DNA of 64,000 nucleotides from Hyphomonadaceae bacterium (GTDB taxonomy: Bacteria > Pseudomonadota > Alphaproteobacteria > Caulobacterales > Aquidulcibacteraceae). Shown piece after piece: positions 1 to 64,000 of the stretch (position 1 is the stretch's first letter; each line of letters begins with the position of its first letter). Both the position numbers and the translations under genes were made by a program. Under the pieces are notes generated by a model. It saw only the letters and a program-made list of their open reading frames with translations, made no database searches and was not told the origin of the DNA. The DNA is taken from assembly GCA_019753105.1 (NCBI GenBank), contig JAIELJ010000010.1, positions 1 through 64,000 of the forward strand. The letters are read 5' to 3'.

Positions 1-75
1 GTGGTGGCGGGTGGACTTGAACCACCTACCTTGGGGTTATGAATCCCACGCTCTAACCAGATGAGCTACGCCACC
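1..75 (-). tRNA. tRNA-Met (CAT), 3' end at window edge
   Basis: The reverse complement folds as a cloverleaf. A 7-bp acceptor stem (GGTGGCG with CGCCACC), a GCTC/GAGC D stem, a CAT anticodon in the loop TTCATAA, and a GGTGG/CCACC T stem around TTCAAGT are all visible. Position 2 is the discriminator A and only the first C of the CCA tail is inside the window. The last anticodon-stem pair is an A-C mismatch. The anticodon could also belong to tRNA-Ile2, but the acceptor and D arms look like elongator tRNA-Met. Confidence 0.9.
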
Positions 76-119
76 GAAGGGCCGGACACATACGCGCCGA
101 CAGTTCCGGGCGCAAGGCG

Positions 120-278
120 TCAGGTGGCGAGCGCCGAGGTCACGAAGAACGTGATTAGCCCGATCGCCGCCAGGAAGCCGGCGACGGCCAGCACGGCAAG
201 GACGTCCGCGCCCGCAAGGCCGTTTCGGGCCGCTTCCTCTTGGTCGTCCGCGTGGTGATCTAGGCGTTCGTCCGACAT
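120..278 (-). CDS. small single-pass membrane protein
   Basis: This 52-residue frame starts at an ATG (MSDERL). Its first half is charged and hydrophilic. The second half is one hydrophobic segment of about 22 residues (DVLAVLAVAGFLAAIGLITF) that runs nearly to the C-terminus, giving an N-in tail-anchored shape. No strong Shine-Dalgarno is visible. It lies between the tRNA and a divergent Lrp regulator. The size and layout resemble small subunits or assembly peptides of respiratory complexes, but I do not recognise a family. The gene call rests on the clean membrane segment. Confidence 0.45.
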   Translation of the reverse strand: MSDERLDHHADDQEEAARNGLAGADVLAVLAVAGFLAAIGLITFFVTSALAT

Positions 279-445
279 GGCTGTTTTCGAGGCTGCTCTG
301 ACTTTGAACGATACAGCTGCGATACAGTTCCGGTCGCGGCTGCGGGTATTTCGTTGCGCGGCAGGGCGATTTTTCTTGAGATGATCGGGTCGTGACGGCA
401 GGGTGAAGAAAGGTTTTCCTGTACTGGCTGGCACCGGAGAAAAAC

Positions 446-934
446 TTGACCATTGAACTCGACGCCGTCGATCTCCGCATCCTTGATCTGCTGCAGCAGG
501 ACGCCAGCCTCTCGATCGCGGAGATCGCCGAGAAGGTGAACCTATCGTCCTCGCCGGCTTGGCGGCGGATCGAGCGGCTGAAGAAGGCCGGCGTCATCAC
601 CCGTCAAGTCACCCTGCTCGATAATGAGAAGCTGGGGCTCAGTTTTGAGGTGTTCGCCTCGGTGAAACTGCAGCTGCCGACGCGCGAAAACCTCGAGACA
701 TTCGAGCGCGCCGTGGCCGAGTGGCCGGAGGTGGTCGATTGCGCCACCGTCACCGGCGCCGTCGATTACATGCTCCGCATCGTGACGCGCGACATGCACG
801 CCTACGACGACTTCCTGCGCGACAAGGTGCTGGCGCTTGGCCTCGTCAGCGACGTGCAATCGCGCATCGTGATCCGCGTGCCGAAGCGCACGACCGCGGC
901 GCCGCTTTCGCTGATGCCGCCGCTCGCTCCTTAA
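446..934 (+). CDS. Lrp/AsnC family transcriptional regulator
   Basis: This 162-residue protein has an N-terminal winged helix-turn-helix (about residues 5-60, containing LSIAEIAEKVNLSSSPAWRR). A RAM ligand-binding domain follows (about 68-145, with EVVDCATVTGAVDYMLRIV). The length is normal for one-domain Lrp/AsnC proteins, which bind amino acids and regulate their metabolism as octamers. The start is a TTG with GGAGA upstream. The proline-rich tail (PLSLMPPLAP) is slightly extended. Its TAA overlaps the TAA of the convergent peptidase gene within a TTAA palindrome. The target is unknown, because no amino-acid operon adjoins it. Confidence 0.9.
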   Translation: MTIELDAVDLRILDLLQQDASLSIAEIAEKVNLSSSPAWRRIERLKKAGVITRQVTLLDNEKLGLSFEVFASVKLQLPTRENLETFERAVAEWPEVVDCATVTGAVDYMLRIVTRDMHAYDDFLRDKVLALGLVSDVQSRIVIRVPKRTTAAPLSLMPPLAP

Positions 935-1824
935 CGCGCGCTACGCTCGGCCTGGCGCAGCAACTCGCCGCCGCGCGTGCCGACATAACGCTGCGGGTTC
1001 GAGGGCGGCGTCAGGCTTTGTTCGCGCTCCCAGCGTTCAATCAGCACTTTGGCGCTATCGAACGCGGCAAGCAGTGATTCATCGCGATCGCGCACGCCAT
1101 GCGCAAACAGCGCATCACCGAAGAATGTCCACTCACGCTGCGGCTGGCAGCCGAAGGATGTGCGGTCGTGCTGTGCGGCCGTGAGGATCACGGTGTTGTC
1201 GTCCACAAAGGGCCCAACCCACGCGCCTGAGAAGCAAGCCGATACGATCACCACGCGATTGCGGATGTTTGCGGCGTTCAGCATGTCGCGCAGATGCGTG
1301 GCGCGGATGGCGGAGTTGATGCGATTATTCTCGCGAATGCCGACAGAGCCGTCATTGGCGCCGTGTGAGGTGAGGAAGACGACGACGAGATCCTCGTTCG
1401 GATCGATGAGCGAGCCGATGTGTCCGATCGCGGCGGAGAGATTGCCGGGCGTCGCGGCGGGGAAGGTGCGTTGCGGATGGCCGCCCGCGGTGAGCGTGAT
1501 GGTGCGGCCTTCGGCGCCCAGATGATCGCCCAGGATTTCGCCCGCTTGGCGCGCTTCGTTCTCGAACACCGCATCGCCCCAGAAGCCGATAGAGACGACG
1601 TAAGTGTCGAGGCGGCCGGGGCGTTGGGGCTGCAGGCCATCGAGTGCATCGCCCATCAAGCGCGCCAGGCGCGCGGCTTCGGCGGGCGGACGCACGATTT
1701 CGATTGAACCCAGCTGGCCGTTGAACGGATCGCGCGCCTGTTGCGGAACAGGCTGCGGTTGCGCGCCCGCCGGACCCACCGCGCACGCGAGCAGCGTCGC
1801 GACCACCACCCAAGCCCGCTTCAT
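931..1824 (-). CDS. secreted C13 (legumain-like) cysteine peptidase
   Basis: This 297-residue protein starts at ATG 1824 behind an AAGGGG Shine-Dalgarno. It begins with a signal peptide (hydrophobic residues 5-20, AGA cleavage), so it should be periplasmic or exported. The caspase-fold catalytic dyad is visible as LTSHG (His about 144) and VSACFSG (Cys about 187), each after a hydrophobic strand. These are the hallmarks of peptidase family C13. Bacterial members are uncommon and their substrates unknown. The gene stands alone between convergent and divergent neighbours, so context says nothing about its target. Confidence 0.8.
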   Translation of the reverse strand: MKRAWVVVATLLACAVGPAGAQPQPVPQQARDPFNGQLGSIEIVRPPAEAARLARLMGDALDGLQPQRPGRLDTYVVSIGFWGDAVFENEARQAGEILGDHLGAEGRTITLTAGGHPQRTFPAATPGNLSAAIGHIGSLIDPNEDLVVVFLTSHGANDGSVGIRENNRINSAIRATHLRDMLNAANIRNRVVIVSACFSGAWVGPFVDDNTVILTAAQHDRTSFGCQPQREWTFFGDALFAHGVRDRDESLLAAFDSAKVLIERWEREQSLTPPSNPQRYVGTRGGELLRQAERSAR

Positions 1825-1930
1825 CGTCACCCCTTGCAACACATCCTGCCGCGAGAATTCCAGGCTCCGGTGCGCACCGCAACCCCCGTACGGCATAGCC
1901 TGACGCCGCATGCTGGGTTAGCACAGCCCC

Positions 1931-3202
1931 ATGACTGAGGGGACAAACGCGCCGTCGGGGCGATCTGACGGTTACATCGCTGTGCGTAAGGCGGAATTGG
2001 TGCGCGCGATCGGCGAGGAGCCGGGCATGCCGGCCGGCGACGGCGCGGCGATGGCGCAGCTCTTCGATCTGTTCGCGGCCTTGTTGCATCACCATGCACA
2101 CGCCGATCTCGAAGCGCTGAAGACGCTCTACGATCCGCTCGATCCCGATGCGCCGCCGTCGCGGCGTGACGTCAGCGTCGCGGCTTTCGAAGCGTTTGAG
2201 GCGGCTCTGACTGAAACGCTGACGACCGCAAACTTCACCGAGATCGATCCCGATACGGTGCAGACGCGCGAAGCGACGAAGCATTTGACGGGCTTGTCGA
2301 TCAAGCCCTCGCTCGCCGGCATTCGGCGCGTGCGCTACTTCGCGCGTGGGCTCCGCGCTGAGCAGATGGAGCGCAAATCCTGGTTCGGCCTGCGCACGCG
2401 CCGCATCGATGCGCAAGTGATGAATGACGTTGTCGTGCTTGTCGGTTTCAAGGGCGAGGAAGAGATCGTCCGCAGCGATCGCAAAGCGTTTGCCAGCATG
2501 CGCCGGGGCGTGCGGCCGGGTGCGGCGATCGTGAAGCACTTCCGCAATGTTGCGAGCCCCGAATTGGTGACGCTGCATCCGGGCGCGCGGCCGAGCATGT
2601 TGCGGCGCGATCAGTTCTTTCTGGCAGCGCCTGCGGTGGCGACGGGTGTGCCGGTGCTGCTCAATCTTTGGCCTGCGCTTACTGTTTTGTTTGCGGTGCT
2701 CGCGGCTTATTTCGGCGCGAGCGGCGTGATCGAGGATAGCGAGCTGCGGCGTGCACTTGCGGCGATCTCTGGCTTGATCGCGGTGGTGGCGTTTGTGATG
2801 CGTCAGCGGCTGAAATACGAGACGCAGACGTTGCGCTATCAAAAGCAGCTCGCCGAAACCGTCTATTTCCGCAACCTCGCCAACAATGCCGGCGTGCTCG
2901 ATCTGTTGGTTGGTGCGGGCGAAGAGCAGGATGTGAAGGAAGCGATCATCGCCTACGGCATGCTCCGTCGCGCGGGCCGCTCTTTGGCGAAGGGCGAGAT
3001 CGATAATTTCGCGGAGGCCTTCCTGAAGGATCGCTTCGGGCTGGAGATCGATTTCGAGATTCACGATGCGATCGGCAAGCTTGAACGGATCGGCCTCGTC
3101 ACGCGCGAAGGCGACGCGTATCTGCCAGTGGCGCCGAACGAGGCGCTGTTGAAGCTCGACGCGGCCTGGGACAACGTCTTCAGCTTTTCCGCGCGCCGCT
3201 GA
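1931..3202 (+). CDS. DUF3754 / TMEM143-family membrane protein
   Basis: This 423-residue protein has a long soluble N-terminal region and two hydrophobic segments at about residues 230-265 and 273-292. Between them lies the short charged stretch VIEDSELRR, and a basic region (MRQRLKYETQTLRYQKQLAE) follows. A helical C-terminal domain of about 120 residues ends the protein. The layout and the YFRNLANNAGVLDLL block match bacterial DUF3754 proteins related to mitochondrial TMEM143, whose function is unknown. Its stop abuts the convergent efflux permease stop. It is divergent from the C13 peptidase. Confidence 0.75.
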   Translation: MTEGTNAPSGRSDGYIAVRKAELVRAIGEEPGMPAGDGAAMAQLFDLFAALLHHHAHADLEALKTLYDPLDPDAPPSRRDVSVAAFEAFEAALTETLTTANFTEIDPDTVQTREATKHLTGLSIKPSLAGIRRVRYFARGLRAEQMERKSWFGLRTRRIDAQVMNDVVVLVGFKGEEEIVRSDRKAFASMRRGVRPGAAIVKHFRNVASPELVTLHPGARPSMLRRDQFFLAAPAVATGVPVLLNLWPALTVLFAVLAAYFGASGVIEDSELRRALAAISGLIAVVAFVMRQRLKYETQTLRYQKQLAETVYFRNLANNAGVLDLLVGAGEEQDVKEAIIAYGMLRRAGRSLAKGEIDNFAEAFLKDRFGLEIDFEIHDAIGKLERIGLVTREGDAYLPVAPNEALLKLDAAWDNVFSFSARR

Positions 3203-6200
3203 TTAAGCCTGCGCTTCTTCCGCCTCGTCCTTCGGCGCGAGCAGGAGGTACATGGACGGTGTCACGATCCGCGCGATCAGAGTCGAGCTGATCAGGCCGC
3301 CGATCAGAACCATTGCGATTGGTGAGAAGAGCGGCGAGTCTTCGAGCAAGAGCGGGATCATGCCGCCGATGGCGGTTGCGCTGGTCAAGAGCACGGGCAG
3401 GAAGCGCACTTCGCCGGCGCGTTCGATCGCTTCGCGCAAGGGCACGCCGCGTTCGCGGAGTTGGTTGGCAAACTCTACCAACAGGATCGAGTTTTTGATC
3501 TCGATGCCGATCAGCGCGATGAAGCCGATGATCGCCGTGAACGAGAGCGACTCGCCGCCAATGAAGAGCGCGATCAGACCGCCCATAATGCCGAACGGGA
3601 TGACGAAAGCGACGACGCCTGTCACCGCGAAGGTGCGGAATTCCAAAAGCAGCACAGCCATGATGCCGAAGATCGCGATCATGATCGCGGGGCCAAGCCC
3701 GCTGAAGCTGCGTTCTTGCGCTTCGGCTTGGCCACCAAAAGCAAGCGTGTAGCCCGGCGGCAAGCGGATCGCTTGCAAGCGTTGCGCGACATCCGCCGTG
3801 ACGCCGCTGATGAGATAATCCGGTTCAGTATAGGCGCGCACGGTGACCGTGCGCTCGCGTTGTAGGCGGTCGATGGAGGCGGGGCCGGCTTCGAGTTGCG
3901 GGTCGGCGATTTCGCCGAGCGGTACAGCCGCGCCTTGGTTGTTCCAGATGAAGAGCGTTTGCAGGCCAGAGACAGGGAATGCTTCTTCGCGCGGCGCACG
4001 CAGCGTGACGGGGAACGCGTCGCCCGCGGGATCGCGGAATTGCGCGACCGGCAGCCCGCCGACGGCGATGCGTAGACTTTGATCGATCGCGCCTGCGGGC
4101 ACGCCACGCAGCGCTGCTTCGGCATCATCGATGTTGAGATCGAGATCGATCAGGCGTTCCGATGCGGGATTGGAAACGTCGCGCGTGCCGGGCGTGTCGA
4201 GAACGATGCGTTCGACTTCGCCGGCGATCTCGCCGATGGCGGCGAGGTCGGGTCCGGAGATGCGCACGGCAACAGGCGCTTCGATCGGCGGGCCATTGGT
4301 GAAGCGGCGCAGATTGATGCGCGCGCCGGGATATTGATCGAGCTCGGCGCGGATTTCCTCGATCTTGGCCATGCCTTCGGTGCGATGCCATTCATGGAAG
4401 CGCGCATAGACTTGGCCCTGATTAGAGAGCTGCTCGGGCGGAATCTCGTTGTAATAGATTTGCGGGTTGCCGCGGCCGCTATTGGCGAAACGCCACTCGA
4501 TCTCGGGATGCGATGCGAGCACGCGATCGACGAACTGCACGGCGCGGTCCGTTTCGGCCACGGATGCACCTTGCGGCGTCTCGACGTCGACGAGGAAATA
4601 CGGGCTGTCGTTCTCAGGAAAGAGGCTGAAGCCGAGCTGCGGTACGAGACCGAGCGAGAGGAAAAAGCCCATCAAAGCTGCGGCGACAGTCGCGCGTGGA
4701 TGTTCGAGTGCGACGTGCAAGGCGGGGCGATAGATGTTGTGGATCGCGCCCATCACCGTGTCGAGCAGCGGGTTGGAGTGCCCCACCGCTGAGCGCGGCA
4801 GCATCCGGCTCGCCAAGAACGGAATGATGGTGAGCGCCACAAAAAGCGAAGCTGTGATGGTGGCGACGACGGCAAGCGGCAGCGAACGCACGAACGCGCC
4901 GGCGCCCTCCGGCAGCGCCATGATCGGTAAGAAAGCGAGTAGAAGCGTCGCGGTACAGCCGACGACGGCGACGTTGATCTCTTGCACGCCGGCAATCGCC
5001 GCTTCGCGCGGCTGCATGCCTTGTCGCAAATGGCGCGCGATGTTTTCGGTGACGACGATGCTGTCATCCACCAGCAAGCCTAGCGCCAGCACAAAGCCGG
5101 CGATGGAGAGCTGGTTCAGCGAATAGCCCATTGCGTGCAGCACGACGACGCCGATCGCCAGCGAGAGCGGGATCGACACCATGACGACGACGGACGCGCG
5201 GAAGCCGAGCGGCAGCAGCGTCAGTAGCACGAGCAGAATGGCGATGGCGAAGTCGCGGCCGAGTGTGCCGAGGCGATGGCTCACGGTTTCTGACTGGTCG
5301 AAGCCGCGATGCAGCGTGATGTTGTCGGGCAGCGTGGTCTCAAACGCGTCAATGCGCGAACGGACGCCGTCCAGGACGGGGAAGATATCTTCGCCCAACC
5401 TTGCGCGGGCGGAAACGAAGACGGCGCGTTCGCCGTTGAAGCGTGTGATGTGGGCGCGTTGATCGTTGGCCCAGTCTACATCGGCAATGTCGCCCACAGT
5501 GACGAGCGAACCGCCCTCGGCGCGCAGCGGCACGCCGCGGATTTCATCGAGGCTGTTATACGAGCCGGAGGCTTGCAAATTGAAGCGGCGGCTGTCGGAT
5601 TCGACTGCGCCGATCGGCGTATCAACGCCCTCCCGCTGGAGGGCCTCAGCGACGCTGGTGATCGGCAGGCGATAAGCGGCAAGCCGGTCCAGATCGGCGG
5701 CAACGCGCACCTCCGACGGCGGCGCGCCCCAGACGGTGGCCTGTTGGATGCCGGGCGCGCGCTCGATCGAGTCACGCAAGGCGCGCGCGTACGATTCCAT
5801 TTGCCGGAACGATGCGTCAGGGCTGGTGAGCGCGACTTGTACGACACTCGTCTCAGCCGGATTGAATCGGCGCGAGCGGATTTCGACGATGCCGCTCGGG
5901 AGGGAGGGCCGCACGAGATTGATCTCGCGGATCACCTCGCCGAACTTTTCCTGCGCATCGACGCCCCATTCGAACTCAACGCTAACGACCGAAAGTCCCG
6001 CGCGCGAGACGGATCGGATTTCGCGAATGTCTTCGATGCTGTTGATTGCGTTTTCGAGCGGGATGGCGACGAGTCGCTCCATCTGCTCGGCGTCGGCGCC
6101 GGGCAAAACGATAGCGGTGGCGACGCCGGGGAATTCGGTGATCGGATCTTCCGATTTCGGGATCGCCAGCACCGCGCCAACGCCAAGCGCGATCAGCAAT

Positions 6201-6259
6201 AAGAAGAGCACGCCGGTGAACTGCCAGCGGTCGACGAAGAAGCGCGTGATAGCCTGCAT
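3203..6259 (-). CDS. RND efflux transporter permease subunit
   Basis: This inner-membrane proton-driven exporter of the AcrB/MexB superfamily has 1018 residues, the usual length. TM1 follows the N-terminal ITRFFVDRWQFTGV. The TM4 proton-relay motif GLLVDDSIVVTENIARHL is present near residue 400. The second half repeats the architecture, ending in GIEIKNSILLVEFANQLRERG and a C-terminal TM bundle. It lies 3 bases downstream of the adaptor gene and is surely cotranscribed with it. No outer-membrane channel gene is adjacent, so a TolC-type partner must be encoded elsewhere. The substrate cannot be read from sequence. Confidence 0.93.
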   Translation of the reverse strand: MQAITRFFVDRWQFTGVLFLLLIALGVGAVLAIPKSEDPITEFPGVATAIVLPGADAEQMERLVAIPLENAINSIEDIREIRSVSRAGLSVVSVEFEWGVDAQEKFGEVIREINLVRPSLPSGIVEIRSRRFNPAETSVVQVALTSPDASFRQMESYARALRDSIERAPGIQQATVWGAPPSEVRVAADLDRLAAYRLPITSVAEALQREGVDTPIGAVESDSRRFNLQASGSYNSLDEIRGVPLRAEGGSLVTVGDIADVDWANDQRAHITRFNGERAVFVSARARLGEDIFPVLDGVRSRIDAFETTLPDNITLHRGFDQSETVSHRLGTLGRDFAIAILLVLLTLLPLGFRASVVVMVSIPLSLAIGVVVLHAMGYSLNQLSIAGFVLALGLLVDDSIVVTENIARHLRQGMQPREAAIAGVQEINVAVVGCTATLLLAFLPIMALPEGAGAFVRSLPLAVVATITASLFVALTIIPFLASRMLPRSAVGHSNPLLDTVMGAIHNIYRPALHVALEHPRATVAAALMGFFLSLGLVPQLGFSLFPENDSPYFLVDVETPQGASVAETDRAVQFVDRVLASHPEIEWRFANSGRGNPQIYYNEIPPEQLSNQGQVYARFHEWHRTEGMAKIEEIRAELDQYPGARINLRRFTNGPPIEAPVAVRISGPDLAAIGEIAGEVERIVLDTPGTRDVSNPASERLIDLDLNIDDAEAALRGVPAGAIDQSLRIAVGGLPVAQFRDPAGDAFPVTLRAPREEAFPVSGLQTLFIWNNQGAAVPLGEIADPQLEAGPASIDRLQRERTVTVRAYTEPDYLISGVTADVAQRLQAIRLPPGYTLAFGGQAEAQERSFSGLGPAIMIAIFGIMAVLLLEFRTFAVTGVVAFVIPFGIMGGLIALFIGGESLSFTAIIGFIALIGIEIKNSILLVEFANQLRERGVPLREAIERAGEVRFLPVLLTSATAIGGMIPLLLEDSPLFSPIAMVLIGGLISSTLIARIVTPSMYLLLAPKDEAEEAQA

Positions 6260-6262
6260 GGC

Positions 6263-7294
6263 TCAGCTGGCCGGCGCAACGCGTACGGGTTCGCCGTCGC
6301 GGACGTAAGCAGCGCCGGCGGAGACCACGCGCTCTCCTGGCTCGAGGCCCTCAACGACCAGCACGCCGCTTTGCGTTATGCCAGCCGTGCGCACCGCGCG
6401 GCGACGCGCTACGCCCTCGGCGTCGATGACGAACACGACGCCTTGATCGGCGCGTGCATCGAGCAGCGAAAGACTCGGTACGAGCAGGGCGTTCTCCGCT
6501 GTCGAGGGCGTCCGCGCTGCGATCTCGACAGCAGCGACCATGCCGCTGCGCAGGCGGCTCGTGTCGGGGACCTCTACTTCAACTTCGAACGCGCCTGTGC
6601 CTGCGTCGCCTTGGCCGGCGATGCGCGCCACGCGACCAGGGCGGGCTTCGTTGCCGAGTTCATTGATGCGTACGATCACGGCGTCGCCAACTTGCAGGCG
6701 CGCGGCCGATGAAGAGGAAACCGGCGCGCGAACCACGAAGCCCGAGCCGGTTTCTCCGAATGAGAAGATCGGCGAGCCCGCGGCGACGGATTGTGAAATG
6801 TCGGCGCGGCGGCGCAGCACTAAGCCGTCAGCTGGCGCGGTGAGAACAGATGAGTCACGCGCGCGTTCGACGGCGAGGCGCGCATCTTCAAGTCTTGCTT
6901 CGCTCACGAAGCCGCGTTCGTAGAGTTCTTGCGTGCGCGCGAGATCGCGTTCGGCGTTGGCGCGCGCGAGCGCTGCTTCATCTGGATTGGAGCCGCCGCT
7001 GGTGCGGCGAAGCGTGGCTAGGCGTTGGCCGCGGCGGACAACATCGCCAGCGTCGACATGCAGCGCGGCGACGACGCCGGGCGCATTGAACGCCAGATCG
7101 CCTTCGCGCTTATAGCCGACGAGGCCGCTCGCCATCACCGCGCCGGGCGCGGAAAGCGGGAAGGCCTCCACAACCTGCACGACAGGGCCTTCGCTGGCCG
7201 CAGCCTCCTCGGCTGGCGCATCGCCGCCGCCACAGGCCGACAGCGCGAGTGCGGCGGCACTAAAAATCCCAATAAAAATAGCGTTCTGCCGCAC
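6263..7294 (-). CDS. RND efflux periplasmic adaptor (membrane fusion protein)
   Basis: This 343-residue lipoprotein has a lipobox (ALALSAC, Cys about 21) followed by a Gly/Ala/Glu linker. The HlyD-type layout is clear: a split lipoyl domain (LHVDAGDVVRRGQRLATL and LTAPADGLVLRR), a short coiled-coil hairpin rich in Ala, Arg and Glu, then beta-barrel and membrane-proximal domains. The start is a GTG with GAGG upstream. It is the first gene of the pump operon and bridges the permease to an outer-membrane channel. The divergent TetR gene 194 bp away is a candidate regulator, though it could equally serve the paa operon. Confidence 0.92.
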   Translation of the reverse strand: MRQNAIFIGIFSAAALALSACGGGDAPAEEAAASEGPVVQVVEAFPLSAPGAVMASGLVGYKREGDLAFNAPGVVAALHVDAGDVVRRGQRLATLRRTSGGSNPDEAALARANAERDLARTQELYERGFVSEARLEDARLAVERARDSSVLTAPADGLVLRRRADISQSVAAGSPIFSFGETGSGFVVRAPVSSSSAARLQVGDAVIVRINELGNEARPGRVARIAGQGDAGTGAFEVEVEVPDTSRLRSGMVAAVEIAARTPSTAENALLVPSLSLLDARADQGVVFVIDAEGVARRRAVRTAGITQSGVLVVEGLEPGERVVSAGAAYVRDGEPVRVAPAS

Positions 7295-7488
7295 GGGATG
7301 CCTCGTTTCTCTGAACGATATAGGATTTATTCAGGCATCACAATGCCGTCGCGGAACTTTTTTATTCCCTACGGACTACCAAACGACGCGGACCACGACC
7401 GTGTCTGAATATTCGCCCGGGCGCCCGGTCGTGGCGGGTTGGCGTCAGCGCTGGCGCGGGCGCATGACCAGACGGTAGTCTGCCGCAT

Positions 7489-8091
7489 ATGGCGCGCACA
7501 CAGGCCACGGACTATGACGAGCGGAAGCAGGCGATCGTTGACGCCGCCGCGGCTCTGTTTGCGTCTGACGGATTCAATGGCGCGTCCGTGGCCGATATCG
7601 CCAAGCGCGGCGCGATCTCTAAATCGCTGGTTTATCACTATTACCAATCGAAAGAGGACATCCTCTACGACGTGATGATCAGCCACGTGCGTGCGCTGGA
7701 GATCGCGGCGGCGGAGGTGACGGGCGATGCGTCTGTGCCGCCAGCGAAGCGCCTGCGCGAGTTGGCGCATCGGTTCATGGCGCTCTATGTCGGCGCCGCT
7801 GATCGGCACAAAGTGCTGCTGAACGATCTCAACCGCTTGCCGAAGGCGAAGCGCGCCGAGATCGTGAAAGTGCAGCGGCGGCTGATTGAGACGGTGCAGA
7901 AGCTGCTGGTTGAGATTGAGCCTGGCCTAAAGCGGAAAGCCGGAGCGAGCTTTGCGGCGTCGATGCTGTTCTTCGGCACCATCAACTGGACGCACACCTG
8001 GTTCGATCCATCAGGCGCAGTCAGCGCCGGCGCGCTGGCGGAGATGGCGGTGGATTTGACTTTGGGTGGGCTGGCGAAAGCGGCGGATTGA
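7489..8091 (+). CDS. TetR/AcrR family transcriptional regulator
   Basis: This 200-residue protein has a TetR N-terminal domain: IVDAAAALFASDGFNGASV leads into a helix-turn-helix ending ISKSLVYHYYQSKEDIL. An all-helical ligand-binding C-terminal domain follows. It is transcribed away from the RND pump and towards the end of the paa operon. Two roles are possible. It may repress the divergent efflux pump. Alternatively it may be a PaaR-like regulator binding the 14-bp palindrome over the paaA promoter at 12543-12556. No copy of that palindrome is seen in its own upstream region, so neither role is settled. Confidence 0.9.
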   Translation: MARTQATDYDERKQAIVDAAAALFASDGFNGASVADIAKRGAISKSLVYHYYQSKEDILYDVMISHVRALEIAAAEVTGDASVPPAKRLRELAHRFMALYVGAADRHKVLLNDLNRLPKAKRAEIVKVQRRLIETVQKLLVEIEPGLKRKAGASFAASMLFFGTINWTHTWFDPSGAVSAGALAEMAVDLTLGGLAKAAD

Positions 8092-8101
8092 GAGGCTAAA
8101 G

Positions 8102-8167
8102 GAGCGCGGGTCTTCAGACCCGCATTTTTCTCGCGTTGACGAAGAGCGGGTCTGAAGACCCGCGCTC
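8102..8167. repeat. 22-bp perfect inverted repeat, likely bidirectional terminator
   Basis: The arms at 8102-8123 and 8146-8167 are exact reverse complements of 22 bases, separated by 22 bases. Each arm is itself nearly palindromic (GCGGGTC-TTCA-GACCCGC), so it can form one long cruciform or two small hairpins. It fills the gap between the convergent tetR and methyltransferase genes and probably terminates both. The structure suggests a mobile or repetitive intergenic element, but no second copy is seen in this window. Confidence 0.7.
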
Positions 8168-8169
8168 GT

Positions 8170-8895
8170 TTACGTTACTTGCGGCTTCTTCCACTCCATC
8201 ACCAAGAACCACGGCGCGCGGCGATAGCGCTCGGCTTTCGGCTCTGGCGCGCCCGGGATCGGCGCGGGTTCTTCGAAGTGTGTGAGCTGCAGTCCTTCGC
8301 CGATGAGCGCTTGCATGTAGGCTTGCAGCGGACGGTGGTGGTTGACGATGCGGATGCCGCGCCATTCGGTCCAGAAGCCGCGCTCGTCGAGATAATGGTC
8401 GACCGGATAGTATTGGAGTTTGCCGAACGCATTGCGGATCCAGCCGGTTTCGGCGCCGGCGGTGTTGAAGCCGTTGAGATTGGCGATGAGCAGCGCGCCG
8501 CCGGGTTTCAGAACGCGCGCCATTTCGGCGATGCCAGCGCGATAGTCGGTGATGTCGATGAGCGCGAGATAGGCGACGACGAGATCGAAGGACGCCTCGT
8601 CAAACGGCAGCTTCTCGGCTGGCGCCTCTAAGTATGTGCCGCCGTCGTGAGCTTGGCGTGCATGTGCGATGAGTGCGGCGGTTGGATCGATACCCGTCGT
8701 TTCGATCCCATGCGCTGCGAGCATCCGGCAAAAGCGGCCTTCGCCACAGCCGACATCGAGCGCGGTCTTCGGCTTCATCGCCAGCGCCCGCGGCAGCATC
8801 ACCGGATCGAGCACAAAGCGCCGCCCGAAATCGCCGTGCTCGCCCATGTCCGCGATCCAAGCGGACGCGGAGGCTTCCCAACCATTATCTGTCAT
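8170..8895 (-). CDS. class I SAM-dependent methyltransferase
   Basis: This 241-residue protein has SAM-binding motif I ALDVGCGEGR (about residues 45-54). Motif II is GIDPT, and the post-motif LVVAYLALIDITDY and ARVLKPGGALLIANL follow, as in UbiE/Methyltransf_11 enzymes. The acceptor-side C-terminal half (YYPVDHYLDERGF) is not diagnostic. It sits 3 bases after paaE and is probably the last gene of the paa operon. Methyltransferases are not part of the known phenylacetyl-CoA pathway, so its role there is unclear. Confidence 0.85.
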   Translation of the reverse strand: MTDNGWEASASAWIADMGEHGDFGRRFVLDPVMLPRALAMKPKTALDVGCGEGRFCRMLAAHGIETTGIDPTAALIAHARQAHDGGTYLEAPAEKLPFDEASFDLVVAYLALIDITDYRAGIAEMARVLKPGGALLIANLNGFNTAGAETGWIRNAFGKLQYYPVDHYLDERGFWTEWRGIRIVNHHRPLQAYMQALIGEGLQLTHFEEPAPIPGAPEPKAERYRRAPWFLVMEWKKPQVT

Positions 8896-8898
8896 GAC

Positions 8899-9975
8899 CT
8901 AGACGTCGTACGTCAGAGCCACGCCTTCGGTAAGGGGGGTGGCTTGGCAGGTGAGCACGAAGCCATCAGCGATTTCTTGCTCGGAGAGGCCGTAATTCAC
9001 TTTCATGCTGACTTCGCCGGCCGTCACCTTGGCACGGCACGTGGCGCAAACGCCGCCTTTGCACGCGAATGGCGCGGGCAGGCCAGCGGCGCGGACATTG
9101 TCGAGGATCGAGTGCTGCGCCGGATCGAACGTGATGTTCATGCGGCGGCCATTGAGCGTGACGCTCATCTTGAGGCCGGCGGCTTTCTCTTCCAATGCGC
9201 GCGCCGCGGCGGCTTGCGCAGCGGAGAGCGGGCCAGTTGTGAAGCGCTCGATCAGGATGCGTTGCTTCTCTACGTTTTTCGCGAGCAGCGCTTCTTCGAC
9301 GGCATCCATCATCGGGCCGGGGCCGCAGATGAAGAACGTGTCGATGTTCTCAGGTCTCACAAGTGAAGAGAGCAATGTCTCGGTTTTGGCGCGGTCGAGG
9401 CGGCCATTGAAGAGTTCGATCTCTTCTTCTTCGTCTTCGAGAAAGTGATAGACGCTGAGCCGATCGATGTAGCGATCTTTCAGCCCTGCGATCTCTTCCA
9501 GGAACATCACGCCCATCGAGTTGCGGTTGCCGTAGAAGAGGGTGAAGCGCGAGTGGGGCTCCATCGCGAGCGCGGTCTTCAGCAGCGACAGGATCGGCGT
9601 GATGCCCGAGCCACCCGCGAACGCGACATACTCGCGCCGCGCGCTGGAATCGAAACTCCAGCAGAACGCGCCGTGCGGGGCCATGACTTCGAGTTCGTCG
9701 CCGGCTTTTAGTTCGTCGTTCACCCAGCTCGAAAACGCGCCGCCAGCGATTTTCTTGACGCCGATCTTCAGCACGCCTTCGGACGGCGACACACAAACAG
9801 AGTAGTTGCGCCGCACCTCTTCGCCGTTGAACTCGCGGCGGAAGGTGAGGTGTTGGCCGGCTTTGAACGCGAAGCGCTCGCGCAGATTGTCCGGCAACTC
9901 AAAGCGCACCGACACCGCATCCGGCGTCTCGCGCTTCACTTCGGCGACGCGGAGCTTGTGAAAGCCGATGCTCAT
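8899..9975 (-). CDS. paaE: phenylacetyl-CoA epoxidase reductase subunit PaaE
   Basis: PaaE passes electrons from NADPH through FAD and a 2Fe-2S cluster to the PaaABC epoxidase. The 358 residues show an FAD-binding barrel (RRNYSVCVSP), an NAD(P)-binding domain (FAGGSGITPILSLL and FFICGPGPMMDAV), and a C-terminal plant-type ferredoxin domain (CKGGVCATC plus a distal Cys in LTCQA). The ATG at 9975 overlaps the paaD stop by one base. A GTG three codons upstream is an alternative start. It is the fifth gene of the operon. Confidence 0.96.
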   Translation of the reverse strand: MSIGFHKLRVAEVKRETPDAVSVRFELPDNLRERFAFKAGQHLTFRREFNGEEVRRNYSVCVSPSEGVLKIGVKKIAGGAFSSWVNDELKAGDELEVMAPHGAFCWSFDSSARREYVAFAGGSGITPILSLLKTALAMEPHSRFTLFYGNRNSMGVMFLEEIAGLKDRYIDRLSVYHFLEDEEEEIELFNGRLDRAKTETLLSSLVRPENIDTFFICGPGPMMDAVEEALLAKNVEKQRILIERFTTGPLSAAQAAAARALEEKAAGLKMSVTLNGRRMNITFDPAQHSILDNVRAAGLPAPFACKGGVCATCRAKVTAGEVSMKVNYGLSEQEIADGFVLTCQATPLTEGVALTYDV

Positions 9976-10460
9976 CAGTGGCACTTAAATCTGTCGAACG
10001 GCTCCAGGCACGCTTTGCAGCGCCAGAGCGCTTTGCAAGGCGTGGAGCCGAAGCGGGAAAGCTCTTCGGTGTTGGATGACCCGCATTGCGGGCATTCGGC
10101 GGCTTGGTTGTTCTTCAACGCCGATGCGCTCGCACCCTTCGGCGGCGGTGCGATTCCGTAAGCGCGCAGCTTTTCGCGGCCCGCGTCGCTGATCCAGTCG
10201 GTAGACCAGGGCGGCGAGAGTGTCGTTTCGATCGCGACGTTCGCGTAGCCGTTCGCATCGAGCGCTTGGCGGATGCTTTGCTCGATCGCGAGTGTTGCGG
10301 GGCAGCCAGTGTAAGTCGGCGTGATCAGCACGCGCGTTTCGCTGACATCGCGCACGATGCCGAGATCGAGCACGGAGACCGCCGGGATTTCCGGATCGGG
10401 GACATGTGCCAGCACGGCGCTGATGCGGTCGGTTGTAGTGATGACCGTCACGGCGCTCAC
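9975..10460 (-). CDS. paaD: phenylacetyl-CoA epoxidase maturation protein PaaD
   Basis: PaaD is a MIP18/DUF59-family protein needed for assembly of the epoxidase, probably in Fe-S or di-iron maturation. The DUF59 core is visible (VPDPEIPAVSVLDLGIVRDV and TPTYTGCPA). The C-terminal zinc-ribbon-like tail CPQCGSS...CKALWRCKAC is typical of PaaD. A GTG start at 10460 gives a 4-base overlap with the paaC stop. The preceding GTG codon at 10463 is an alternative. Confidence 0.93.
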   Translation of the reverse strand: MSAVTVITTTDRISAVLAHVPDPEIPAVSVLDLGIVRDVSETRVLITPTYTGCPATLAIEQSIRQALDANGYANVAIETTLSPPWSTDWISDAGREKLRAYGIAPPPKGASASALKNNQAAECPQCGSSNTEELSRFGSTPCKALWRCKACLEPFDRFKCH

Positions 10461-11206
10461 CACGTTGCGTCCGGATAGGCGCGCTGCAGGAATTGCATGT
10501 CGCTGAGCAGGTGGCCGAGATGTTCGGAGTGATGCCCGGCGCGGCCACCCAGCACAGGACGGCGCGAAGCAGGGCGCGCAAGCGTCGCGTCCGCCAACAC
10601 GGCATCAATACGCGCATCCCATTCCGCACGCAGCGCCGATTTATCGACGCCGGCGCCAGCGGCGATCGCCGCCGCATCGACGTCATCCATCACGAACAGT
10701 TCGTCCGCGAAGCGCCACATCCAGTCGAGACCGGCGACCATGCGCGCTTTGCTCTCTTCGGTGCCGTCGCCCAGACGCACAACCCAATCGCTGGCGAGGG
10801 TCGCGTGATACGAGACTTCCTTCAGCGCTTTCGCCGCGATCGCTGCAAAGCGCTCGTCCTTCACGCGCGCCATTTGTTCGAACAACAACGCTTGATAATG
10901 CGAAAACAGAAACTGCCGCGCGATCGTTTGCGCGAAATCACCGTTGGGCTGCTCGACCAGCAGACAATTTGTGAAATCCATCACGTCGCGACGGAAAGCT
11001 AAAGCATCGGCATCGCGGCCCGCGTTTTCGATAGCGCCTGCGAGGCCCAGAAAGTGCGTTGCTTGTCCGACTTGATCGAGTGCTACGTTCGTGAGCGAGA
11101 GATCGACCTCAAGCGCGGGCGCATGGCCGCACCATTCGCCAAGCCGCTGGCCGAGGATGAGCGAGTCATCGCCAAGGCGCAGTGCGTAGGTTGCGAGCGC
11201 GTCCAT
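10457..11206 (-). CDS. paaC: phenylacetyl-CoA epoxidase structural subunit PaaC
   Basis: PaaC is the ferritin-like, non-catalytic partner of PaaA in the PaaABC oxygenase, which epoxidises phenylacetyl-CoA. The 249-residue length and the N-terminal LRLGDDSLILGQRLGEWCGHAP and central QFLFSHYQALLFEQM blocks match the family. The ATG overlaps the paaB TAA by one base (TAATG), so translation is probably coupled. Confidence 0.95.
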   Translation of the reverse strand: MDALATYALRLGDDSLILGQRLGEWCGHAPALEVDLSLTNVALDQVGQATHFLGLAGAIENAGRDADALAFRRDVMDFTNCLLVEQPNGDFAQTIARQFLFSHYQALLFEQMARVKDERFAAIAAKALKEVSYHATLASDWVVRLGDGTEESKARMVAGLDWMWRFADELFVMDDVDAAAIAAGAGVDKSALRAEWDARIDAVLADATLARPASRRPVLGGRAGHHSEHLGHLLSDMQFLQRAYPDATW

Positions 11207-11499
11207 TAGATGTGCGTGATGCCGTCAGGGATTTTGTAGAAGGTCGGGTGGCGATAGACTTTGTCTTCCGCGGGCTCGAACAACGCCGCCGCGTCGCCCG
11301 GATCGGACGAGACGATCTGCGCCGACGGCAGCACCCACAAGCTCACGCCTTCCATGCGCCGCGTGTACGTATCGCGCGCGTGCTCAAGCGCCATCTTTGC
11401 GTCCGCCGCGTGCACGCTGCCGGCGTGACGGTGCGAAAGCCCGCCCTTGCCGCGGATGAACACTTCCCACAGCGGCCATTCCTTGCTCGGATCGCTCAT
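11206..11499 (-). CDS. paaB: phenylacetyl-CoA epoxidase subunit PaaB
   Basis: This 97-residue subunit stabilises the PaaABC complex. The start at MSDPSKEWPLWEVF was chosen because it has GGAG upstream and the expected family N-terminus. The open frame extends further upstream, but that part overlaps paaA. Motifs RGKGGLSHRHAGSVHA and DPGDAAALFEPAEDKVYRHP are typical. It lies 4 bases after paaA and overlaps paaC by one base. Confidence 0.95.
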   Translation of the reverse strand: MSDPSKEWPLWEVFIRGKGGLSHRHAGSVHAADAKMALEHARDTYTRRMEGVSLWVLPSAQIVSSDPGDAAALFEPAEDKVYRHPTFYKIPDGITHI

Positions 11500-11503
11500 C
11501 GTC

Positions 11504-12502
11504 TCACTCCGCCGCCAGCTTCGCCGCTGCGCGCTTTTCCGCATGCACGCGCGCCGCTTCACGCACCCAGGCGCCTTCGTCCCAAGCTTTCTGGCGCGCT
11601 TGCATGCGCTCTTTCGCAACCGGGCCTTCGCCTTTGACGACGGCGTAAAATTCTTCCCAGTCGACCTCGCCAAAATCGTAAGCGCCGCGCTCTTCGTTCC
11701 ACTTCAGCGCCGCATCCGGCACAGTGAGGCCGATCGCTTCAGCTTGCGGCACGGTGATGTCGACGAACTTCTGGCGCAGCTCGTCATTGGTGTCGCGCTT
11801 GATACGCCAGCGCATGCTTTGCTCGGTGTTCGGCGATTTATCGTCCGGCGGGCCGAACATCATCAGCGACGGCCACCACCAACGGTTCAACGCATCTTGC
11901 GCCATGCGCTTCTGTGCGTCGGTGCCGGCGGCGAGATGCATCATGATCTCGTAGCCCTGGCGCTGGTGGAAGCTCTCTTCCTTGCAGATGCGCACCATCG
12001 CGCGCGCATAGGGGCCGTACGACGTGCGCTGCAACGGCACTTGGTTCATGATCGCGGCACCATCGACGAGCCAACCGATGGCGCCGATGTCAGCCCAGGT
12101 CAGCGTCGGGTAGTTGAAGATGGTGGAGTACTTGGCTTTGCCGGAGAGCAGGGCTTCCGTCATTTCATCGCGTGACGTGCCGAGCGTTTCCGCGGCCGAG
12201 TAGAGATAAAGCCCGTGACCAGCTTCATCTTGCACCTTGGCGAGCAAGATAGCCTTGCGGCGCAGGTTCGGCGCGCGCGTGATCCAATTGCCTTCGGGCA
12301 GCATGCCGACGATTTCGCTGTGCGCGTGTTGCGACATCTGCCGCACGAGCGTTTTGCGATACGCCTCCGGCATCCAATCCTTCGGCTCGATGAACTCGTC
12401 AGCTGCCACGCGCGCTTCGAACGCGGCGATCAAAGCGGGATCTTCGGCAACCCCCGCAACCGCTGCATTCTTGTCCTTGCCACTGAGATCGGTGGTGTAC
12501 AT
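11504..12502 (-). CDS. paaA: phenylacetyl-CoA epoxidase catalytic subunit PaaA
   Basis: PaaA is the di-iron ferritin-fold oxygenase that converts phenylacetyl-CoA to the 1,2-epoxide. At 332 residues it has the usual length. Iron-ligand regions are recognisable as [15 protein letters not shown] and [15 protein letters not shown]. It is the first gene of the operon paaABCDE-methyltransferase. The ATG is preceded by AAAGGT, and a strong promoter with an operator-like palindrome lies 27-55 bases upstream. Confidence 0.97.
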
Positions 12503-12528
12503 GCGCTGGACCTTTTGGAACTTGACCG

Positions 12529-12557
12529 TTTATACCATTCGCTGACCGATCGGTCAA
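12529..12557 (-). promoter_or_regulatory. sigma70-type promoter of paaABCDE
   Basis: On the minus strand TTGACC (12557-12552) and TATAAA (12534-12529) are separated by exactly 17 bases. This is a near-consensus housekeeping promoter directed at paaA, whose ATG is at 12502. The -35 box lies inside the palindrome at 12543-12556. Confidence 0.75.
12543..12556. promoter_or_regulatory. putative TetR-type operator (14-bp palindrome)
   Basis: TGACCGATCGGTCA is a perfect 14-bp palindrome between the divergent paaA and paaG genes, and it overlaps the paaA -35 box. TetR-family repressors of phenylacetate genes (PaaR type) bind palindromes with ACCG/CGGT half-sites. Binding here would block RNA polymerase. 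The TetR gene at 7489-8091 is the nearest candidate. That assignment is inference. Confidence 0.6.
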
Positions 12558-12642
12558 TGAATGGCAAGAGCCACGTTTTCAGCCATTTGACCCTGTGCCG
12601 CTCGTATCATACGCCATGCGCACGCGCGAGGAGGATGCCGCC

Positions 12643-13425
12643 GTGACCTTCGAAACCATTCTGTTCAGCGTCGACGATGGCGTCGCGCGTCTGACGCTCA
12701 ATCGCCCCGATCGGTTGAACTCGTTCACAGTGCAAATGCACAGCGAAGTCGCGCAAGCGTTGGAGCGAGCCGCAAGCGCGCGCGTGTTAGTGTTGACCGG
12801 CGCGGGGCGCGGCTTTTGCGCGGGGCAGGATTTGTCAGACCGCGCTGTTGCGCCGGGCGGCGATGGCGTTGATCTCGGTGAGTCACTTGAGAACCGCTAT
12901 AATCCGCTGATCCGCAAGCTGACGTCGCTGCCAATGCCGGTGATTTGCGCGGTGAATGGCGTCGCGGCGGGCGCCGGCGCCAACATCGCGCTCGCCTGCG
13001 ATGTTGTGATTGCAGCCAAGAGCGCGAAATTCATCCAGAGCTTCGCAAACATCGGCCTCATCCCCGACAGCGGCGGCACATCGACCTTGCCGCGCCTCGC
13101 TGGCCAAGCGCGCGCATTGGGCTTGGCGCTGACAGGCGAGCCGCTGACGGCTGAACGCGCTGAAGCGTGGGGCATGATCTGGAAATGCGTTGATGACGAT
13201 AAACTGGGCGCCGAAGTCGATGCGCTAGCCGCGAAGTTCGCGTCAGCGCCGACGCGCGGCTTAGCACTGACGAAGCAGCTCATCCGCGAAAGCGGCGCAC
13301 GCACGCTGGATGCGCAGCTCGATGTCGAACGCGATGCACAGCGTACTCTGGGACGTACGAGTGATTACAAGGAAGGCGTTGGCGCGTTCATGGAAAAGCG
13401 CCAGCCGAAGTTCACCGGAAACTGA
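12643..13425 (+). CDS. paaG: 1,2-epoxyphenylacetyl-CoA isomerase PaaG-type
   Basis: This crotonase-fold enzyme is expected to convert ring-1,2-epoxyphenylacetyl-CoA to oxepin-CoA. The 260 residues contain the oxyanion-hole strands GRGFCAGQDLS and GVAAGAGANIALACDVVIAA. The catalytic Asp of the isomerase subgroup lies in IPDSGGTSTLPRL. A GTG start at 12643 was chosen because GAGGAGG precedes it. Upstream in-frame starts would add 8-16 residues absent from the family. The gene is divergent from paaA and shares its control region. Confidence 0.9.
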   Translation: MTFETILFSVDDGVARLTLNRPDRLNSFTVQMHSEVAQALERAASARVLVLTGAGRGFCAGQDLSDRAVAPGGDGVDLGESLENRYNPLIRKLTSLPMPVICAVNGVAAGAGANIALACDVVIAAKSAKFIQSFANIGLIPDSGGTSTLPRLAGQARALGLALTGEPLTAERAEAWGMIWKCVDDDKLGAEVDALAAKFASAPTRGLALTKQLIRESGARTLDAQLDVERDAQRTLGRTSDYKEGVGAFMEKRQPKFTGN

Positions 13426-13442
13426 ATTGGGTGGGGGAAAGC

Positions 13443-14317
13443 ATGCCGCCGAGATATACGAAACCTGAGCGGATATGGCTTAAGACGCACCCGGAGTTCT
13501 CAGAGAAATGGGTGCAGGCGCGTATTGCTGAGGACACCTCCATCCTTGGCCTCGGTGACTTAGTGCTTCGAGACCAAGAGAGAATGCAGCCGCGCACGGG
13601 GCGCCTGGACTTGCTACTTCAGGATCCCGAGTCGAAGCGACGATATGAGCTTGAGTTGCAGCTTGGCGCGACCGATGAATCTCACATCATCCGCGCCATT
13701 GAGTATTGGGACATCGAGAGAAAGCGCTACCCGCAGTACGATCACTGCGCAGTGCTGGTTGCAGAGGATATCACGAGCCGGTTCCTCAACGTAATTTCCT
13801 TGTTCAACGGGTCCATTCCGCTCGTAGCCATTCAATTGCAGGCGCTGAAGTTCGACGATCAGATCGGCCTTGTGTTTACAACCGTGTTCAATGAACTTCG
13901 CCGAGGCCTTGTTGATGAGGATGAAGACGCGGAGGCGACGCCAACGGATCGCGCCTACTGGGAAAATCGCGCCAGCAAGGCAACGCTGAGCCTAGCCGAT
14001 GAAATGCTGAAAATTGCGCGCGAGTGCGAACCTGGCTTGGACCTCAAATACATAAATTCTACATTGGTCTGTCTCGCGACGGGCAGCCATTCAACTTTGT
14101 GACTTTCCGACCGCGCAAGAACCATATGATTCTTGATCTCAAGCTTCCGCAGTCTGAAGAGCTGACGCAGCGGATTGACGCGGCCGGTTTTGAAACACTC
14201 GAATACAACAAGCAGTGGCAGCTTTACCGTTTGTCCCTCACGAAGGCGGATATTGCTCAGAAGACTGAGACGCTTCGCGACTTGGTCAAGCTGGCCTACG
14301 AACAACGCACCAACTGA
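13443..14317 (+). pseudogene. frameshifted PD-(D/E)XK-like hypothetical protein
   Basis: The first part (13443-14102) starts at an ATG after GGGGGAAA and encodes GRLDLLLQD...YELELQLG...HIIRAIEYWD, a D-ExQ arrangement suggesting a PD-(D/E)XK nuclease-like fold. Reading then runs off frame near 14049-14056. The -1 frame resumes with KFYIGLSRDGQPFNFVTFRP and continues to a stop at 14317. Together the two parts give about 291 residues with a continuous family-like sequence. Restoring one base (TACATAAA to TACAATAAA) would rejoin them. This may be a real mutation or a sequencing error. The gene sits between paaG and paaZ but has no evident catabolic role. Confidence 0.7.
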
Positions 14318-14331
14318 CGGAACAGTATCCG

Positions 14332-16350
14332 ATGAAACCAATCACGCTGCAGAACTACGCCGAAGACAACTGGGTCGCCGGGAGCGGCGGGCTTGCCGAA
14401 CTGCGCTCCGCCGTGAACGGCGATGTGGTGGCGCTCACGTCATCGCAAGGCCTCGACTTCGGCGCGATGGCGCGCTTTGCGCGCGAGCATGGTGGGCCTG
14501 CGTTGCGCGCGCTGACGTTTCATCAACGCGCGCTGATGCTGAAGGCGCTCGCTGAAGCGCTGACGGCGAAGAAGGAAGAGCTCTACGAGTTGAGCTACAA
14601 TACCGGCGCAACGAAAGCCGATAGCTGGATCGATATTGACGGCGGCATCGGCACGTTCGCGGTCTATCAAGGCAAAGGCCGCCGCGAACTGCCGAACGAG
14701 CGCATTCTGATAGACGGCAATCTCGAAGCGCTCTCGCGCAATGGCACGTTTCAGGGTCTGCACGTCTATACGTCGATGCAGGGCGTGGCGGTGCATATCA
14801 ACGCCTTCAACTTCCCCGTCTGGGGCATGTTGGAAAAGCTCGCGCCGACCTTCCTCGCCGGCATGCCCGCGATCGTGAAGCCGGCGAGTGCTACGTCCTA
14901 TCTCAGCGAAGCTGCCGTGCGCATTATGCTGGAAGCAAATGTGCTGCCGAAAGGCGCGCTGCAGCTGATCGTCGGGTCGACGGGTGATTTGTTCGAACAT
15001 CTGACGATGCAGGATGTTGTCTCGTTCACCGGCTCGGCTGCGACGGCGGCGAAGCTCAAGACGCATCCAGTGATCACGCGCGAGAGCATCCGTTTCGTTG
15101 CGGAGCAGGATTCTCTCAACGCGTCAGTACTCGGCCCGGATGCGACGCCGGAGTCTCCTGAGTTCGATCTCTTCATCAAAGAGGTCGCCAAGGAAATGAC
15201 GGCGAAGGCAGGCCAGAAGTGCACCGCCATCCGCCGTGCGCTCGTGCCGGCGGCGTTGCTCGACGCGGCGCAAGCAGCTTTGATTGCGCGTTTGGAGAAA
15301 ACCACAATCGGCGATCCGCGCGATGAGGCGACGCGGATGGGCGCGCTCGTCAGCGTCAGCCAGCGCCAAGACGTGCGCGACAAGATCGCCGAGATCGCGC
15401 GTGATGGTGCGATTGTTTATGGCGATCCGAGTGCTGCGCCTGTGAACGAGAAGGGCGCGTTCATCTCGCCAGTGCTGATGCGCTGCGAAAAGCCGTGGGA
15501 TGCGCGCGCGGTTCACGACGTCGAAGCGTTCGGCCCGGTGTCGACTTTGCTGCCCTACAAGGACGCCGCCGACGCCATCGCACTCGCCAATCGCGGCAGG
15601 GGCTCGTTGGTGATGAGTGCGTTTACTTACGACACCGAGTTCGCGCGAGAGCTTGTACTGGGCGCCGGCGCCTTCCACGGCCGCCTTGCGTTCATCGATC
15701 GCGACAGCGCCAAGGAGAGCACCGGCCACGGCTCACCGATGCCGCACATGATTCACGGTGGCCCCGGCCGCGCCGGCGGTGGCGAAGAGATGGGCGGCAT
15801 TCGCGGCGTCACGCATTACATGCAGCGCAGCGCTCTGCAGGGTCATCCGCGTGTGCTCTCCGCAATCGTGAAGCGGTACGTCGTCGGCATGCCCGTCGAG
15901 AACGCGGAGCAGCATCCGTTCCGACGCAAGTTTCACGACTTGCCGATCGGCTATCAGCTTAAGACGAAAGCGCGCGAGATCACGCTCGATGACATCGAGC
16001 ACTTCGCGCATTTCACCGGCGACACGTTCTACGCGCACATGGATGAGGAAGCCGCGAAAGCCAATCCGCTCTTCGGCGGGCGTGTCGCGCACGGTTATTT
16101 GATCCTCGCGTTCGCCGCGGGCTTGTTCGTTGATCCCGATCCGGGCCCAGTGCTCGCAAACTACGGCCTCGACAATCTGCGCTTCGTCAAGCCGGTGAAG
16201 CCCGGTGACGCAATCCAAGTCGCGCTCACCGTGAAGGACAAAACGCTACGCAAACCGGATCAGGGCGAGGTGCGTTGGGACGTCGTCGTCACCAATCGCG
16301 ACGGCGACACAGTTGCGGCGTACGACCTGCTGACGATGAACGCGGCCTGA
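14332..16350 (+). CDS. paaZ: bifunctional oxepin-CoA hydrolase / semialdehyde dehydrogenase PaaZ
   Basis: PaaZ opens the oxepin-CoA ring and oxidises the resulting semialdehyde with NADP. The 672 residues comprise an N-terminal aldehyde dehydrogenase domain (about 1-520, with NAFNFPVWGMLEKLAPTFL, VSFTGSAATA and active-site AGQKCTAIRR). A C-terminal R-specific MaoC hydratase domain follows (about 535-672, with FAHFTGDTFYAHMDEEAA and FGGRVAHGYLILA). Length and order match PaaZ. It is separated from paaG only by the frameshifted gene. The weak ACGGAA ribosome site suggests modest expression or coupling. Confidence 0.96.
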   Translation: MKPITLQNYAEDNWVAGSGGLAELRSAVNGDVVALTSSQGLDFGAMARFAREHGGPALRALTFHQRALMLKALAEALTAKKEELYELSYNTGATKADSWIDIDGGIGTFAVYQGKGRRELPNERILIDGNLEALSRNGTFQGLHVYTSMQGVAVHINAFNFPVWGMLEKLAPTFLAGMPAIVKPASATSYLSEAAVRIMLEANVLPKGALQLIVGSTGDLFEHLTMQDVVSFTGSAATAAKLKTHPVITRESIRFVAEQDSLNASVLGPDATPESPEFDLFIKEVAKEMTAKAGQKCTAIRRALVPAALLDAAQAALIARLEKTTIGDPRDEATRMGALVSVSQRQDVRDKIAEIARDGAIVYGDPSAAPVNEKGAFISPVLMRCEKPWDARAVHDVEAFGPVSTLLPYKDAADAIALANRGRGSLVMSAFTYDTEFARELVLGAGAFHGRLAFIDRDSAKESTGHGSPMPHMIHGGPGRAGGGEEMGGIRGVTHYMQRSALQGHPRVLSAIVKRYVVGMPVENAEQHPFRRKFHDLPIGYQLKTKAREITLDDIEHFAHFTGDTFYAHMDEEAAKANPLFGGRVAHGYLILAFAAGLFVDPDPGPVLANYGLDNLRFVKPVKPGDAIQVALTVKDKTLRKPDQGEVRWDVVVTNRDGDTVAAYDLLTMNAA

Positions 16351-16352
16351 TC

Positions 16353-17258
16353 CTATTCGTTGGGCAGCGACACGCGCCAAAGCGAATAGCGGTCATTCTC
16401 CGATCGATGATAATAGAGCGCGCGATTGTCCGGTGAGAATGTCGGCGCTTCGAAGAGGCCGCCGCTGATTGCGCTAATCAGAACGGGTTCGCCGAATGCG
16501 GCGTTTACGTCATCGCGGCGTGCGATCCAGATGCCGAACCGGATGAAAGGCAGTCGCCCTTCGGCACGCGTGAATGCGATCATCAGGCCATCAGACGAAA
16601 GTGCTGGCGCGAATTCCAATGCGGGGGTGTTGAGGGCCTGCAGTGTGGCGTCACGCTCCGGCGTGATCGCAAAGCCAAGATCGCCGAGCGCTCCCGAGCG
16701 CAAGTCCGCACGCGCCGGAAACGGATCGCCGGTAAACGTGCCGTCGGCGTAGATGATGGTGTCGCCGTCCGCCGCGATCTCCGCGTCGAACACGAGCCGG
16801 CCGAGTATGTTTTGGGTCAGTGCGGATTGCAGCGCGACGTTCTCGATATCGCCGTTGATCCAGTCGCCACAATAGATCGTGCTTAAGCTCTCGAAATACG
16901 AGCGCAACGAGACGAAGCACAGACGCCCATCTGCTGACATCGTCGCGACAGCGTCGAGATTGTCGCTGGTGTTGGCGCCCGCCACCAAGCCGCGATAGCG
17001 GAACGTGACATCATCGACGCGCTCGGCCCAATGCAGATCCGTCTGCTCGGCAGGCTGATTGCGATTGTTGAAGAACAGAATCTGGCCGTCTCTGCTCAGA
17101 AACGGCTCCATCACGTCGCCGCTATAGCCTGCAACAGTCACTGGCTGAGGATTCTCGAAAGCCGCCCAGCTTGGCGCTTCAACATATGCAGATTGTGCGC
17201 AGGCTGATGCAAACGCAGTGGTGGCTAGCGCCGTCAGCAAGGCTGGGATGTGTCTCAA
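16353..17258 (-). CDS. TolB-like beta-propeller (PD40) exported protein
   Basis: This 301-residue protein has an N-terminal signal (MRHIPALLTALATTAFASAC). The Cys at about 20 may be a lipid-attachment site. Repeated blades of the PD40 type follow (FLSRDGQILFFNNR, TMSADGRLCFVSLRS, ALSSDGLMIAFTRAEG, TFSPDNRALYYHRSE). The TTG start overlaps the stop of the upstream aminotransferase gene by 4 bases, making it the last gene of the bkd-like operon. Function is unknown, and such propellers usually bind proteins or ligands in the periplasm. Confidence 0.75.
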   Translation of the reverse strand: MRHIPALLTALATTAFASACAQSAYVEAPSWAAFENPQPVTVAGYSGDVMEPFLSRDGQILFFNNRNQPAEQTDLHWAERVDDVTFRYRGLVAGANTSDNLDAVATMSADGRLCFVSLRSYFESLSTIYCGDWINGDIENVALQSALTQNILGRLVFDAEIAADGDTIIYADGTFTGDPFPARADLRSGALGDLGFAITPERDATLQALNTPALEFAPALSSDGLMIAFTRAEGRLPFIRFGIWIARRDDVNAAFGEPVLISAISGGLFEAPTFSPDNRALYYHRSENDRYSLWRVSLPNE

Positions 17259-18415
17259 GCTATAGCTCGCAAAGCTTCGACGAAACGCGGGATATCCGCC
17301 TCGCGCAAGCCTGCGACATTGATACGCGCGGCGTCTGTCATGTAAATACCGTGCGTTTCGCGGAGCGTGACGACTTGCGCCTCAGTCAGCGGCAACGTCG
17401 AGAACATGCCTTTCTGCGCGGCGATCAGATGCATGGGCAGTGAGTTGACGCGCTCGGCCGCCAATGCGGCGCGTGTGCGCTTGATGTGGCTGCGGATGGC
17501 GTCGAGTTCATCGCGCCAGGATTGGCGGAGCGCCTCGTTGCTTAACACTTCGCGCACGATCGCCGCGCCGTGGTCCGGCGGCATGGAATAATTGGCGCGG
17601 GCGATGGCGGCGAGATTACTCATCGTGGCGGCGCGCGATTGTTCTGACGTTTTCACAAAGAGTGCGCCGACGCGTTCGCGGTAGATGCCGAAGCTCTTGG
17701 CTTCCGACACGGCGATCACGGCCTCCGGCACGCGCTCGACCAATGCGCGCAGGCCGGCGACGTCTTCATCGATGCCATCGCCGAAGCCTTGGTATGCGAG
17801 ATCGAGGAAGGGCACGATGCCGCGTGCATTGAGCGCTTCGGCCAGCGCGATCCATTGCGTCATCGAGAAATCGGCGCCGAGCGGGTTGTGGCAGCAGGCT
17901 TGTAGAATGACGCTATCGCCGCGTTGCACTGAATCGAACGCGCCAATCAGCGCGTCCATGTCGATGCGTTGCTCGGCGATGTTGAAGAACGGTGCGTCGA
18001 CCGGCTCAAGCCGCGCGGCGCGCACAATCGAGGGATGGTTCGGCCAGCACGGTTGCGGCAGCACGATGCGCTTGGCGCCGCTCTCGCGCAGCAGATCGCA
18101 GCCGAGGCGCAGCGCGCCGGTGCCGCCAACAGCTTGGATCGAGGTGAACTCGCGCGCCATCTCGCCGAACACGAGTTGGCCGACCAGCCGCAGGAAATCG
18201 ACGTCGCCCTGTTGACCGACATAAGTCTTCGTCTTCTGGCTCGCGAGCAATAGCGCTTCGGCGTCTTTCACCGCTTTCATCACGGGCGTGTTGCCGGTCG
18301 CGTCTTTGTAAACGCCGACGCCGAGATCAATCTTGTCGTTTCGCGGATCTTCGCGAAACATCTTGATGATCTTGAGCAGAGGATCGGGCGCCTTCGGCGC
18401 GAGGTCAGCGAGCAT
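17255..18415 (-). CDS. aromatic amino acid aminotransferase (class I, TyrB/AspC type)
   Basis: This 386-residue PLP enzyme carries the subgroup Ialpha signatures. LGVGVYKDATGNTPVMKAV is near the N-terminus. LDLAYQGFGDGIDED holds the Asp and Tyr that contact PLP. SEAKSFGIYRERVGA holds the Schiff-base lysine at about residue 240. Such enzymes interconvert aspartate or aromatic amino acids with 2-oxo acids. It lies 3 bases after the E2 gene and so may feed 2-oxo acids to the dehydrogenase. Whether it prefers branched or aromatic substrates cannot be told. Confidence 0.85.
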   Translation of the reverse strand: MLADLAPKAPDPLLKIIKMFREDPRNDKIDLGVGVYKDATGNTPVMKAVKDAEALLLASQKTKTYVGQQGDVDFLRLVGQLVFGEMAREFTSIQAVGGTGALRLGCDLLRESGAKRIVLPQPCWPNHPSIVRAARLEPVDAPFFNIAEQRIDMDALIGAFDSVQRGDSVILQACCHNPLGADFSMTQWIALAEALNARGIVPFLDLAYQGFGDGIDEDVAGLRALVERVPEAVIAVSEAKSFGIYRERVGALFVKTSEQSRAATMSNLAAIARANYSMPPDHGAAIVREVLSNEALRQSWRDELDAIRSHIKRTRAALAAERVNSLPMHLIAAQKGMFSTLPLTEAQVVTLRETHGIYMTDAARINVAGLREADIPRFVEALRAIA

Positions 18416-18418
18416 CGG

Positions 18419-19654
18419 TCAGTCTTCCAGTGGCCAGGTTTCGAGAATTTCGACAAAGCGCGTGAGCCAGGCATTGGTCTGATGCCCGTCGAGCACGCGG
18501 TGATCGATGGTGAGCGACACGTACGCCATCGGCTTAATCACCATGGCATCAGCACCGATCGAGCGCACGACGACGCGCTTTTCGAGCTTGCCGACGCCGA
18601 GGATCGCCGATTGCGGTTGGTTGATGATGATCGGCGTCGCGACAAGCGAGCCGGAGACGCCGTGATTGGAGATCGTGAACGTGCCGCCCTGCACGTCGGC
18701 CGGCTTCAACGCGTTTTTGCGTGCGCGCTCGGTGAGATCGGTAAGCGTGGCAGCGGTTTCCTTCAGCGTCAGCGCTTGCGCGCGCTTGATGACAGGAACG
18801 ATGAGGCCCTTATCGCCGAGGGCGACGCCCATGCCGATGTTTACGTCTTCGAAGACTTCGAGGAAATCGTCATGCCAGCGTGCATTGACGTTCGGCGAAA
18901 CTTTCATTGCTTCTGCCGCGGCGCGGACGATGTAGGCGGAGAAGGTGAGTTGGACGCCAGACTTGGCGAAAGCGTCCTTGTGTTTCGCGCGGTGCGCGAT
19001 GATGGCAGAGAAATCCGCTTCGAACACGGCGGTGACGTGCGGTGCTACGGCGACGGAGCGCGACATGTGCTCGGCGATCGAGCGGCGCATCGCGTCATGC
19101 GGGATGCGGCCGCCTTTGACGGGCGCTGCGGGTGCGCTGGGTTTCGCAGCGGGCTTAGCGGTGGGGCCGCGCGCGATGTGATCTTCGACGTCTTTGTGCG
19201 TGATGCGGCCGTCGCGGCCCGTCCCGGTGACGGTGTTTGCGTCGACGCGATGTTCCGAGAGCAAGCGCTTCACGAGCGGTGAGAGGCGCATTTCTCTTCC
19301 GTCGTCATTCCGGGGCGCTGCTTTAGCAGCGAGCCCGGAACCTAGGGGCCGAGGATCCGTCGTTTGCCCCTGGGTTCCGGGTCGCGACTTTGTCGCGTCC
19401 GGAATGACGGTTAGGCCAAGTGATAGTACACCAAGCGTAGCACCCGGCGCAGCTTCATCACCTTCGTTCAACGCAATCGACGCAAGCACGCCATCAGCCG
19501 GCGCCGGCACTTCAACTGCAACCTTATCCGTCTCAAGCTCAACGATCGGCTCGTCCTGCTTCACGGCGTCGCCGACTTTTTTCAGCCACGCGCGCACAAC
19601 GGACTTCGAGCCTTCCTGTTCGAGCGGCATCACGATGTTGGTGGTGTCGCTCAT
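18419..19654 (-). CDS. branched-chain 2-oxoacid dehydrogenase E2 (dihydrolipoyl acyltransferase)
   Basis: This 411-residue protein has one lipoyl domain (about 1-80, lipoyl Lys 44 in VELETDKVAVEVP) and a peripheral subunit-binding domain (about 124-160, RLSPLVKRLLSEHRVD). The catalytic domain ends with the active site DHRVLDG (His about 385, Asp about 389). The ATG overlaps the E1 stop by one base. The linker at residues about 83-118 is not normal linker sequence but the translation of an intergenic palindromic repeat at 19303-19409, which preserves the frame. No E3 gene is adjacent. Confidence 0.93.
   Translation of the reverse strand: MSDTTNIVMPLEQEGSKSVVRAWLKKVGDAVKQDEPIVELETDKVAVEVPAPADGVLASIALNEGDEAAPGATLGVLSLGLTVIPDATKSRPGTQGQTTDPRPLGSGLAAKAAPRNDDGREMRLSPLVKRLLSEHRVDANTVTGTGRDGRITHKDVEDHIARGPTAKPAAKPSAPAAPVKGGRIPHDAMRRSIAEHMSRSVAVAPHVTAVFEADFSAIIAHRAKHKDAFAKSGVQLTFSAYIVRAAAEAMKVSPNVNARWHDDFLEVFEDVNIGMGVALGDKGLIVPVIKRAQALTLKETAATLTDLTERARKNALKPADVQGGTFTISNHGVSGSLVATPIIINQPQSAILGVGKLEKRVVVRSIGADAMVIKPMAYVSLTIDHRVLDGHQTNAWLTRFVEILETWPLED
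19303..19409. repeat. palindromic repeat element inside E2 coding sequence (copy 1)
   Basis: This 107-bp element has terminal inverted repeats CGTCATTCCGG / CCGGAATGACG. Internal inverted segments are also present (AGCCCGGAACCTAGGGGC against GCCCCTGGGTTCCGGGTC). It closely resembles the intergenic element at 33695-33798. Here it lies within the E2 gene and is read in frame, encoding a stretch that begins VIPDATKS and ends PRNDDGR. Confidence 0.85.
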
Positions 19655-21732
19655 CAGAAGCCCACCAGTTCTTCGATTTTCGCCGCAATCTTTTCGACCG
19701 AGGGCAGCGCCCATTCCATCAGGTCGGGGTGATGTGGGCTCGGGATGTCGGGCATCGTCAGGCGCGCGACGGGTGCGTCGAGATCGAGGAAGGCTTGATC
19801 CGCGACGACCGCCGCGATCTCGGCGCCGAAGCCGGCAGTGCCGATGTCTTCGTGCACGATGAGGCAGCGATGCGTGCGCTTCACGGATGCGAGCACGGCT
19901 GCGCTGTCCCACGGCGCGAGCGTGCGGAGATCGAGAATGTCGGCGCTGGCGCCGAGTTTTTCCGCCGCCGCTTCGCAGCGTTCGACCATCGCGCCCCAGG
20001 CAACGATGGTGATGTCGGCGCCTTCGCGCACGCGCTTGGCGACGCCGAACGGCAGCGCGAAGTCATCGCCCGGATAGGGGCGGCGCGCGCTTGCCGCGTC
20101 GAGCATGTTGCGGTGTTCGAGGAACATGACCGGGTCGTTGCCGCGCAGTGCTGTGCGCAGAAGTCCGACGGCGTCTTCGGCGTTTGATGGGCACGCGACA
20201 CGCCAGCCTGGGGAGTGCACGAACTGCACTTCGTTGGTCTGAGAGTGCCAAGGATCGCCGCACTTGAAGAAGCCAACGGGCATGCGCACGACCATCGGCG
20301 CAGCGAAACGGTTGGCGGTGCGCCAGCGCATCGTGCCGCAATCGTTGATCTGCTCGCAGGCTGGATCGGCGTATTTGCGGAATTGGATTTCCGGCACTGG
20401 CATCAGGCCTGCGATCGCCATGCCGACGGCGCGGCCGATTATGCCTTCCTCGGAGAGCGACGTGTCGAAGACGCGGCCTTCGCCGTATTTTTCTTGCAGG
20501 CCGAGCGTCACGCCGTGGACGCCGCCTTTGGGGCCGACGTCTTCGCCGAAGATCAGCACGCGCGGATTGACCGCGAGTTCGTGGTCGAGCACGCGGCGGA
20601 TGGCCGTTATCATATTGACGCGCGCGCCTTCCGGCTTGGCGACATCGTTTACGCGTGGCGCGGCATAGCCGCTATTCCAAAGCCCGCCTTCGTCTTGCAG
20701 CGCGCCGGTTTCGCTGAACACGAAGCGCGTGACGGCTTCGGGCGCGCTGACCGGGCGTTGATCGGCGATTTGTGCGGCGCGGCGGACGCGCTCTTCGGCC
20801 TTGGTTTGCGCTGCTTCCCAATCCTTCTCGCTCATCAGAGAGGGAACGAGGTGGGCTTTCAGCTTGGGCAGCGGATCGCGCGCCCATTCGGCGTCGACGG
20901 TGTCCTTGCTCTTGTACGCTTGCGTGTCCTGGAAGGAGTGGCCTTGCAGGCGCGGCACGGTGAGGTGAACGAGTGCTGGGCCGTTGCCGGCGCGGACATG
21001 TGCGACTGCATCCGCAATCAACTCAGAAGCTTCGGCAGGATCGGTGCCGTCGCCGTCGCAGATTTTCAGGCCTTGGAAGCTGGCGAGATTGGCGGCGATG
21101 TTGCAGCCGGGCGTTTGCAGCCAGCTTGGCGTTGAGATGCCGTAGCCATTGTCTTCGATGTAGAAGAGCATCGGCAGCTTCAGGGTCGTCGCCATGGTGA
21201 GCGCGGCCCAGAAGCCGTTTGTCGCCACCGATGCATCGCCGCCGAGCACGACGGCGATGGCGCCATCGTACGCGCGGTCGCCGAGGACGTTTTTGTGATA
21301 CTCGATCGCCTGCGCGTAGCCGGCGGTGGGCGTGTATTGCGCGCCGACGCCGCCGCACATAGGCAGAGCCGATGCGCCGTTGGCGTTCGGATAGTTGAAG
21401 ACGACGCCAATATCGCGCCCATCGCTATAGCCGCCGGCGCGACCCATCGCAGAGCCGAGCGCGTCTTCGAGCGCTACGCCCAGCGAAAGCAGGATCGGGC
21501 GCGAGCGATAATAGCCGCAGACGGCGTCCTTAGGGTGCGTGAGGTGAAGGCCGAGCAGCACTTGCGCCATGTCGTGGCCGCGGGCGCTGAACTGGTAGAA
21601 AATCTTCTTCCCCGGAACGAGTTCCTTTTCCTCAATCGCGTCCATCGCGCGCGAGGTTTGGACGAGTTCGACGACGCGCTTCCAATCGGTGGCGGCGACG
21701 GCTTTCGGGGCAGGCTTTGGTTTGGCGCTCAT
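19654..21732 (-). CDS. branched-chain 2-oxoacid dehydrogenase E1, fused alpha-beta subunits
   Basis: This 692-residue thiamine-diphosphate enzyme decarboxylates 2-oxo acids and acylates E2. The first half is an alpha subunit with the ThDP/Mg motif GGDASVATNGFWAALTMATT...DNGYG. The second half is a transketolase-type beta subunit (LIFGEDVGPKGGVHGVT, FDTSLSEEGIIGRAVGMAI, IVAWGAMVERC). Many bacteria encode these as two genes. ATG 21732 was chosen, with a TTG four codons upstream as the alternative. It is the first gene of the operon, divergent from an Lrp regulator. Confidence 0.92.
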   Translation of the reverse strand: MSAKPKPAPKAVAATDWKRVVELVQTSRAMDAIEEKELVPGKKIFYQFSARGHDMAQVLLGLHLTHPKDAVCGYYRSRPILLSLGVALEDALGSAMGRAGGYSDGRDIGVVFNYPNANGASALPMCGGVGAQYTPTAGYAQAIEYHKNVLGDRAYDGAIAVVLGGDASVATNGFWAALTMATTLKLPMLFYIEDNGYGISTPSWLQTPGCNIAANLASFQGLKICDGDGTDPAEASELIADAVAHVRAGNGPALVHLTVPRLQGHSFQDTQAYKSKDTVDAEWARDPLPKLKAHLVPSLMSEKDWEAAQTKAEERVRRAAQIADQRPVSAPEAVTRFVFSETGALQDEGGLWNSGYAAPRVNDVAKPEGARVNMITAIRRVLDHELAVNPRVLIFGEDVGPKGGVHGVTLGLQEKYGEGRVFDTSLSEEGIIGRAVGMAIAGLMPVPEIQFRKYADPACEQINDCGTMRWRTANRFAAPMVVRMPVGFFKCGDPWHSQTNEVQFVHSPGWRVACPSNAEDAVGLLRTALRGNDPVMFLEHRNMLDAASARRPYPGDDFALPFGVAKRVREGADITIVAWGAMVERCEAAAEKLGASADILDLRTLAPWDSAAVLASVKRTHRCLIVHEDIGTAGFGAEIAAVVADQAFLDLDAPVARLTMPDIPSPHHPDLMEWALPSVEKIAAKIEELVGF

Positions 21733-21833
21733 GGAACGCGACAATACTGGCGTTTTGGCGAATAATCTGTGATATTTGAGGCGGGGGCGGCGCTATCGGC
21801 GCATGAACCATGCAGTTACAGGCTATATCGAGC

Positions 21834-22313
21834 ATGAAACGTGACGAAATCGCCATCGACGAAGCCGACCGGCGGCTTTTGCGCGCGATTCAACGCGATG
21901 CATCGGCTTCGCAGGCTGAGTTGGCCGATGAGGCAGGCGTATCGCCAAGCTTGGTGTCGCGCCGCCTGAGCAGGCTGAAGGAAGCTGGCGTCCTCCGCGC
22001 CGTTGTCGGCCTCGTCGACCCGCAGAGCGCGGGGCTGACGTGCTCGGCGATTATCCGTGTGCGCTTGAAGGATCACACTGCCACGAGCGTGCGCGCGTTT
22101 CGCGAGATGGTGGCGCGGATGGAGGAGGCGACGCTCTGTGTGATGATCACCGGCGAGGCGGATTATCTGGTGAAGATCGTCGCACGTGATCTGCCGCACT
22201 TTCAGGAGATCGTGCAGTCGAAGCTGCTGCGCTGCGCATCGATTGCCCACATGGAAAGCTCAATCGTGTTGGAGACGCTGAAGGATACGACCGCGCTGCC
22301 GCTCGCCGACTAA
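21834..22313 (+). CDS. Lrp/AsnC family regulator, likely of the adjacent 2-oxoacid dehydrogenase operon
   Basis: This 159-residue protein has a winged HTH (about 10-60, QAELADEAGVSPSLVSRRLS) and a RAM domain (LCVMITGEADYLVKIVARD). It is divergent from the E1 gene with about 100 bases between starts. That is the arrangement of BkdR-type Lrp regulators, which sense branched-chain amino acids and activate bkd operons. The start could also be the ATG at 21810. Neither has a strong Shine-Dalgarno. The shared gap contains an AT-rich stretch (GAATAATCTGTGATATTTG) that could be a binding site. The stop overlaps that of the convergent EAL gene. Confidence 0.9.
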   Translation: MKRDEIAIDEADRRLLRAIQRDASASQAELADEAGVSPSLVSRRLSRLKEAGVLRAVVGLVDPQSAGLTCSAIIRVRLKDHTATSVRAFREMVARMEEATLCVMITGEADYLVKIVARDLPHFQEIVQSKLLRCASIAHMESSIVLETLKDTTALPLAD

Positions 22314-24664
22314 GCGCGCTTCACTTCAGTGACTTGCGCAGGCGCTGCGGCGCCGCTTGCGGCTTGCTGATACGCGCGCATGCGGCGCTCGTCGCCGAGC
22401 AGAGCGACCAGTTCTTCGATCGTGGCGGGACGCGAGACGAGATAGCCTTGCGCCATGTCGCAGCCCATCGAGGCGAGCAGCGAGAACGCGGCTGGCGTCT
22501 CGACGCCTTCGGCGACGACTGCCATGCCGAGGCCGTGTGCAAGATCGATCGTGGAGCGCACCAGCAGTGCGTCGCGCTGATTGGTGTTGATGTTCTGGAT
22601 GAAGACCTTGTCGATCTTCAGCTCATTCGCGGGCAGCTGCTTTAGATACGCAAGCGACGAAAGCCCAGAGCCGTAATCGTCGATCGAGATTTTGATGCCG
22701 TTGGCGGCGAAGAGTTCGATGTGTTCGAGCGCCAGTTTTGGATTGTCGATAACGGCGGTTTCGGTGATCTCGAACGCGATTGGGTGCGGCGCGTTGCGCA
22801 CGGCAGCGACGGCGCTCTTTGCGAAGTCGGCGTCGCTCAACAGTCGCGCGGAGATGTTGATCGCCAGCGTAAGCGGCCAACCTGCCGCGCTGAGGCGCTT
22901 CTGCTCAGTGATCGCCGCGCGCAGCACCCACTCCGTGAGCGCACCGATATGACCCGTCTCTTCGGCCATCGGCACGAAGAGATCCGGCGGGATCATGCCG
23001 CGGTTTGGATGCTTCCAGCGCACCAGCACTTCGGCGCTCTCGATGCGGCCGGAGCGGAAGCTGTATTTCGGCTGCAGCAAAAGTGAAATGTGGCCCGCAT
23101 CGAGCGCGCGGCGCATGTCGCCCATCAGCGAGAGATTGAGCGCCGGATCGCCGTAGGCGGTGTGATCGAACAGCGCCACCTTCTGGCCTGCGGCGCGGGC
23201 CTGATCGAGTGCGACGCTGGCGCGTTCGATCATGCGGGCGGCGGACTCATCTTTGCCGCGCGGTTGCGCGACGCCGATGCTGACATTGATGTCGACGTTC
23301 TGGCCCTCTAGCGAGAGCGTTTCTTCCAGGTTTGCAGCGAGTTTGTCCGCAAGGCGCTTGGCATCCGCTTCGCCATCGGCGAGGAAGGCGACGCACATCA
23401 CATCGCTCGAAAGGCGCGCCACTGGTGCGTTCGGCACGATCTGCGCGAGGCGCGCGCCGAGCGTGCGCATCAGCACGCCGGTCAAACGATAACCGATCGC
23501 GCCGCGCACGTGGGCGAAGCGATCGACGCCAACCGCCGCGAGATAGAGGCGCTCCGGCTGATTGGTGGCGGTCAACCTGCGCTCAACCGCGACACGGTTC
23601 GGCAGACGCGTCTCAGCGTCGTAGTAGGCGAGCTGCGAGATGCGCTTCTCGCGCTCCTTGATTGCCTCGCTCATCGCGTTGAAGCTCTCGGCCAGACGCG
23701 AAAGCTCGTCGTTGGTGTTCACCGTTACCGTATCGTAGACGCCTTCGCGCAGATGCTTGGCGGCTTCTTCCAACGATGAGAGCGGCTGCGTGATGCCGCG
23801 CGCCAAGAACCAGGTGCCTGCAATCAAACCGGTGAGACCGACAAGGCCGATGGCGAGCAAGGTGCTAAACAGCGCGCCGTAAGGCGACAGCGCGCTTGAG
23901 AGCGAGTAGCGCAGCAACAGCACTGCGCGCGTGCCGTCGAGCGAAGCCAGCGGAAGCGCCAAGGCGATGGCGTCGCCGCTCGGGGCGTCAAGTTCGCTGG
24001 CTTGCGCGTCGTCTCGGGCGACGGCGGCGTCGATAAAGCCATCGAGTGAGGCGAAATCAGCGTCAGATGCGGCGCCCCAGGCTTGTCCTGAATGGGCGAG
24101 CACGCGCGCGCTGATGGGCAACGCGGAGATCGTCTCGATGGCCTGCATTTCGTCCGCATCGAGATTTGCGCCCAGGACGACCCAACCTGCGCCGCTTGCA
24201 AGTGTTGCGGTCGCGGTCTGTGCGAGTTCATCGCCCGAGCGCATGACGCCGCGGGGCGATTGCGCTTGCGTCAGCGCGCGCTGCAGTCCCGCCGGGATCG
24301 AAGCGCCTGCGCCCGGGAGATCGCCAACGAGCAGTCCCTCGCGGGTAATGAACACTGCGAAATCGGCGCCTGTGCCCCGGCGAAGTGTTTCGAGCTGCGT
24401 GCGCAGGGCGGCGTCGTCGCGCAGGACTGCGGCTTCACGAAAATTGGCGTCGCGCGCCGTGACTTGGGCGCCATCCGCGAGGTGATCGAGGCGCAGCGCC
24501 CAGGTGCGTTCAAACACGGCGCCGGCGCTCGCCAGTTGTTCGCGCGCGAGACGGTTCGTGTTGCTGGCGATAACCGCGTACGCCGTCGCGCCGATGAACA
24601 ACAGCGCGGCGCAAAAGAGGCCCGCATACAGCACTGTCAGCTTAACGCGCAGATGCCGAAACAT
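22310..24664 (-). CDS. membrane sensor with degenerate GGDEF and intact EAL domain (c-di-GMP phosphodiesterase)
   Basis: This 784-residue protein has TM1 at about 9-33, a periplasmic double-CACHE-like sensor (about 40-255), TM2 (about 262-285) and HAMP (ARGITQPLSSLEEAAKHL). A GGDEF-fold domain follows in which the signature is replaced by LSSDVMCVA, so cyclase activity is unlikely. The C-terminal EAL domain keeps its catalytic set: EVLVRW, NISARLL, FEITETAV, SIDDYGSG, LKIDKVFI, VVAEGVET. It should therefore hydrolyse c-di-GMP in response to a periplasmic signal. It lies downstream of the copper chaperone gene, on the same strand. Confidence 0.9.
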   Translation of the reverse strand: MFRHLRVKLTVLYAGLFCAALLFIGATAYAVIASNTNRLAREQLASAGAVFERTWALRLDHLADGAQVTARDANFREAAVLRDDAALRTQLETLRRGTGADFAVFITREGLLVGDLPGAGASIPAGLQRALTQAQSPRGVMRSGDELAQTATATLASGAGWVVLGANLDADEMQAIETISALPISARVLAHSGQAWGAASDADFASLDGFIDAAVARDDAQASELDAPSGDAIALALPLASLDGTRAVLLLRYSLSSALSPYGALFSTLLAIGLVGLTGLIAGTWFLARGITQPLSSLEEAAKHLREGVYDTVTVNTNDELSRLAESFNAMSEAIKEREKRISQLAYYDAETRLPNRVAVERRLTATNQPERLYLAAVGVDRFAHVRGAIGYRLTGVLMRTLGARLAQIVPNAPVARLSSDVMCVAFLADGEADAKRLADKLAANLEETLSLEGQNVDINVSIGVAQPRGKDESAARMIERASVALDQARAAGQKVALFDHTAYGDPALNLSLMGDMRRALDAGHISLLLQPKYSFRSGRIESAEVLVRWKHPNRGMIPPDLFVPMAEETGHIGALTEWVLRAAITEQKRLSAAGWPLTLAINISARLLSDADFAKSAVAAVRNAPHPIAFEITETAVIDNPKLALEHIELFAANGIKISIDDYGSGLSSLAYLKQLPANELKIDKVFIQNINTNQRDALLVRSTIDLAHGLGMAVVAEGVETPAAFSLLASMGCDMAQGYLVSRPATIEELVALLGDERRMRAYQQAASGAAAPAQVTEVKRA

Positions 24665-24762
24665 GAGCAGGCCTTAGCGCACCCCAACGCGCTCGGCAAA
24701 AGGCCGAGTCACCGTGCGGAATATCGATTACATTAACACGCTGAAGCGAGCGTTAAGCGGTG

Positions 24763-25254
24763 TCAGTGCGCGCCGTGCGAACTCTCGGTAGCTGGGCGTC
24801 GAACCGGAAGCGAAACATCGACCGCGCCGGCGCGCTCAAACGTCAATGTCACCGGCACATCCTCACCCTCTGCGAACGGGGCGGTGATCTCATAGAACAT
24901 GAGATGCAGGCCACCTGGCGCCAGATCGACCTCTGCGCCGGCTGCGATCTCAAGCGATGCGGCTGGGCGCATCTGCATGACGTCGCCGGACATAACCATT
25001 TCATGGACTTCCACGCGTCCTGCGCGCGGGCTTGCAACGGAGACCAAGCGATCCGCTTCGCTCGCGGCGTTGACGATGGTGAGATAGCCCGCTGACACCG
25101 TGACGCCGCCTGGCGTGGGCGCGGCCCATGCGTCGCGGATTTCGAGACGGCCCGCGGGCGCTTCAGCTTCCGAGGACGGCGCTTCGGCGGCCGGGGTGCA
25201 CGCGGCGGCGGCAAGTGCAAATGCCAGAACGGGGGCAAGAAAAAAGGCTCTCAT
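24763..25254 (-). CDS. PCu(A)C-type periplasmic copper chaperone lipoprotein
   Basis: This 163-residue protein has a lipobox (ALAAAAC, Cys about 19). The family copper site has the pattern H-M-(x)n-H-M, seen as VHEMVMSGDVMQMRP followed by GGLHLMFYE. These proteins deliver Cu(I) to cytochrome c oxidase. The C-terminus ends in a His-containing tail (SSHGAH). The ATG is enclosed in a strong terminator-like hairpin (25244-25267), and the U-run corresponds to codons 4-6. Upstream lies the entericidin gene, on the same strand. Confidence 0.9.
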   Translation of the reverse strand: MRAFFLAPVLAFALAAAACTPAAEAPSSEAEAPAGRLEIRDAWAAPTPGGVTVSAGYLTIVNAASEADRLVSVASPRAGRVEVHEMVMSGDVMQMRPAASLEIAAGAEVDLAPGGLHLMFYEITAPFAEGEDVPVTLTFERAGAVDVSLPVRRPATESSHGAH

Positions 25255-25267
25255 GCCTGAGAGCCTT
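25244..25267 (-). terminator. terminator-like hairpin containing the copper chaperone start codon
   Basis: On the minus strand a perfect 10-bp stem (AAGGCTCTCA / TGAGAGCCTT) with a 4-base loop is followed by TTTTTTCTT. This is a textbook rho-independent terminator shape downstream of the entericidin gene. The A of the chaperone ATG is in the loop and the TG is in the stem. The only candidate Shine-Dalgarno (AAGG) is in the 5' arm. Confidence 0.7.
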
Positions 25268-25348
25268 CGCGCGGCGGAAGCGGCTTGTCACCGTTCTCCA
25301 TTGCCGCACCCGCGCGCCAACAGGGCGCGCGGGCGGCGATCGGGTTGG

Positions 25349-25519
25349 TTACGGCGTTTCAGGATTTCCGTCGTTCAGCTCTTCGGCGGTTTCTTCAACT
25401 TCTTCGCCGGCGATCTGAATATCTTCGCCTGCGCCTTCAACCGTGTTGCAGGCTGCAAGGCCAGTGGCGCCAACCAGAGCGGCGAGCGCGAATAGCGGCG
25501 CGGAAACTTTGCGGGACAT
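25349..25519 (-). CDS. entericidin A/B family small lipoprotein
   Basis: This 56-residue peptide has a signal sequence ending in lipobox GLAAC, then NTVEGAGEDIQIAGEEVEET, the characteristic entericidin pattern. Entericidins are small outer-membrane-attached lipoproteins linked to stress or stationary-phase survival. The ATG is preceded by GGAG. An EcfG-type promoter (25579-25603, minus strand) lies 60 bases upstream, so it is a likely general stress regulon member. Confidence 0.85.
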   Translation of the reverse strand: MSRKVSAPLFALAALVGATGLAACNTVEGAGEDIQIAGEEVEETAEELNDGNPETP

Positions 25520-25552
25520 ATGTGCGACTCCTCATTCTTTGGCGCCGTCGCA

Positions 25553-25593
25553 AAAGAGAACGGCGCGGTGTTCATTTGAACGCCGCGCCGTTT
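25553..25593 (-). terminator. rho-independent terminator of phyR
   Basis: On the minus strand downstream of phyR, a GC-rich hairpin (AACGGCGCGG arm paired with CCGCGCCGTT, extended by GTTC/GAAC) is followed by CTCTTTT. It overlaps the -10 region of the EcfG-type promoter that serves the entericidin gene. Confidence 0.65.
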
Positions 25594-25603
25594 ATGCTGT
25601 TCC
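25579..25603 (-). promoter_or_regulatory. EcfG-type promoter of the entericidin gene
   Basis: On the minus strand GGAAC (25603-25599) and CGTT (25582-25579) are separated by exactly 16 bases. This matches the alphaproteobacterial general stress sigma consensus GGAAC-N16/17-CGTT. It points at the entericidin ATG at 25519. Confidence 0.75.
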
Positions 25604-25627
25604 GCAGTTCACGACTGCGTGCTCGAT

Positions 25628-26416
25628 TTAGTTGAGCGAGCCTGTGCTTTCGAAGAAGAGCGCTTGGCTGACGGCCGCACGCACCATGTCAGGCGAGTAA
25701 GGCTTGGTGATGAGGAAGGTCGGCTCCGGGCGCTCGCCGGTGAGCAAGCGATCGGGGAAGGCCGTGATGAAAATCACTGGGACATCGAAAGACGAAAGAA
25801 TTTCCTTCACCGCGTCGATACCGGAAGAACCGTCGGCAAGCTGAATGTCAGCAAGCACAAGATCGGGCCGTTCGCGATTCGCCGCAGCAACGGCCTTGGA
25901 AGCGGTGTCTTCCACCGCGCACACGGAGTGGCCGGCGCCAGTGACGAGATCGCTCAGATCCATCGCGATGACAGCTTCATCCTCGATGATGAGAATGCGC
26001 GCTTTGGTTTGAGCATCGAGATCTTCGAGCGCTTCATCGATCAGCGCATTCACCTCTTCCGATGAACGTCCAAGAATTTCCCCCGTCTCCTGGACGGTGA
26101 AGTTCTCAAGCGTCGTCAGCAACAACGCCTGGCGCGTGAGCGGTGAGAGCGAGCGTAAGCGTTCTTGCGCCATGCGCGCGCCGCGCGCTGACTCGTCTGC
26201 CTCGACCTCGACATTGCCGCTCGACCAGATGCGATGGAACGTCAGGTAAAGGCCCGTGCGCGGGTCTAGATTGCGCGGAAAGTCTTCCGGACTGGCGACA
26301 ATCGCCTCCAAGGTCGCGGCCACGAAGGCGTCGCCGCTTTCCTGAGCGCCGGTCAGCGCACGCGCATAACGTCGCAAAAGCGGCAGGTGAGGCGCAATTT
26401 CCCTGGCCAGAGACAT
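25628..26416 (-). CDS. phyR: general stress response regulator PhyR
   Basis: PhyR is the anti-anti-sigma response regulator of the alphaproteobacterial general stress response. When phosphorylated it sequesters NepR and frees EcfG. The 262 residues have an N-terminal EcfG-like sigma2/sigma4 mimic (about 1-130) and a C-terminal receiver (about 138-255). The receiver carries the phosphoacceptor Asp190 (LVLADIQLADG) and conserved Lys in FLITKPYS. The start MSLAREIAPHLPLLRRYARA is the family N-terminus and has AAGGG upstream. It is divergent from nepR-ecfG and preceded by its own EcfG-type promoter. Confidence 0.96.
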   Translation of the reverse strand: MSLAREIAPHLPLLRRYARALTGAQESGDAFVAATLEAIVASPEDFPRNLDPRTGLYLTFHRIWSSGNVEVEADESARGARMAQERLRSLSPLTRQALLLTTLENFTVQETGEILGRSSEEVNALIDEALEDLDAQTKARILIIEDEAVIAMDLSDLVTGAGHSVCAVEDTASKAVAAANRERPDLVLADIQLADGSSGIDAVKEILSSFDVPVIFITAFPDRLLTGERPEPTFLITKPYSPDMVRAAVSQALFFESTGSLN

Positions 26417-26500
26417 GTAGTAACCCTTGTTTTCTGTAGATTTTTCCTGCCCGGCCGTATCGACGGTCATAGCATTCTCCCATCCCGGTGAGGTATAGGA

Positions 26501-26525
26501 AACGTCATCGGCTGAAAAAAGTTCC
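26501..26525 (-). promoter_or_regulatory. EcfG-type promoter of phyR
   Basis: On the minus strand GGAAC (26525-26521) and CGTT (26504-26501) are separated by 16 bases, a perfect match to the EcfG consensus, 85 bases upstream of the phyR ATG. It implies autoregulation of phyR by EcfG. Confidence 0.85.
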
Positions 26526-26533
26526 GCGTTTCC

Positions 26534-26558
26534 GGAACTGTTCCGAGCGACCTGCGTT
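26534..26558 (+). promoter_or_regulatory. EcfG-type promoter of nepR-ecfG
   Basis: GGAAC (26534-26538) and CGTT (26555-26558) are separated by 16 bases, oriented towards nepR. The two divergent promoters lie back to back, with -35 elements only 8 bases apart. Confidence 0.85.
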
Positions 26559-26630
26559 TGACCCCCAGTGCTGTAGCTCGGTCTGTCCGGGCGCTACGGG
26601 GATCGGTTCAGGATGGCGCGGAAAGAAGAG

Positions 26631-26816
26631 ATGGAGACCTTAGTGTCCAAGAAGCCCCCCGAGGGCCTCAAAACCGCAAAGGGTGCTTCGGCGGCCAGCA
26701 AGGCCCTGATCACGCGCAACTTGCGCCTGGCCTTTGGCGAAGTGGCAAGCGAGCCGATGCCGGATCGCTTCCTCGACCTGTTGGGCAAGATCGACGAGGC
26801 GGAGAAGAAGCAATGA
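26631..26816 (+). CDS. nepR: anti-sigma factor NepR
   Basis: This 61-residue protein binds and inhibits EcfG until captured by phosphorylated PhyR. The family core is visible: ITRNLRLAFGEVASEPMPDR followed by FLDLLGKIDEAE. The disordered Lys/Pro-rich N-terminus is typical. ATG 26631 was chosen because GGAAAG lies just upstream. An ATG at 26613 in the same frame would add six residues. The TGA overlaps the ecfG ATG (ATGA), the usual coupling of anti-sigma and sigma genes. Confidence 0.93.
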   Translation: METLVSKKPPEGLKTAKGASAASKALITRNLRLAFGEVASEPMPDRFLDLLGKIDEAEKKQ

Positions 26817-27358
26817 GCCGCCTCTCCGCTTTCAAATCTGAGCTGATCGAGCTCTTGCCAAGCCTGCGCGCGTTCGCGCGCTCCTTGGCGCACAACCCCG
26901 CGCACGCGGATGATTTGGTGCAAGACACGCTTGTGAAAGCGCTGGCGAATGTCGAACGCTTCGAGCCTGGCACCAATTTGCGCGCGTGGCTCTTCACCAT
27001 CCTGCGCAATCACTATTACTCGCAGTTGCGCAAGTCGAAGCGTGAAGTCGAAGACGCGGACGGCAAGTTCGCCGCGCGCTTAGCCTCGCGGCCAGAGCAA
27101 GATGGCTCTGTCGACTTGGAGGATTTCAAGGTCGCGTTCGCGCAGCTGGCGCCGGATCACCGTGAAGTGTTGACGCTCGTCGGCGCCTCGGGGTGCTCCT
27201 ACGAAGAAGCAGCAAATATTTGCGGCTGCGCCGTCGGCACGATTAAGAGCCGCGTGAACCGCGCGCGCAAGCGTCTGGCGGATCTACTCGGTCTGGACGA
27301 AGAGAATACGCCTGTACCCCCTGGCGGCAGGACGATTGAGGACACGGCGAACGTGTGA
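26813..27358 (+). CDS. ecfG: general stress ECF sigma factor EcfG
   Basis: This 181-residue ECF sigma factor has region 2 (SLAHNPAHADDLVQDTLVKA and LRAWLFTILRNHYYSQLRK) and region 4 (LAPDHREVLTLVGASGCSYE, then AVGTIKSRVNRARKRLADLL). It is translationally coupled to nepR and overlaps the downstream kinase by 4 bases. It should direct transcription from the GGAAC-N16-CGTT promoters found around this locus, including its own. Confidence 0.95.
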   Translation: MSRLSAFKSELIELLPSLRAFARSLAHNPAHADDLVQDTLVKALANVERFEPGTNLRAWLFTILRNHYYSQLRKSKREVEDADGKFAARLASRPEQDGSVDLEDFKVAFAQLAPDHREVLTLVGASGCSYEEAANICGCAVGTIKSRVNRARKRLADLLGLDEENTPVPPGGRTIEDTANV

Positions 27359-29058
27359 CACGCGGGGGCGAAAGACAGTTCGGATTCTGGCCGCGCGCGC
27401 TTTCTCTGAAATCGCTGCGCGGCCGGATGGCTTTATTGCTCGGTCTGGCGATGTTGCCGGCGGGCGCTATTGCCATGCAAGTCGGTCTGAACGCCGTCGC
27501 GGCGCGTCAGCAGGCAGCTCAGGAAGAGCTTGGCCGGCGCGCGCTACAATCGATAACGGAAGAACGGCAAACGATCGATCAGGTGCGCGAAATGCTGCGC
27601 GTCCTGGCGTCGAGCCCGGAGCTGCGCGATAGCGGCGCGCCGGATTGCCGTGCTTGGTTGGACGGTGTTGTGGCGAGGTATCGCACGCTGGCCGGCATCT
27701 CCGTGCTGGACCGGAACCGGGTCATCCGGTGCTCCGTGCCGGCGGTCGCGCCCGGTACACAAATCGCGCCGCTCGACATTATGGAAACAGCGCGTACGCG
27801 CGATAATTTCGCGATTGGCTATGTCTCGCATGGGGCGGTCTCGCGGCGCGAGGTGCTGGCTGGGTTCGAGCCGTTGCGCGACGCTAACGGTCGCTCGGTA
27901 GGTTTCATCGGTGCTTCAATCGCCGTTGAGGATTTGCGTGAGATTCTTGATCGTGGCCAGGTCTTGGACGGCGCGCGTTCAGCCATCATCGATCAGCGTG
28001 GCGGCATCGTCGCGCAGAGTTCGGTGGGTACATCCGGCAACGAGCCGGGCTTGCCGACGCCGGAGCAAATCCGCGGCATGCTGGGGTCCTCGCCACAATT
28101 CATAGAGGTGGAGAACGGCACGGCGGTGATCGTGCCGCTCTATGAGCCTGATCTTTATGCCGTGATGTCGTGGGGACAATCGCGCGCGCGTTGGCGCGAT
28201 ATCGTCGATATCAGCACATCAATTGCCGCACCTTTGCTGATCTGGCTCCTGGCTGTGGGCGCGGGTTGGTTTGCGATCGAGATTTTCGTGGCGCGACCTT
28301 TATCTCAGCTTGAGAGCGCCGCGCGCAGCTTTGCGCGCGGAGAAGATGTGGTTGAACCGCCCGCGCTCGCAAGCGCGCCCGAAGAGGTGCGGACATTGCG
28401 CCGCACGCTTGCCGCTATGGCCAAAACCTTGCGCGGGCGCGAACAAAAGTTGGTGGAAACGCTGGGCGAGGAGCGGGCGCTCCTGCGCGAAGTTCACCAC
28501 CGCGTGAAGAACAATCTGCAAATGGTCGCGAGCTTGCTCAACATTCAGGCGCGCGCCGCGGCGGACGAATCTGAGGCGCGCGGTCTGGCCCGTGCGCATG
28601 ACCGCGTGCAGCTGATGGCGTTGGTGCACCAGCGTATCTACGCGTCAGGCGAAGTCCGCGCGCTGCGGCTGGATGATCTGGCTGCGGAGATTGCCCGCCA
28701 GATGCAGCAATCGCGTGGGGCGGCGGCGAAGGACATCACGCTCAAACTCGAGCTGTCGGAAGCGCGTGTCGATGTAGACCACGCTGTCCCGGCGGCGTTT
28801 CTTATAGGCGAGGCGATTTCCAATGCGCTGGATTTGCTCGCCGATGAGACGGCCGAACTCACGCTTGGCCTTCGCCCGGATGCAGAAGGCGGCACAGAGA
28901 TGTCGCTGGACGGTGAGGCGCAGGGCGTGTCTGCGGTTCAGAGCCCCAGTGTGCGCTTGATTGACGCCTTCGCACGGCAATTGGGCGCTGTGGTCCGGCG
29001 AGAACCACAGCGCCCTTATGCACTTTGGGTGCGCCTGCCGCCGCAGGCGCAGAAATAG
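27355..29058 (+). CDS. membrane HisKA_2 sensor histidine kinase (PhyK/PhyP-like), degenerate ATP domain
   Basis: This 567-residue protein has TM1 (about 25-45), a CHASE/CACHE-like periplasmic sensor (about 50-280) and TM2 (about 287-310). HAMP (ARPLSQLESAARSFARGEDV) and a HisKA_2 phosphoacceptor box LREVHHRVKNNLQMVASLLN follow. The ATPase-like C-terminus keeps an N-box-like GEAISNAL but lacks a recognisable DxGxG box or G2 lid. A GTG start overlaps ecfG by 4 bases. Cognate kinases in this position feed PhyR. The Sphingomonas protein PhyP in this context acts as a PhyR phosphatase, and the damaged ATP site makes that role plausible here. Confidence 0.88.
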   Translation: MTRGGERQFGFWPRALSLKSLRGRMALLLGLAMLPAGAIAMQVGLNAVAARQQAAQEELGRRALQSITEERQTIDQVREMLRVLASSPELRDSGAPDCRAWLDGVVARYRTLAGISVLDRNRVIRCSVPAVAPGTQIAPLDIMETARTRDNFAIGYVSHGAVSRREVLAGFEPLRDANGRSVGFIGASIAVEDLREILDRGQVLDGARSAIIDQRGGIVAQSSVGTSGNEPGLPTPEQIRGMLGSSPQFIEVENGTAVIVPLYEPDLYAVMSWGQSRARWRDIVDISTSIAAPLLIWLLAVGAGWFAIEIFVARPLSQLESAARSFARGEDVVEPPALASAPEEVRTLRRTLAAMAKTLRGREQKLVETLGEERALLREVHHRVKNNLQMVASLLNIQARAAADESEARGLARAHDRVQLMALVHQRIYASGEVRALRLDDLAAEIARQMQQSRGAAAKDITLKLELSEARVDVDHAVPAAFLIGEAISNALDLLADETAELTLGLRPDAEGGTEMSLDGEAQGVSAVQSPSVRLIDAFARQLGAVVRREPQRPYALWVRLPPQAQK

Positions 29059-29061
29059 CAA

Positions 29062-29412
29062 CTAGCGGCGCGAGAGTAGCAGCCCGATCAAAAGGCCGGC
29101 GCCAAGCGAAATGCCGACGGCGGCACCCGGATGCGTGCGCACCTTGTCAGCGGCGTATTCCGCGCTTTCTGCCGCGCGATCGCGAATGTCCGTCACCGTC
29201 GCCGTTGCACGTTCGCGCACGGTGCCGGAGATTGAGTTTAAGCGCTTGCTCGCGTGCTTCGCTTCGGCGCGTGCGGCTTTCCCTGCTGCGTCTGCCAGAC
29301 GGTTCACGTCCTTCCGCAGCTCAGCAAAATCATCCAGTACGTCGGAAGCGCGCGCCTTCAGCGCAGCGCGAGCAGCGCCGTTACGGCGTTCCGCATGAAT
29401 GGCCTGTGCCAT
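29062..29412 (-). CDS. DUF883/ElaB-YqjD-like membrane-anchored protein
   Basis: This 116-residue protein is Ala/Arg/Glu-rich with a long helical, probably coiled-coil body (about 10-90). A single C-terminal membrane segment ending in GAGLLIGLLLSRR follows. This is the DUF883 (ElaB/YqjD) layout. Members bind ribosomes or associate with the inner membrane in stationary phase. It is convergent with the stress kinase. Its upstream region contains only a weak EcfG-like match (GGAAC-N16-TGTT), so regulation by EcfG is possible but less convincing than for its neighbours. Confidence 0.75.
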   Translation of the reverse strand: MAQAIHAERRNGAARAALKARASDVLDDFAELRKDVNRLADAAGKAARAEAKHASKRLNSISGTVRERATATVTDIRDRAAESAEYAADKVRTHPGAAVGISLGAGLLIGLLLSRR

Positions 29413-29508
29413 AGGTCAAATCTCCTTCAGTTGCAGCAAGCGGCGCAACACCGCCTCAAAGCCAAACAACAAACGGAACACTGGGCGGTTCCCAATTTTG
29501 TGCGCTGC

Positions 29509-29534
29509 GGAACGCGGCGGCGCCGAGGGACGTT
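29509..29534 (+). promoter_or_regulatory. EcfG-type promoter upstream of the DUF1328-sodB run
   Basis: GGAAC (29509-29513) and CGTT (29531-29534) are separated by 17 bases, 36 bases upstream of the DUF1328-like ATG. The 17-base spacer is within the accepted range for EcfG promoters. Confidence 0.65.
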
Positions 29535-29570
29535 TGAATCAGCGAATACTCGGATTTATGGGAGATCATT

Positions 29571-29744
29571 ATGCTGGGCTGGGCCCTCATTTTTGTCGTG
29601 CTGGCGTTGATCGCAGGCGTGTTGGGCTTCGCCGTGCTCGCGGGCGTCGCCGCCAGCATCGCAAAAGTCTTGTTTCTCGTATTCATGGCGCTGCTCGTCA
29701 TTCACTTTGTCATGCGCGCTATCCGCGGCGACTCCGTCACATGA
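29571..29744 (+). CDS. DUF1328-like two-TM small membrane protein
   Basis: This 57-residue protein begins MLGWALIFVVLALIAGVLGF and has two hydrophobic segments with a Gly/Ala hinge, typical of the YtjA/DUF1328 family. The second family member lies at 30921-31085. An EcfG-type promoter precedes it and it probably heads an operon with the next two genes. Function is unknown. The family is often stress-induced. Confidence 0.75.
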   Translation: MLGWALIFVVLALIAGVLGFAVLAGVAASIAKVLFLVFMALLVIHFVMRAIRGDSVT

Positions 29745-29754
29745 GAGGCCTGAG

Positions 29755-30207
29755 ATGAATCTGTTCACGTTTGTGTTCGGCGAGAAACCGCGACCGCGCT
29801 CCATAACAGAGCCGCCGCCGGGCGTTCGGTGGAGGGGCGTGCGAGCAAGGTCGGATGGCGAGCCCGTGCGTGCGCGCCGGGCTGAAGCCGACTGCGTCGT
29901 GGAGACCGCGCAAGGCGCTCTGTCGGCGCGTGGCGGCGAAGACTACATTATCTCCTATGGCCCCAACGATAGTGCGGTTATCAGCGCCAAAATTTTCGAA
30001 GCCACCTACGAACCGGCTGGCGATGGTCTATATCGGAAACGCACGGACGTCGTGTTTCGATACTTCACGCTGCCGTACGCTTGCATCGTCGAGACCAAGG
30101 AAGGCCCGCAGCGGGCCGAAGCTGGCGATTGGATTATGCAGGGCGTAGAGGGCGAGATCTGGCCGGTCCCGGTCGAGAAAGCGGAGGCGAAATACGATCC
30201 GGCGTGA
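29755..30207 (+). CDS. hypothetical protein with DWI..GVEGE C-terminal motif
   Basis: This 150-residue soluble protein starts at ATG 29755, 10 bases after the DUF1328-like gene. The central part is KRTDVVFRYFTLPY, and the end (AGDWIMQGVEGEIWPVPVEK) resembles the GDWIV-GV-GE-YP motif seen in small phage-related and hypothetical proteins. I do not recognise a defined family. Its position between two stress-linked genes suggests a general stress regulon product. Confidence 0.6.
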   Translation: MNLFTFVFGEKPRPRSITEPPPGVRWRGVRARSDGEPVRARRAEADCVVETAQGALSARGGEDYIISYGPNDSAVISAKIFEATYEPAGDGLYRKRTDVVFRYFTLPYACIVETKEGPQRAEAGDWIMQGVEGEIWPVPVEKAEAKYDPA

Positions 30208-30227
30208 AGACGCGGAGAGGATTTCGT

Positions 30228-30860
30228 ATGTTTAAGCTTCCAGAATTGCCGTTCGCCATTGATGCGCTCGAGCCGCTCATGTCGCGGACGACTTTAGAAA
30301 CGCACCACGGCAAGCACCACGCCGCCTACGTTAAAAACATGAACGCCATTTTGGCGGATATTCCCAACCCGCCGGGGACGTTGGAAGAGGTGGTCGCGCT
30401 CTCAGTGCGGGAGGGCAACAAGAAGCTCTTCAACAACGCCGCCCAAACTTGGAATCACGCTTTCTTCTGGGAGAGCCTTTCGCCTTCCCCTCAGAACCCG
30501 GAAGGTGATCTCAAGAGCGCCATTGAAGCCGCGTTCGGCTCCGTCGGCGATTTCCGTGAAAAGTTTGCCGCGACCGGCGTGGGCCACTTCGCGTCAGGCT
30601 GGGCCTGGCTCGTCGCCGATAGCGCCGGCGCTGTTAAAATCATCGATACGCACGATGCCGCAACCGCACTCACCGAAGCGGGCGTCACGCCGCTCCTCGT
30701 CTCCGACGTCTGGGAGCACGCCTACTATATCGACTTCAAGAACGATCGCGCCGCCTTCCTCAAAGGCTTCACCGAGAAGCTCGCGAACTGGCGCTTTGCC
30801 GAAAAGCAATACGCGGCCGCGAAGAATGGCGGCGAAGGCGCGTGGCGTTTCCCGTCTTGA
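30228..30860 (+). CDS. sodB: superoxide dismutase (Fe/Mn family, Fe-type features)
   Basis: This 210-residue enzyme dismutates superoxide. Metal ligands are recognisable in THHGKHHAAYV, AAQTWNHAFFWE and DVWEHAYYIDF. The FNNAAQTWNHAFFW signature favours iron. No signal peptide is present, so it is cytosolic. GGAGAGG precedes the ATG by 7 bases. It is the third gene of the run behind the 29509 EcfG-type promoter, fitting a role in stress defence. Confidence 0.95.
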   Translation: MFKLPELPFAIDALEPLMSRTTLETHHGKHHAAYVKNMNAILADIPNPPGTLEEVVALSVREGNKKLFNNAAQTWNHAFFWESLSPSPQNPEGDLKSAIEAAFGSVGDFREKFAATGVGHFASGWAWLVADSAGAVKIIDTHDAATALTEAGVTPLLVSDVWEHAYYIDFKNDRAAFLKGFTEKLANWRFAEKQYAAAKNGGEGAWRFPS

Positions 30861-30863
30861 TTC

Positions 30864-30888
30864 GGAACAAGAGATGAGGGTCCGCGTT
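30864..30888 (+). promoter_or_regulatory. EcfG-type promoter of the second DUF1328 gene
   Basis: GGAAC (30864-30868) and CGTT (30885-30888) are separated by 16 bases, immediately after the sodB stop and 32 bases before the next ATG. Confidence 0.8.
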
Positions 30889-30920
30889 TTCTCCGCAGAT
30901 CACTGATACGGAGAAACCTT

Positions 30921-31085
30921 ATGCTCTCTTGGGCCCTTATCTTTTTTGTTGTGGCGATCATCGCCGCGGTCTTCGGCTTCGGCGGCATCGCTTCGGCGTC
31001 GGCCGGCATCGCGCAAGTCTTGTTCTTCCTCTTCCTCGTCCTGTTCGTGGTCTCGCTGATCATGGGCATGGCCCGAAGGGGCTAA
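30921..31085 (+). CDS. DUF1328 family small membrane protein
   Basis: This 54-residue protein starts [20 protein letters not shown] and ends MARRG, the standard DUF1328 (YtjA) form with two membrane helices around [12 protein letters not shown]. It has its own perfect EcfG-type promoter. It parallels the gene at 29571, with which it shares the opening and the AxIAxVLF segment. Confidence 0.88.
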
Positions 31086-31168
31086 CTGGTCGCGGGCGGC
31101 GCGGCATTGTCCGGGGTCTGATTTAGCGCCATAAGGGCGAAAAATCCGGACCTTGGGAGGCCTCGCCG

Positions 31169-32665
31169 ATGCGCGCGATTGAGAATTACATCAACGGCAA
31201 AAGCGCGTCCGCCAATGGCGGGCGCGCTGGTCGTATCTACAACCCAAACACCGGCGCACAGCAGGCAGAAGTTGCGTTCTCCACGGCGCGCGATGTTGAC
31301 ACCGCCGTGCAAGCCGCACTCGCCGCATTTCCCGGCTGGGCCGCGACGAACCCGCAGCGCCGCGCGCGGGTTATGTTCGCGTTCAAGGCGCTCGTCGAAA
31401 AGAACATGGACGAGCTGGCGCATCTCTTGTCGTCCGAGCACGGCAAGGTGATCGCTGACTCCAAGGGCGACATTCAGCGCGGCCTCGAAGTCATCGAGTT
31501 CGCTTGCGGCATCCCGCATGTGTTGAAGGGCGAATACACCGAAGGCGCCGGGCCCGGCATCGACGTCTATTCGATGCGCCAGCCGCTCGGCGTCGTCTCC
31601 GGCATAACGCCGTTCAACTTCCCGGCCATGATTCCGATGTGGATGTTCGGCGTCGCCATCGCCTGCGGCAACACGTTCGTGTTGAAGCCGTCGGAGAAAG
31701 ACCCGAGCGTGCCGGTTCGGCTCGCTGAGCTGATGATGGAAGCCGGCGCGCCGGCGGGCGTCCTCAATGTCGTCCACGGCGACAAGGAAGCCGTCGACGC
31801 CATCATCGCGCATCCGGACATCAAAGCGATCAGCTTCGTCGGTTCGTCCGACATCGCGCATTACATTTATAGCCACGGCACCGCGAACAATAAGCGCGTG
31901 CAAGCCATGGGCGGCGCCAAGAACCACGGCATCATTCTGCCCGACGCCGACATGGACCAGGCCGTGAAAGATCTCGTCGGCGCCGCTTACGGCTCAGCCG
32001 GCGAACGCTGCATGGCGCTGCCGGTTGTCGTGCCGGTCGGCAAGAAAACGGCGGATGAGTTGCGCGAGCGGCTGTTGCCGGAAATCGAAAAGCTGAAAGT
32101 CGGCATCTCAACGGATGCCGAAGCGCAGTACGGCCCCGTGGTGTCGAGCGCGCATAAGCAGAAGGTCGAAGACTATATCGGCCTCGGCGCCAAAGAGGGC
32201 GCGGAGCTGGTGCGCGATGGTCGCGGCTTCAAGCTGCAAGGCTATGAAGAAGGCTTCTTCATCGGCCCGACTTTGTTCGACAACGTCAAAACCGACATGC
32301 GCACCTACCAAGAAGAAATCTTCGGCCCGGTGTTGCAGATCGTGCGCGCCGAGACGTTCGAGGAAGCGCTCGCGCTGCCGAGCGATCACCAATACGGCAA
32401 CGGCGTCGCCATCTTCACCCGCAACGGCCGCGCCGCGCGCGAGTTCGCCGCGCGCGTCAATGTCGGCATGGTCGGCATCAACGTGCCCATCCCCGTGCCG
32501 GTCGCCTACCACACCTTCGGCGGCTGGAAGCGCTCCGCCTTCGGCGACACCAACCAGCACGGCATGGAAGGCGTAAAGTTTTTCACCAAGGTGAAGACTG
32601 TCACCGCGCGCTGGCCGGAAGGCGATACAGGGGATTCAAGCTTTATCATTCCGACGATGCGGTGA
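31169..32665 (+). CDS. mmsA: CoA-acylating methylmalonate-semialdehyde dehydrogenase
   Basis: This 498-residue NAD-dependent enzyme converts methylmalonate semialdehyde to propionyl-CoA in valine (and thymine) degradation. Family features include ITPFNFPAMIPMWMF, FVGSSDIAHYIY, the active-site Cys in GSAGERCMALPVVV and the C-terminal TKVKTVTARWP. TGGGAGG precedes the ATG by 8 bases. It forms a valine-degradation cluster with the genes at 33819 and 34958, complementing the 2-oxoacid dehydrogenase operon at 18.4-21.7 kb. Confidence 0.95.
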   Translation: MRAIENYINGKSASANGGRAGRIYNPNTGAQQAEVAFSTARDVDTAVQAALAAFPGWAATNPQRRARVMFAFKALVEKNMDELAHLLSSEHGKVIADSKGDIQRGLEVIEFACGIPHVLKGEYTEGAGPGIDVYSMRQPLGVVSGITPFNFPAMIPMWMFGVAIACGNTFVLKPSEKDPSVPVRLAELMMEAGAPAGVLNVVHGDKEAVDAIIAHPDIKAISFVGSSDIAHYIYSHGTANNKRVQAMGGAKNHGIILPDADMDQAVKDLVGAAYGSAGERCMALPVVVPVGKKTADELRERLLPEIEKLKVGISTDAEAQYGPVVSSAHKQKVEDYIGLGAKEGAELVRDGRGFKLQGYEEGFFIGPTLFDNVKTDMRTYQEEIFGPVLQIVRAETFEEALALPSDHQYGNGVAIFTRNGRAAREFAARVNVGMVGINVPIPVPVAYHTFGGWKRSAFGDTNQHGMEGVKFFTKVKTVTARWPEGDTGDSSFIIPTMR

Positions 32666-32982
32666 TGGAGCTTCTGCTCCCACCGCTGATCATCGGTGGC
32701 GTGCTTGCGTTGCTGGTTATCGCGGTTCTGGTGGCGAATAAGCGCTATTGGCCCGCAATCGGTGTTGCAGTGGTTTGCATCGCGGCGCCCACGCTCTTGC
32801 CGATTGCGCTGCTTTTGCTTCTGCCGATCGGCAGTGATGCAATCGGTCTAGGTGTCGTTTTGGTAACGACATTTTCTGTGACAGTGATCGCCACGCCGGT
32901 GATCTGTGCGATCGTACTGGCCGCGGGTTATTTCTTTCGGGAGCGGCGACGTGAGGAACGCTCGATATCGCGACTGGACTAA
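32665..32982 (+). CDS. small membrane protein of unknown function
   Basis: This 105-residue protein has three hydrophobic segments (about 5-25, 30-58, 68-92) and a charged C-terminus (RERRREERSISRLD). The ATG overlaps the mmsA stop by one base (TGATG), so it is probably translated from the mmsA message. I do not recognise a family. A fragment of a palindromic repeat begins 4 bases after its stop. Confidence 0.5.
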   Translation: MELLLPPLIIGGVLALLVIAVLVANKRYWPAIGVAVVCIAAPTLLPIALLLLLPIGSDAIGLGVVLVTTFSVTVIATPVICAIVLAAGYFFRERRREERSISRLD

Positions 32983-32985
32983 GGG

Positions 32986-33027
32986 GCCCCTGGATTTAGG
33001 ATCGCGCTGCGCGCGTCCGGCATGACG
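32986..33027. repeat. partial copy (right half) of the palindromic repeat
   Basis: This 42-base segment matches the right half of the repeats at 19303-19409 and 33695-33798. It starts at GCCCCT, runs through GGATCGCGCT and GCGTCCGG, and ends at ATGACG, with one change in the terminal GGAATGACG (GGCATGACG). That change creates an ATG at 33022 in frame with the following dioxygenase gene. Confidence 0.7.
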
Positions 33028-33039
33028 AAGGTGGCAAGC

Positions 33040-33666
33040 GTGACAATGGAGCAGGAAGGAAGGGCGTGGTTTCGGAGCGCGCTTTCTGAGAGCGAGTTGA
33101 GCGCCCTCGATAGCGCCTGCGAAATGGGAGATGTGCCTAGTAAACGCCTATTGCTCGAACCATCCGCGGCACTTAACACGCTCGCGGCGCAACTCCTGCC
33201 GAGCGCACGCCCTGTGCGCGTCATCGCGTTTAACAAGACCGAAGACAACAACTGGACCTTGCCCTGGCACCAAGATCGCGTCGTGGCCCTGCGCGAGCGC
33301 GTCGAGATGCCGGGCTTCAACAACTGGACCAACAAGGCTGGCACTTGGCACGCCGAGCCGCCGATCGAGCTCCTGGAGCGCATCATCTTCGCGCGTGTTC
33401 ATCTCGATCCTGCCGATGAAGAGAACGGTTGCCTCCAACTCGCGCTCGGCACACACGCACGGGGCAAGATCACTGCGGCAAATGCAGAAGTCATCGCGAC
33501 CGCCGCGCCGATAGAGAACTGCGTTGCGAAACGCGGCGACGTGCTGTTCGCCAAGGCGCTCATCCTGCATCGCTCGTCGCCGTCACGCGTCAGCGCCGGG
33601 CGGCGCGCGATCCGTGTCGATTATTGCGCGGAAGATCTGCCAGCGCCGCTCACATGGGCAGCTTGA
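33040..33666 (+). CDS. phytanoyl-CoA dioxygenase-like Fe(II)/2-oxoglutarate oxygenase
   Basis: This protein of about 208 residues has the facial-triad pattern HxD in LPWHQDRVVALR and a distal His in LILHRSSPSR. An Arg that should bind 2-oxoglutarate follows (RRAIRVDY). This places it in the PhyH-like family of non-heme iron hydroxylases. The substrate is unknown. The GTG at 33040 follows AAGG at good spacing. The ATGs at 33022 (inside the repeat fragment) and 33046 are alternatives. It sits between the mmsA and 3-hydroxyisobutyryl-CoA hydrolase genes, flanked by two repeat copies. Confidence 0.78.
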   Translation: MTMEQEGRAWFRSALSESELSALDSACEMGDVPSKRLLLEPSAALNTLAAQLLPSARPVRVIAFNKTEDNNWTLPWHQDRVVALRERVEMPGFNNWTNKAGTWHAEPPIELLERIIFARVHLDPADEENGCLQLALGTHARGKITAANAEVIATAAPIENCVAKRGDVLFAKALILHRSSPSRVSAGRRAIRVDYCAEDLPAPLTWAA

Positions 33667-33694
33667 TCCACTGCTCTGACAAAGCAATAAAGCT

Positions 33695-33798
33695 CGTCAT
33701 TCCGTGGCATCGCGTAGCGATGAGCCCGGAACCCAGGGGCAAATGACGAGCTCGCGGCCCCTAGGTTCCGGATCGCGCTTCGAGCGTCCGGAATGACG
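33695..33798. repeat. palindromic intergenic repeat element (copy 2)
   Basis: This 104-bp element has terminal inverted repeats CGTCATTCCG / CGGAATGACG and internal GAGCCCGGAACCCAGGGGC / GCCCCTAGGTTCCGG. It is nearly the same as the element inside the E2 gene. Here it occupies the gap between the dioxygenase and the hydrolase genes. The supernumerary TGACGAGCTCG in the centre differs between copies. Confidence 0.85.
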
Positions 33799-33818
33799 AA
33801 AGAGAGAAGGCGGGAAGA

Positions 33819-34886
33819 GTGTCTGATATTTTTACGAGCAGCGCCAACGGCCTCGCGCGCATCACGTTAAACCGCCCGGCAGCGCTGCACGCGCTCAACA
33901 CGCACATGTGCGCGAACATGATTCAGGCGCTGTTGGCGTGGCGGGACGATGCGAGCGTCAATGCGGTGTTGCTCGATCATGCAGAGGGGACGCGCGGCTT
34001 TTGTGCGGGCGGCGATATTCGCATGATCGCGGAGAGCGGCGCGAAGGACGCCAAAGAGGCGAGCGAATTCTTCTTCACTGAATATCGCCTCAACCATCTC
34101 CTCTTTCACTATCCAAAGCCGGTCGTGGCGCTGATCGATGGCGTGACGATGGGGGGCGGTGTTGGCATTTCGATGCCAGCGCGTTTCCGCATCGCCACTG
34201 AGAACACGACTTACGCCATGCCGGAAACCGGCATTGGCTTGTTTCCCGATGTCGGCGGCGGCTGGTATCTGCCGCGCAAGGCTGGCGCGATCGGAATGTG
34301 GCTCGCGCTCACCGGCGCGCGGCTGAAAGCGGCGGACTGCCTGATCGCCGGCGTCGCCACGCATTTCATGCCGACGGAAATCCTCGCTGCCGCGCGCGCG
34401 CAGATCGCGGGCGCAGCGCAGACGCATGATGCGGGGCGTGCGCTGGAGAGTGGGCTCGATGCTTTGAGCGAAAGCGCGGGTCGTCCGAAAGAGCTGACGC
34501 CCGAAAACATCGAGCGCATCAACCGCATCTTTGCGCTGAGCAGCGTCGAAGAAATTTTTGGCGCTCTGGAAGCCGATGGTTCTGAATGGTCGAAGACGCA
34601 GCTCGCGACGCTACAAACGAAGTCGCCGCAGGCGATGAAGATCACCTTCCGTCAGATGCGCGAAGGCGCTGCGAAGGCGAGTTTCGCCGATGAGATGGTG
34701 AGCGAGTATCGGCTGGCGTCGCGTGTGTGCGCGCGCCACGATTTTCAAGAAGGCGTGCGGGCGCTGATCGTCGATAAGGACAACAAGCCGGTGTGGAACC
34801 CCGCGACGCTCGAAGGCGTCAGCGATGCGCTGCTCGATGAACTGTTCGCACCGTTGCCGTCTACCGATGAATGGACGCCGCTTTAG
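33819..34886 (+). CDS. 3-hydroxyisobutyryl-CoA hydrolase-like (ECH_2) protein
   Basis: This 355-residue crotonase-superfamily protein is of the longer hydrolase type. GFCAGGDIRMIAESG and LIDGVTMGGGVGISMPARFR form the oxyanion hole. MPETGIGLFPDVGGGW carries the Glu and Asp expected in the hydrolase. Length and motifs separate it from simple enoyl-CoA hydratases. The enzyme releases CoA from 3-hydroxyisobutyryl-CoA in valine degradation, fitting its position between mmsA and mmsB. The start is a GTG preceded by GGCGGGAAGA. Confidence 0.9.
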   Translation: MSDIFTSSANGLARITLNRPAALHALNTHMCANMIQALLAWRDDASVNAVLLDHAEGTRGFCAGGDIRMIAESGAKDAKEASEFFFTEYRLNHLLFHYPKPVVALIDGVTMGGGVGISMPARFRIATENTTYAMPETGIGLFPDVGGGWYLPRKAGAIGMWLALTGARLKAADCLIAGVATHFMPTEILAAARAQIAGAAQTHDAGRALESGLDALSESAGRPKELTPENIERINRIFALSSVEEIFGALEADGSEWSKTQLATLQTKSPQAMKITFRQMREGAAKASFADEMVSEYRLASRVCARHDFQEGVRALIVDKDNKPVWNPATLEGVSDALLDELFAPLPSTDEWTPL

Positions 34887-34957
34887 CGGAACCTTCGCGG
34901 CGCGCTTGCGCCGCGCGCACACAGTTCTAGAACGCCTCCAGACAGGAGAGCATTCCC

Positions 34958-35842
34958 ATGACCCGTATCGCATTCATCGGCCTTGGCAATATGGGCTCGG
35001 GTATGGCGGCGAACCAGGCGAAGGCTGGGCGCCAGGTTGTGGCGTTCGATCTTTCGGCGGAAGCGCTCGCGCGCGCCAAGGAGCAAGCCATGACGCCCGT
35101 CTCAAGCGCAGCGGAAGCGGTGAAGGACGCAAACGTCGTCATCACCATGCTGCCCGCGGGCAGCCATGTGCGTGAAGTTTACATGGACGCGATTCTGCCG
35201 AACGCACCGAAAGATGCGGTGCTCATCGATTGCTCGACCATCGACGTGGATAGCGCCCGCACGGTGGCGCGCGACGCGTCGATGCAAGGATTTCGTGCGG
35301 CGGATGCGCCAGTCTCTGGCGGCACGGTGGCGGCGAACGGCGGCACGCTCACCTTTATGGTCGGCTGCCGCGAGCAGGACTTTGCCGACGTGGAAGAAGC
35401 GCTGAAGCCGATGGCGAAGGCGATCATTCACGCTGGCGACAATGGCGCAGGGCAAGCAGCGAAGATCTGCAACAACATGCTGCTCGGCATTTCGATGATC
35501 GCCACCAGCGAAGCGTTCGCGCTGGCGGAATCGCTTGGGCTTGATGCGCAGAAATTCTTCGACATCGCATCGAAAGCGTCAGGCCAGAATTGGTCGCTGA
35601 CCTCGTACTGTCCTTGGCCGGGCCCAGTACCGGCAGCGCCTTCCAACCGCGATTATGAAGGCGGCTTTGCAGCGGCGATGATGCTGAAGGATCTGAAGCT
35701 CGCGCAGGACGCGGCGGACACAACGGGCGCGCCCACGCCGCTCGGCGGCGCTGCGGAAGCGATCTATACGGAGTTGGTCAATGCTGGCTTTGGCGGCAAG
35801 GACTTCTCTATCGTCCTGCAAATGCTGCGTGGGCGGCTCTAG
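34958..35842 (+). CDS. mmsB: 3-hydroxyisobutyrate dehydrogenase
   Basis: This 294-residue NAD-dependent enzyme oxidises 3-hydroxyisobutyrate to methylmalonate semialdehyde, the substrate of MmsA. It has a Rossmann start (IAFIGLGNMGSGMAANQAKA), substrate-binding DAPVSGGTVAANGGTLTFMV and catalytic Lys in NGAGQAAKICNNMLLG. GGAGAG precedes the ATG. Its stop overlaps that of the convergent response regulator by 4 bases. Confidence 0.95.
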   Translation: MTRIAFIGLGNMGSGMAANQAKAGRQVVAFDLSAEALARAKEQAMTPVSSAAEAVKDANVVITMLPAGSHVREVYMDAILPNAPKDAVLIDCSTIDVDSARTVARDASMQGFRAADAPVSGGTVAANGGTLTFMVGCREQDFADVEEALKPMAKAIIHAGDNGAGQAAKICNNMLLGISMIATSEAFALAESLGLDAQKFFDIASKASGQNWSLTSYCPWPGPVPAAPSNRDYEGGFAAAMMLKDLKLAQDAADTTGAPTPLGGAAEAIYTELVNAGFGGKDFSIVLQMLRGRL

Positions 35843-36216
35843 GCGTAAAGCGCTTCGATCGCCGCCAGGAGGTCGCGCGGCGAGACTGGCTTTACCAGCA
35901 TCGCGTCTGCGCCGGCTGCGAGCGCTTCGACGTGCGCGGCTTCGCTCCCCTGACCGGTGATAATGATGATGCGGCACGTCTCGCGGGGCAAACTGGCGCG
36001 TGCTCGTTGCGTGAAGGCGAGGCCGTCCATTTCAGGCATGCGCCGGTCGCAGAGAATGAGATTGGGTGTGTGTTCGGCGATGTGCGCCAAAGCGGCGGCG
36101 CCGCTTGCGGCGTCACGGACGCGTGTGACGCCTGCGCGCTCAAGCATTTTGTGGAAAAGCACGCGCATCGCTTCGTGATCGTCGACGATCAGCACATCGA
36201 GGGTCGCTAGCGCCAT
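35839..36216 (-). CDS. single-domain response regulator (receiver only)
   Basis: This 125-residue CheY-like receiver has acidic pocket VLIVDDHEAM, phosphoacceptor Asp at about 55 (LILCDRRMPEMDG), Thr in IIITGQG and Lys in MLVKPVS. No output domain is present. ATG 36216 was chosen for fit to the family N-terminus. The frame stays open upstream but carries no domain there. No kinase gene adjoins it, so the partner is unknown. Confidence 0.88.
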   Translation of the reverse strand: MALATLDVLIVDDHEAMRVLFHKMLERAGVTRVRDAASGAAALAHIAEHTPNLILCDRRMPEMDGLAFTQRARASLPRETCRIIIITGQGSEAAHVEALAAGADAMLVKPVSPRDLLAAIEALYA

Positions 36217-36253
36217 GCGAGCGCCCTTACGCCGGCGTCGCGTCAAAAGCAAA

Positions 36254-36277
36254 CGGCCGGAGCTTTCGCTCCGGCCG
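36254..36277 (-). terminator. rho-independent terminator of the TonB receptor gene
   Basis: A perfect 10-bp stem (CGGCCGGAGC / GCTCCGGCCG) with a TTTC loop is followed on the minus strand by TTTGCTTTTG. It lies 29 bases after the TonB receptor stop. Confidence 0.75.
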
Positions 36278-36305
36278 CTGCAGTTTAGTTTGGTTTGCGT
36301 GGCGC

Positions 36306-38837
36306 TTAGTAGCGCGCGCGCACCGTGACGCCGTAGGTCTGGCCTTCGTTGGTGTAAGCGCCAACCGTGCCGCTTTGCAGCGGAGCGTTGAAGCCGCCCT
36401 GGATGAACTCGTCGGTCAGGTTGCGACCCCACAGTTCGATCGACCAGTTTTGCTGCGGGCTGCCGAGACCGATGCGGCCGTTCAGGACGAGCGTGTCGTC
36501 CATATCGGAGATCGGGTTACGGCCGAGCGCTTGGGTCTGGTACTCGGTGTCGTAGCGGGCATCGAGGTAGAAGCGCGCCATCAAGTTGTCGTTGATGGGC
36601 AATTCGTACGTGATCGCGCCCGTCAATGACCATTCCGGCGCTTGCACCAGCGGCGTCCCTTCGACGATCGTGTCCGCGGGCGAAGGAGAGAACGCGATGG
36701 TCGAGTCGTTATAGGCGTCGGTGTAGTTGATGCCGCCTTGGATCGTCAGGTTGCGGGTCAAACGCGACAGGATGTCGATTTCGACGCCCTGGCTGATCGC
36801 TTCCGGAACGTTCCGCGTGATGAAGGCCGTGCCGTTGAAGGCGTTCAGCTGATAGTCGTGCAGTTGCGAGAGGAATAGCGTGACGTTGAAGAACGTCGTG
36901 CCGTTCAGGATCGTCGAGCGCATGCCGAGTTCGTAGGAGTCTACGGTCTCTGGCTCGAAGCCGATGCTCGCCGGATCAATCGCAGTCAGACCCGTGCGCG
37001 CTTGCGTGGCGGTCATGCCTGGGAAAATGCCAAAGTAGCTGGAGCGATCCAGGTTGAAGCCGCCCGACTTATAGCCACGCGCGTAGCTGGCGTAGAACAT
37101 CAGGTCGTCGTTCAGTTCGTGACGCAGCGAGAGCACGCCGGTGACGGCATCTTCTTCACGCGAAGAGGTCCAGGCGCCGTTCAGCGCTGGGTTGGCCTGT
37201 GGAGCGCACAGGATGGAAAGAGTGGTACGCGCGCTTTGTGCGCTCGCTTGCCCCGGCCCAGGCGTGTTTGCGGTGGTGTTCAGGCCCGAGAACAAGCCGA
37301 AGCCAGTTTCCAGCGTCTGCATTGAAGCGCAGAACGGGTTAACCGCGTTTAGATTCGCGTTGTACTCTTTTTCGGACTCGCCGTAGCGCAGGCCGACCGT
37401 GAGCGTCGTGGCGTCAGTCAAGCTGAACTCGTTGTGCGTGAAGATCGCGATGTCGCGCGCTTCCTGCGTGAACTGGTCCGCTTGCTGGCCGTCTCCGTTC
37501 GAGTTCGGCGTCAGGTAGGTGTTGTTAAAGAATGGATTGATCAGTCCAAGGAAAGATATGGCTGGCGCGGGGGTGTTAAACAACTCTCGGGTGCCGAAGG
37601 TCGCGCCCAAGACAGCGGTTTGCGCATATGCTGACGCCTGTGTCCCGTAACGGATGCGATCGACCGTATTCAGATCTTCGGCGGAGTAGAACGCGCCGAT
37701 GAGCCAGTTCAGGCGGCCCGCTTCACCTTGCAGGCGGAACTCTTGGGTAAAGTTCTCGATGTCAGCGGTCAGACCATCGCGATAGAACAGGTCAGCGTTG
37801 TTGAAATCGATGTCTTGACCGCGCGTTGCGCCCCAGTTGCGATAGGCGGTGATCGACGTGAAGTTCAGGCCGCCGATGTCCCAATCGAGCTGAGCGGAAA
37901 CGCCGCCGTCCTGGACTTGTTCGAGGTAATCGCGGCCCGGCGTCACGAGCACTTCACGCGCGTCCGGGGCGTTCACGATACTGGCCGTGTTCGGCAGGCT
38001 GGTGCCGCCGATCGCGAGGATAACCCCTTGGGTCGCGCCGTAGCGCAGGATCGTCGCCGCGCAGCAATCTTCGTCGGTTTCCGCCGCATCGGCGATGATG
38101 CGCAACGTTGCGTCCGGCGAGATATCCCAAACGACTTGGCCACGCATGCCCCAGCGGTTTTGGGTGTTGAAGTCTTCGCCGGTGTTGAAGTCGGTCATGA
38201 AGCCGTCGCGAGCGCGCAGCGAGCCGTCGAAGCGGAACGCGAAAGTGTCGCTGAGCGGCAAGTCGAAGCCGCCGCGCAGGGCACCGTAGTTCAGATCGCC
38301 GGCACCGGCTTCGAGCCACGCACCTGGCTCAAAGCCTGGTTGGGCGGTCGTGACCGAGATCGCGCCGGACGAGGTGTTGCGGCCGTAAAGCGTGCCCTGC
38401 GGGCCGCGCAGAACTTCGATGCGCTCAACTTCCGGAAGGTCGGAGATGGCGATACCAGCGCGGGCGCGGAAGACGCCGTCGATGAAGAAGCCGACGGCCG
38501 ATTCAAAGCCTGGGTTGTCGCCGCCGGTGCCCAAGGCGCGGATGCGGACCGTGGTGCCGAGCGAGGTGGACTGGCCCGAGCCGATGCGAAGGCTGGGGGC
38601 GAGCTGTTGCAGGTCGAGCAGGTTTTCGACGCCTGCATCTTCCAGGGTTTCGCCGCCGATGGCGGTCACCGCGATCGGAACGTCCTGGATAGCCGTGGTA
38701 CGGCCCGTCGCCGTGACGACGATTTCTTCGGACGGCTCATCCGCGTCTTGCGCGTAAGCTGCCGGCGCCATTGCGCCCATTGCCGCGAGCGAAGCGCTCG
38801 AAAGCAGAATCCAACCCAACTTCTTCTTGCTAGTCAT
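36306..38837 (-). CDS. TonB-dependent outer-membrane receptor
   Basis: This 843-residue protein has a signal peptide (cleavage near AYAQ). A TonB-box-like segment EEIVVTATG is followed by a plug domain (about 45-165, IQDVPIAVTAIGGETLED, VERIEVLRGPQGTLYGRN). A 22-strand-type barrel ends in VRARY. It imports an unknown ligand using TonB energy. No dedicated inner-membrane transporter or sigma/anti-sigma pair is adjacent, so the ligand cannot be guessed. GGGAGGACGGCTT precedes the ATG. Sphingomonad and caulobacterial genomes carry many such receptors. Confidence 0.93.
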   Translation of the reverse strand: MTSKKKLGWILLSSASLAAMGAMAPAAYAQDADEPSEEIVVTATGRTTAIQDVPIAVTAIGGETLEDAGVENLLDLQQLAPSLRIGSGQSTSLGTTVRIRALGTGGDNPGFESAVGFFIDGVFRARAGIAISDLPEVERIEVLRGPQGTLYGRNTSSGAISVTTAQPGFEPGAWLEAGAGDLNYGALRGGFDLPLSDTFAFRFDGSLRARDGFMTDFNTGEDFNTQNRWGMRGQVVWDISPDATLRIIADAAETDEDCCAATILRYGATQGVILAIGGTSLPNTASIVNAPDAREVLVTPGRDYLEQVQDGGVSAQLDWDIGGLNFTSITAYRNWGATRGQDIDFNNADLFYRDGLTADIENFTQEFRLQGEAGRLNWLIGAFYSAEDLNTVDRIRYGTQASAYAQTAVLGATFGTRELFNTPAPAISFLGLINPFFNNTYLTPNSNGDGQQADQFTQEARDIAIFTHNEFSLTDATTLTVGLRYGESEKEYNANLNAVNPFCASMQTLETGFGLFSGLNTTANTPGPGQASAQSARTTLSILCAPQANPALNGAWTSSREEDAVTGVLSLRHELNDDLMFYASYARGYKSGGFNLDRSSYFGIFPGMTATQARTGLTAIDPASIGFEPETVDSYELGMRSTILNGTTFFNVTLFLSQLHDYQLNAFNGTAFITRNVPEAISQGVEIDILSRLTRNLTIQGGINYTDAYNDSTIAFSPSPADTIVEGTPLVQAPEWSLTGAITYELPINDNLMARFYLDARYDTEYQTQALGRNPISDMDDTLVLNGRIGLGSPQQNWSIELWGRNLTDEFIQGGFNAPLQSGTVGAYTNEGQTYGVTVRARY

Positions 38838-38949
38838 AAGCCGTCCTCCCAGCGCCGTGGACGCCTTCTATGGGCGTCCGTGGCAAACCATCGGCATGTC
38901 GGGGCTGGCGAGCGGGTGCTCCCCCCGCGCCCTACCTGTCCAAGCGACC

Positions 38950-38978
38950 ATAGCAGGCCGAAGCATGAGTGCTGTCAA
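38950..38978 (-). promoter_or_regulatory. probable promoter of the TonB receptor gene
   Basis: On the minus strand TTGACA (38978-38973) and TGCTAT (38955-38950) are separated by 17 bases. The -35 is perfect and the -10 poor. It would leave a leader of about 105 bases before the ATG at 38837. No known riboswitch class is recognised in that leader. Confidence 0.4.
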
Positions 38979-39126
38979 CGGGATGTGACCGTATAACCTG
39001 ACGCTGGCGTCACAGCGGTTCCGGCCTGAGGCGCACGTGTCACACTATATGGCGTGCAATTAAGACGGAGGTCATATTGCCGTAACGGAAGGTCGTGTTG
39101 CGCCTGCGAAATGGCGCGTTAAGAGA

Positions 39127-39834
39127 ATGCGCATGGCGTCTGCCGCTCTCGTTCTCTTCTCCGCCGGCCAAGATTCGGCGACCTGCCTAGCCTGGGCGCT
39201 CGACCGATTCGACCGGGTCGAGACCATAGGTTTCGACTATGGCCAGCGCCATGCCATCGAGCTCACCCAGCGCCCGATCCTCCGCAACACCATTGCCGGC
39301 CTGAGCCCGGCCTGGGCGGAGCGGCTGAGCGGGGACATCGTAGTCGACCTGAAGGGCTATGGCGCTCTGGCCGAGAGCGCGCTGACCTCGGACCGCGCGA
39401 TCGAGATGGCCGAGAGCGGTCTGCCCAGCACGTTCGTGCCTGGCCGCAATCTGGTCTTCCTAACTGTCGCCGGCGCGCAAGCCTATCGGCGTGGCATCGA
39501 CGTTCTCGTCGGCGGCATGTGCGAGACGGATTATTCCGGCTACCCCGATTGCCGCCAGGAAACGCTCGACGCGCAACTGCGCGCGTTGGCGCTGGGGCTC
39601 GCGCGTCCGATGCGCTTAGAGACGCCGCTCATGCATCTCAACAAAGCGCAGACTTGGTCGCTGGCGGACGCACTTGGCGGCCCAGCGTTGACCAACGCGA
39701 TCATCGAACACAGCCACACGTGCTACGAGGGCGATCGTACGAATCGGCACGATTGGGGCTATGGCTGCGGCGTCTGCCCCGCATGCGACTTGCGCGAAAA
39801 AGGCTTCAAAACCTGGGAAAATAGCGCCGCATAA
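39127..39834 (+). CDS. queC: 7-cyano-7-deazaguanine synthase QueC
   Basis: QueC makes preQ0 from 7-carboxy-7-deazaguanine and ammonia with ATP, in queuosine biosynthesis. The 235 residues have the N-type PP-loop [17 protein letters not shown] (Ala replaces the usual second Gly of SGGxDS), the [10 protein letters not shown] motif and zinc-binding cysteines HTCYEGD plus [14 protein letters not shown] 39127 and ATG 39133 are both possible starts. No other que genes are adjacent. A hairpin terminator follows the stop. Confidence 0.94.
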
Positions 39835-39840
39835 ACACGA

Positions 39841-39869
39841 ACAGCTCCCCTACGAGGCAGGGGAGCTGT
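39841..39869 (+). terminator. terminator hairpin after queC
   Basis: An 11-bp stem ACAGCTCCCCT / AGGGGAGCTGT with loop ACGAGGC starts 6 bases after the queC stop and is followed by GTGCTTTAG. It has a good stem but only a weak T-run. Confidence 0.6.
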
Positions 39870-39933
39870 GTGCTTTAGAGCGAGCGGGCGAGAACGGGGA
39901 TTCGGGGCCTGATGCCGGCTCTAAGGCGTCCCG

Positions 39934-40449
39934 TTAGCCCGCGGCGTCGGCGTACGCGTCCGCGACCTTGCCGGCGAATTGGCGGATAGAGCGCTGTGCG
40001 CTGGTCCACGTGGTCGGCGGTACGAAGACGTCGGAGAGCGTTTCGTCATAGCGGCGATGATCGACTTCACCGACGACTTGGCCGCTGGCATTGCGCAGCA
40101 CGGCGCGCAGTTCGGCGCCGCCTGTAGAGACCGAGCGCAAAGGATCGAGCCCCGGACGGCCTTGCGTTTGCCGCATGGTCGGACGGTTCGGATCCGCGTC
40201 GATGATCGAGATCTCGATGGTGATGTCGGCGCCTGCGCCGATGTTGGCGCCACGGCGCGTGAGCGCGTTGCTGACAGCTTCGGTGACGGCGGAGCGAAGA
40301 TACTCGCCTTCGCGCGCGCCAAGCTCTTCATCAAGCTCGACCTGGAATTCTGGAGAGAATGAAATCTGCGAAAGCGTAACCGGCGCCGCGGCGGCGGAGG
40401 ACGCGATCGCGAGTGCGGCCAAGCCGACAAAAGCAGGAACAAGACGCAT
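39934..40449 (-). CDS. periplasmic protein of unknown function
   Basis: This 171-residue protein has a signal peptide (MRLVPAFVGLAALAIASSAAAA). The mature domain of about 150 residues contains LRSAVTEAVSNALTRRGA and ADITIEISIIDADPNRPT. It mixes predicted beta-strands with a helix and resembles exported DUF-type domains that form small alpha/beta folds. I do not recognise a specific family. It lies upstream of no obvious operon. The two following minus-strand genes are separately spaced. Confidence 0.65.
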   Translation of the reverse strand: MRLVPAFVGLAALAIASSAAAAPVTLSQISFSPEFQVELDEELGAREGEYLRSAVTEAVSNALTRRGANIGAGADITIEISIIDADPNRPTMRQTQGRPGLDPLRSVSTGGAELRAVLRNASGQVVGEVDHRRYDETLSDVFVPPTTWTSAQRSIRQFAGKVADAYADAAG

Positions 40450-40528
40450 CTGAAGCTCCCTTCGATTTGCACCACTATGTGTGCGAAAGCGCTTCGATGC
40501 CAGTCACGATCCCGTAACTGGCGCGCGT

Positions 40529-40750
40529 TCAGCTGCGACGATCGTCATCGTCGTCGTCGTCGTCATCGTCATCGCCATCCGGAATGACGGCATCGACCAC
40601 CGCGCCAGTGGTTTTGACGGTTGTGCCGACGACCGCACCCGTGACGCCGACTGCCGCGCCAACTACGGCACCCGTCGTCCCGACCACCGCGCCGACCACG
40701 CAGCCGCCGAGAGAGGCCATCAGCACTAAAGCCGCAAGCATGCGCGCCAT
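40529..40750 (-). CDS. glycine-zipper lipoprotein with poly-Asp tail
   Basis: This 73-residue protein has a lipobox (LMASLGGC). A hydrophobic stretch with repeated (T)GAVVG units follows (GAVVGTTGAVVGAAVGVTGA, then VVGTTVKTTGAVVDAV). The C-terminus is a run of 11 aspartates ending in RRS. The repeats have a seven-residue or eight-residue spacing like a glycine zipper, suggesting membrane insertion or oligomerisation. The Asp run could bind cations. The run is encoded by mixed GAC and GAT codons, so it is not a pure triplet expansion. Confidence 0.65.
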   Translation of the reverse strand: MARMLAALVLMASLGGCVVGAVVGTTGAVVGAAVGVTGAVVGTTVKTTGAVVDAVIPDGDDDDDDDDDDDRRS

Positions 40751-40818
40751 GATGTTGTTCCCGCATTGATTACGTTTTTCTGCGCTCGCGGACGCGAAGC
40801 CGCAAGCGGGGCCTGCAG

Positions 40819-41355
40819 TCAGGCGACGTCGTCCAGATCGATGGTGTCGAGCGAGGGGGCTGCCGCGCGCCCATCGCTCTCACGGCGGAATGGCCCGCTA
40901 TGGGCGCTATTCTGACCGTGACGGCGATCGGGGCCAATAAAGTCTTCGGTGCGGATGATCATCCGCGCGTCGGTCAAAACGAAGGTCATGCGCTCAAACA
41001 GAACGCGCGCGCTGATTGGCTTCTTGACGAAACCGCTCACGCCCGCGTCGCGCGCGGCCGCAACACGCGAGGCTTCCGTGTGTGCGGTCAGCATCAGGAT
41101 CGGAACGTAAGGGTTAGGAGACAAGCGATCCCAGCGCACGAGGCGCGTGAAGCTCAAGCCATCCATCGGCCGCATCATCCAATCGACGATGACGAGATCG
41201 ACAGGGCGCGTGCGCATGAGATCTAACGCTTGCTCGGCGCTGTCGGCTTCGGTGACATCGTAGACGCCGCCGGCGCGCAAGAGACAGCGCAACAGAAAGC
41301 GCATCTGCCGATTGTCATCGACAACCAGCACATGAATATCGCTGACCGACGCCAT
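40819..41355 (-). CDS. receiver-domain response regulator with C-terminal extension
   Basis: This 178-residue protein has a receiver domain (about 5-125): VLVVDDNRQMRFLL, phosphoacceptor Asp in LVIVDWMMRPMDGLSF, Thr in MLTAHTEAS and Lys in FVKKPISA. A tail of about 50 residues (IGPDRRHGQNSAH...) follows with no known output fold. ATG 41355 is preceded by GGGGGAG. The PDRR-containing tail is common in alphaproteobacterial stand-alone receivers. No kinase gene is adjacent. Confidence 0.85.
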   Translation of the reverse strand: MASVSDIHVLVVDDNRQMRFLLRCLLRAGGVYDVTEADSAEQALDLMRTRPVDLVIVDWMMRPMDGLSFTRLVRWDRLSPNPYVPILMLTAHTEASRVAAARDAGVSGFVKKPISARVLFERMTFVLTDARMIIRTEDFIGPDRRHGQNSAHSGPFRRESDGRAAAPSLDTIDLDDVA

Positions 41356-41510
41356 TTGGCTCCCCCGAATTGGTCGAGAGAGCGCCCAGACCGGCAAACA
41401 GACAGTAAAGACGGCGGGGCGCAAACAATTCGCGGCGTCGTTTCTTTGCCGCCACCGGTAAGGCATTTCGCTACCGGCAGAGTGTCCAAACCTGACGCTA
41501 GGCTCAGGTT

Positions 41511-42215
41511 TTACGGCGCATCAACGAGCACGATTTCTGTGTCGGCACTGGCTTCAATGCGGATCTCGCCTTCATCCTTGATCGCCGCGCCATCGCGGGC
41601 GCCAAGTGTAACGCCGTTTACAGATGCCGCGCCTTGGGCCAGCGCCAAGTAAAGGTGGCGTCCTGCTTGCGGCGCGTAGGTGACGCTTTGGCCTTTCTGC
41701 AACGTCGCCGCGAGCACGCGCGCGTCTTGGCGGATCGGCAGCGCGCCTGCTTCTTGTTCGTCGCTGAACCCGGAGGCGAGCGTTACCAGAGAGCCGGCGC
41801 GATCGCCTTTGGGAAACTTGGCCGCGCCCCAATTGGGCTTGCCGCCGCGCTCCTTCGGGATGATCCAAATCTGATAGATCGTGGTGGCTTCGTCTTCGAG
41901 ATTGTACTCAGCGTGCGTCACGCCGGCGCCCGCGCTCATCACCTGCACATCGCCCGCTTCGGTGCGGCCCTTATTGCCCAACGAATCCTGGTGCGTGATG
42001 GCGCCGGAGCGGACGTAGGTGATGATTTCCATGTCGCTGTGCGGATGCGGCGGAAAGCCGGTCTTGGGTTGGATGGTGTCGTCATTCCAGACGCGCAGCG
42101 CGCCCCAATTCAGGCGCGACGGGTCGTGATACCCCGAAAAGCTGAAATGGTAGCGGGCGGCGAGCCAGTCGGCGTCGTGGCGGCCCAGGCTGTCGAACGG
42201 ACGTTTCTCAATCAT
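41511..42215 (-). CDS. pirin family protein (YhhW-like)
   Basis: This 234-residue bicupin has the N-terminal metal site seen as FPPHPHSDMEIITYV and THAEYN. HQDSLGN matches the pirin signature. Bacterial pirins include quercetinases and regulators of central metabolism, and the substrate here is not evident. ATG 42215 follows GAGGTG at good spacing. Further in-frame upstream sequence looks non-coding. Confidence 0.9.
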   Translation of the reverse strand: MIEKRPFDSLGRHDADWLAARYHFSFSGYHDPSRLNWGALRVWNDDTIQPKTGFPPHPHSDMEIITYVRSGAITHQDSLGNKGRTEAGDVQVMSAGAGVTHAEYNLEDEATTIYQIWIIPKERGGKPNWGAAKFPKGDRAGSLVTLASGFSDEQEAGALPIRQDARVLAATLQKGQSVTYAPQAGRHLYLALAQGAASVNGVTLGARDGAAIKDEGEIRIEASADTEIVLVDAP

Positions 42216-42357
42216 CGGAACACCTCTTCGAGAGCCAATGTGGTTGGCCAGTTTTAGGCCCTCAAGGCACAGGTTTGAAACCGCCTCTGTCGCTCGGCGC
42301 TTGACGAAAGCGCTGCGGGCGAGTGCAACAGCGCCGAAAAGGGAGGGAGACTCACCC

Positions 42358-42840
42358 ATGCGTACACTCTTGCTCGCCGCCGCGGCGGCTTTCGCGCTGA
42401 CGGCCTGTGGCCAATCCAGCGCGCCGGCCGAGGAAGAGGCGCCGGCCGCGCCGCAAACGCTACTCGAAGAAGTGCAGGCGATGGAAGCCGCCAACCAGAT
42501 GGTTTGGGCGGTCACCCAGCTGCAGACACAACAACAAGCCAATCCGGCGCTGACGCCGACATGCGCCAACGTACGCGCCACGGAATCGCGCGGCGTTATT
42601 CCGGCCGATACGTCGCCCGAAAGCCTCTATGCGGCGCACGTTGGGTCGCTCGTGTTCTCTGTGCAGTGTGGCAATCTCGTCAGCCGCGAGCGCTTCGATC
42701 CGAACGAGCATTGGCTGGTCGTCGTCGCGCCCGGAGCGACGGAAGTCGCGATCGTGAACTGCGCTAACGCGCGCGGCACCAGCGATTGCCCGCGCGACAT
42801 CCCGCGCGTAGCGGCCGCACCTGCGCCGGCTACGCCGTAA
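42358..42840 (+). CDS. lipoprotein of unknown function
   Basis: This 160-residue protein has a lipobox (AFALTAC, Cys about 17) and a Glu/Ala/Pro-rich linker. A compact mature domain follows, with two to three Cys (PTCANV, SVQCGN, NCANARGTSDC) that may form disulphides. GGGAGGGAG precedes the ATG. It is closed by a strong terminator at 42862-42892. Not recognised. Confidence 0.65.
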   Translation: MRTLLLAAAAAFALTACGQSSAPAEEEAPAAPQTLLEEVQAMEAANQMVWAVTQLQTQQQANPALTPTCANVRATESRGVIPADTSPESLYAAHVGSLVFSVQCGNLVSRERFDPNEHWLVVVAPGATEVAIVNCANARGTSDCPRDIPRVAAAPAPATP

Positions 42841-42861
42841 CACGCCAGTGCTGCGAAGTTG

Positions 42862-42892
42862 AAGCGCGCGCTTTCACGGCGCGCGCTTTTTC
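42862..42892 (+). terminator. rho-independent terminator after the lipoprotein gene
   Basis: The stem AAGCGCGCGC pairs with GCGCGCGCTT across a TTTCACG-type loop and is followed by TTTCTC. It ends next to the stop codon of the convergent META-domain gene and could serve both. Confidence 0.75.
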
Positions 42893-43312
42893 TCATTCGC
42901 TTTCGATTGGCGCGTCGCTTTCGAACCGTGCGACCTGCTCATCACGGGCGTTGAACAAAACCAGCGCGCTTTGATCATAGTGAGCGCGGCGCGTCGTGCG
43001 GATGACGGCCAGAAAGTTGCGCTCGGCTGCAACTTGGACGCCGGCGCCGTCGCACGCGCGTTCAGTCACATTGATGTTCACAAAGCGCAGGCCGTCGCCG
43101 CCGCTCTGAACCGTCTCGCTCGACCAGCGATTACAGCCCGTGTAGCCGGACGCGCGTCCGCGCTCGAAGGCGAGCAGCGCCCCATGCGGGTTGGCGTCGA
43201 GATCATCGACGCGCCGCCAAGATGTGCCGGCGAGATGATCTTCCTGCGGCAAGGTTGAAGTGGGCGATTGCGCGCATGCGGCGAGCGCCAGAGCGAGGAA
43301 GAGCGCGCGCAT
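42893..43312 (-). CDS. META-domain lipoprotein (HslJ-like)
   Basis: This 139-residue protein has a lipobox (ALALAAC). The META pattern follows: LAGTSWRRVDDL, LLAFERGRASGYTGCNRWSS, NVTERACDG and a final ALVLFNARDEQVARFE. META proteins such as HslJ are outer-membrane-linked and stress-related. The ATG overlaps the SDR stop by one base, so it is cotranscribed with that gene. Confidence 0.82.
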   Translation of the reverse strand: MRALFLALALAACAQSPTSTLPQEDHLAGTSWRRVDDLDANPHGALLAFERGRASGYTGCNRWSSETVQSGGDGLRFVNINVTERACDGAGVQVAAERNFLAVIRTTRRAHYDQSALVLFNARDEQVARFESDAPIESE

Positions 43313-44229
43313 CAGACGGGATCCCACGGAAACACCGAAGCGCTCGCACCAACATCGGTGTAGTTCGCCTTCATCGCCGGCAGGCAATGCTCGATGATGC
43401 TCGACGGCGACCAGCCCTCAAGCCGCGCCATGCCGCGCGTTGGTCGCGGCTGGTTGAACAGAAACACTTCGTTGCCACGCACGGCGAAGATCTGGCCGGT
43501 CGTTTCCTTCGCGCCATCAGCGCAGAGCGCGACTGCCATTTGCGCCACTTGATCGGCGCGCATCGAACGCTGGAAGCGCTCAACGCGGGCAGCGCTTGCT
43601 TCGTCCTTGACCGGAATAGACGCGATCATGCGTGTCCAGGCGAAAGGCGCGATAATGTTGGAGCGTACATTCTTCGTCGCGTTCTCCATTGCGATGATGC
43701 GTGAGAGGCCCATGACGCCGAGTTTTGCGGCGGCGTAATTGGCCTGGCCGATATTGCCGATGAGGCCGGAGGTTGAGGTGAAGAGGACGTATGAGCCGTC
43801 CTGCTTCTCGCGGAAATACTCGATCGAGGCGCGCGTCACGTTGAAGGCGCCGTGCAAGTGCACGTCGATGACGGCCTTCCAATCCTCGGGCGGCATTTTG
43901 TGGAACATGCCGTCGCGCAAGATGCCGGCCGGATTGATGATGGCGTGTAAGCCGCCGAATTCCTTCTTGGCTCGCTCGATCATGGCGACGACGGCGTCAT
44001 AGTCGGAGACACTGTCGCTGTTGGAGATTGCTTTGCCGCCGGCCGCGCGGATTTCAGCCGCGACCTGCTCTGCCGGGCCACTGGAGCCTGCGTCTTCGCC
44101 CTTCAAGCCGCCGCCGAGATCATTGACCAGCACGCTCGCGCCTTCGCGGCCCGCGAGCAGCGCGCACTCTTTGCCGATGCCATTGCCGCCGCCGGTGACG
44201 ATGACGACTTTTCCGTCCAACACGCCCAT
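43312..44229 (-). CDS. short-chain dehydrogenase/reductase (MFE-2 type 3-hydroxyacyl-CoA dehydrogenase-like)
   Basis: This 305-residue Rossmann enzyme has TGGGNGIGKECALLAGREGA as cofactor motif. Catalytic Ser lies in FTSTSGLIGN and Tyr/Lys in NYAAAKLGVMGLSR. The segment ILRDGMFHKMPPEDWKAVID resembles the dehydrogenase part of peroxisomal multifunctional enzyme 2, suggesting a hydroxyacyl-CoA or steroid substrate. The usual NNAG motif reads NPAG here. CGGAGGAC precedes the ATG. Confidence 0.85.
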   Translation of the reverse strand: MGVLDGKVVIVTGGGNGIGKECALLAGREGASVLVNDLGGGLKGEDAGSSGPAEQVAAEIRAAGGKAISNSDSVSDYDAVVAMIERAKKEFGGLHAIINPAGILRDGMFHKMPPEDWKAVIDVHLHGAFNVTRASIEYFREKQDGSYVLFTSTSGLIGNIGQANYAAAKLGVMGLSRIIAMENATKNVRSNIIAPFAWTRMIASIPVKDEASAARVERFQRSMRADQVAQMAVALCADGAKETTGQIFAVRGNEVFLFNQPRPTRGMARLEGWSPSSIIEHCLPAMKANYTDVGASASVFPWDPV

Positions 44230-44300
44230 TCGAATGTCCTCCGTTGCGTTTGAATTAGCCCGCGCCTTGCGCGCGCGCCAGCTTGACGTTGCGGCGCGGA

Positions 44301-44735
44301 GTGAGCGAGCTTCGATATGTGCGGGGCATTCTAGCATTCTTCGGCGCGTTATGGCGCAGCGCTATGTTCTGGCGCATCTCGCCGCTCGAGGGCGTGCGCA
44401 CCGGCAGCTCGCTCGCGGGCTGCCTCATGTTCATGGTGATGATCTTCACCATCGTCGCTGTGGTCCTGGTCGCGCTCGGCTTCGATCTTGGCGAGGTCGA
44501 TCTCTGGTTGGAGGCGCAGGGCGGTTGGCTTGATTTCGTTGGCCGCATCGCGTTCAGGATCGGCATTTGGCTCGTCTTCCTGTTCAGCGTGCTCTGTTGT
44601 GTCGTGATCGTGTGGGCGAGGTTCGCGGAAGCGAAAGCGGATCGCGGCTCGATCTGGGGCTCGATCGGCGGCTTTGTGCTGTTTGCGATTGTCGCATGGT
44701 TCTGCAGCGCATCGCTGTTTGCGCCGCTTTATTGA
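44301..44735 (+). CDS. membrane protein of unknown function
   Basis: This protein of about 144 residues has three membrane segments (about 40-62, 85-108, 120-140) and a basic N-terminus (LWRSAMFWRISPLEGVRTG). The GTG at 44301 follows GCGCGGA. A TTG at 44283 is an alternative start. Its end overlaps the convergent MFS gene by 7 bases. Not recognised. Confidence 0.55.
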   Translation: MSELRYVRGILAFFGALWRSAMFWRISPLEGVRTGSSLAGCLMFMVMIFTIVAVVLVALGFDLGEVDLWLEAQGGWLDFVGRIAFRIGIWLVFLFSVLCCVVIVWARFAEAKADRGSIWGSIGGFVLFAIVAWFCSASLFAPLY

Positions 44736-46021
44736 CCGAGCGTTGAAGGGGGCGGATCGCGTCGCTCTGCGATGGGTTCGAACCCGTCCGCCTTCGCCAG
44801 CGCCGGGAAGAGCCGCATCCACCAGACTGACGCCGCAACGGCGCCCACGCCGCCGATAGTGACGGCGAGCACTGGCCCGAATATCCGCGCCATCAGCCCG
44901 GCTTCAAAGTCGCCCAGTTCGTTCGATGCGGAGATGAAGACATAACTCACTGCCGAAACGCGCCCGCGCATTGCGTCGGGCGTGTTGAGCTGGATGAGCG
45001 TCTGGCGGACGTAAACGGAGATCGCGTCGGCGCCATTGGCTATGCCGAGCGCGAGTGCGGAGAGCCAGATCGATTGCGATAGGCCAAAGGCGATCGTTGC
45101 CAGGCCGAACAAGATGGTCGCGCCGAACATCCAATAGCCGACGCGCGTGCGGATCGGCTTTAGCGCCAGCAAGACCGTAACCCCGGCAGCGCCAACGCCC
45201 ATCGCAGCGCGCAATACGCCAAGCTCGCTGGGTCCCGCATGCAAGATGTCGCGCGCGAACACCGGCAACAACGCCACAGCGCCCGCGAGCAGCACCACGA
45301 CAAGATCGAGCGAGATCGCGCCCAGCACGATTTTGTTGCTGCGCACATAGCGTAGCCCCTCGGCGATCATGTTCAGCGTGCGCGCGTCCTTCACCGGCTC
45401 CTGCGCCGGCGGCTTCAGAAGCACCAGCAAGACGAGCGCGATGACCAGAAGCGCAGCTGCAACGAGATAGGGAACGCTAGCGCCCGCATCATAGAGAACG
45501 CCACCGAGGATTGGGCCGATGATGAGCGAGGTTTGAAACGCAAGCGAGCTGAGCGCGATGCCTTGCGGCAGGTCTTCGCGTGGCAGCAGCATTGGCAGAA
45601 GCGCGCTCGCCGCAGGCGGCAGAAACGCGTTGGTCATGCCCGCGCCGATAGCGGCGATGAACACGGCCGGGATGATGATCTCGGGTCCTAGATTGGCGGC
45701 GAATGCAAGCCAGACCAGGATTGTGAGCTTGGCGATGAAGCAGACAATGAGGATCAGTCTGCGATTGTAGCGGTCCGCCGCTTGGCCGCCGAACAGTGAC
45801 AGCACCAGCAGAGGCAAAAACTGCGCGAGGCCGACGAGACCCAGAATGAACGCGCCCTCGCCGATGCTTTGGCCGTGCGCGCGGGCGGAGTCGTAAACTT
45901 GCCAGCCCATCGCAGTGGCTTGGATCTGGATTGCCATGCTGGCGAACAGCCGCGCGACCCAGAACTGGGCAAACAGCCGGTGACGGAAGATGTCGAGCGA
46001 GGGGGTGTGAAGGCCGGGCAA
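44729..46021 (-). CDS. MFS transporter (EntS/MFS_3-type)
   Basis: This 430-residue protein has about 12 membrane segments. The MFS loop motif is FGGQAADRYNRRLILIV after TM2. The second half begins LRYVRSNKIVLGAISLD. The layout matches the MFS_3/EntS group of exporters. The start is a TTG at 46021 with AGG upstream, chosen because it gives the family start (LDIFRHRLFAQFWVARL). The open frame upstream overlaps the divergent GNAT gene and is not coding. The substrate is unknown. Confidence 0.88.
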   Translation of the reverse strand: MPGLHTPSLDIFRHRLFAQFWVARLFASMAIQIQATAMGWQVYDSARAHGQSIGEGAFILGLVGLAQFLPLLVLSLFGGQAADRYNRRLILIVCFIAKLTILVWLAFAANLGPEIIIPAVFIAAIGAGMTNAFLPPAASALLPMLLPREDLPQGIALSSLAFQTSLIIGPILGGVLYDAGASVPYLVAAALLVIALVLLVLLKPPAQEPVKDARTLNMIAEGLRYVRSNKIVLGAISLDLVVVLLAGAVALLPVFARDILHAGPSELGVLRAAMGVGAAGVTVLLALKPIRTRVGYWMFGATILFGLATIAFGLSQSIWLSALALGIANGADAISVYVRQTLIQLNTPDAMRGRVSAVSYVFISASNELGDFEAGLMARIFGPVLAVTIGGVGAVAASVWWMRLFPALAKADGFEPIAERRDPPPSTLGQ

Positions 46022-46134
46022 GCGGCGCGGACCTTGGTCCCTCGCGTTCCGAGTCGCAACAGGCTGGCGGTGAAAGCATCTATGACAAGCGAACGATTGA
46101 CGGGCCGCGCGCTCACGCTTAAGCGCGCGCCTCC

Positions 46135-46632
46135 ATGCCGCACACGATTGTCGTCGAAACGCCCGCGCACGCCGCCCAGATCGAGGGCGTGCTCGACCGC
46201 GCCTTCGGCCCCGGCCGTTTTGCCAAAACCAGCGAGCGTGTGCGCGAACGCGGTGCGCGCCACGACTTGGCGCTTTCGCGCGTGGCGCTGAACGAAGCGG
46301 GTAATGTGATCGGCGTTTGCCGCATCTATGCCGCGCATGCGGGTGGCGCGCTGCTGTTTCTGGGGCCGCTCGCCGTCGATCCACGCGCGCAAGCGGCGGG
46401 TCTTGGCTTGGCGATGGTGCAAGCGTGTGTTGCCGCATGCCGGGCCGGTGGTGGTTCGGCGATCGTGCTTGTTGGCGCCGAGCGCTTCTTTCGTCCGGCA
46501 GGCTTTACGCTCGCCGACGCCAATCGGCTGACCTTGCCCGGACCTGTCGATGCGTCCCGCTTCTTGTGGCTTGAGCTTCGCCCAGGCGGGCTGGACAAAC
46601 TGCACGGCGTGATTGGCGCGTCTGCGCGCTAG
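46135..46632 (+). CDS. GNAT family N-acetyltransferase (YhbS-like)
   Basis: This 165-residue protein has the acetyl-CoA binding motif LGPLAVDPRAQAAGLGLAMV followed by GGGSAIVLVGAERFFRPAGF, as in YhbS-type acetyltransferases. The N-terminal ETPAHAAQIEGVLDRAFGPG is also typical. The acceptor is unknown. It is divergent from the MFS gene (113 bases apart), and its stop overlaps the downstream convergent gene by 4 bases. Confidence 0.88.
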   Translation: MPHTIVVETPAHAAQIEGVLDRAFGPGRFAKTSERVRERGARHDLALSRVALNEAGNVIGVCRIYAAHAGGALLFLGPLAVDPRAQAAGLGLAMVQACVAACRAGGGSAIVLVGAERFFRPAGFTLADANRLTLPGPVDASRFLWLELRPGGLDKLHGVIGASAR

Positions 46633-48695
46633 CGCGTCTCGCGACGCCAGCCCCACATCAGTAGAAGCACGCCGAGCATCGCCCATGCAACACCGGGCCC
46701 GAGCGGCGTCGCTTGCGCGGCGCGCACGACATAGGCGCCGTTGCGTTCGATGCCGATCCAGTCGCCGCCGCTCGCATTGGCGCCGCGATCGATGCGACGG
46801 ATTTCAGGCAAACGGCGCCCGTCTTCGCCGGTCATAAACACGCTGCCGCCTGTCGCTTGCGCGAGCGGGCGCAGGATTTCGCCGGTCGCCGCGAGTGCGG
46901 CCGCCTCGCGCGGATTGAGCGGGCCCACAGCCGTGAATGCACGCAAGCCGCCATTGCGCGCTTCCCACAAGCCTTGCTCTTCGGCCGGCGCCTCGCCGCG
47001 ATAGAGACCAGGTGCGGCTTCGCCGATCGAGGCTGTGCTGCGCGCGCCGGATGGCGCGATGAGTTCGACATCGCCTGTCGCGTCGCCAAGCGTGGAACGC
47101 TCGATTTCCAAGCCGCGCGGGCCTGCATCCAGGGTGAGGCGCTCATCTTCGAGTTCAGGCTCTTGCATCAGCCAGTGCGCGAGGCGGCGTAGCAATTCGC
47201 CGTGCGGGCCGCCGCCATCATAGCCGCGCGCCCAAAGCCAAGGCTGATCCGACCAAAGCTGCGCAACCCGGCCATCGCCTGCGCGATCAAGCACGAGCAA
47301 GGGGCGGTTGTTGTAGCCGCGCAGCACGGTTTGTCCGCTCGTTGCGTTGGCTTCGATCTGACGTGTCCAGCGTCCCCAACGCTCCGGTGTTGGAAGTCCG
47401 CGCACCACCGGATGGCGTTGCCCGAGCGCCGTCGGTGCAGGGCGATAAGGCTGCGTGGTGAATGCGCCCGTCGGCTGCGACGGCAGAATGCCTGCAAGCG
47501 ACGTACGATAAAGCCCGTCGAGACCAGCTTCGGTTTCGCCAGCCGTGATCAGCAGCGCGCCGCCTTGTTCGATGCGCCGCGCGATCGAAGAGAAGTAGTA
47601 CGCTTGCAGAATGCCGCGCCGTGGCGCGCGGTCGAAGATGATGAGATCGAACTCGTCGAGGCGGCGCTCGAACAGTTCTTCGGTCGGGAATGGGATCAGC
47701 GCCAATTCGTTTTGCGGCGTGAAATCTTGTTTGTCCGGCGGACGCAGGATCGAGAAGTGAACGACATCCACCGCCGGATCGGATTTCAACAAATTGCGCC
47801 ACACCCGCGCGCCCGGGTGCGGCTCGCCGGTGATCAGCAGCACGCGCAAACGATCACGCACGCCATTGGCGGCGAACGCAGCGCGATTGTTCGAGAGCGT
47901 GATCTCCTGCGGGCCTTCGGCGGCTTCGACGATTACCATGTTACGCCCGCGCCGCGGCAAACGGACGTCGATGTTAAACTCGCGATTGGCGCGGACACTG
48001 GTTTGAATCACGCGCCGGCCATCAATGCTGACGTTCACGGTCACCGGCGCATCGCCGGTGCTGTCGATAACGCGCGCGGTGATGCGCATCGGTTCGTTGA
48101 CGATGCCGAATGTCGGCGCCGAGACGAGTTCCAGCCGCCGATCGCCGCGATCGGGATCGCCGACGATGAGCATGTGCGCAGGGCCGAGGCCGCTTAAGCG
48201 GCGCGGCTCCGCCGGCGGATCGACGGCTTGGCCATCGGTGACGACAACAACGCCGCCAATGCGATCACGGGCGACATCGCTCAGTGCATCTTCGATGATC
48301 GCGGTGATGATGGTGCCGTCTGGTCCGCCGCGTGCTTCTCGCACGCGTACATCGAGGCCGGTCTCGCGGGAAAGCCGTTCCGCTATCGCGTCACCCGCGG
48401 CGCGCGCTGCATCGCGCCGGCCGGCGAGCGCAAGGCTCTCGCTTTGATCGACCACAACAAGCGCAACGTCATTCGCAGGCTCGCGCGTCTCGCGCACCCA
48501 TTGCGGCTGCATCAAGCCGACAAACAAGAGCGCCAAACCGAGCAGTCGCGTCACCGGCGCGCCGCCGCCGCGCCAAACGTAGAATGCCAGCGCAAGTGCG
48601 GCGACCGCGCCAAGCCCGACCAGCACGCTCCACGGCAGCGCCGGATCGAAACCTATGCGCGAGCCAGCGATGAGGTCCCCGACGGGCGGCGTCAT
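46629..48695 (-). CDS. large membrane protein with VWA-like and GATase-like domains
   Basis: This 688-residue protein has two N-terminal TM segments (about 22-65). A von Willebrand A-like strand VALVVVDQSESLA carries a MIDAS-type DxSxS pattern. Further parts are a beta-rich middle, a glutamine-amidotransferase-like region (DLIIFDRAP...GGALLITAGE) and a C-terminal TM (VAWAMLGVLLLMWGW). It is the last gene of the MoxR operon, overlapping the upstream gene by 4 bases. Similar proteins accompany BatA/DUF4159 genes in alphaproteobacteria, probably in envelope stress or maturation. The exact function is unknown. Confidence 0.8.
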   Translation of the reverse strand: MTPPVGDLIAGSRIGFDPALPWSVLVGLGAVAALALAFYVWRGGGAPVTRLLGLALLFVGLMQPQWVRETREPANDVALVVVDQSESLALAGRRDAARAAGDAIAERLSRETGLDVRVREARGGPDGTIITAIIEDALSDVARDRIGGVVVVTDGQAVDPPAEPRRLSGLGPAHMLIVGDPDRGDRRLELVSAPTFGIVNEPMRITARVIDSTGDAPVTVNVSIDGRRVIQTSVRANREFNIDVRLPRRGRNMVIVEAAEGPQEITLSNNRAAFAANGVRDRLRVLLITGEPHPGARVWRNLLKSDPAVDVVHFSILRPPDKQDFTPQNELALIPFPTEELFERRLDEFDLIIFDRAPRRGILQAYYFSSIARRIEQGGALLITAGETEAGLDGLYRTSLAGILPSQPTGAFTTQPYRPAPTALGQRHPVVRGLPTPERWGRWTRQIEANATSGQTVLRGYNNRPLLVLDRAGDGRVAQLWSDQPWLWARGYDGGGPHGELLRRLAHWLMQEPELEDERLTLDAGPRGLEIERSTLGDATGDVELIAPSGARSTASIGEAAPGLYRGEAPAEEQGLWEARNGGLRAFTAVGPLNPREAAALAATGEILRPLAQATGGSVFMTGEDGRRLPEIRRIDRGANASGGDWIGIERNGAYVVRAAQATPLGPGVAWAMLGVLLLMWGWRRETR

Positions 48696-51334
48696 TCTTC
48701 GCCCATCCGCTCAAGCAGCGCGGGCACATGTACTTGGTCGTTCTTGTAGTTGCCTGTCAGCGCCACCATCACGAGGTTGACGCCGAAGCGCAGCGAAAGT
48801 TCACGCTGTCGTGCGCTCACGCCGCCATTGCCGGCCCACGCCGAGGCCCAATCGCCGTTGCCGACGAAGAGCGCAGCGACGCCATCGCGTGACGACGCAG
48901 CCGCTGCGCTCTCAGCCCAAAGCTGCGGCGCCGCCGCACGGCCGGGGAATGAGCGCATCAGATAGAATGCGCGCGTCAGCACGTGATCTGTCCCGACGAC
49001 CTCAAGCGGCGGCACGTCGACGCCGGACAGCATCGTCGCTGCCGGCCTGCCGCTCGCGTCTCGCGTATCGACAAGCAGCATGCCGCCAATGGCGAGATAG
49101 CGGTCGAGATTGGCGAGCGCTTGATCGGAGAGACGGCGCGGACTGCTTGGCGCCGGCCAATAGAGGAACGGGTAGAGACTGAGATCGTCGCGCGCGAGAT
49201 CGACGGCGACAGGCGCGCCGGGTTCGACGGAGGTACGCTCCGTCAAAATCGCGCTCAGCGCTTCGAGACCTTGCTGCGATGTGCGGTCGAGTTGCGCGTC
49301 GCCGGTGCGGACGTAAGCGAGGCGCAAGGTCTGCGTCGGGTCGTCGGCGTTTTGCGCGTGCGCTTGATCAGGCGCTGCGATCAGGGCGAGCGTGGCAAAC
49401 GCAGCGGCGGCGCTTGCGCGTGCGAAGCGCGGCAAGCGGCCGGCGAGCATCAGCGCGATGAAAAGATCGAACGCCAGCAGCGCTGCAGCGGCGGCGAAGA
49501 GCCAACCGGCGAGCGGTCGTTCGGTGGTTGCGCCAAGGCCTGCCACCGCGATTCCGTTCGGCAGCGCGAGCGGCGTCAGCGTTTCATCCGGGCGCGCCGC
49601 GTCGATCGCGGCGGTGACGCCGGCGCGTTCGTAGAGGCCGGGCGGTGTCGCGGGCGATGCAACAGCAGTCGCAAATACTTCCGGCGCGATTGGTTGGGTT
49701 TCAGGCGGTGCGGGCGCGAGCACGCCGTAGCCATCGAGCAGGCGCGTCGCGGCGTATGGCCCGCCGGTGATTTCGCGTTCGCCAGCGCCATCGCTGCGGC
49801 CGGCGAAGGCAAGCGTGCGGCGGAGCATTTCCACGAAAAGCCCGGAGAGTGGCATGTCGGACCATTCCGGCCCTGCGCTCACATGATAGAGCACGATCAG
49901 CCCACGCCCGCGCGGCTGCGCGGTGACGAGCGGTGAGTTGTCCGAAAGCGTCGCCCACACGCGCGCTTCTTCGAGGGATGCCGGTTCGGCCAGAAGTTGG
50001 CGGCGGACCGCGACGTCTGCGGGCGGCGTCACGCCGGCATAGGGTGAGTCATCCGGGAAGGCGCCGATAGCGAGCGGCGTTTCCCATGCGAGCGCGGAGC
50101 CCAGCGTGCGCGTACCAGGGCGTAAGCGCACGGGGATGAACTCATCTGCATCATTGGCGAGGCGCGGGCCGGCGAAGCGAATGAGAAGCCCGCCATTGTC
50201 GAGCCAGCGCTCAAGCGCTGCGCGGTCTGTCGGTGCGATCCGGCTGGCGTCGGGCAGGATGAGCGCCTGGGCGCGTGCGTCGATGAGTTCGTTGATCGAG
50301 CCGCGGCGGAGGCTTGCATAGGGCTGCAGCGCGCGATCGACGTAGAAGAGTTCGGAAAGCAGTGGCTGGCCCGCGCCGCCTGGATCAACGAGGCCGACGA
50401 ACGGTCGCCCGGCGCCAGCGGGCAACAAACGCACAGCGCCAGCGCCTTGTTCGCCAACCAAACGCACACGCGCGGCGCGCGCCGCGATTTCGGGCGGCAG
50501 GTCGATGCGCGCTGACGCAGTGAGTGCATCGCCGCTGAAGGTGACTTCGGCTGCGCCGAGTGAGCGCCCTTCCACTGTTTCAGCAGCGATGGCGGTCACG
50601 CCGCCACCGTTCGGCGCGCGACGGATTTCGGCGACGACTCCTTGCGGCGTCACCGATCCGTTGATGATCGTGCGCGCGGTTTGTGAGGGCAGGCGCGCTG
50701 TGACGGGGCCGCGGCGTTGCAGTTCCGCTGCGAGCGCTTCCGCGCCATCGTCGTTGAGGCCGTCGCTGATCCAGATGATGCGATCAAAATTGCCGCGCGT
50801 TTGCGCGAGGCGTTGCGCGGCTTGCGCGCGATCTGGGCGCCAGGGTTGCGGCTCGAAGCGGCCGATGCGCGCTTTTGCATCAGCGGCTGTGAGCGCTTCG
50901 GCTGGATCGCGCGGGCGCGCGGCGGGGGCGGTGAAGAGCATGAACACAGGCGCTTGCGCGCGCTCCGCTTCCGAAGCGGCAGCAATGGCGGCGGCGCGGA
51001 CGTCGCTCCAGAATGGCGCCGAGGTCCAGCCATCGTCGATGACGATGAGCGTGCGGCCGCCTTGAGCGGCCTCCGCTGCGCTCGGTGCGAGGCTTGGCCG
51101 CGCGAACGCCAAGATGAGCAACGCCAAGGCGAGCATGCGGAAGAGCACCAGCCATAGCGGCGCGCGTTGGCGGCTTTGTTCTTCGGTGCGCAAGCCTTCG
51201 AGCAAGCGCGCCGGCGGAAACTGCGTGCGCGCGGGCGCGGGCGGCGTGGCGCGCATGATGAAAAAGAGGATCGGCAGCGTCAGCAGCGCGAACAGCGCAC
51301 CGGGGGCCGCAAACAAGAATGGCCCAAAGCTCAC
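48692..51334 (-). CDS. BatA-N / DUF4159 membrane protein
   Basis: This 880-residue protein begins with the aerotolerance BatA N-terminal domain (two TMs, FAAPGALFALLTLPILFFIM and LWLVLFRMLALALLILAFAR). A VWA-like strand (TLIVIDDGWTSAPFW) and a GATase-like middle (ERWLDNGGLLIRFAG) follow. After a TM at about 635-655, the C-terminal DUF4159 domain begins (LRLAYVRTGDAQLDRTSQQG). The GTG start overlaps the DUF58 stop by 4 bases. It is part of the MoxR-associated operon and likely forms a membrane complex with the neighbouring products. Confidence 0.85.
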   Translation of the reverse strand: MSFGPFLFAAPGALFALLTLPILFFIMRATPPAPARTQFPPARLLEGLRTEEQSRQRAPLWLVLFRMLALALLILAFARPSLAPSAAEAAQGGRTLIVIDDGWTSAPFWSDVRAAAIAAASEAERAQAPVFMLFTAPAARPRDPAEALTAADAKARIGRFEPQPWRPDRAQAAQRLAQTRGNFDRIIWISDGLNDDGAEALAAELQRRGPVTARLPSQTARTIINGSVTPQGVVAEIRRAPNGGGVTAIAAETVEGRSLGAAEVTFSGDALTASARIDLPPEIAARAARVRLVGEQGAGAVRLLPAGAGRPFVGLVDPGGAGQPLLSELFYVDRALQPYASLRRGSINELIDARAQALILPDASRIAPTDRAALERWLDNGGLLIRFAGPRLANDADEFIPVRLRPGTRTLGSALAWETPLAIGAFPDDSPYAGVTPPADVAVRRQLLAEPASLEEARVWATLSDNSPLVTAQPRGRGLIVLYHVSAGPEWSDMPLSGLFVEMLRRTLAFAGRSDGAGEREITGGPYAATRLLDGYGVLAPAPPETQPIAPEVFATAVASPATPPGLYERAGVTAAIDAARPDETLTPLALPNGIAVAGLGATTERPLAGWLFAAAAALLAFDLFIALMLAGRLPRFARASAAAAFATLALIAAPDQAHAQNADDPTQTLRLAYVRTGDAQLDRTSQQGLEALSAILTERTSVEPGAPVAVDLARDDLSLYPFLYWPAPSSPRRLSDQALANLDRYLAIGGMLLVDTRDASGRPAATMLSGVDVPPLEVVGTDHVLTRAFYLMRSFPGRAAAPQLWAESAAAASSRDGVAALFVGNGDWASAWAGNGGVSARQRELSLRFGVNLVMVALTGNYKNDQVHVPALLERMGEE

Positions 51335-52170
51335 GCGAAACGCTCCGAAATGAGCGAGATCAGCAAAGCAAGCGTGGGTGCTGCGCTATGATCGGTGCGG
51401 TGAAGCAAGGCCGGGAAGCCGTATTCGTTGCCGAGTGCGCGGATGGCGCGGCGTTGGGCCTCGAGGCGCTCAGCATACTCCTCGCGCGCAGTCTCGGCGC
51501 GGCCGAGCAACGTTTCGCGGCGGCCGCCTGGTTCGAGGAAGAGCGTGCGGCCACGGAATGGGAAGTCTTCCTCCGCCGGGTCGGCGATCATGATGAGCGC
51601 GCCGTGGGCGCCGGCGTCAGCGCAGGCGGCGAGGCGCGCGCGCCAGTCTTCGGCGGGAGCGTAGAAGTCGGAGAAGAAGAGGATGCAGCTGCGCTTCGGC
51701 GGCGGCGCTTTTGGCGCGGGCGCGATAAAGTCATGCGCGAGGCGATCGACGGCGCGCTGGCCAGCACGCGGCGCTACGCCATAGGCGCCGACACGTTCGC
51801 CGCCGCGTGAGAGCAAAGTGGCGAGTGCGAGTGCGATGGTTTGTGCGCGGCGGAGTTTAGTGGTGCGCGCGGGATCGGCGCTCCAAGCAAAGCCCGGTTC
51901 AGAGTCGAGCCAGAACCACGCCGTCTGCGCGGCTTCGCGTTCGCGTTCGCGCACGAAATAGCGCTCGCCGCGCGCGGAACGACGCCAATCGACCAAGCGC
52001 GCGCCATCTTCGGCGCGGTGATCGCGATACTGCCAGAAGGCTTCGCCTTGGCCGCTGCGGCGGCGGCCGTGCAGGCCGGGCGCGCTTGCCGCTAAGCGTC
52101 GCGCATCGAGCAGTACGCCCGGCAGATCGCCAGCAAGGGCGAGCGCGTCGAGGCGTGCTTGTTGGCTCAA
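51331..52170 (-). CDS. DUF58 domain protein
   Basis: This 279-residue protein has the DUF58 signature around EDGARLVDWRRSARGERYFV, related to the DxxRxYxPGDxxRxIDW consensus but shortened. A VWA-like core follows (CILFFSDFYAP, ALIMIADPAEEDFPF). DUF58 proteins work with MoxR AAA ATPases. The TTG start overlaps the MoxR stop by 4 bases. Confidence 0.87.
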   Translation of the reverse strand: MSQQARLDALALAGDLPGVLLDARRLAASAPGLHGRRRSGQGEAFWQYRDHRAEDGARLVDWRRSARGERYFVREREREAAQTAWFWLDSEPGFAWSADPARTTKLRRAQTIALALATLLSRGGERVGAYGVAPRAGQRAVDRLAHDFIAPAPKAPPPKRSCILFFSDFYAPAEDWRARLAACADAGAHGALIMIADPAEEDFPFRGRTLFLEPGGRRETLLGRAETAREEYAERLEAQRRAIRALGNEYGFPALLHRTDHSAAPTLALLISLISERFA

Positions 52171-53168
52171 GCGGCTTTCTCGGCCAGTTCGTCAACCAGC
52201 GAGTCGATGTCCAAACCTTCGGCGCGCGCGCCGAAGGAGAGTTGCATACGGTGCACGAGCGCGGGGCGCGCGAGTGCGACAACGTCATCAACCGCCGGCG
52301 CCAAGCGGCCGCGCAGCAGAGCGCGAGCGCGGACGGCGAGCATCAGCGCTTGTCCGGCGCGCGGGCCGGGGCCCCAGGCGACGTGCTGGTTCACGCGCGG
52401 ATCGTGGCTTGAGCCAGGGCGCGCCGAGCGGACGAGTTCGAGGATCGCGGCGAGCACTTTTTCGCCGATAGGCATGGAGCGCACCAGCGTCTGCAAGCGG
52501 ATGAGCGAATCCGGATTGAGCACGGCTTGTGGCGTCACGTTTTCCAAGCCCGTCGTTTCGATCAAAATTTTCCGTTCGATCTCCGCATCCGGATATGGCA
52601 CGTCGACTTGCAACAAGAAGCGATCAAGCTGCGCTTCGGGCAGCGGATAGGCGCCTTCGTGTTCGATCGGGTTTTGCGTCGCGAGTACGTGGAACGGGCG
52701 CGGCACATCATAGGCGGCGCCAGCGACGGTGACGTGATGCTCTTGCATGGCTTGCAGCAGCGCCGACTGCGTGCGCGGTGAGGCGCGGTTGATTTCGTCG
52801 GCCATCAGGAGCTGCGTGAAGATCGGACCTTTGACGAAGCGGAAGTGGCGCCGGCCGGACTCATCTTGATCGAGCACTTCGGAGCCCAGAATATCCGCCG
52901 GCATCAAATCCGGCGTAAATTGCACGCGCGCCCAATCGAGGCCGAGCACCCGCGCCATCGCCTCGACCAAGCGCGTCTTGGCCAAGCCCGGCGCGCCGAC
53001 GAGCAGGACGTGCCCGCCCGCGAGCACGGCGGAGAGCGCCAGTTCGATCACCCGCTCCTGGCCGAACACGGCTTTGCCGATTTCGGCGCGCACTTGCGCC
53101 AAAGCCTCGCCCGCCGCCTCGGCTTCCCCAACGAGGGCTGCCGCTAAATCTCTGTCCGAATTGCTCAT
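52167..53168 (-). CDS. MoxR-family AAA ATPase
   Basis: This 333-residue chaperone-like ATPase has Walker A (VGAPGLAKTRLVEAM), Walker B (LLMADEINRASPRTQSALL), the sensor-1 region (HVLATQNPIEHEGAYPLPEA) and a C-terminal lid (ALMLAVRARALLRGR). MoxR proteins act with VWA/DUF58 proteins in maturation or assembly of membrane or metal-enzyme complexes. It is the first gene of a four-gene operon in which all junctions overlap. It is divergent from DUF1285 by 34 bases. Confidence 0.95.
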   Translation of the reverse strand: MSNSDRDLAAALVGEAEAAGEALAQVRAEIGKAVFGQERVIELALSAVLAGGHVLLVGAPGLAKTRLVEAMARVLGLDWARVQFTPDLMPADILGSEVLDQDESGRRHFRFVKGPIFTQLLMADEINRASPRTQSALLQAMQEHHVTVAGAAYDVPRPFHVLATQNPIEHEGAYPLPEAQLDRFLLQVDVPYPDAEIERKILIETTGLENVTPQAVLNPDSLIRLQTLVRSMPIGEKVLAAILELVRSARPGSSHDPRVNQHVAWGPGPRAGQALMLAVRARALLRGRLAPAVDDVVALARPALVHRMQLSFGARAEGLDIDSLVDELAEKAA

Positions 53169-53202
53169 GGGCGCGAAGCTCGCTTAGTTGGAGGCTAGAA
53201 TT

Positions 53203-53769
53203 ATGACCGATCCCGGAAACCCCTCGTCCCTGGAGCAATTGCTCGCAAGCCTCAAGGCCCAAGCCGGTGGGCGAGATAAAGGGCCGCCTCCCGTCGACAA
53301 GTGGAACCCCGCCCATTGCGGCGACATCGGCATGGAAATCCTCGCCGATGGCACGTGGAAACACGAGGGAACGCGCATCACGCGCGAGGCGCTGGTCAAG
53401 CTTTTCGCCTCGATCTTGCGCAAGGATGAAGATGGGCTGACCTATCTCGTCACGCCGGTCGAGAAGATCGTGGTTAAAGTCGAGGACGCGCCCTTCGTCG
53501 CGATCCGCGCGGACCGTGTAGGCAGCGGCGCCGATCAAGCGATCGTGTTCACCACGAATGTCGGCGACATCGTGCAAGCGGGGCCGGAGCATCCGCTGCG
53601 CGTAGATCGGCGCGGGGACGAGCCGCGGCCTTACGTGCATGTGCGCGGACGGCTGGAAGCGCGCGTGCTGCGCGCGCCGTTTTACGAACTGGTGGAATGG
53701 GCCGAGACGCGGGACGGGAAGCTGGGTGTTTGGAGTGGGGGTGTTTGGTTTGAGTTGGGCGCGGCGTGA
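53203..53769 (+). CDS. DUF1285 family protein
   Basis: This 188-residue protein has the DUF1285 core: PPVDKWNPAHCGDIGMEILA, GTWKHEGTRITREALVKLFA and VWSGGVWFELG at the end. Function is unknown. In alphaproteobacteria it commonly precedes a Nudix CoA pyrophosphatase and a CCA transferase. Here those genes follow 1.7 and 4.5 kb later, with orphan genes between. GGAGG precedes the ATG. Confidence 0.9.
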   Translation: MTDPGNPSSLEQLLASLKAQAGGRDKGPPPVDKWNPAHCGDIGMEILADGTWKHEGTRITREALVKLFASILRKDEDGLTYLVTPVEKIVVKVEDAPFVAIRADRVGSGADQAIVFTTNVGDIVQAGPEHPLRVDRRGDEPRPYVHVRGRLEARVLRAPFYELVEWAETRDGKLGVWSGGVWFELGAA

Positions 53770-54053
53770 TGGCGATGAGTTACATCAGAGTCGCATGGCG
53801 CCACTCTTCGATAGACGAGCCAATCTTGCTGTATGGCGAACTCGATGACGACCGTTGGGAAGTGCGCAAGGTAGAAGTCTTTCGGGACGGGCGCATGGGC
53901 TATGCCGCGTCTAACAGCACTTTCGCGGGAACTGGTTTGAGGCTTGCGCCTGTGCCGCCGCTTTTGGTGATCGCACAGGAGCCCGAGTTCGATGCGCAAG
54001 AGATTTCCAGCGACGAGTTCGAGTTGGTTTGGATTGAGGCGATAAATCGCTAG
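53769..54053 (+). CDS. small protein, DUF6881-like
   Basis: This protein of about 94 residues begins MAMSYIRVAWRHSSIDEPIL and continues LLYGELDDDRWEVRKVEVFR. It is acidic and compact, and I recall the pattern from the DUF6881 family of small orphan proteins. Such proteins often occur scattered in accessory regions, sometimes as immunity-like genes, but no toxin is seen here. The ATG overlaps the DUF1285 stop by one base. An ATG at 53775 is an alternative. Confidence 0.65.
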   Translation: MAMSYIRVAWRHSSIDEPILLYGELDDDRWEVRKVEVFRDGRMGYAASNSTFAGTGLRLAPVPPLLVIAQEPEFDAQEISSDEFELVWIEAINR

Positions 54054-54082
54054 CAATGGCGGCTTCGTGTCGGAGAACCTGA

Positions 54083-54649
54083 ATGGAAATCTTGCGTGCG
54101 ATTGTCGGGGACGACAGTGTCGCTACCACATTGGCGAACTTCGTCACCATTGTGGGCATTGTTACGCTGGTACCGGTGGCGTTCCGCATTAGCGGTTCGC
54201 TTCAGGCTTCATTTGCCTTCAACGCACAGCTTTTGCACCGAACATTCAAACTCGTTGACGGTGAGTTTCGACAACGCTCGGCTGACCTTCCACCCGGAGA
54301 TGAAAGTCGCGTCTTCTATGAGGTCTATGCGATCTCAAGAAGTTGGCACCCGAAGCTATGGGAAGGAAATGTAGATGCCGCGTCGCTGAGCGCTAAGGAA
54401 CGCGCAGCCTATCAGGAGCATGTTGCGAAGTCCCTATTTCTGCTCGACAGAGTTCTTCGATCAGCGCCAAGCGAGGCGGCTCGCGCCGCTTGGGTCGGCC
54501 AGATCAATAAGCATGTGTTTGCTCATGGTCGCATTCTGAGTGGGCTATTCTGGAGGCATATAAGAATCTGGCAATTCTCCGCGACGATGCGGAAACTTAT
54601 CCGAAGGGCTCCAAATCCCCGCGCAGAGTCGCGAACTGTGGCGAGCTAG
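54083..54649 (+). CDS. hypothetical protein with N-terminal membrane segment
   Basis: This 188-residue protein has one hydrophobic segment (about 17-37, TLANFVTIVGIVTLVPVAFR) and a largely helical cytoplasmic domain (KSLFLLDRVLRSAPSEAARA). Codon use is less GC-biased than in flanking genes. No family is recognised. It lies in the accessory patch between DUF1285 and the Nudix gene. Confidence 0.55.
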   Translation: MEILRAIVGDDSVATTLANFVTIVGIVTLVPVAFRISGSLQASFAFNAQLLHRTFKLVDGEFRQRSADLPPGDESRVFYEVYAISRSWHPKLWEGNVDAASLSAKERAAYQEHVAKSLFLLDRVLRSAPSEAARAAWVGQINKHVFAHGRILSGLFWRHIRIWQFSATMRKLIRRAPNPRAESRTVAS

Positions 54650-54685
54650 ATTGCGAGTGGAGATTCATTGTCTTAGGTCGAGGAC

Positions 54686-54850
54686 GTGACCACCACCCTA
54701 GAATCCCTTCTCCGCGCTCGCCTCGATCCGATCGGCGCGCCGCCTTCGTCGCGCACGCGTGGCGATGTCGATATCAGTGAGGATTGCCGGATAAGCTCAC
54801 GTCTTTTCGTCCCGACGCAGTGCTCGCGCCGATCATGCGGCTGGTGACCG
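54686..54850 (+). pseudogene. decayed 5' fragment of a Nudix CoA pyrophosphatase gene
   Basis: This segment is clearly related to the first 165 bases of the intact Nudix gene at 55459. Both share GTG start, LESLLRARLDPIGAPP, the TRGD-D-ISE segment and GCAGTGCTCGCGCCGATCAT. A one-base deletion (GATTGCCGG against ACTGGCCGG) breaks the frame after ISED. Similarity ends near 54850. It is a partial, diverged duplicate lying 5' of the exonuclease gene. Confidence 0.8.
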
Positions 54851-54916
54851 CGCACAATGGTGCGCCCCATAATTAAGGTGCTGGACGTCAACCCCCGCAC
54901 CCGCGATCATGCGCGC

Positions 54917-55456
54917 ATGTCAAAATGGAAACAGCACATAGTATTGGACGTAGAGTCCGATGGCCCATGTCCGGGCCTCTACAATATGATCTCGTTCGGC
55001 CTCGTATGCGTCGGTGATCCGGCACAGAGCTTTCTGGGCGAAGTCGCGCCGGTCATCGACAATCCTGGCATGGCCGCCGCGCGCGAGGTGAGCGGCGTCT
55101 CTTTCGAGACGCAGCAGACCTATCGGGCCGCCGAACTCGTTATGGCCGATGCCAAAGCCTGGCTTGGTGACATCGCAGGCGCCGGAAAGCGGCCGATCTT
55201 CTGGTCCGACAATCCTGCCTTTGATTGGCAATTCTGGAATTGGCATTGCCACAAGTTCTTGGGCGATAACCCTGCCGGGTTCAGCGCGCGGCGCATTGGC
55301 GACTTCGATGCCGGCAGGCGCGGCGAGCCCTTGAACACGAGCGCTTGGAAGAAGCGCCGCGAGACATCTCACACGCACAATCCTGTGGATGATGCGCGCG
55401 GCAACGCGGAGGCTCTGCGTTGGATACTCCAACAAATGGGCGAGAAGTTCGACTGA
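54917..55456 (+). CDS. DEDDh-type 3'-5' exonuclease / exoribonuclease-like protein
   Basis: This 179-residue protein has motif ExoI LDVESDGPCPGLYNMISFG (DxE). An Asp-containing segment FWSDNPAFDWQFWNWHCH follows. ExoIII is HNPVDDARGNAEAL, with the His and Asp spacing of DEDDh nucleases. It resembles Rv2179c-like 3'-5' exoribonucleases. ATG 54917 was chosen for family fit, since the frame is open 60 bases upstream. It lies between the Nudix gene and its decayed 5' copy, so it may have arrived by insertion. Confidence 0.8.
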   Translation: MSKWKQHIVLDVESDGPCPGLYNMISFGLVCVGDPAQSFLGEVAPVIDNPGMAAAREVSGVSFETQQTYRAAELVMADAKAWLGDIAGAGKRPIFWSDNPAFDWQFWNWHCHKFLGDNPAGFSARRIGDFDAGRRGEPLNTSAWKKRRETSHTHNPVDDARGNAEALRWILQQMGEKFD

Positions 55457-55458
55457 CC

Positions 55459-56079
55459 GTGCCGCTCGATCCCACCGCCATAGAATCCCTTCTCCGCACT
55501 CGCCTCGATCCCATCGGCGCGCCGCCGTCGCTGCGGACACGTGGCGATGCTGACATCAGCGAGAACTGGCCGGATAAGCCGACTTCGTTTCGTCCCGCCG
55601 CAGTGCTCGCGCCGATCATCATGCGTCCCGAGGGGTGGACGATGTTGTTCACGCAGCGCGCCGAGGAGACGCCAGCGCATCCGGGGCAAATCTCGTTTCC
55701 CGGCGGGCGCGTGCACGAGAGCGATCGAGATGCGGTCCACACGGCGCTGCGCGAAACGCGCGAGGAAATCGGGCTCGATCTTTCGTTCATCGAACCGCTC
55801 GGCGCCTGGGATCAGTATGAGACCGGCACCGGCTATCGCATCACGCCGATCGTCGGCCTGGTGACACCGGGCTTTGAACTCACGCTCGATCCGCGCGAAG
55901 TGGCGAGCGTTTTCGAAGCGCCGCTCTCGTTCCTGTTCGACCCCGCCAACCACGAACGCCGCACCGGCGAATGGCGCGGCTTCCAGCGCACCTACTACGC
56001 CATGCCCTACGAAGGCCGCTTCATCTGGGGCGCGACCGCAGGCATGATCCGCGCGTTGTACGAACGATTACATGAGTGA
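55459..56079 (+). CDS. Nudix hydrolase, CoA pyrophosphatase (NudL)-like
   Basis: This 206-residue protein has the CoA-pyrophosphatase form of the Nudix box. FPGGRVHESDRDAVHTALRE is followed by TREEIGLD and preceded by MLFTQRAEETPAHPGQISFP, the NuCoA motif. It likely hydrolyses CoA and derivatives to phosphopantetheine and 3',5'-ADP. The GTG start, only 2 bases after the exonuclease stop, aligns with the start of the decayed copy at 54686. Confidence 0.9.
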   Translation: MPLDPTAIESLLRTRLDPIGAPPSLRTRGDADISENWPDKPTSFRPAAVLAPIIMRPEGWTMLFTQRAEETPAHPGQISFPGGRVHESDRDAVHTALRETREEIGLDLSFIEPLGAWDQYETGTGYRITPIVGLVTPGFELTLDPREVASVFEAPLSFLFDPANHERRTGEWRGFQRTYYAMPYEGRFIWGATAGMIRALYERLHE

Positions 56080-56131
56080 CGTTCCTTCACTGCACTCGTA
56101 GCATCTCGTTCGAATCTCGTGGGGGTAATGC

Positions 56132-56632
56132 ATGACGATCCGGTTGGCGCTTGCAGCAACGCTGCTGCTTATCGCTGGCGCGTGCGCGCAGATTGGCGGC
56201 GCGCTTGGCGGTCAGGCGGAAGGCGAGCCCCAACAGGCGCAAGAGTTTCTGCCCGATGGCGGTCCGCCTGTGGTCAACGGATTTTACGAAGCGCAAGGCT
56301 CGTGCCCGTTCGAGGGGTGCGGGACGGGCGATCTATACACGACCGGGCCGGTTGAATTGCTTGAGCGTCCAGCGCTCGATGCGCGCATCGTCGCCACAGT
56401 GCCGGCGGGTGAATGGGTGAGCACAGCGAACAGCTTTTACCGCCATCGCCCAACGCGCGGCGTCGTTGTCGGCGAAGTTAGCTCTATCTACGACAATGAC
56501 GCCAACGACGAAAACGGGCGGCCCACTCTTCAAGTCGGCGACGTCGTCTATGCGACCGATTTCGGCGGCGAAGGCCTGACAGAACTTTGGCGCCGCGGCG
56601 ATCTCATGTGGTGGGATTCTGCCGGCGGCTAG
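56132..56632 (+). CDS. lipoprotein with SH3-like domain, interrupted by in-frame TAG
   Basis: This 166-residue product has a lipobox-like start (MTIRLALAATLLLIAGAC, Cys about 18). The mature part contains GDLYTTGPVELLERPALDAR and IVATVPAGEWVSTANSF, reading as a bacterial SH3-like fold, followed by a second such unit. It ends at TAG 56630-56632. The same frame continues without another stop to 56842 with sequence that completes the second SH3-like repeat. The stop is therefore probably a recent nonsense mutation, a sequencing error, or a readthrough site. Confidence 0.7.
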   Translation: MTIRLALAATLLLIAGACAQIGGALGGQAEGEPQQAQEFLPDGGPPVVNGFYEAQGSCPFEGCGTGDLYTTGPVELLERPALDARIVATVPAGEWVSTANSFYRHRPTRGVVVGEVSSIYDNDANDENGRPTLQVGDVVYATDFGGEGLTELWRRGDLMWWDSAGG

Positions 56633-56842
56633 CAAAATGGCGTCAATGACGGCATTCGCTGGGAATCGGCGGCGTCACAAGACTACGATGCGGATGTGGC
56701 CGCTGGCGGCGGTTGGTGGCTCGAACTCGTGCGCGCCAATGGTGAGCGTGGCTGGGTGCGCGATCCCGAAAACTTGGATTGCCTCGGCATGATCGACGCA
56801 TCGCCGCGTTGCGAGGCGCGTTGGGCGGCAAGCAGGCAGTGA
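56633..56842 (+). pseudogene. in-frame continuation of the SH3-like lipoprotein after the TAG
   Basis: These 69 codons in the frame of the preceding gene encode QNGVNDGIRWESAA, GGGWWLELVRANGERGWVRD and a Cys-containing end (LDCLGMIDASPRCEA), finishing at TGA 56840-56842. The GWW-LEL-GERGWV pattern is typical of the last strands of an SH3-like domain. No separate start or ribosome site is visible, so it is not an independent gene. Confidence 0.7.
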
Positions 56843-56924
56843 TGCGTTCAGCACGCGGCCGCGCTGTGGGAGAGATTGTACCGCTAGCCTAGCCGCGCGA
56901 TAAGCGGAGGGAGGAGGCGCGCCA

Positions 56925-57428
56925 ATGCGGACGCTCATCTTGTTGGTGATGGCCGGAGCCTTTGGCTGGCTCGCCGTCATGATGGATGTTGGCATGGGCA
57001 GCGCCTACTTCACACAGCTGCGCGCGCTGGGCTTCGCGTCGGTCGAAGGTGTCGTCACCCGCAGCGGCATGAGCGAGGAGGTTATCGGCCAAGACACGTT
57101 CTTCAAAGTCGATATCGGCTATCGCTATGATGTCGATGGTCGCGCCTATGAAGCCAGTGGGTTTCGTGCGGCTACTTTCGTACCCGTCCTGGACCGCGCG
57201 CAGGCGGAGCAGCTGGCGCGTGCATGGCTAGAAGGCGCGCCGGTCACCGTCCGGTACGATAGCCGCCGCCCTGAGACAGCCGTGCTCCAGCCTAGTTTCA
57301 ACGGGATGGACCTTCTCTCGCTGATGTTCGTCCTACTCCTGAACATGGCGGCGCTACTATTGAACGGGTGCGCTATTACGACATCTGCGAAGGCGCCTTC
57401 GATGCAGCGCAGTTCGAGAAATGGGTGA
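56925..57428 (+). CDS. DUF3592 family membrane protein
   Basis: This 167-residue protein has TM1 at about 3-22. A beta-rich DUF3592 domain follows (VEGVVTRSGMSEE, FKVDIGYRYDVDGRAYEASG, VTVRYDSRRPETAVLQP). TM2 is at about 132-150. GGAGGGAGGAGG lies before the ATG. The last 18 residues (ITTSAKAPSMQRSSRNG) overlap, in another frame, what looks like a remnant of a different gene, so the C-terminus may be artificial. Function unknown. Confidence 0.7.
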   Translation: MRTLILLVMAGAFGWLAVMMDVGMGSAYFTQLRALGFASVEGVVTRSGMSEEVIGQDTFFKVDIGYRYDVDGRAYEASGFRAATFVPVLDRAQAEQLARAWLEGAPVTVRYDSRRPETAVLQPSFNGMDLLSLMFVLLLNMAALLLNGCAITTSAKAPSMQRSSRNG

Positions 57429-57463
57429 AGCAGTCGGTGAAGTTTCCAGGCGAGAAGGTGTAA
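57366..57463 (+). pseudogene. possible 3' remnant of a truncated gene
   Basis: The frame from GTGCGCTAT reads VRYYDICEGAFDAAQFEKWV, then KQSVKFPGEKV and TAA, which is composed like a genuine protein C-terminus. It overlaps the odd tail of the DUF3592 gene in a different frame. It ends on the TAATG shared with the next gene. The parent family is not recognised. Confidence 0.3.
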
Positions 57464-57861
57464 TGGTGACGAAGAAGAAGGCTGCGAAGAAAAGCACGGC
57501 GCCCGCGACCGATTGGCGGCGCGACGCGCTCGGGCGCATCCGTGCTCTTATCGAAGAGGCCGATCCGGAAGTCATCGAAGAGCGGAAATGGAAGAAGCCG
57601 TCAAAGCCATTGGGCGTGCCGACATGGTCGCGCGACGGCATCATCTGCACCGGCGAGACTTACAAAGACAAAGTGAAGCTCACCTTTGCCCGCGGCGCCG
57701 CGCTGAACGACCCCGCGCGCCTCTTCAACGCCAGCCTCGACGCCGGCACGCGCCGCGCCATCGATATCGCCGAGGGCGACGCGTTGAACGAGAAGGCTTT
57801 CAAGGCGCTGATCAAGGAAGCCGTGGCGCTGAACACCGGCAGGGCCAAGAAGAAAGCGTGA
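57463..57861 (+). CDS. DUF1801 domain protein
   Basis: This 132-residue protein has a Lys/Ala-rich N-terminus (VTKKKAAKKS). A DUF1801 (YdhG/YjbR-like) fold follows: ALGRIRALIEEADPEVIEER, KWKKPSKPLGVPTWSRDG, KVKLTFARGAAL and FNASLDAGTRRAIDI. The family is uncharacterised and has a small substrate-binding-like fold. The ATG overlaps the TAA of the preceding remnant by one base. The stop overlaps the next GTG by 4 bases. Confidence 0.85.
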   Translation: MVTKKKAAKKSTAPATDWRRDALGRIRALIEEADPEVIEERKWKKPSKPLGVPTWSRDGIICTGETYKDKVKLTFARGAALNDPARLFNASLDAGTRRAIDIAEGDALNEKAFKALIKEAVALNTGRAKKKA

Positions 57862-58235
57862 GGTCTGGCTATCTAGCTGCTGCGATCGTTCTGTTTGCGA
57901 TCGAGGTGCTGATTGCGCTATTCGTGCGCGATGACTTTGTGCGGCCGTATGTCGGCGACGTGTTGGCCGTCGCGCTGGTTTACGCAGGTTTGCGGGCGAT
58001 AACGCCGCTCGGCGTGAATGCGGCGCTCGCGGTCACGCTCGCCATCGCGTTTGCGATAGAGGTCGCCCAGGCGCTTGGGCTTCTCGCGGCGTCAGGTCTC
58101 GGCGATAACGCCGTCGCCCGTGTCGTTCTCGGCGGCACGTTCGATTGGGTCGATCTCGCCGCATACGCTATCGGCGCCGTTATCATCGCGCTCATTGAAC
58201 GCGTGCGCGAAACGCGCGAAAGAGGGCGCGCATGA
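57858..58235 (+). CDS. DUF2809 family membrane protein
   Basis: This 125-residue protein has four hydrophobic segments and the family motifs IEVLIALFVRDDFVRPYVGD (first loop) and FDWVDLAAYAIGA (last TM). The GTG start overlaps the DUF1801 stop (GTGA) and its own stop overlaps the cca ATG (ATGA). It is thus translationally coupled to the CCA transferase gene. Function unknown. Confidence 0.82.
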   Translation: MRSGYLAAAIVLFAIEVLIALFVRDDFVRPYVGDVLAVALVYAGLRAITPLGVNAALAVTLAIAFAIEVAQALGLLAASGLGDNAVARVVLGGTFDWVDLAAYAIGAVIIALIERVRETRERGRA

Positions 58236-59470
58236 TTAAGAGCATCGCTTTCGCCGATTGGTTCAAGGCCAAGGAGACACAAGCGCTCCTCGCGGCGCTC
58301 GAAGCGGCGCGGGCTGGCGGGTCGCGTTTTGTCGGCGGCTGCGTTCGCAACACGCTGATGGGGCGCGAGGTCGACGATATCGATATCGCCACGCAGCTGA
58401 CGCCCGATCGCGTAACCGAAGTCGCGAAAGCCGCTGGCTTTGCCGCGCATCCGACCGGGATTGAGCACGGCACGGTGACGGTTGTCGTCAATCACAAGCC
58501 ATTCGAGGTGACCACGCTTCGCCGCGACGTCAGCACTGACGGCCGCCGCGCGACTGTGGCGTTCACGGAAGCTTGGGAAGAAGACGCAGAGCGCCGCGAC
58601 TTTCGCATGAATGCGCTCTACGCCGATGCATCGGGCGAAGTGCATGATCCGACAGGCGGCGGTCTCGATGATGCGCGGGCGGGCCGCGTGATCTTTATCG
58701 GCGATGCACACACGCGGCTGCGCGAAGACTATCTGCGTATCCTGCGCTTTTTCCGCTTCAATGCCTGGTACGCGAAAGGTCCGCTCGATCCGCAAGGCTT
58801 GCACGCCTGCGCTGACCTGGTTGCCGGGCTCGACACGCTTTCAGTTGAGCGCGTCTGGAAGGAAGTGAAGAAGCTTCTCGGCGCGCCCGATCCGCGCGCG
58901 GCCTGGGAAGCGATGAAGGCGATCGAAGTGCGAGCGCGCGCGTTGCCGGAAATGGCGAACGAAGCGCGGCTCGATATGCTCTGCACGCTCGAAGCCGATC
59001 TCATGCTGCCGGTCGATCCGATGACGCGGGTGGCGGCGTCGTTGGCGGATCAGGAGAGCGCGCGTGCATTGGCACAGCGGCTGAAGCTTTCGAATGAAGA
59101 GCGTGATCGGCTGGTTGCCGCACTTGGCGATGACGTGAAGATCACGTCCTACATGTCGCTGCGCGAAATGCGCCGCGCGATTTACAAGCTCGGCAACGAA
59201 GCCTTCCGCGATCGCGTGATGCTGGCCTGGGCGGCTTCGGGTAACGACAAAGCGCAAGCCTGGCGCGCGCTTGTCGCGCATGCGCAGATGTGGACGCCGC
59301 CGAAATTGCCGCTCACTGGCGATGAAGTGATGGCCGCAGGCGTAAGCGCGGGGCCGAAGGTTGGACTCGTCATGCGCGAAGTCGAAGATTGGTGGATCGA
59401 CGCTGACTTCCCGGACGACAAGCTCTCAGTGATTGAACGGCTGAAAGCGGTCGCTCAGGGGATGAGTTAG
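58232..59470 (+). CDS. cca: CCA tRNA nucleotidyltransferase
   Basis: This 412-residue enzyme adds or repairs the 3' CCA of tRNAs. The class II nucleotidyltransferase head is clear: FVGGCVRNTLMGREVDDIDI with the DxD metal site. The single-strand motif TVTVVVNHKPFEVTTLR, RRDFRMNALYAD and the ERVWKEVKKLL helix of the neck follow. The C-terminal tail domain is diverged, as in other alphaproteobacteria. The stop overlaps that of the convergent acyltransferase by 4 bases. Confidence 0.94.
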   Translation: MIKSIAFADWFKAKETQALLAALEAARAGGSRFVGGCVRNTLMGREVDDIDIATQLTPDRVTEVAKAAGFAAHPTGIEHGTVTVVVNHKPFEVTTLRRDVSTDGRRATVAFTEAWEEDAERRDFRMNALYADASGEVHDPTGGGLDDARAGRVIFIGDAHTRLREDYLRILRFFRFNAWYAKGPLDPQGLHACADLVAGLDTLSVERVWKEVKKLLGAPDPRAAWEAMKAIEVRARALPEMANEARLDMLCTLEADLMLPVDPMTRVAASLADQESARALAQRLKLSNEERDRLVAALGDDVKITSYMSLREMRRAIYKLGNEAFRDRVMLAWAASGNDKAQAWRALVAHAQMWTPPKLPLTGDEVMAAGVSAGPKVGLVMREVEDWWIDADFPDDKLSVIERLKAVAQGMS

Positions 59471-60606
59471 GCTTTCGCGGTCCGCGCTTTGCGCCAGCGC
59501 GGCAGCTTGAACTCGAGCTTGCGAATCCAATTCCGCGCCGGCTCTTCGAGCGAGAGATAAGCGAAGATCGAAGCCACGATACACGCGACGAACACGCCAA
59601 CCATCGCGCCGATGCGGACGATGAGGTCGGAGCTTTCGGTGACGCCAACGCGCTCAAGTGCGTGGAACCAGACGATATCGACCGGCAAGTGCAGCATGTA
59701 GAGCGCGTAGCTTGCAGCGCCCAAGAACACGAACACGCGGCCGCTCATCGGCGCATCGACGCCGTGACGTGCGGTTTCCGCCATGCCGTAGAGCAGGCCG
59801 GCGAGTCCAAACCAAGTGAGGCCTTCCCACCAGCCGAGCGTCGTCACAGCGACGATCCAGCCAGCCGAGACGAGCACTATCGGCCACGCCCAGCTCTTCG
59901 GTGCGGCGTGGTCGCGGGCGAAAGCGTAGAGCGCAACGCCGAGGAAGAAGGACGGCAGAATGCGCAGCGCGCCAATCTGCGCGGTCATCTGCGAAAAGTC
60001 GCGGCCGACCCATGGCAGGGCGTAATGCAAATTCGAAAGCGCCCAGAACGACCACACGCAAAGCGCCAGCGCGCCAGCGGCGACCCAGCCCGAATGCTGG
60101 CGGCCCTTGAGCACCGCGCCCGCGATCAATGGGAAGATGAGGTACGCCGCCCATTCCGCGCTGATCGACCAGGATGGGAAATTCCAGCCCACGGCTTCTG
60201 TCGCGCCCCAGGCGTGAACCATGAAGAGGTGCGCCGGCAGGTCGCTCCATTTGAACGCCGCAGCCGAGCCGACGCCCGCGCCCATCGCGGTGGCGCCAAC
60301 GAAGAGCATGATCATCGCGGCGAGCGCAGCGAGGTGCATTGGGTAAACGCGGGCGATGCGGTTCTTCAGGAAGCCGCCATAGCCGAAGCGCTCTTCCTCG
60401 ATGCTCTGCAGATAGACGTGCGCCAGGATGAAGCCCGAGAGCGTGAAAAAGAGGTCGACCCCCAAATAGCCGTCCGCCACCAGCCCGAATTGGCCCATGC
60501 CGAGGCCCAGATGGTCCTTGAAATGGTACAAAAGCACCCAAATCGCCGCGATAAAACGTAGCGAAGTCAGCGGTTTAAGGTCTTGGGGATAGGCGAGTGA
60601 GGTCAT
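59467..60606 (-). CDS. acyltransferase 3 family membrane protein
   Basis: This 379-residue integral membrane O-acyltransferase of the OafA type has about ten TM segments. The first motif is LTSLRFIAAIWVLLYHFKDH, with the catalytic His in the LYHF context, and the second is FFTLSGFILAHVY. The enzyme transfers acetyl or other acyl groups to envelope sugars or glycolipids. The acceptor is not evident because no polysaccharide genes adjoin. ATG 60606 fits the family N-terminus. Confidence 0.9.
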   Translation of the reverse strand: MTSLAYPQDLKPLTSLRFIAAIWVLLYHFKDHLGLGMGQFGLVADGYLGVDLFFTLSGFILAHVYLQSIEEERFGYGGFLKNRIARVYPMHLAALAAMIMLFVGATAMGAGVGSAAAFKWSDLPAHLFMVHAWGATEAVGWNFPSWSISAEWAAYLIFPLIAGAVLKGRQHSGWVAAGALALCVWSFWALSNLHYALPWVGRDFSQMTAQIGALRILPSFFLGVALYAFARDHAAPKSWAWPIVLVSAGWIVAVTTLGWWEGLTWFGLAGLLYGMAETARHGVDAPMSGRVFVFLGAASYALYMLHLPVDIVWFHALERVGVTESSDLIVRIGAMVGVFVACIVASIFAYLSLEEPARNWIRKLEFKLPRWRKARTAKA

Positions 60607-60750
60607 GGCCGCTCGCCTGACGCAAGAAAAGGGCCGGGTGGGGCGCTCGGGGCCGTGGTTTGCGACATGTGAACACGTCCGCAGCGGCAGCGTCGGGCGG
60701 CCGCATTTTCTTTGCGGCGAATGAGCAGAGCGTGGAGGCGGAGGCGCCTC

Positions 60751-61128
60751 ATGACCCCGGATATCGCTCTCATCGCCGCCGGTGTGATCGGCGCCGTCGT
60801 CGCCGTGATCCACGGCGTGCTGACGGAGCGCTTCATGGTAAAGCCGGTCGCTGCCGCGTTCGGTGATAATCCACGCATCTCGCCCGCCATCCGGCGGCTA
60901 ATCCCGATCCTGCTGCATCTCAGCACTGCTGCGTGGTTCGCCGGCGGCCTTGCGCTGATCGCGGCGGCGCTTTGGTTTGATGCGAGCGCGCGGCTAGCGA
61001 CAGCGCTCTGCGTTGGCGCGCTTTATCTCTATGGCGCGCTTGGCAACCTCGCTGGCGTGCGCGGCTTTCATCCGGGATGGGTGCTCTACTCGATCGCCGT
61101 GGCGTTGATCGCTTACGGCGTGCTTTGA
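60751..61128 (+). CDS. small four-TM membrane protein
   Basis: This 125-residue protein has four hydrophobic segments (about 4-24, 48-68, 72-92, 102-124), with a conserved-looking FHPGWVLYSIAVAL at the end. GGAGGCGGAGGCGCCTC lies before the ATG. It is not assigned to a family. The region between it and the divergent acyltransferase holds nothing else recognisable. Confidence 0.65.
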   Translation: MTPDIALIAAGVIGAVVAVIHGVLTERFMVKPVAAAFGDNPRISPAIRRLIPILLHLSTAAWFAGGLALIAAALWFDASARLATALCVGALYLYGALGNLAGVRGFHPGWVLYSIAVALIAYGVL

Positions 61129-61150
61129 CGCCGTGCGTTCCAAATGGAGC

Positions 61151-61378
61151 CTAGTTTTCCAATGTGATGACTTCCAGTTCTTCAAGCCAAAGCGGCGTCA
61201 ATCCCCGGGCCGTCAGGTAATCATGTAAATTGGTAGTCGCGGGTGCCGTTAGCGAGGCGCCGGCCGGCCAAACCGACTCGCATTCCGGGCAAACGTGAAT
61301 CTCTAAGGATGCGCGCTTTACTCGCGCTCGAACGATGTAGTCCTGCTGACAATGCGGACAAATTGTTCTCAAGGCCAC
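61151..61378 (-). CDS. small zinc-ribbon protein
   Basis: This 75-residue protein has two CxxC knuckles (ICPHCQQDY and [10 protein letters not shown]) spaced about 19 residues apart, consistent with one zinc. An acidic tail follows. The GTG start lies inside the 3' end of hemF (10-base overlap). A TTG two codons later would give a shorter overlap. It is the last gene of a trmL-hemF-zinc-ribbon run. Function unknown. Confidence 0.65.
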
Positions 61379-62256
61379 TTCACCACCGGCGGCATGGAGC
61401 TCAAAATGCTCTCAACATTCCCGCCGGTCTTCAGCCCAAACGTGGTGCCGCGGTCGTAGAGGAGATTGTACTCCACATACCTTCCGCGCTGGATCAGTTG
61501 TTCTTCGCGATCCGCCTCGGACCAAGCCTGATGCATGCGCCCGCGCAGGATGGCCGGGTAGGCTTCCAGGAACGCGCGACCGACATCCTGCGTGAAGGCG
61601 AAATCCTTTTCCCAGCTGTCGGCGCCGCTCGCTTCGCCGCTATTGTGGTGATCGTAGAAAATGCCGCCGACGCCGCGCGGCTCGTTGCGATGCGGCAGCC
61701 AGAAATATTCGTCCGCCCATTTCTTGTAACGCGCGTAGAGATCGGCGCCGTGCTTGTCGCAAGTGCTGCGATAAGCATTGTGAAACGCGACGGCGTCTTC
61801 AAACGCTTCGCTGCGCTGATAGTGTTGCGTCGGATTGAGATCGCCGCCGCCGCCGAACCACCACTCCGTTGTGGTGATGTGGCGCGTGTTCATGTGGGCT
61901 GCGGGGCAGTGCGGATTGCGCAGGTGGGCGATCAGCGAAATGCCGCTGGCCCAGAAGCGCGGATCGTCGGCCGCGCCTTTGACGTTCTTGGCAAACTCCG
62001 GCGAGAACTCGCCATAGACCGTGCTCACATGCACGCCGACCTTCTCGAAGAAGCGTCCGCGCATCATGCCGGCGACGCCGCCGCCGTGATCGGCCGAGCC
62101 ATCGCCGCGCCGCCAGGGCGTTTTCTCGAACCGGCCGGGCGCACCCGGATAGAGGTCTGCCGGCGCCTCGTCCTCAATCTGCTCGAAGGCTGCGCAAATC
62201 TGATCGCGCAGCGACTCGAACCAAGCCTTCGCCTGCGCTTTGCGTTCTTCGCTCAC
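61369..62256 (-). CDS. hemF: oxygen-dependent coproporphyrinogen III oxidase
   Basis: HemF converts coproporphyrinogen III to protoporphyrinogen IX with O2 in heme synthesis. The 295 residues carry the family motifs: [34 protein letters not shown] (written with F before W in the gene) and [19 protein letters not shown]. The GTG start has GGGAGAA upstream and overlaps the trmL stop by 4 bases. An in-frame TTG five codons upstream is less likely. Confidence 0.95.
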
Positions 62257-62717
62257 GTCAATTTCTCCCAAGCCCCGGTCTGGCGCATTGCCTCGGTCAA
62301 TATCACCGTAGCCGCAGTCACCACATTGAGTGACCGCAAGCCAGCCGCCATGGGGACCCGGACGCTGGCCTGCGCCGCCTCGTAAAGTTCGCCCGGCGAG
62401 CCGGCGCTCTCGCGCCCGAGGATGAGGGTGTCGCCGATGGAAAACTGGAAGTCTTGAAACTTCACCGCGCCATCCGTCTCAACCAGCACTAGCCGCCCGC
62501 CTTGCCGTTCCGGCGCCGATCTGAACGCCGTGAAGCTGTCATGGCGCGCGATCCTGGCCTTGTCGCCGTAGTCCAGTGCCGCGCGCTTCAAAGACGCGTC
62601 GGTCAGCGGGAAGCCGCAGGGCTCGATCACGTCCAAGCCGAGTCCGAGACAGGCACAGAGGCGAATCGCCGCGCCGAGATTCTGGGGGATGTCTGGTTGA
62701 TAGAGTGCGAGCCGCAC
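62253..62717 (-). CDS. trmL: tRNA (cytidine/uridine-2'-O-)-methyltransferase TrmL
   Basis: This 154-residue SPOUT enzyme methylates the wobble ribose of tRNA-Leu isoacceptors. It starts [20 protein letters not shown]. The trefoil-knot SAM site is seen in [13 protein letters not shown] and [20 protein letters not shown]. The GTG start follows GAGG and matches the short family N-terminus. The frame stays open upstream without similarity. It is coupled to hemF by a GTGA overlap and divergent from petA. Confidence 0.92.
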
Positions 62718-62851
62718 GGTAAGGCCTCGGCGCCGGAGAATCTGGGCTGAATCGGGTGCTTGCAAGAGCGAGCGTGCGGCGACGCGCCACGCGATTAAAG
62801 CACCGGACTAGCCTAGCTTCGGCGCAGAACCAAGGCCGGGAGATCAAGTCG

Positions 62852-63409
62852 GTGGCTGAGCCAGCAGCGAATGCGCATCAGGGGGACGATACCACCCGGC
62901 GCGACTTCATTTTCATCGCCGCCGGTGCCGCGAGCGCGGTAGGCGTTGCGGCCACGGTGTGGCCGTTCATCGATCAAATGAACCCGGCCGCGGACACGCG
63001 CGCGCTTTCGACCACCGAGGTTGATCTGAGCGCTGTCGTTCTTGGTCAGCAAATCAAAGTCATGTGGCAGGGCAAGCCGGTGTTCGTGCGTCACCGCACG
63101 GCCGATGAAATCGGGCGCGCCCAGCGCGACGACTTCGCAACGTTGAAAGACCCGCAAAGCGACGCTGAGCGCTTGGTTCAAGAAGATGGCGCGGCTGGGC
63201 GTCCCGAGTGGATCGTGCTGCAAGCAAGCTGCACCCACCTGGGCTGCGTGCCGACGTTTGTTGAGGGCTCGTCCTTCGGTGGCTGGTTCTGCCCGTGCCA
63301 CGGGTCTGACTATGACACGTCCGGCCGCATTCGCCGCGGCCCCGCGCCGGCGAACCTGCCGCCCGCGCCGTACGTCTATCTCAACGAAACATCCATCCGC
63401 ATCGGCTGA
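62852..63409 (+). CDS. petA: ubiquinol-cytochrome c reductase Rieske iron-sulfur subunit
   Basis: This 185-residue Rieske protein of the bc1 complex has a twin-arginine signal-anchor (TRRDFIFIAAGAASAVGVAA). The Rieske domain carries the 2Fe-2S ligands in CTHLGC and CPCHGSDYD and the final GPAPANLPPAPYVY. The GTG start at 62852 follows GGGAG. Upstream in-frame ATG codons overlap the promoter region. It heads the petABC operon. Confidence 0.95.
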   Translation: MAEPAANAHQGDDTTRRDFIFIAAGAASAVGVAATVWPFIDQMNPAADTRALSTTEVDLSAVVLGQQIKVMWQGKPVFVRHRTADEIGRAQRDDFATLKDPQSDAERLVQEDGAAGRPEWIVLQASCTHLGCVPTFVEGSSFGGWFCPCHGSDYDTSGRIRRGPAPANLPPAPYVYLNETSIRIG

Positions 63410-63437
63410 GACATTGGCTGACTCTGGGAGCCCATAA

Positions 63438-64000
63438 GTGAGCGGACTTTCGACCTACGAGCCAAAATCCGGCCTGACCCGCTGGCTCGACAAGCGCCTC
63501 CCGATTATTCGGCTCGCGCATGACAGCTTCGTCGCTTATCCGACGCCGCGTAATCTGAACTATTTCTGGACCTTCGGAGCGATGTTGTCGCTCTGCCTCG
63601 TGGTTCAGATCGTGACCGGCATCGTGCTGGCGATGCACTACACGCCGCACGTCGATCACGCCTTCGCTTCGGTGCAGCGCATTGATCGCGACGTGCCGTT
63701 CGGCTGGCTGATCCAGAACATTCACTCGGTCGGCGCGTCGATGTTCTTCTTGGCCGTCTACATCCACATGTTCCGCGGCCTCTATTACGGCTCATACAAA
63801 GCGCCGCGCGAAGTCCTCTGGATTTTGGGCTGCATCATCTACCTGCTGATGGTTGTCACCGGCTTCCTCGGATACACGCTGCCGTGGGGCCAGATGTCAT
63901 TCTGGGGCGCTACGGTCATCACCAATATTCTGGGCGCGGTGCCGTTCGTCGGCGAGAGCATCCAGGTCTGGATTCGTGGTGGCGGATCGATTGACCAGCC
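63438..64000 (+). CDS. petB: cytochrome b of the bc1 complex (5' part, cut by window end)
   Basis: The first 187 codons are present and open to the right edge. The GTG start has GGGAG upstream, 28 bases after petA. Visible features are TM1 ([20 protein letters not shown]), heme-ligand His in [20 protein letters not shown], the quinone-site strand [20 protein letters not shown], and the start of the cd loop. The order petA-petB is the standard proteobacterial arrangement. Confidence 0.96.

Follow-up and report, generated by a model that had tools for sequence, protein, structure and literature searches.

A dispersed palindrome that encodes the linker of an E2 acyltransferase, with signs of recurrent linker replacement within one genus

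The stretch of DNA analysed here (the window, 64,000 nucleotides) is part of a 3.87-Mb genome, labelled G000 (contig C10). It encodes the E2 component of a 2-oxoacid dehydrogenase complex. Adjoining the E2 gene are those for a fused E1 (upstream) and for an aromatic amino acid transaminase (downstream; Table 1). The E2 protein did not reach a curated cut-off in NCBIfam, and no substrate was assigned to the complex. A tRNA gene was found at the window edge (2-75, minus strand).

Table 1. Features of the E2 region and of related sites; positions are those of the window unless a locus is named
Feature	Positions	Strand	Source or remark
E2 (dihydrolipoyllysine acyltransferase) gene, 2-oxoacid dehydrogenase complex, 411 aa	18419..19654	-	
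Lipoyl domain of E2, residues 8-76	19427..19633	-	Pfam
E3-binding domain of E2, residues 123-157	19184..19288	-	Pfam
Catalytic acyltransferase domain of E2, residues 183-406	18437..19108	-	Pfam
Fused alpha-beta E1 gene, adjoining E2 on its upstream side	19654..21744	-	NCBIfam; tree marker
Aromatic amino acid transaminase gene, adjoining E2 on its downstream side	17255..18415	-	NCBIfam; tree marker
Class A palindromic element, 107 bp	19303..19409	-	read in phase C-GTC-ATT-CCG as VIPDATKSRPGTQGQTTDPRPLGSGLAAKAAPRND
Terminal inverted repeat, arm 1	19303..19313		CGTCATTCCGG
Terminal inverted repeat, arm 2	19399..19409		CCGGAATGACG
Central hairpin of element	19334..19381		16-nt arms 19334-19349 and 19366-19381
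Second window copy of the class A family	33695..33798	+	between ORFs 33022-33666 and 33819-34886; non-coding by codon test
Class A accD-folC spacer	L185:2502-2606 (G000)		orthologous spacers in L129, L179, L184, L187, L191, L192

By the Pfam domain bounds, a palindromic element with perfect terminal inverted repeats of 11 nt fills the linker that joins the lipoyl domain to the E3-binding domain. The predicted fold of this element consisted of an outer stem and three hairpins (-68.3 kcal/mol, z = -9.3), and none of 200 shuffled sequences was as stable. The element extends from the third base of codon 82 to the first base of codon 118, so that residues 83-117 are encoded entirely by the repeat, and it contains no stop codon in the E2 frame. 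This confirms the presence of an in-frame palindromic repeat in the E2 linker, which a preliminary description of this DNA had proposed from the inverted ends, the stop-free reading and a likeness to the element at 33695-33798; the two copies matched at 76% over positions 1-107. The second linker of the window E2, between the E3-binding and catalytic domains, was without a palindrome.

The element belongs to a dispersed family, here called class A. Twelve full copies from G000 had a mean column identity of 81% when aligned, and their consensus fold contained 35 pairs, six of which had changes on both sides. A covariance model of the family (R1) was used for genome searches. R1 gave 71 matches over both strands of G000, which collapsed to at least 39 places; this count is a lower bound, as 150 of the 3222 first-look candidates were scored. 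The element thus has many other copies in its genome; their absence would have spoken against the preliminary description. Matches to R1 were also found in all 25 of the same-genus genomes searched (G000 included) and in 10 of the 16 genomes from other families of the order. The relatives were mostly metagenome-assembled genomes labelled Hyphomonadaceae, Caulobacterales, Alphaproteobacteria or Terricaulis. A comparison with Rfam gave no hit to the window's element, nor any in eight loci from relatives. No target-site duplication was evident by eye in 12 flanks, and no empty-site pair showing a single clean insertion with target duplication was found.

A codon model was used to separate coding from intergenic copies. 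A first version missed the E2 copy itself and was dropped as too weak; the retrained version that took its place, tried on 200 positions from five genes of the window (which were partly in its training set), recognised 196 of them, and it recovered seven to nine of the nine class A sites in E2, depending on the threshold. This model would overlook insertions near a start or stop codon. Among the 39 places in G000, only the E2 copy was called coding on both sides. Of the 106 dispersed copies put through the test, G000 contributed 38 and seven relatives 68, for the most part their best-scoring ones; 3 passed at the strict threshold (0.05), 5 at a looser one (-0.1), and 13 at the loosest (-0.2). 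The five that passed at the looser threshold, out of the 13, were inspected individually, and four of them were intergenic, with the names of the neighbouring genes assigned by eye: L129 lies between accD and folC, L104 lies between murB and a CBS-type gene, and L123 and L139 both follow an acyl-CoA dehydrogenase gene. These four were ruled out as coding insertions. In the fifth, L130 (G010), a class A copy at about 1501-1606 may be an N-terminal insertion, apparently read in the frame of an M20 peptidase after its start and ahead of its signal peptide. Outside E2, then, the sampled copies look intergenic in the main. The copies in L139 (G009) and L123 (G013) are placed right after the acyl-CoA dehydrogenase gene in what looks like an orthologous site, occupied in two genomes.

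To the 107-bp repeat in the window E2 can be added a range of palindromes in its orthologs. R1 was run on 31 sources, namely the window plus 30 neighbourhoods of E2 orthologs (193 kb). Class A was found at E < 1e-6 in nine of these, the window and eight other loci; in those eight it was confined to the E2 linker, and the window had its additional copy at 33695. There were 28 distinct orthologous linkers: nine of class A, nine of class B, four of class C, and six with no palindrome or a decayed one, classes B and C being assigned by eye from the arm sequence. The arms were GGACCGCCGGCTTCCAGCCGGC in class B and TTGGACCGCCGGCGTCCTCGCCGGC in class C. The outer GGACCGCCGGC is common to both classes, which may be akin on this evidence. 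DNA resembling class B or class C was found in all 16 of the same-genus genomes searched, with 2-68 matches per genome for class B and 4-107 for class C, counted over both strands. The 28 linkers include that of L059 (UBA12322), which nests inside the genus on the tree. Left out of the count were G015 (E2 in three pieces), G002 (best match 42% identical), G043 (a fragment without the linker), the duplicates G042 (same linker as L060), G044 (as L042) and G045 (as L051), the distant or paralogous rows L037-L040, L061 and L065, and the outgroups L034 and L035. The E2 ortholog of G015 (L036 / L064) aligned as three overlapping pieces, possibly because of frameshifts from sequencing error.

Had the element simply been added to an existing linker, as was first proposed, relatives would show a clean gap at residues 83-118. 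The ortholog alignment contained no such gap. Linker length ranged only from 96 to 144 nt in 27 linkers, and was 108 and 129 nt in the two outgroups; this narrow range indicates that the repeats take the place of an earlier linker and do not extend it. Nor did the predicted gain of about 36 residues hold, since five orthologs with no recognisable element were 399-401 aa long (matched region) as against 411 aa for the window E2. The repeat is the linker itself, and barely lengthens the protein. The outgroup orthologs, which come from another family of the order, had unrelated and unfolded linkers, so that repeat-free orthologs at this distance do not carry the same linker sequence, in agreement with the preliminary description.

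The fold z of the linkers fell under the lowest of 100 background windows from E2 (-2.83) in 20 of the 22 occupied linkers, in none of five unoccupied linkers, and in neither outgroup linker; the strongest linker fold had a z of -10.7. One linker counted as decayed, that of G041, was 43% identical to the element, yet none of 500 shuffles aligned as well, and on the strength of this alignment it has the look of class A in decay. The score of the alignment to the element was reached by 1 of 500 shuffles for G004, 25 for L042, and 70 for an outgroup linker.

Comparison of the class A linkers with each other and with dispersed copies points to more than one origin. The element lies in the sense orientation to E2 in three of the nine (G010, G012, and G013) and in the antisense orientation in six, as told by R1 scores that differ by 9 to 36 bits. 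The copies in G001, G011 and G018 were 87-97% identical, and at this level of identity are taken to be one class A copy by descent. In the remaining six, the best dispersed match was 80-88% identical while the best match among other E2 copies was 76-80%, although this comparison favours the dispersed copies, which form the larger pool. The best dispersed match came from the same genome in one of the six (G012); the own copies of RBC057 were outside the sample. From these values we infer about seven separate entries of class A into the linker. Alternatively, homologous recombination or gene conversion in the E2 segment could have carried linker alleles from lineage to lineage, with no new insertions. 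The class C linkers of L053 and L059 are consistent with such an exchange, being 93.8% identical where the lipoyl codons are 75.3% identical, with a peak of identity that covers the linker. As a general explanation, though, recombination is unlikely, because outside G001, G011 and G018 the class A linkers have only the distant matches in other E2 genes given above, and because the two orientations of class A do not fit one spreading allele.

A tree was inferred from E1, the E2 core, and the transaminase for 27 of the 28 rows and two outgroups. The class labels changed 10 times on this main tree over the 27 rows, and seven times over the 22 rows of classes A, B and C. Constraint to a single clade was rejected both for class A (p-AU 4.5e-80) and for class C (p-AU 8.5e-8). 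Two pairs of sisters with support of 100/100 carried unlike classes: L045 (A) with L048 (B), and L032 (A) with L059 (C). The tree of the E2 core alone gave 12 changes, with good support for only 4 of its 26 inner branches. The labels were clustered on the main tree all the same, with 11 changes (outgroup included) compared with a mean of 16.4 for shuffled labels, tighter than all 200 shuffles, which indicates that inheritance explains part of the pattern. The class B loops align across several E2 genes (by eye), and class B looks to have been inherited over much of the genus. A single ancestral insertion passed on vertically, with class A diverging in place and its orientations arising through inversion by template switching, would account for this clustering and these loops, for the common ancestry of the copies in G001, G011 and G018, and for the decayed linker of G041. 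It is nevertheless improbable: it does not accommodate the rejected clades or the sisters of unlike class, six of the nine class A copies are nearer to some dispersed copy than to any other E2 copy, and classes B and C are different sequences. The event is a recurrent replacement of one linker, and not a single insertion of 36 residues.

The class A linkers are also uniform in phase. All nine have a length of 2 mod 3, compared with 41 of the 100 dispersed copies with intact ends, and all nine are read in the phase C-GTC-ATT-CCG. For copies of this length, that phase was open in 69 of 82 strands, while the other two phases were open in 0 and 37. Most of this constancy in length and phase can be put down to selection that keeps the frame open, since a phase survives only if it is free of stops.

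Linkers of other E2 types served as control sites, with z < -4 as a uniform fold criterion. Linker 1 of the E2 studied here fell below this value in 15 of 27 cases, the linkers of its paralog SucB in 0 of 26 at either position, and those of pyruvate dehydrogenase E2 in 5 of 22 for linker 1 and 0 of 22 for linker 2. These numbers bear on the possibility of selection on the hairpin itself, with palindromes recruited for a role in the mRNA, for instance slowing the ribosome on its way from one domain to the next or shielding the transcript. In its favour are the palindromes in 22 of the 28 linkers, the very strong folds (z down to -10.7), the folds in the pyruvate dehydrogenase E2, and the preservation of pairing in the dispersed copies through the two-sided changes at 6 of 35 pairs. 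Against it, none of the 26 SucB linkers folds in this way, 6 of the 28 linkers have no palindrome, and E2 copies decay (for example in G041 and in the class B arms) with pairs left unrestored, as judged by eye; there is little likelihood that such selection is what filled the site. A chance palindrome, a codon-usage artefact or an assembly error, any of which might be suspected where DNA is rich in GC and full of long ORFs that overlap, can be dismissed with near certainty given the z of -9.3, the 39 genomic places, and the same site in other assemblies.

The element is best read as REP/RPE-like. CGTC-tagged REPs are mainly alphaproteobacterial, mostly intergenic, and without a dedicated transposase (Di Nocera et al. 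2013, PMC3733652). The element has in common with them, besides these traits, CGTC ends, a head-to-head dimer, a CCA-type tail, and a spacer with complementary ends (PMC3733652). CGTC was terminal at both ends of the E2 copy and, when 115 copies were examined, at 186 of the 230 strand ends, and in the 12 aligned copies it was present at both outer ends in nine and at one end in three. Each half of the E2 copy starts with CGTC, followed by a TTCCGG/CCGGAA stem and a tail similar to CCA. One half has CCA itself as its tail and the other has CTA, while the 12-copy consensus has CCA. By eye, TTCCGG pairs with CCGGAA in this stem and the first A faces C, the stem of CGTC REPs being 8-9 bp long and starting with A and T pairs. 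The half-unit pattern was found on 118 of 230 strands, and both halves in 44 of 115 copies. In contrast to the 4-5 nt loops of CGTC-tagged REPs, the loops of the E2 copy are 18 and 21 nt long (the loop region of the element being about 16-21 nt) with an inner hairpin of their own, and because of this longer loop the element was not filed under CGTC-1 to -4; deviating loops have been remarked in Bradyrhizobium CGTC-1 (PMC3733652). The consensus of Br-REP2 from Bradyrhizobium ends in ..CGCCCCGGAATGA, as does one half of the element (by eye; PMC5082802). Br-REP2 is described as part of a larger element and located in a 3' UTR; Br-REP1 and Br-REP2 were counted in intergenic regions, and the term 'in-frame' is absent from the main text of that paper (PMC5082802). 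The Y1-family transposase expected in a genome with RAYT-mobilised REPs was not found in G000 (0 matches to PF01797), while the same search was positive in 5 of 14 genomes used as a control.

The likeness to the RPEs of Rickettsia suggested in the preliminary description holds as well, since this too is a dispersed palindrome read in frame, here in a linker, and RPE-4 and RPE-6 of R. conorii have been placed in the CGTC-tagged REP group (PMC3733652). RPEs are palindromes of 105-146 bp read in frame in conserved proteins, spread over many genes in 19 reading frames, and one RPE-bearing product, guanylate kinase, was reported to be translated and active (PMC2229807). Likened by description, the element resembles this type in its 107 bp (within the 100-150 bp range), its inverted ends of 11 nt, and its in-frame copies in a conserved protein gene. 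Unlike RPEs, with their many genes, its clear coding insertions among the sampled copies are confined to one E2, where the repeat replaces the linker.

Intragenic REPs are already known. REPs are defined as seldom overlapping coding regions (PMC12306157), but intragenic units have been described, flexible linkers have been proposed as neutral sites for them, and different REPs occupy about the same recB site in two Xanthomonas species (PMC3733652). The main text of the last paper does not contain 'dihydrolipo' or 'dehydrogenase', and no exchange of families within one linker was found in its account of intragenic units. No report of linker turnover by different palindromes, or of palindromic repeats in E2 linkers, was found among the titles and abstract openings listed for openly licensed papers.

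Taken as a whole, the data make it quite probable that a REP/MITE-like palindrome was repeatedly inserted in frame into a length-constrained E2 linker, and replaced it. The element is built as a head-to-head pair of CGTC-tagged units flanking a GC-rich central hairpin, and would be moved in trans by an enzyme. Insertion between the lipoyl and E3-binding domains would come first, at a point where a disordered peptide should be nearly neutral. As the linker would be free in sequence and constrained in length, the older sequence would be lost afterwards, a loss suggested by the linker lengths, leaving the repeat as the linker. In this genus the site would have been filled several times, by separate class A insertions and by other palindromes (B and C), with old copies decaying. 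A further and rather doubtful proposal is that E2 linkers are an exchange site in which the resident palindrome attracts the next, by insertion into cruciforms or by template switching at them. If true, the linkers of a conserved enzyme would have been swapped repeatedly for unrelated pieces of mobile elements within one genus while its domains stayed fixed. In the papers cited above, palindromic repeats read in frame appear mostly as insertions spread among many genes. Because the present cases would be parallel events at one position of one enzyme in one genus, with related genomes available for comparison, mobile palindromes as suppliers of linkers, the tolerance of any sequence of the right length, and the movement of transposase-less repeats can all be tested now. 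Such linkers also call for caution when they are aligned as homologous sequence.

Recurrent occupation was not limited to the E2 gene. Of 17 loci, 7 had class A in the spacer between accD and folC, and both orientations were represented (Table 1); the spacer was 9-17 nt long in seven others, two had other spacers, and one was not assessable. Both this site and the E2 linker were picked because one genome bore the element there. The repeated occupation of the accD-folC spacer indicates that this family generally tends to fill orthologous sites repeatedly, the E2 linker being the coding instance of this behaviour.

Palindromes were also seen at linker 2 in orthologs of the window E2. In nine relatives this linker was of class C or of a further palindrome type (arms CTCCCC..GGGGAG), as judged by eye; four of the nine had z < -4, and the others look decayed. 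The strong folds in linker 1 of pyruvate dehydrogenase E2 (L250, L251, L252, L254, and L259) had z values of -4.7 to -9.8, and by eye the peptides of these linkers resemble the palindrome type of E2 linker 2.
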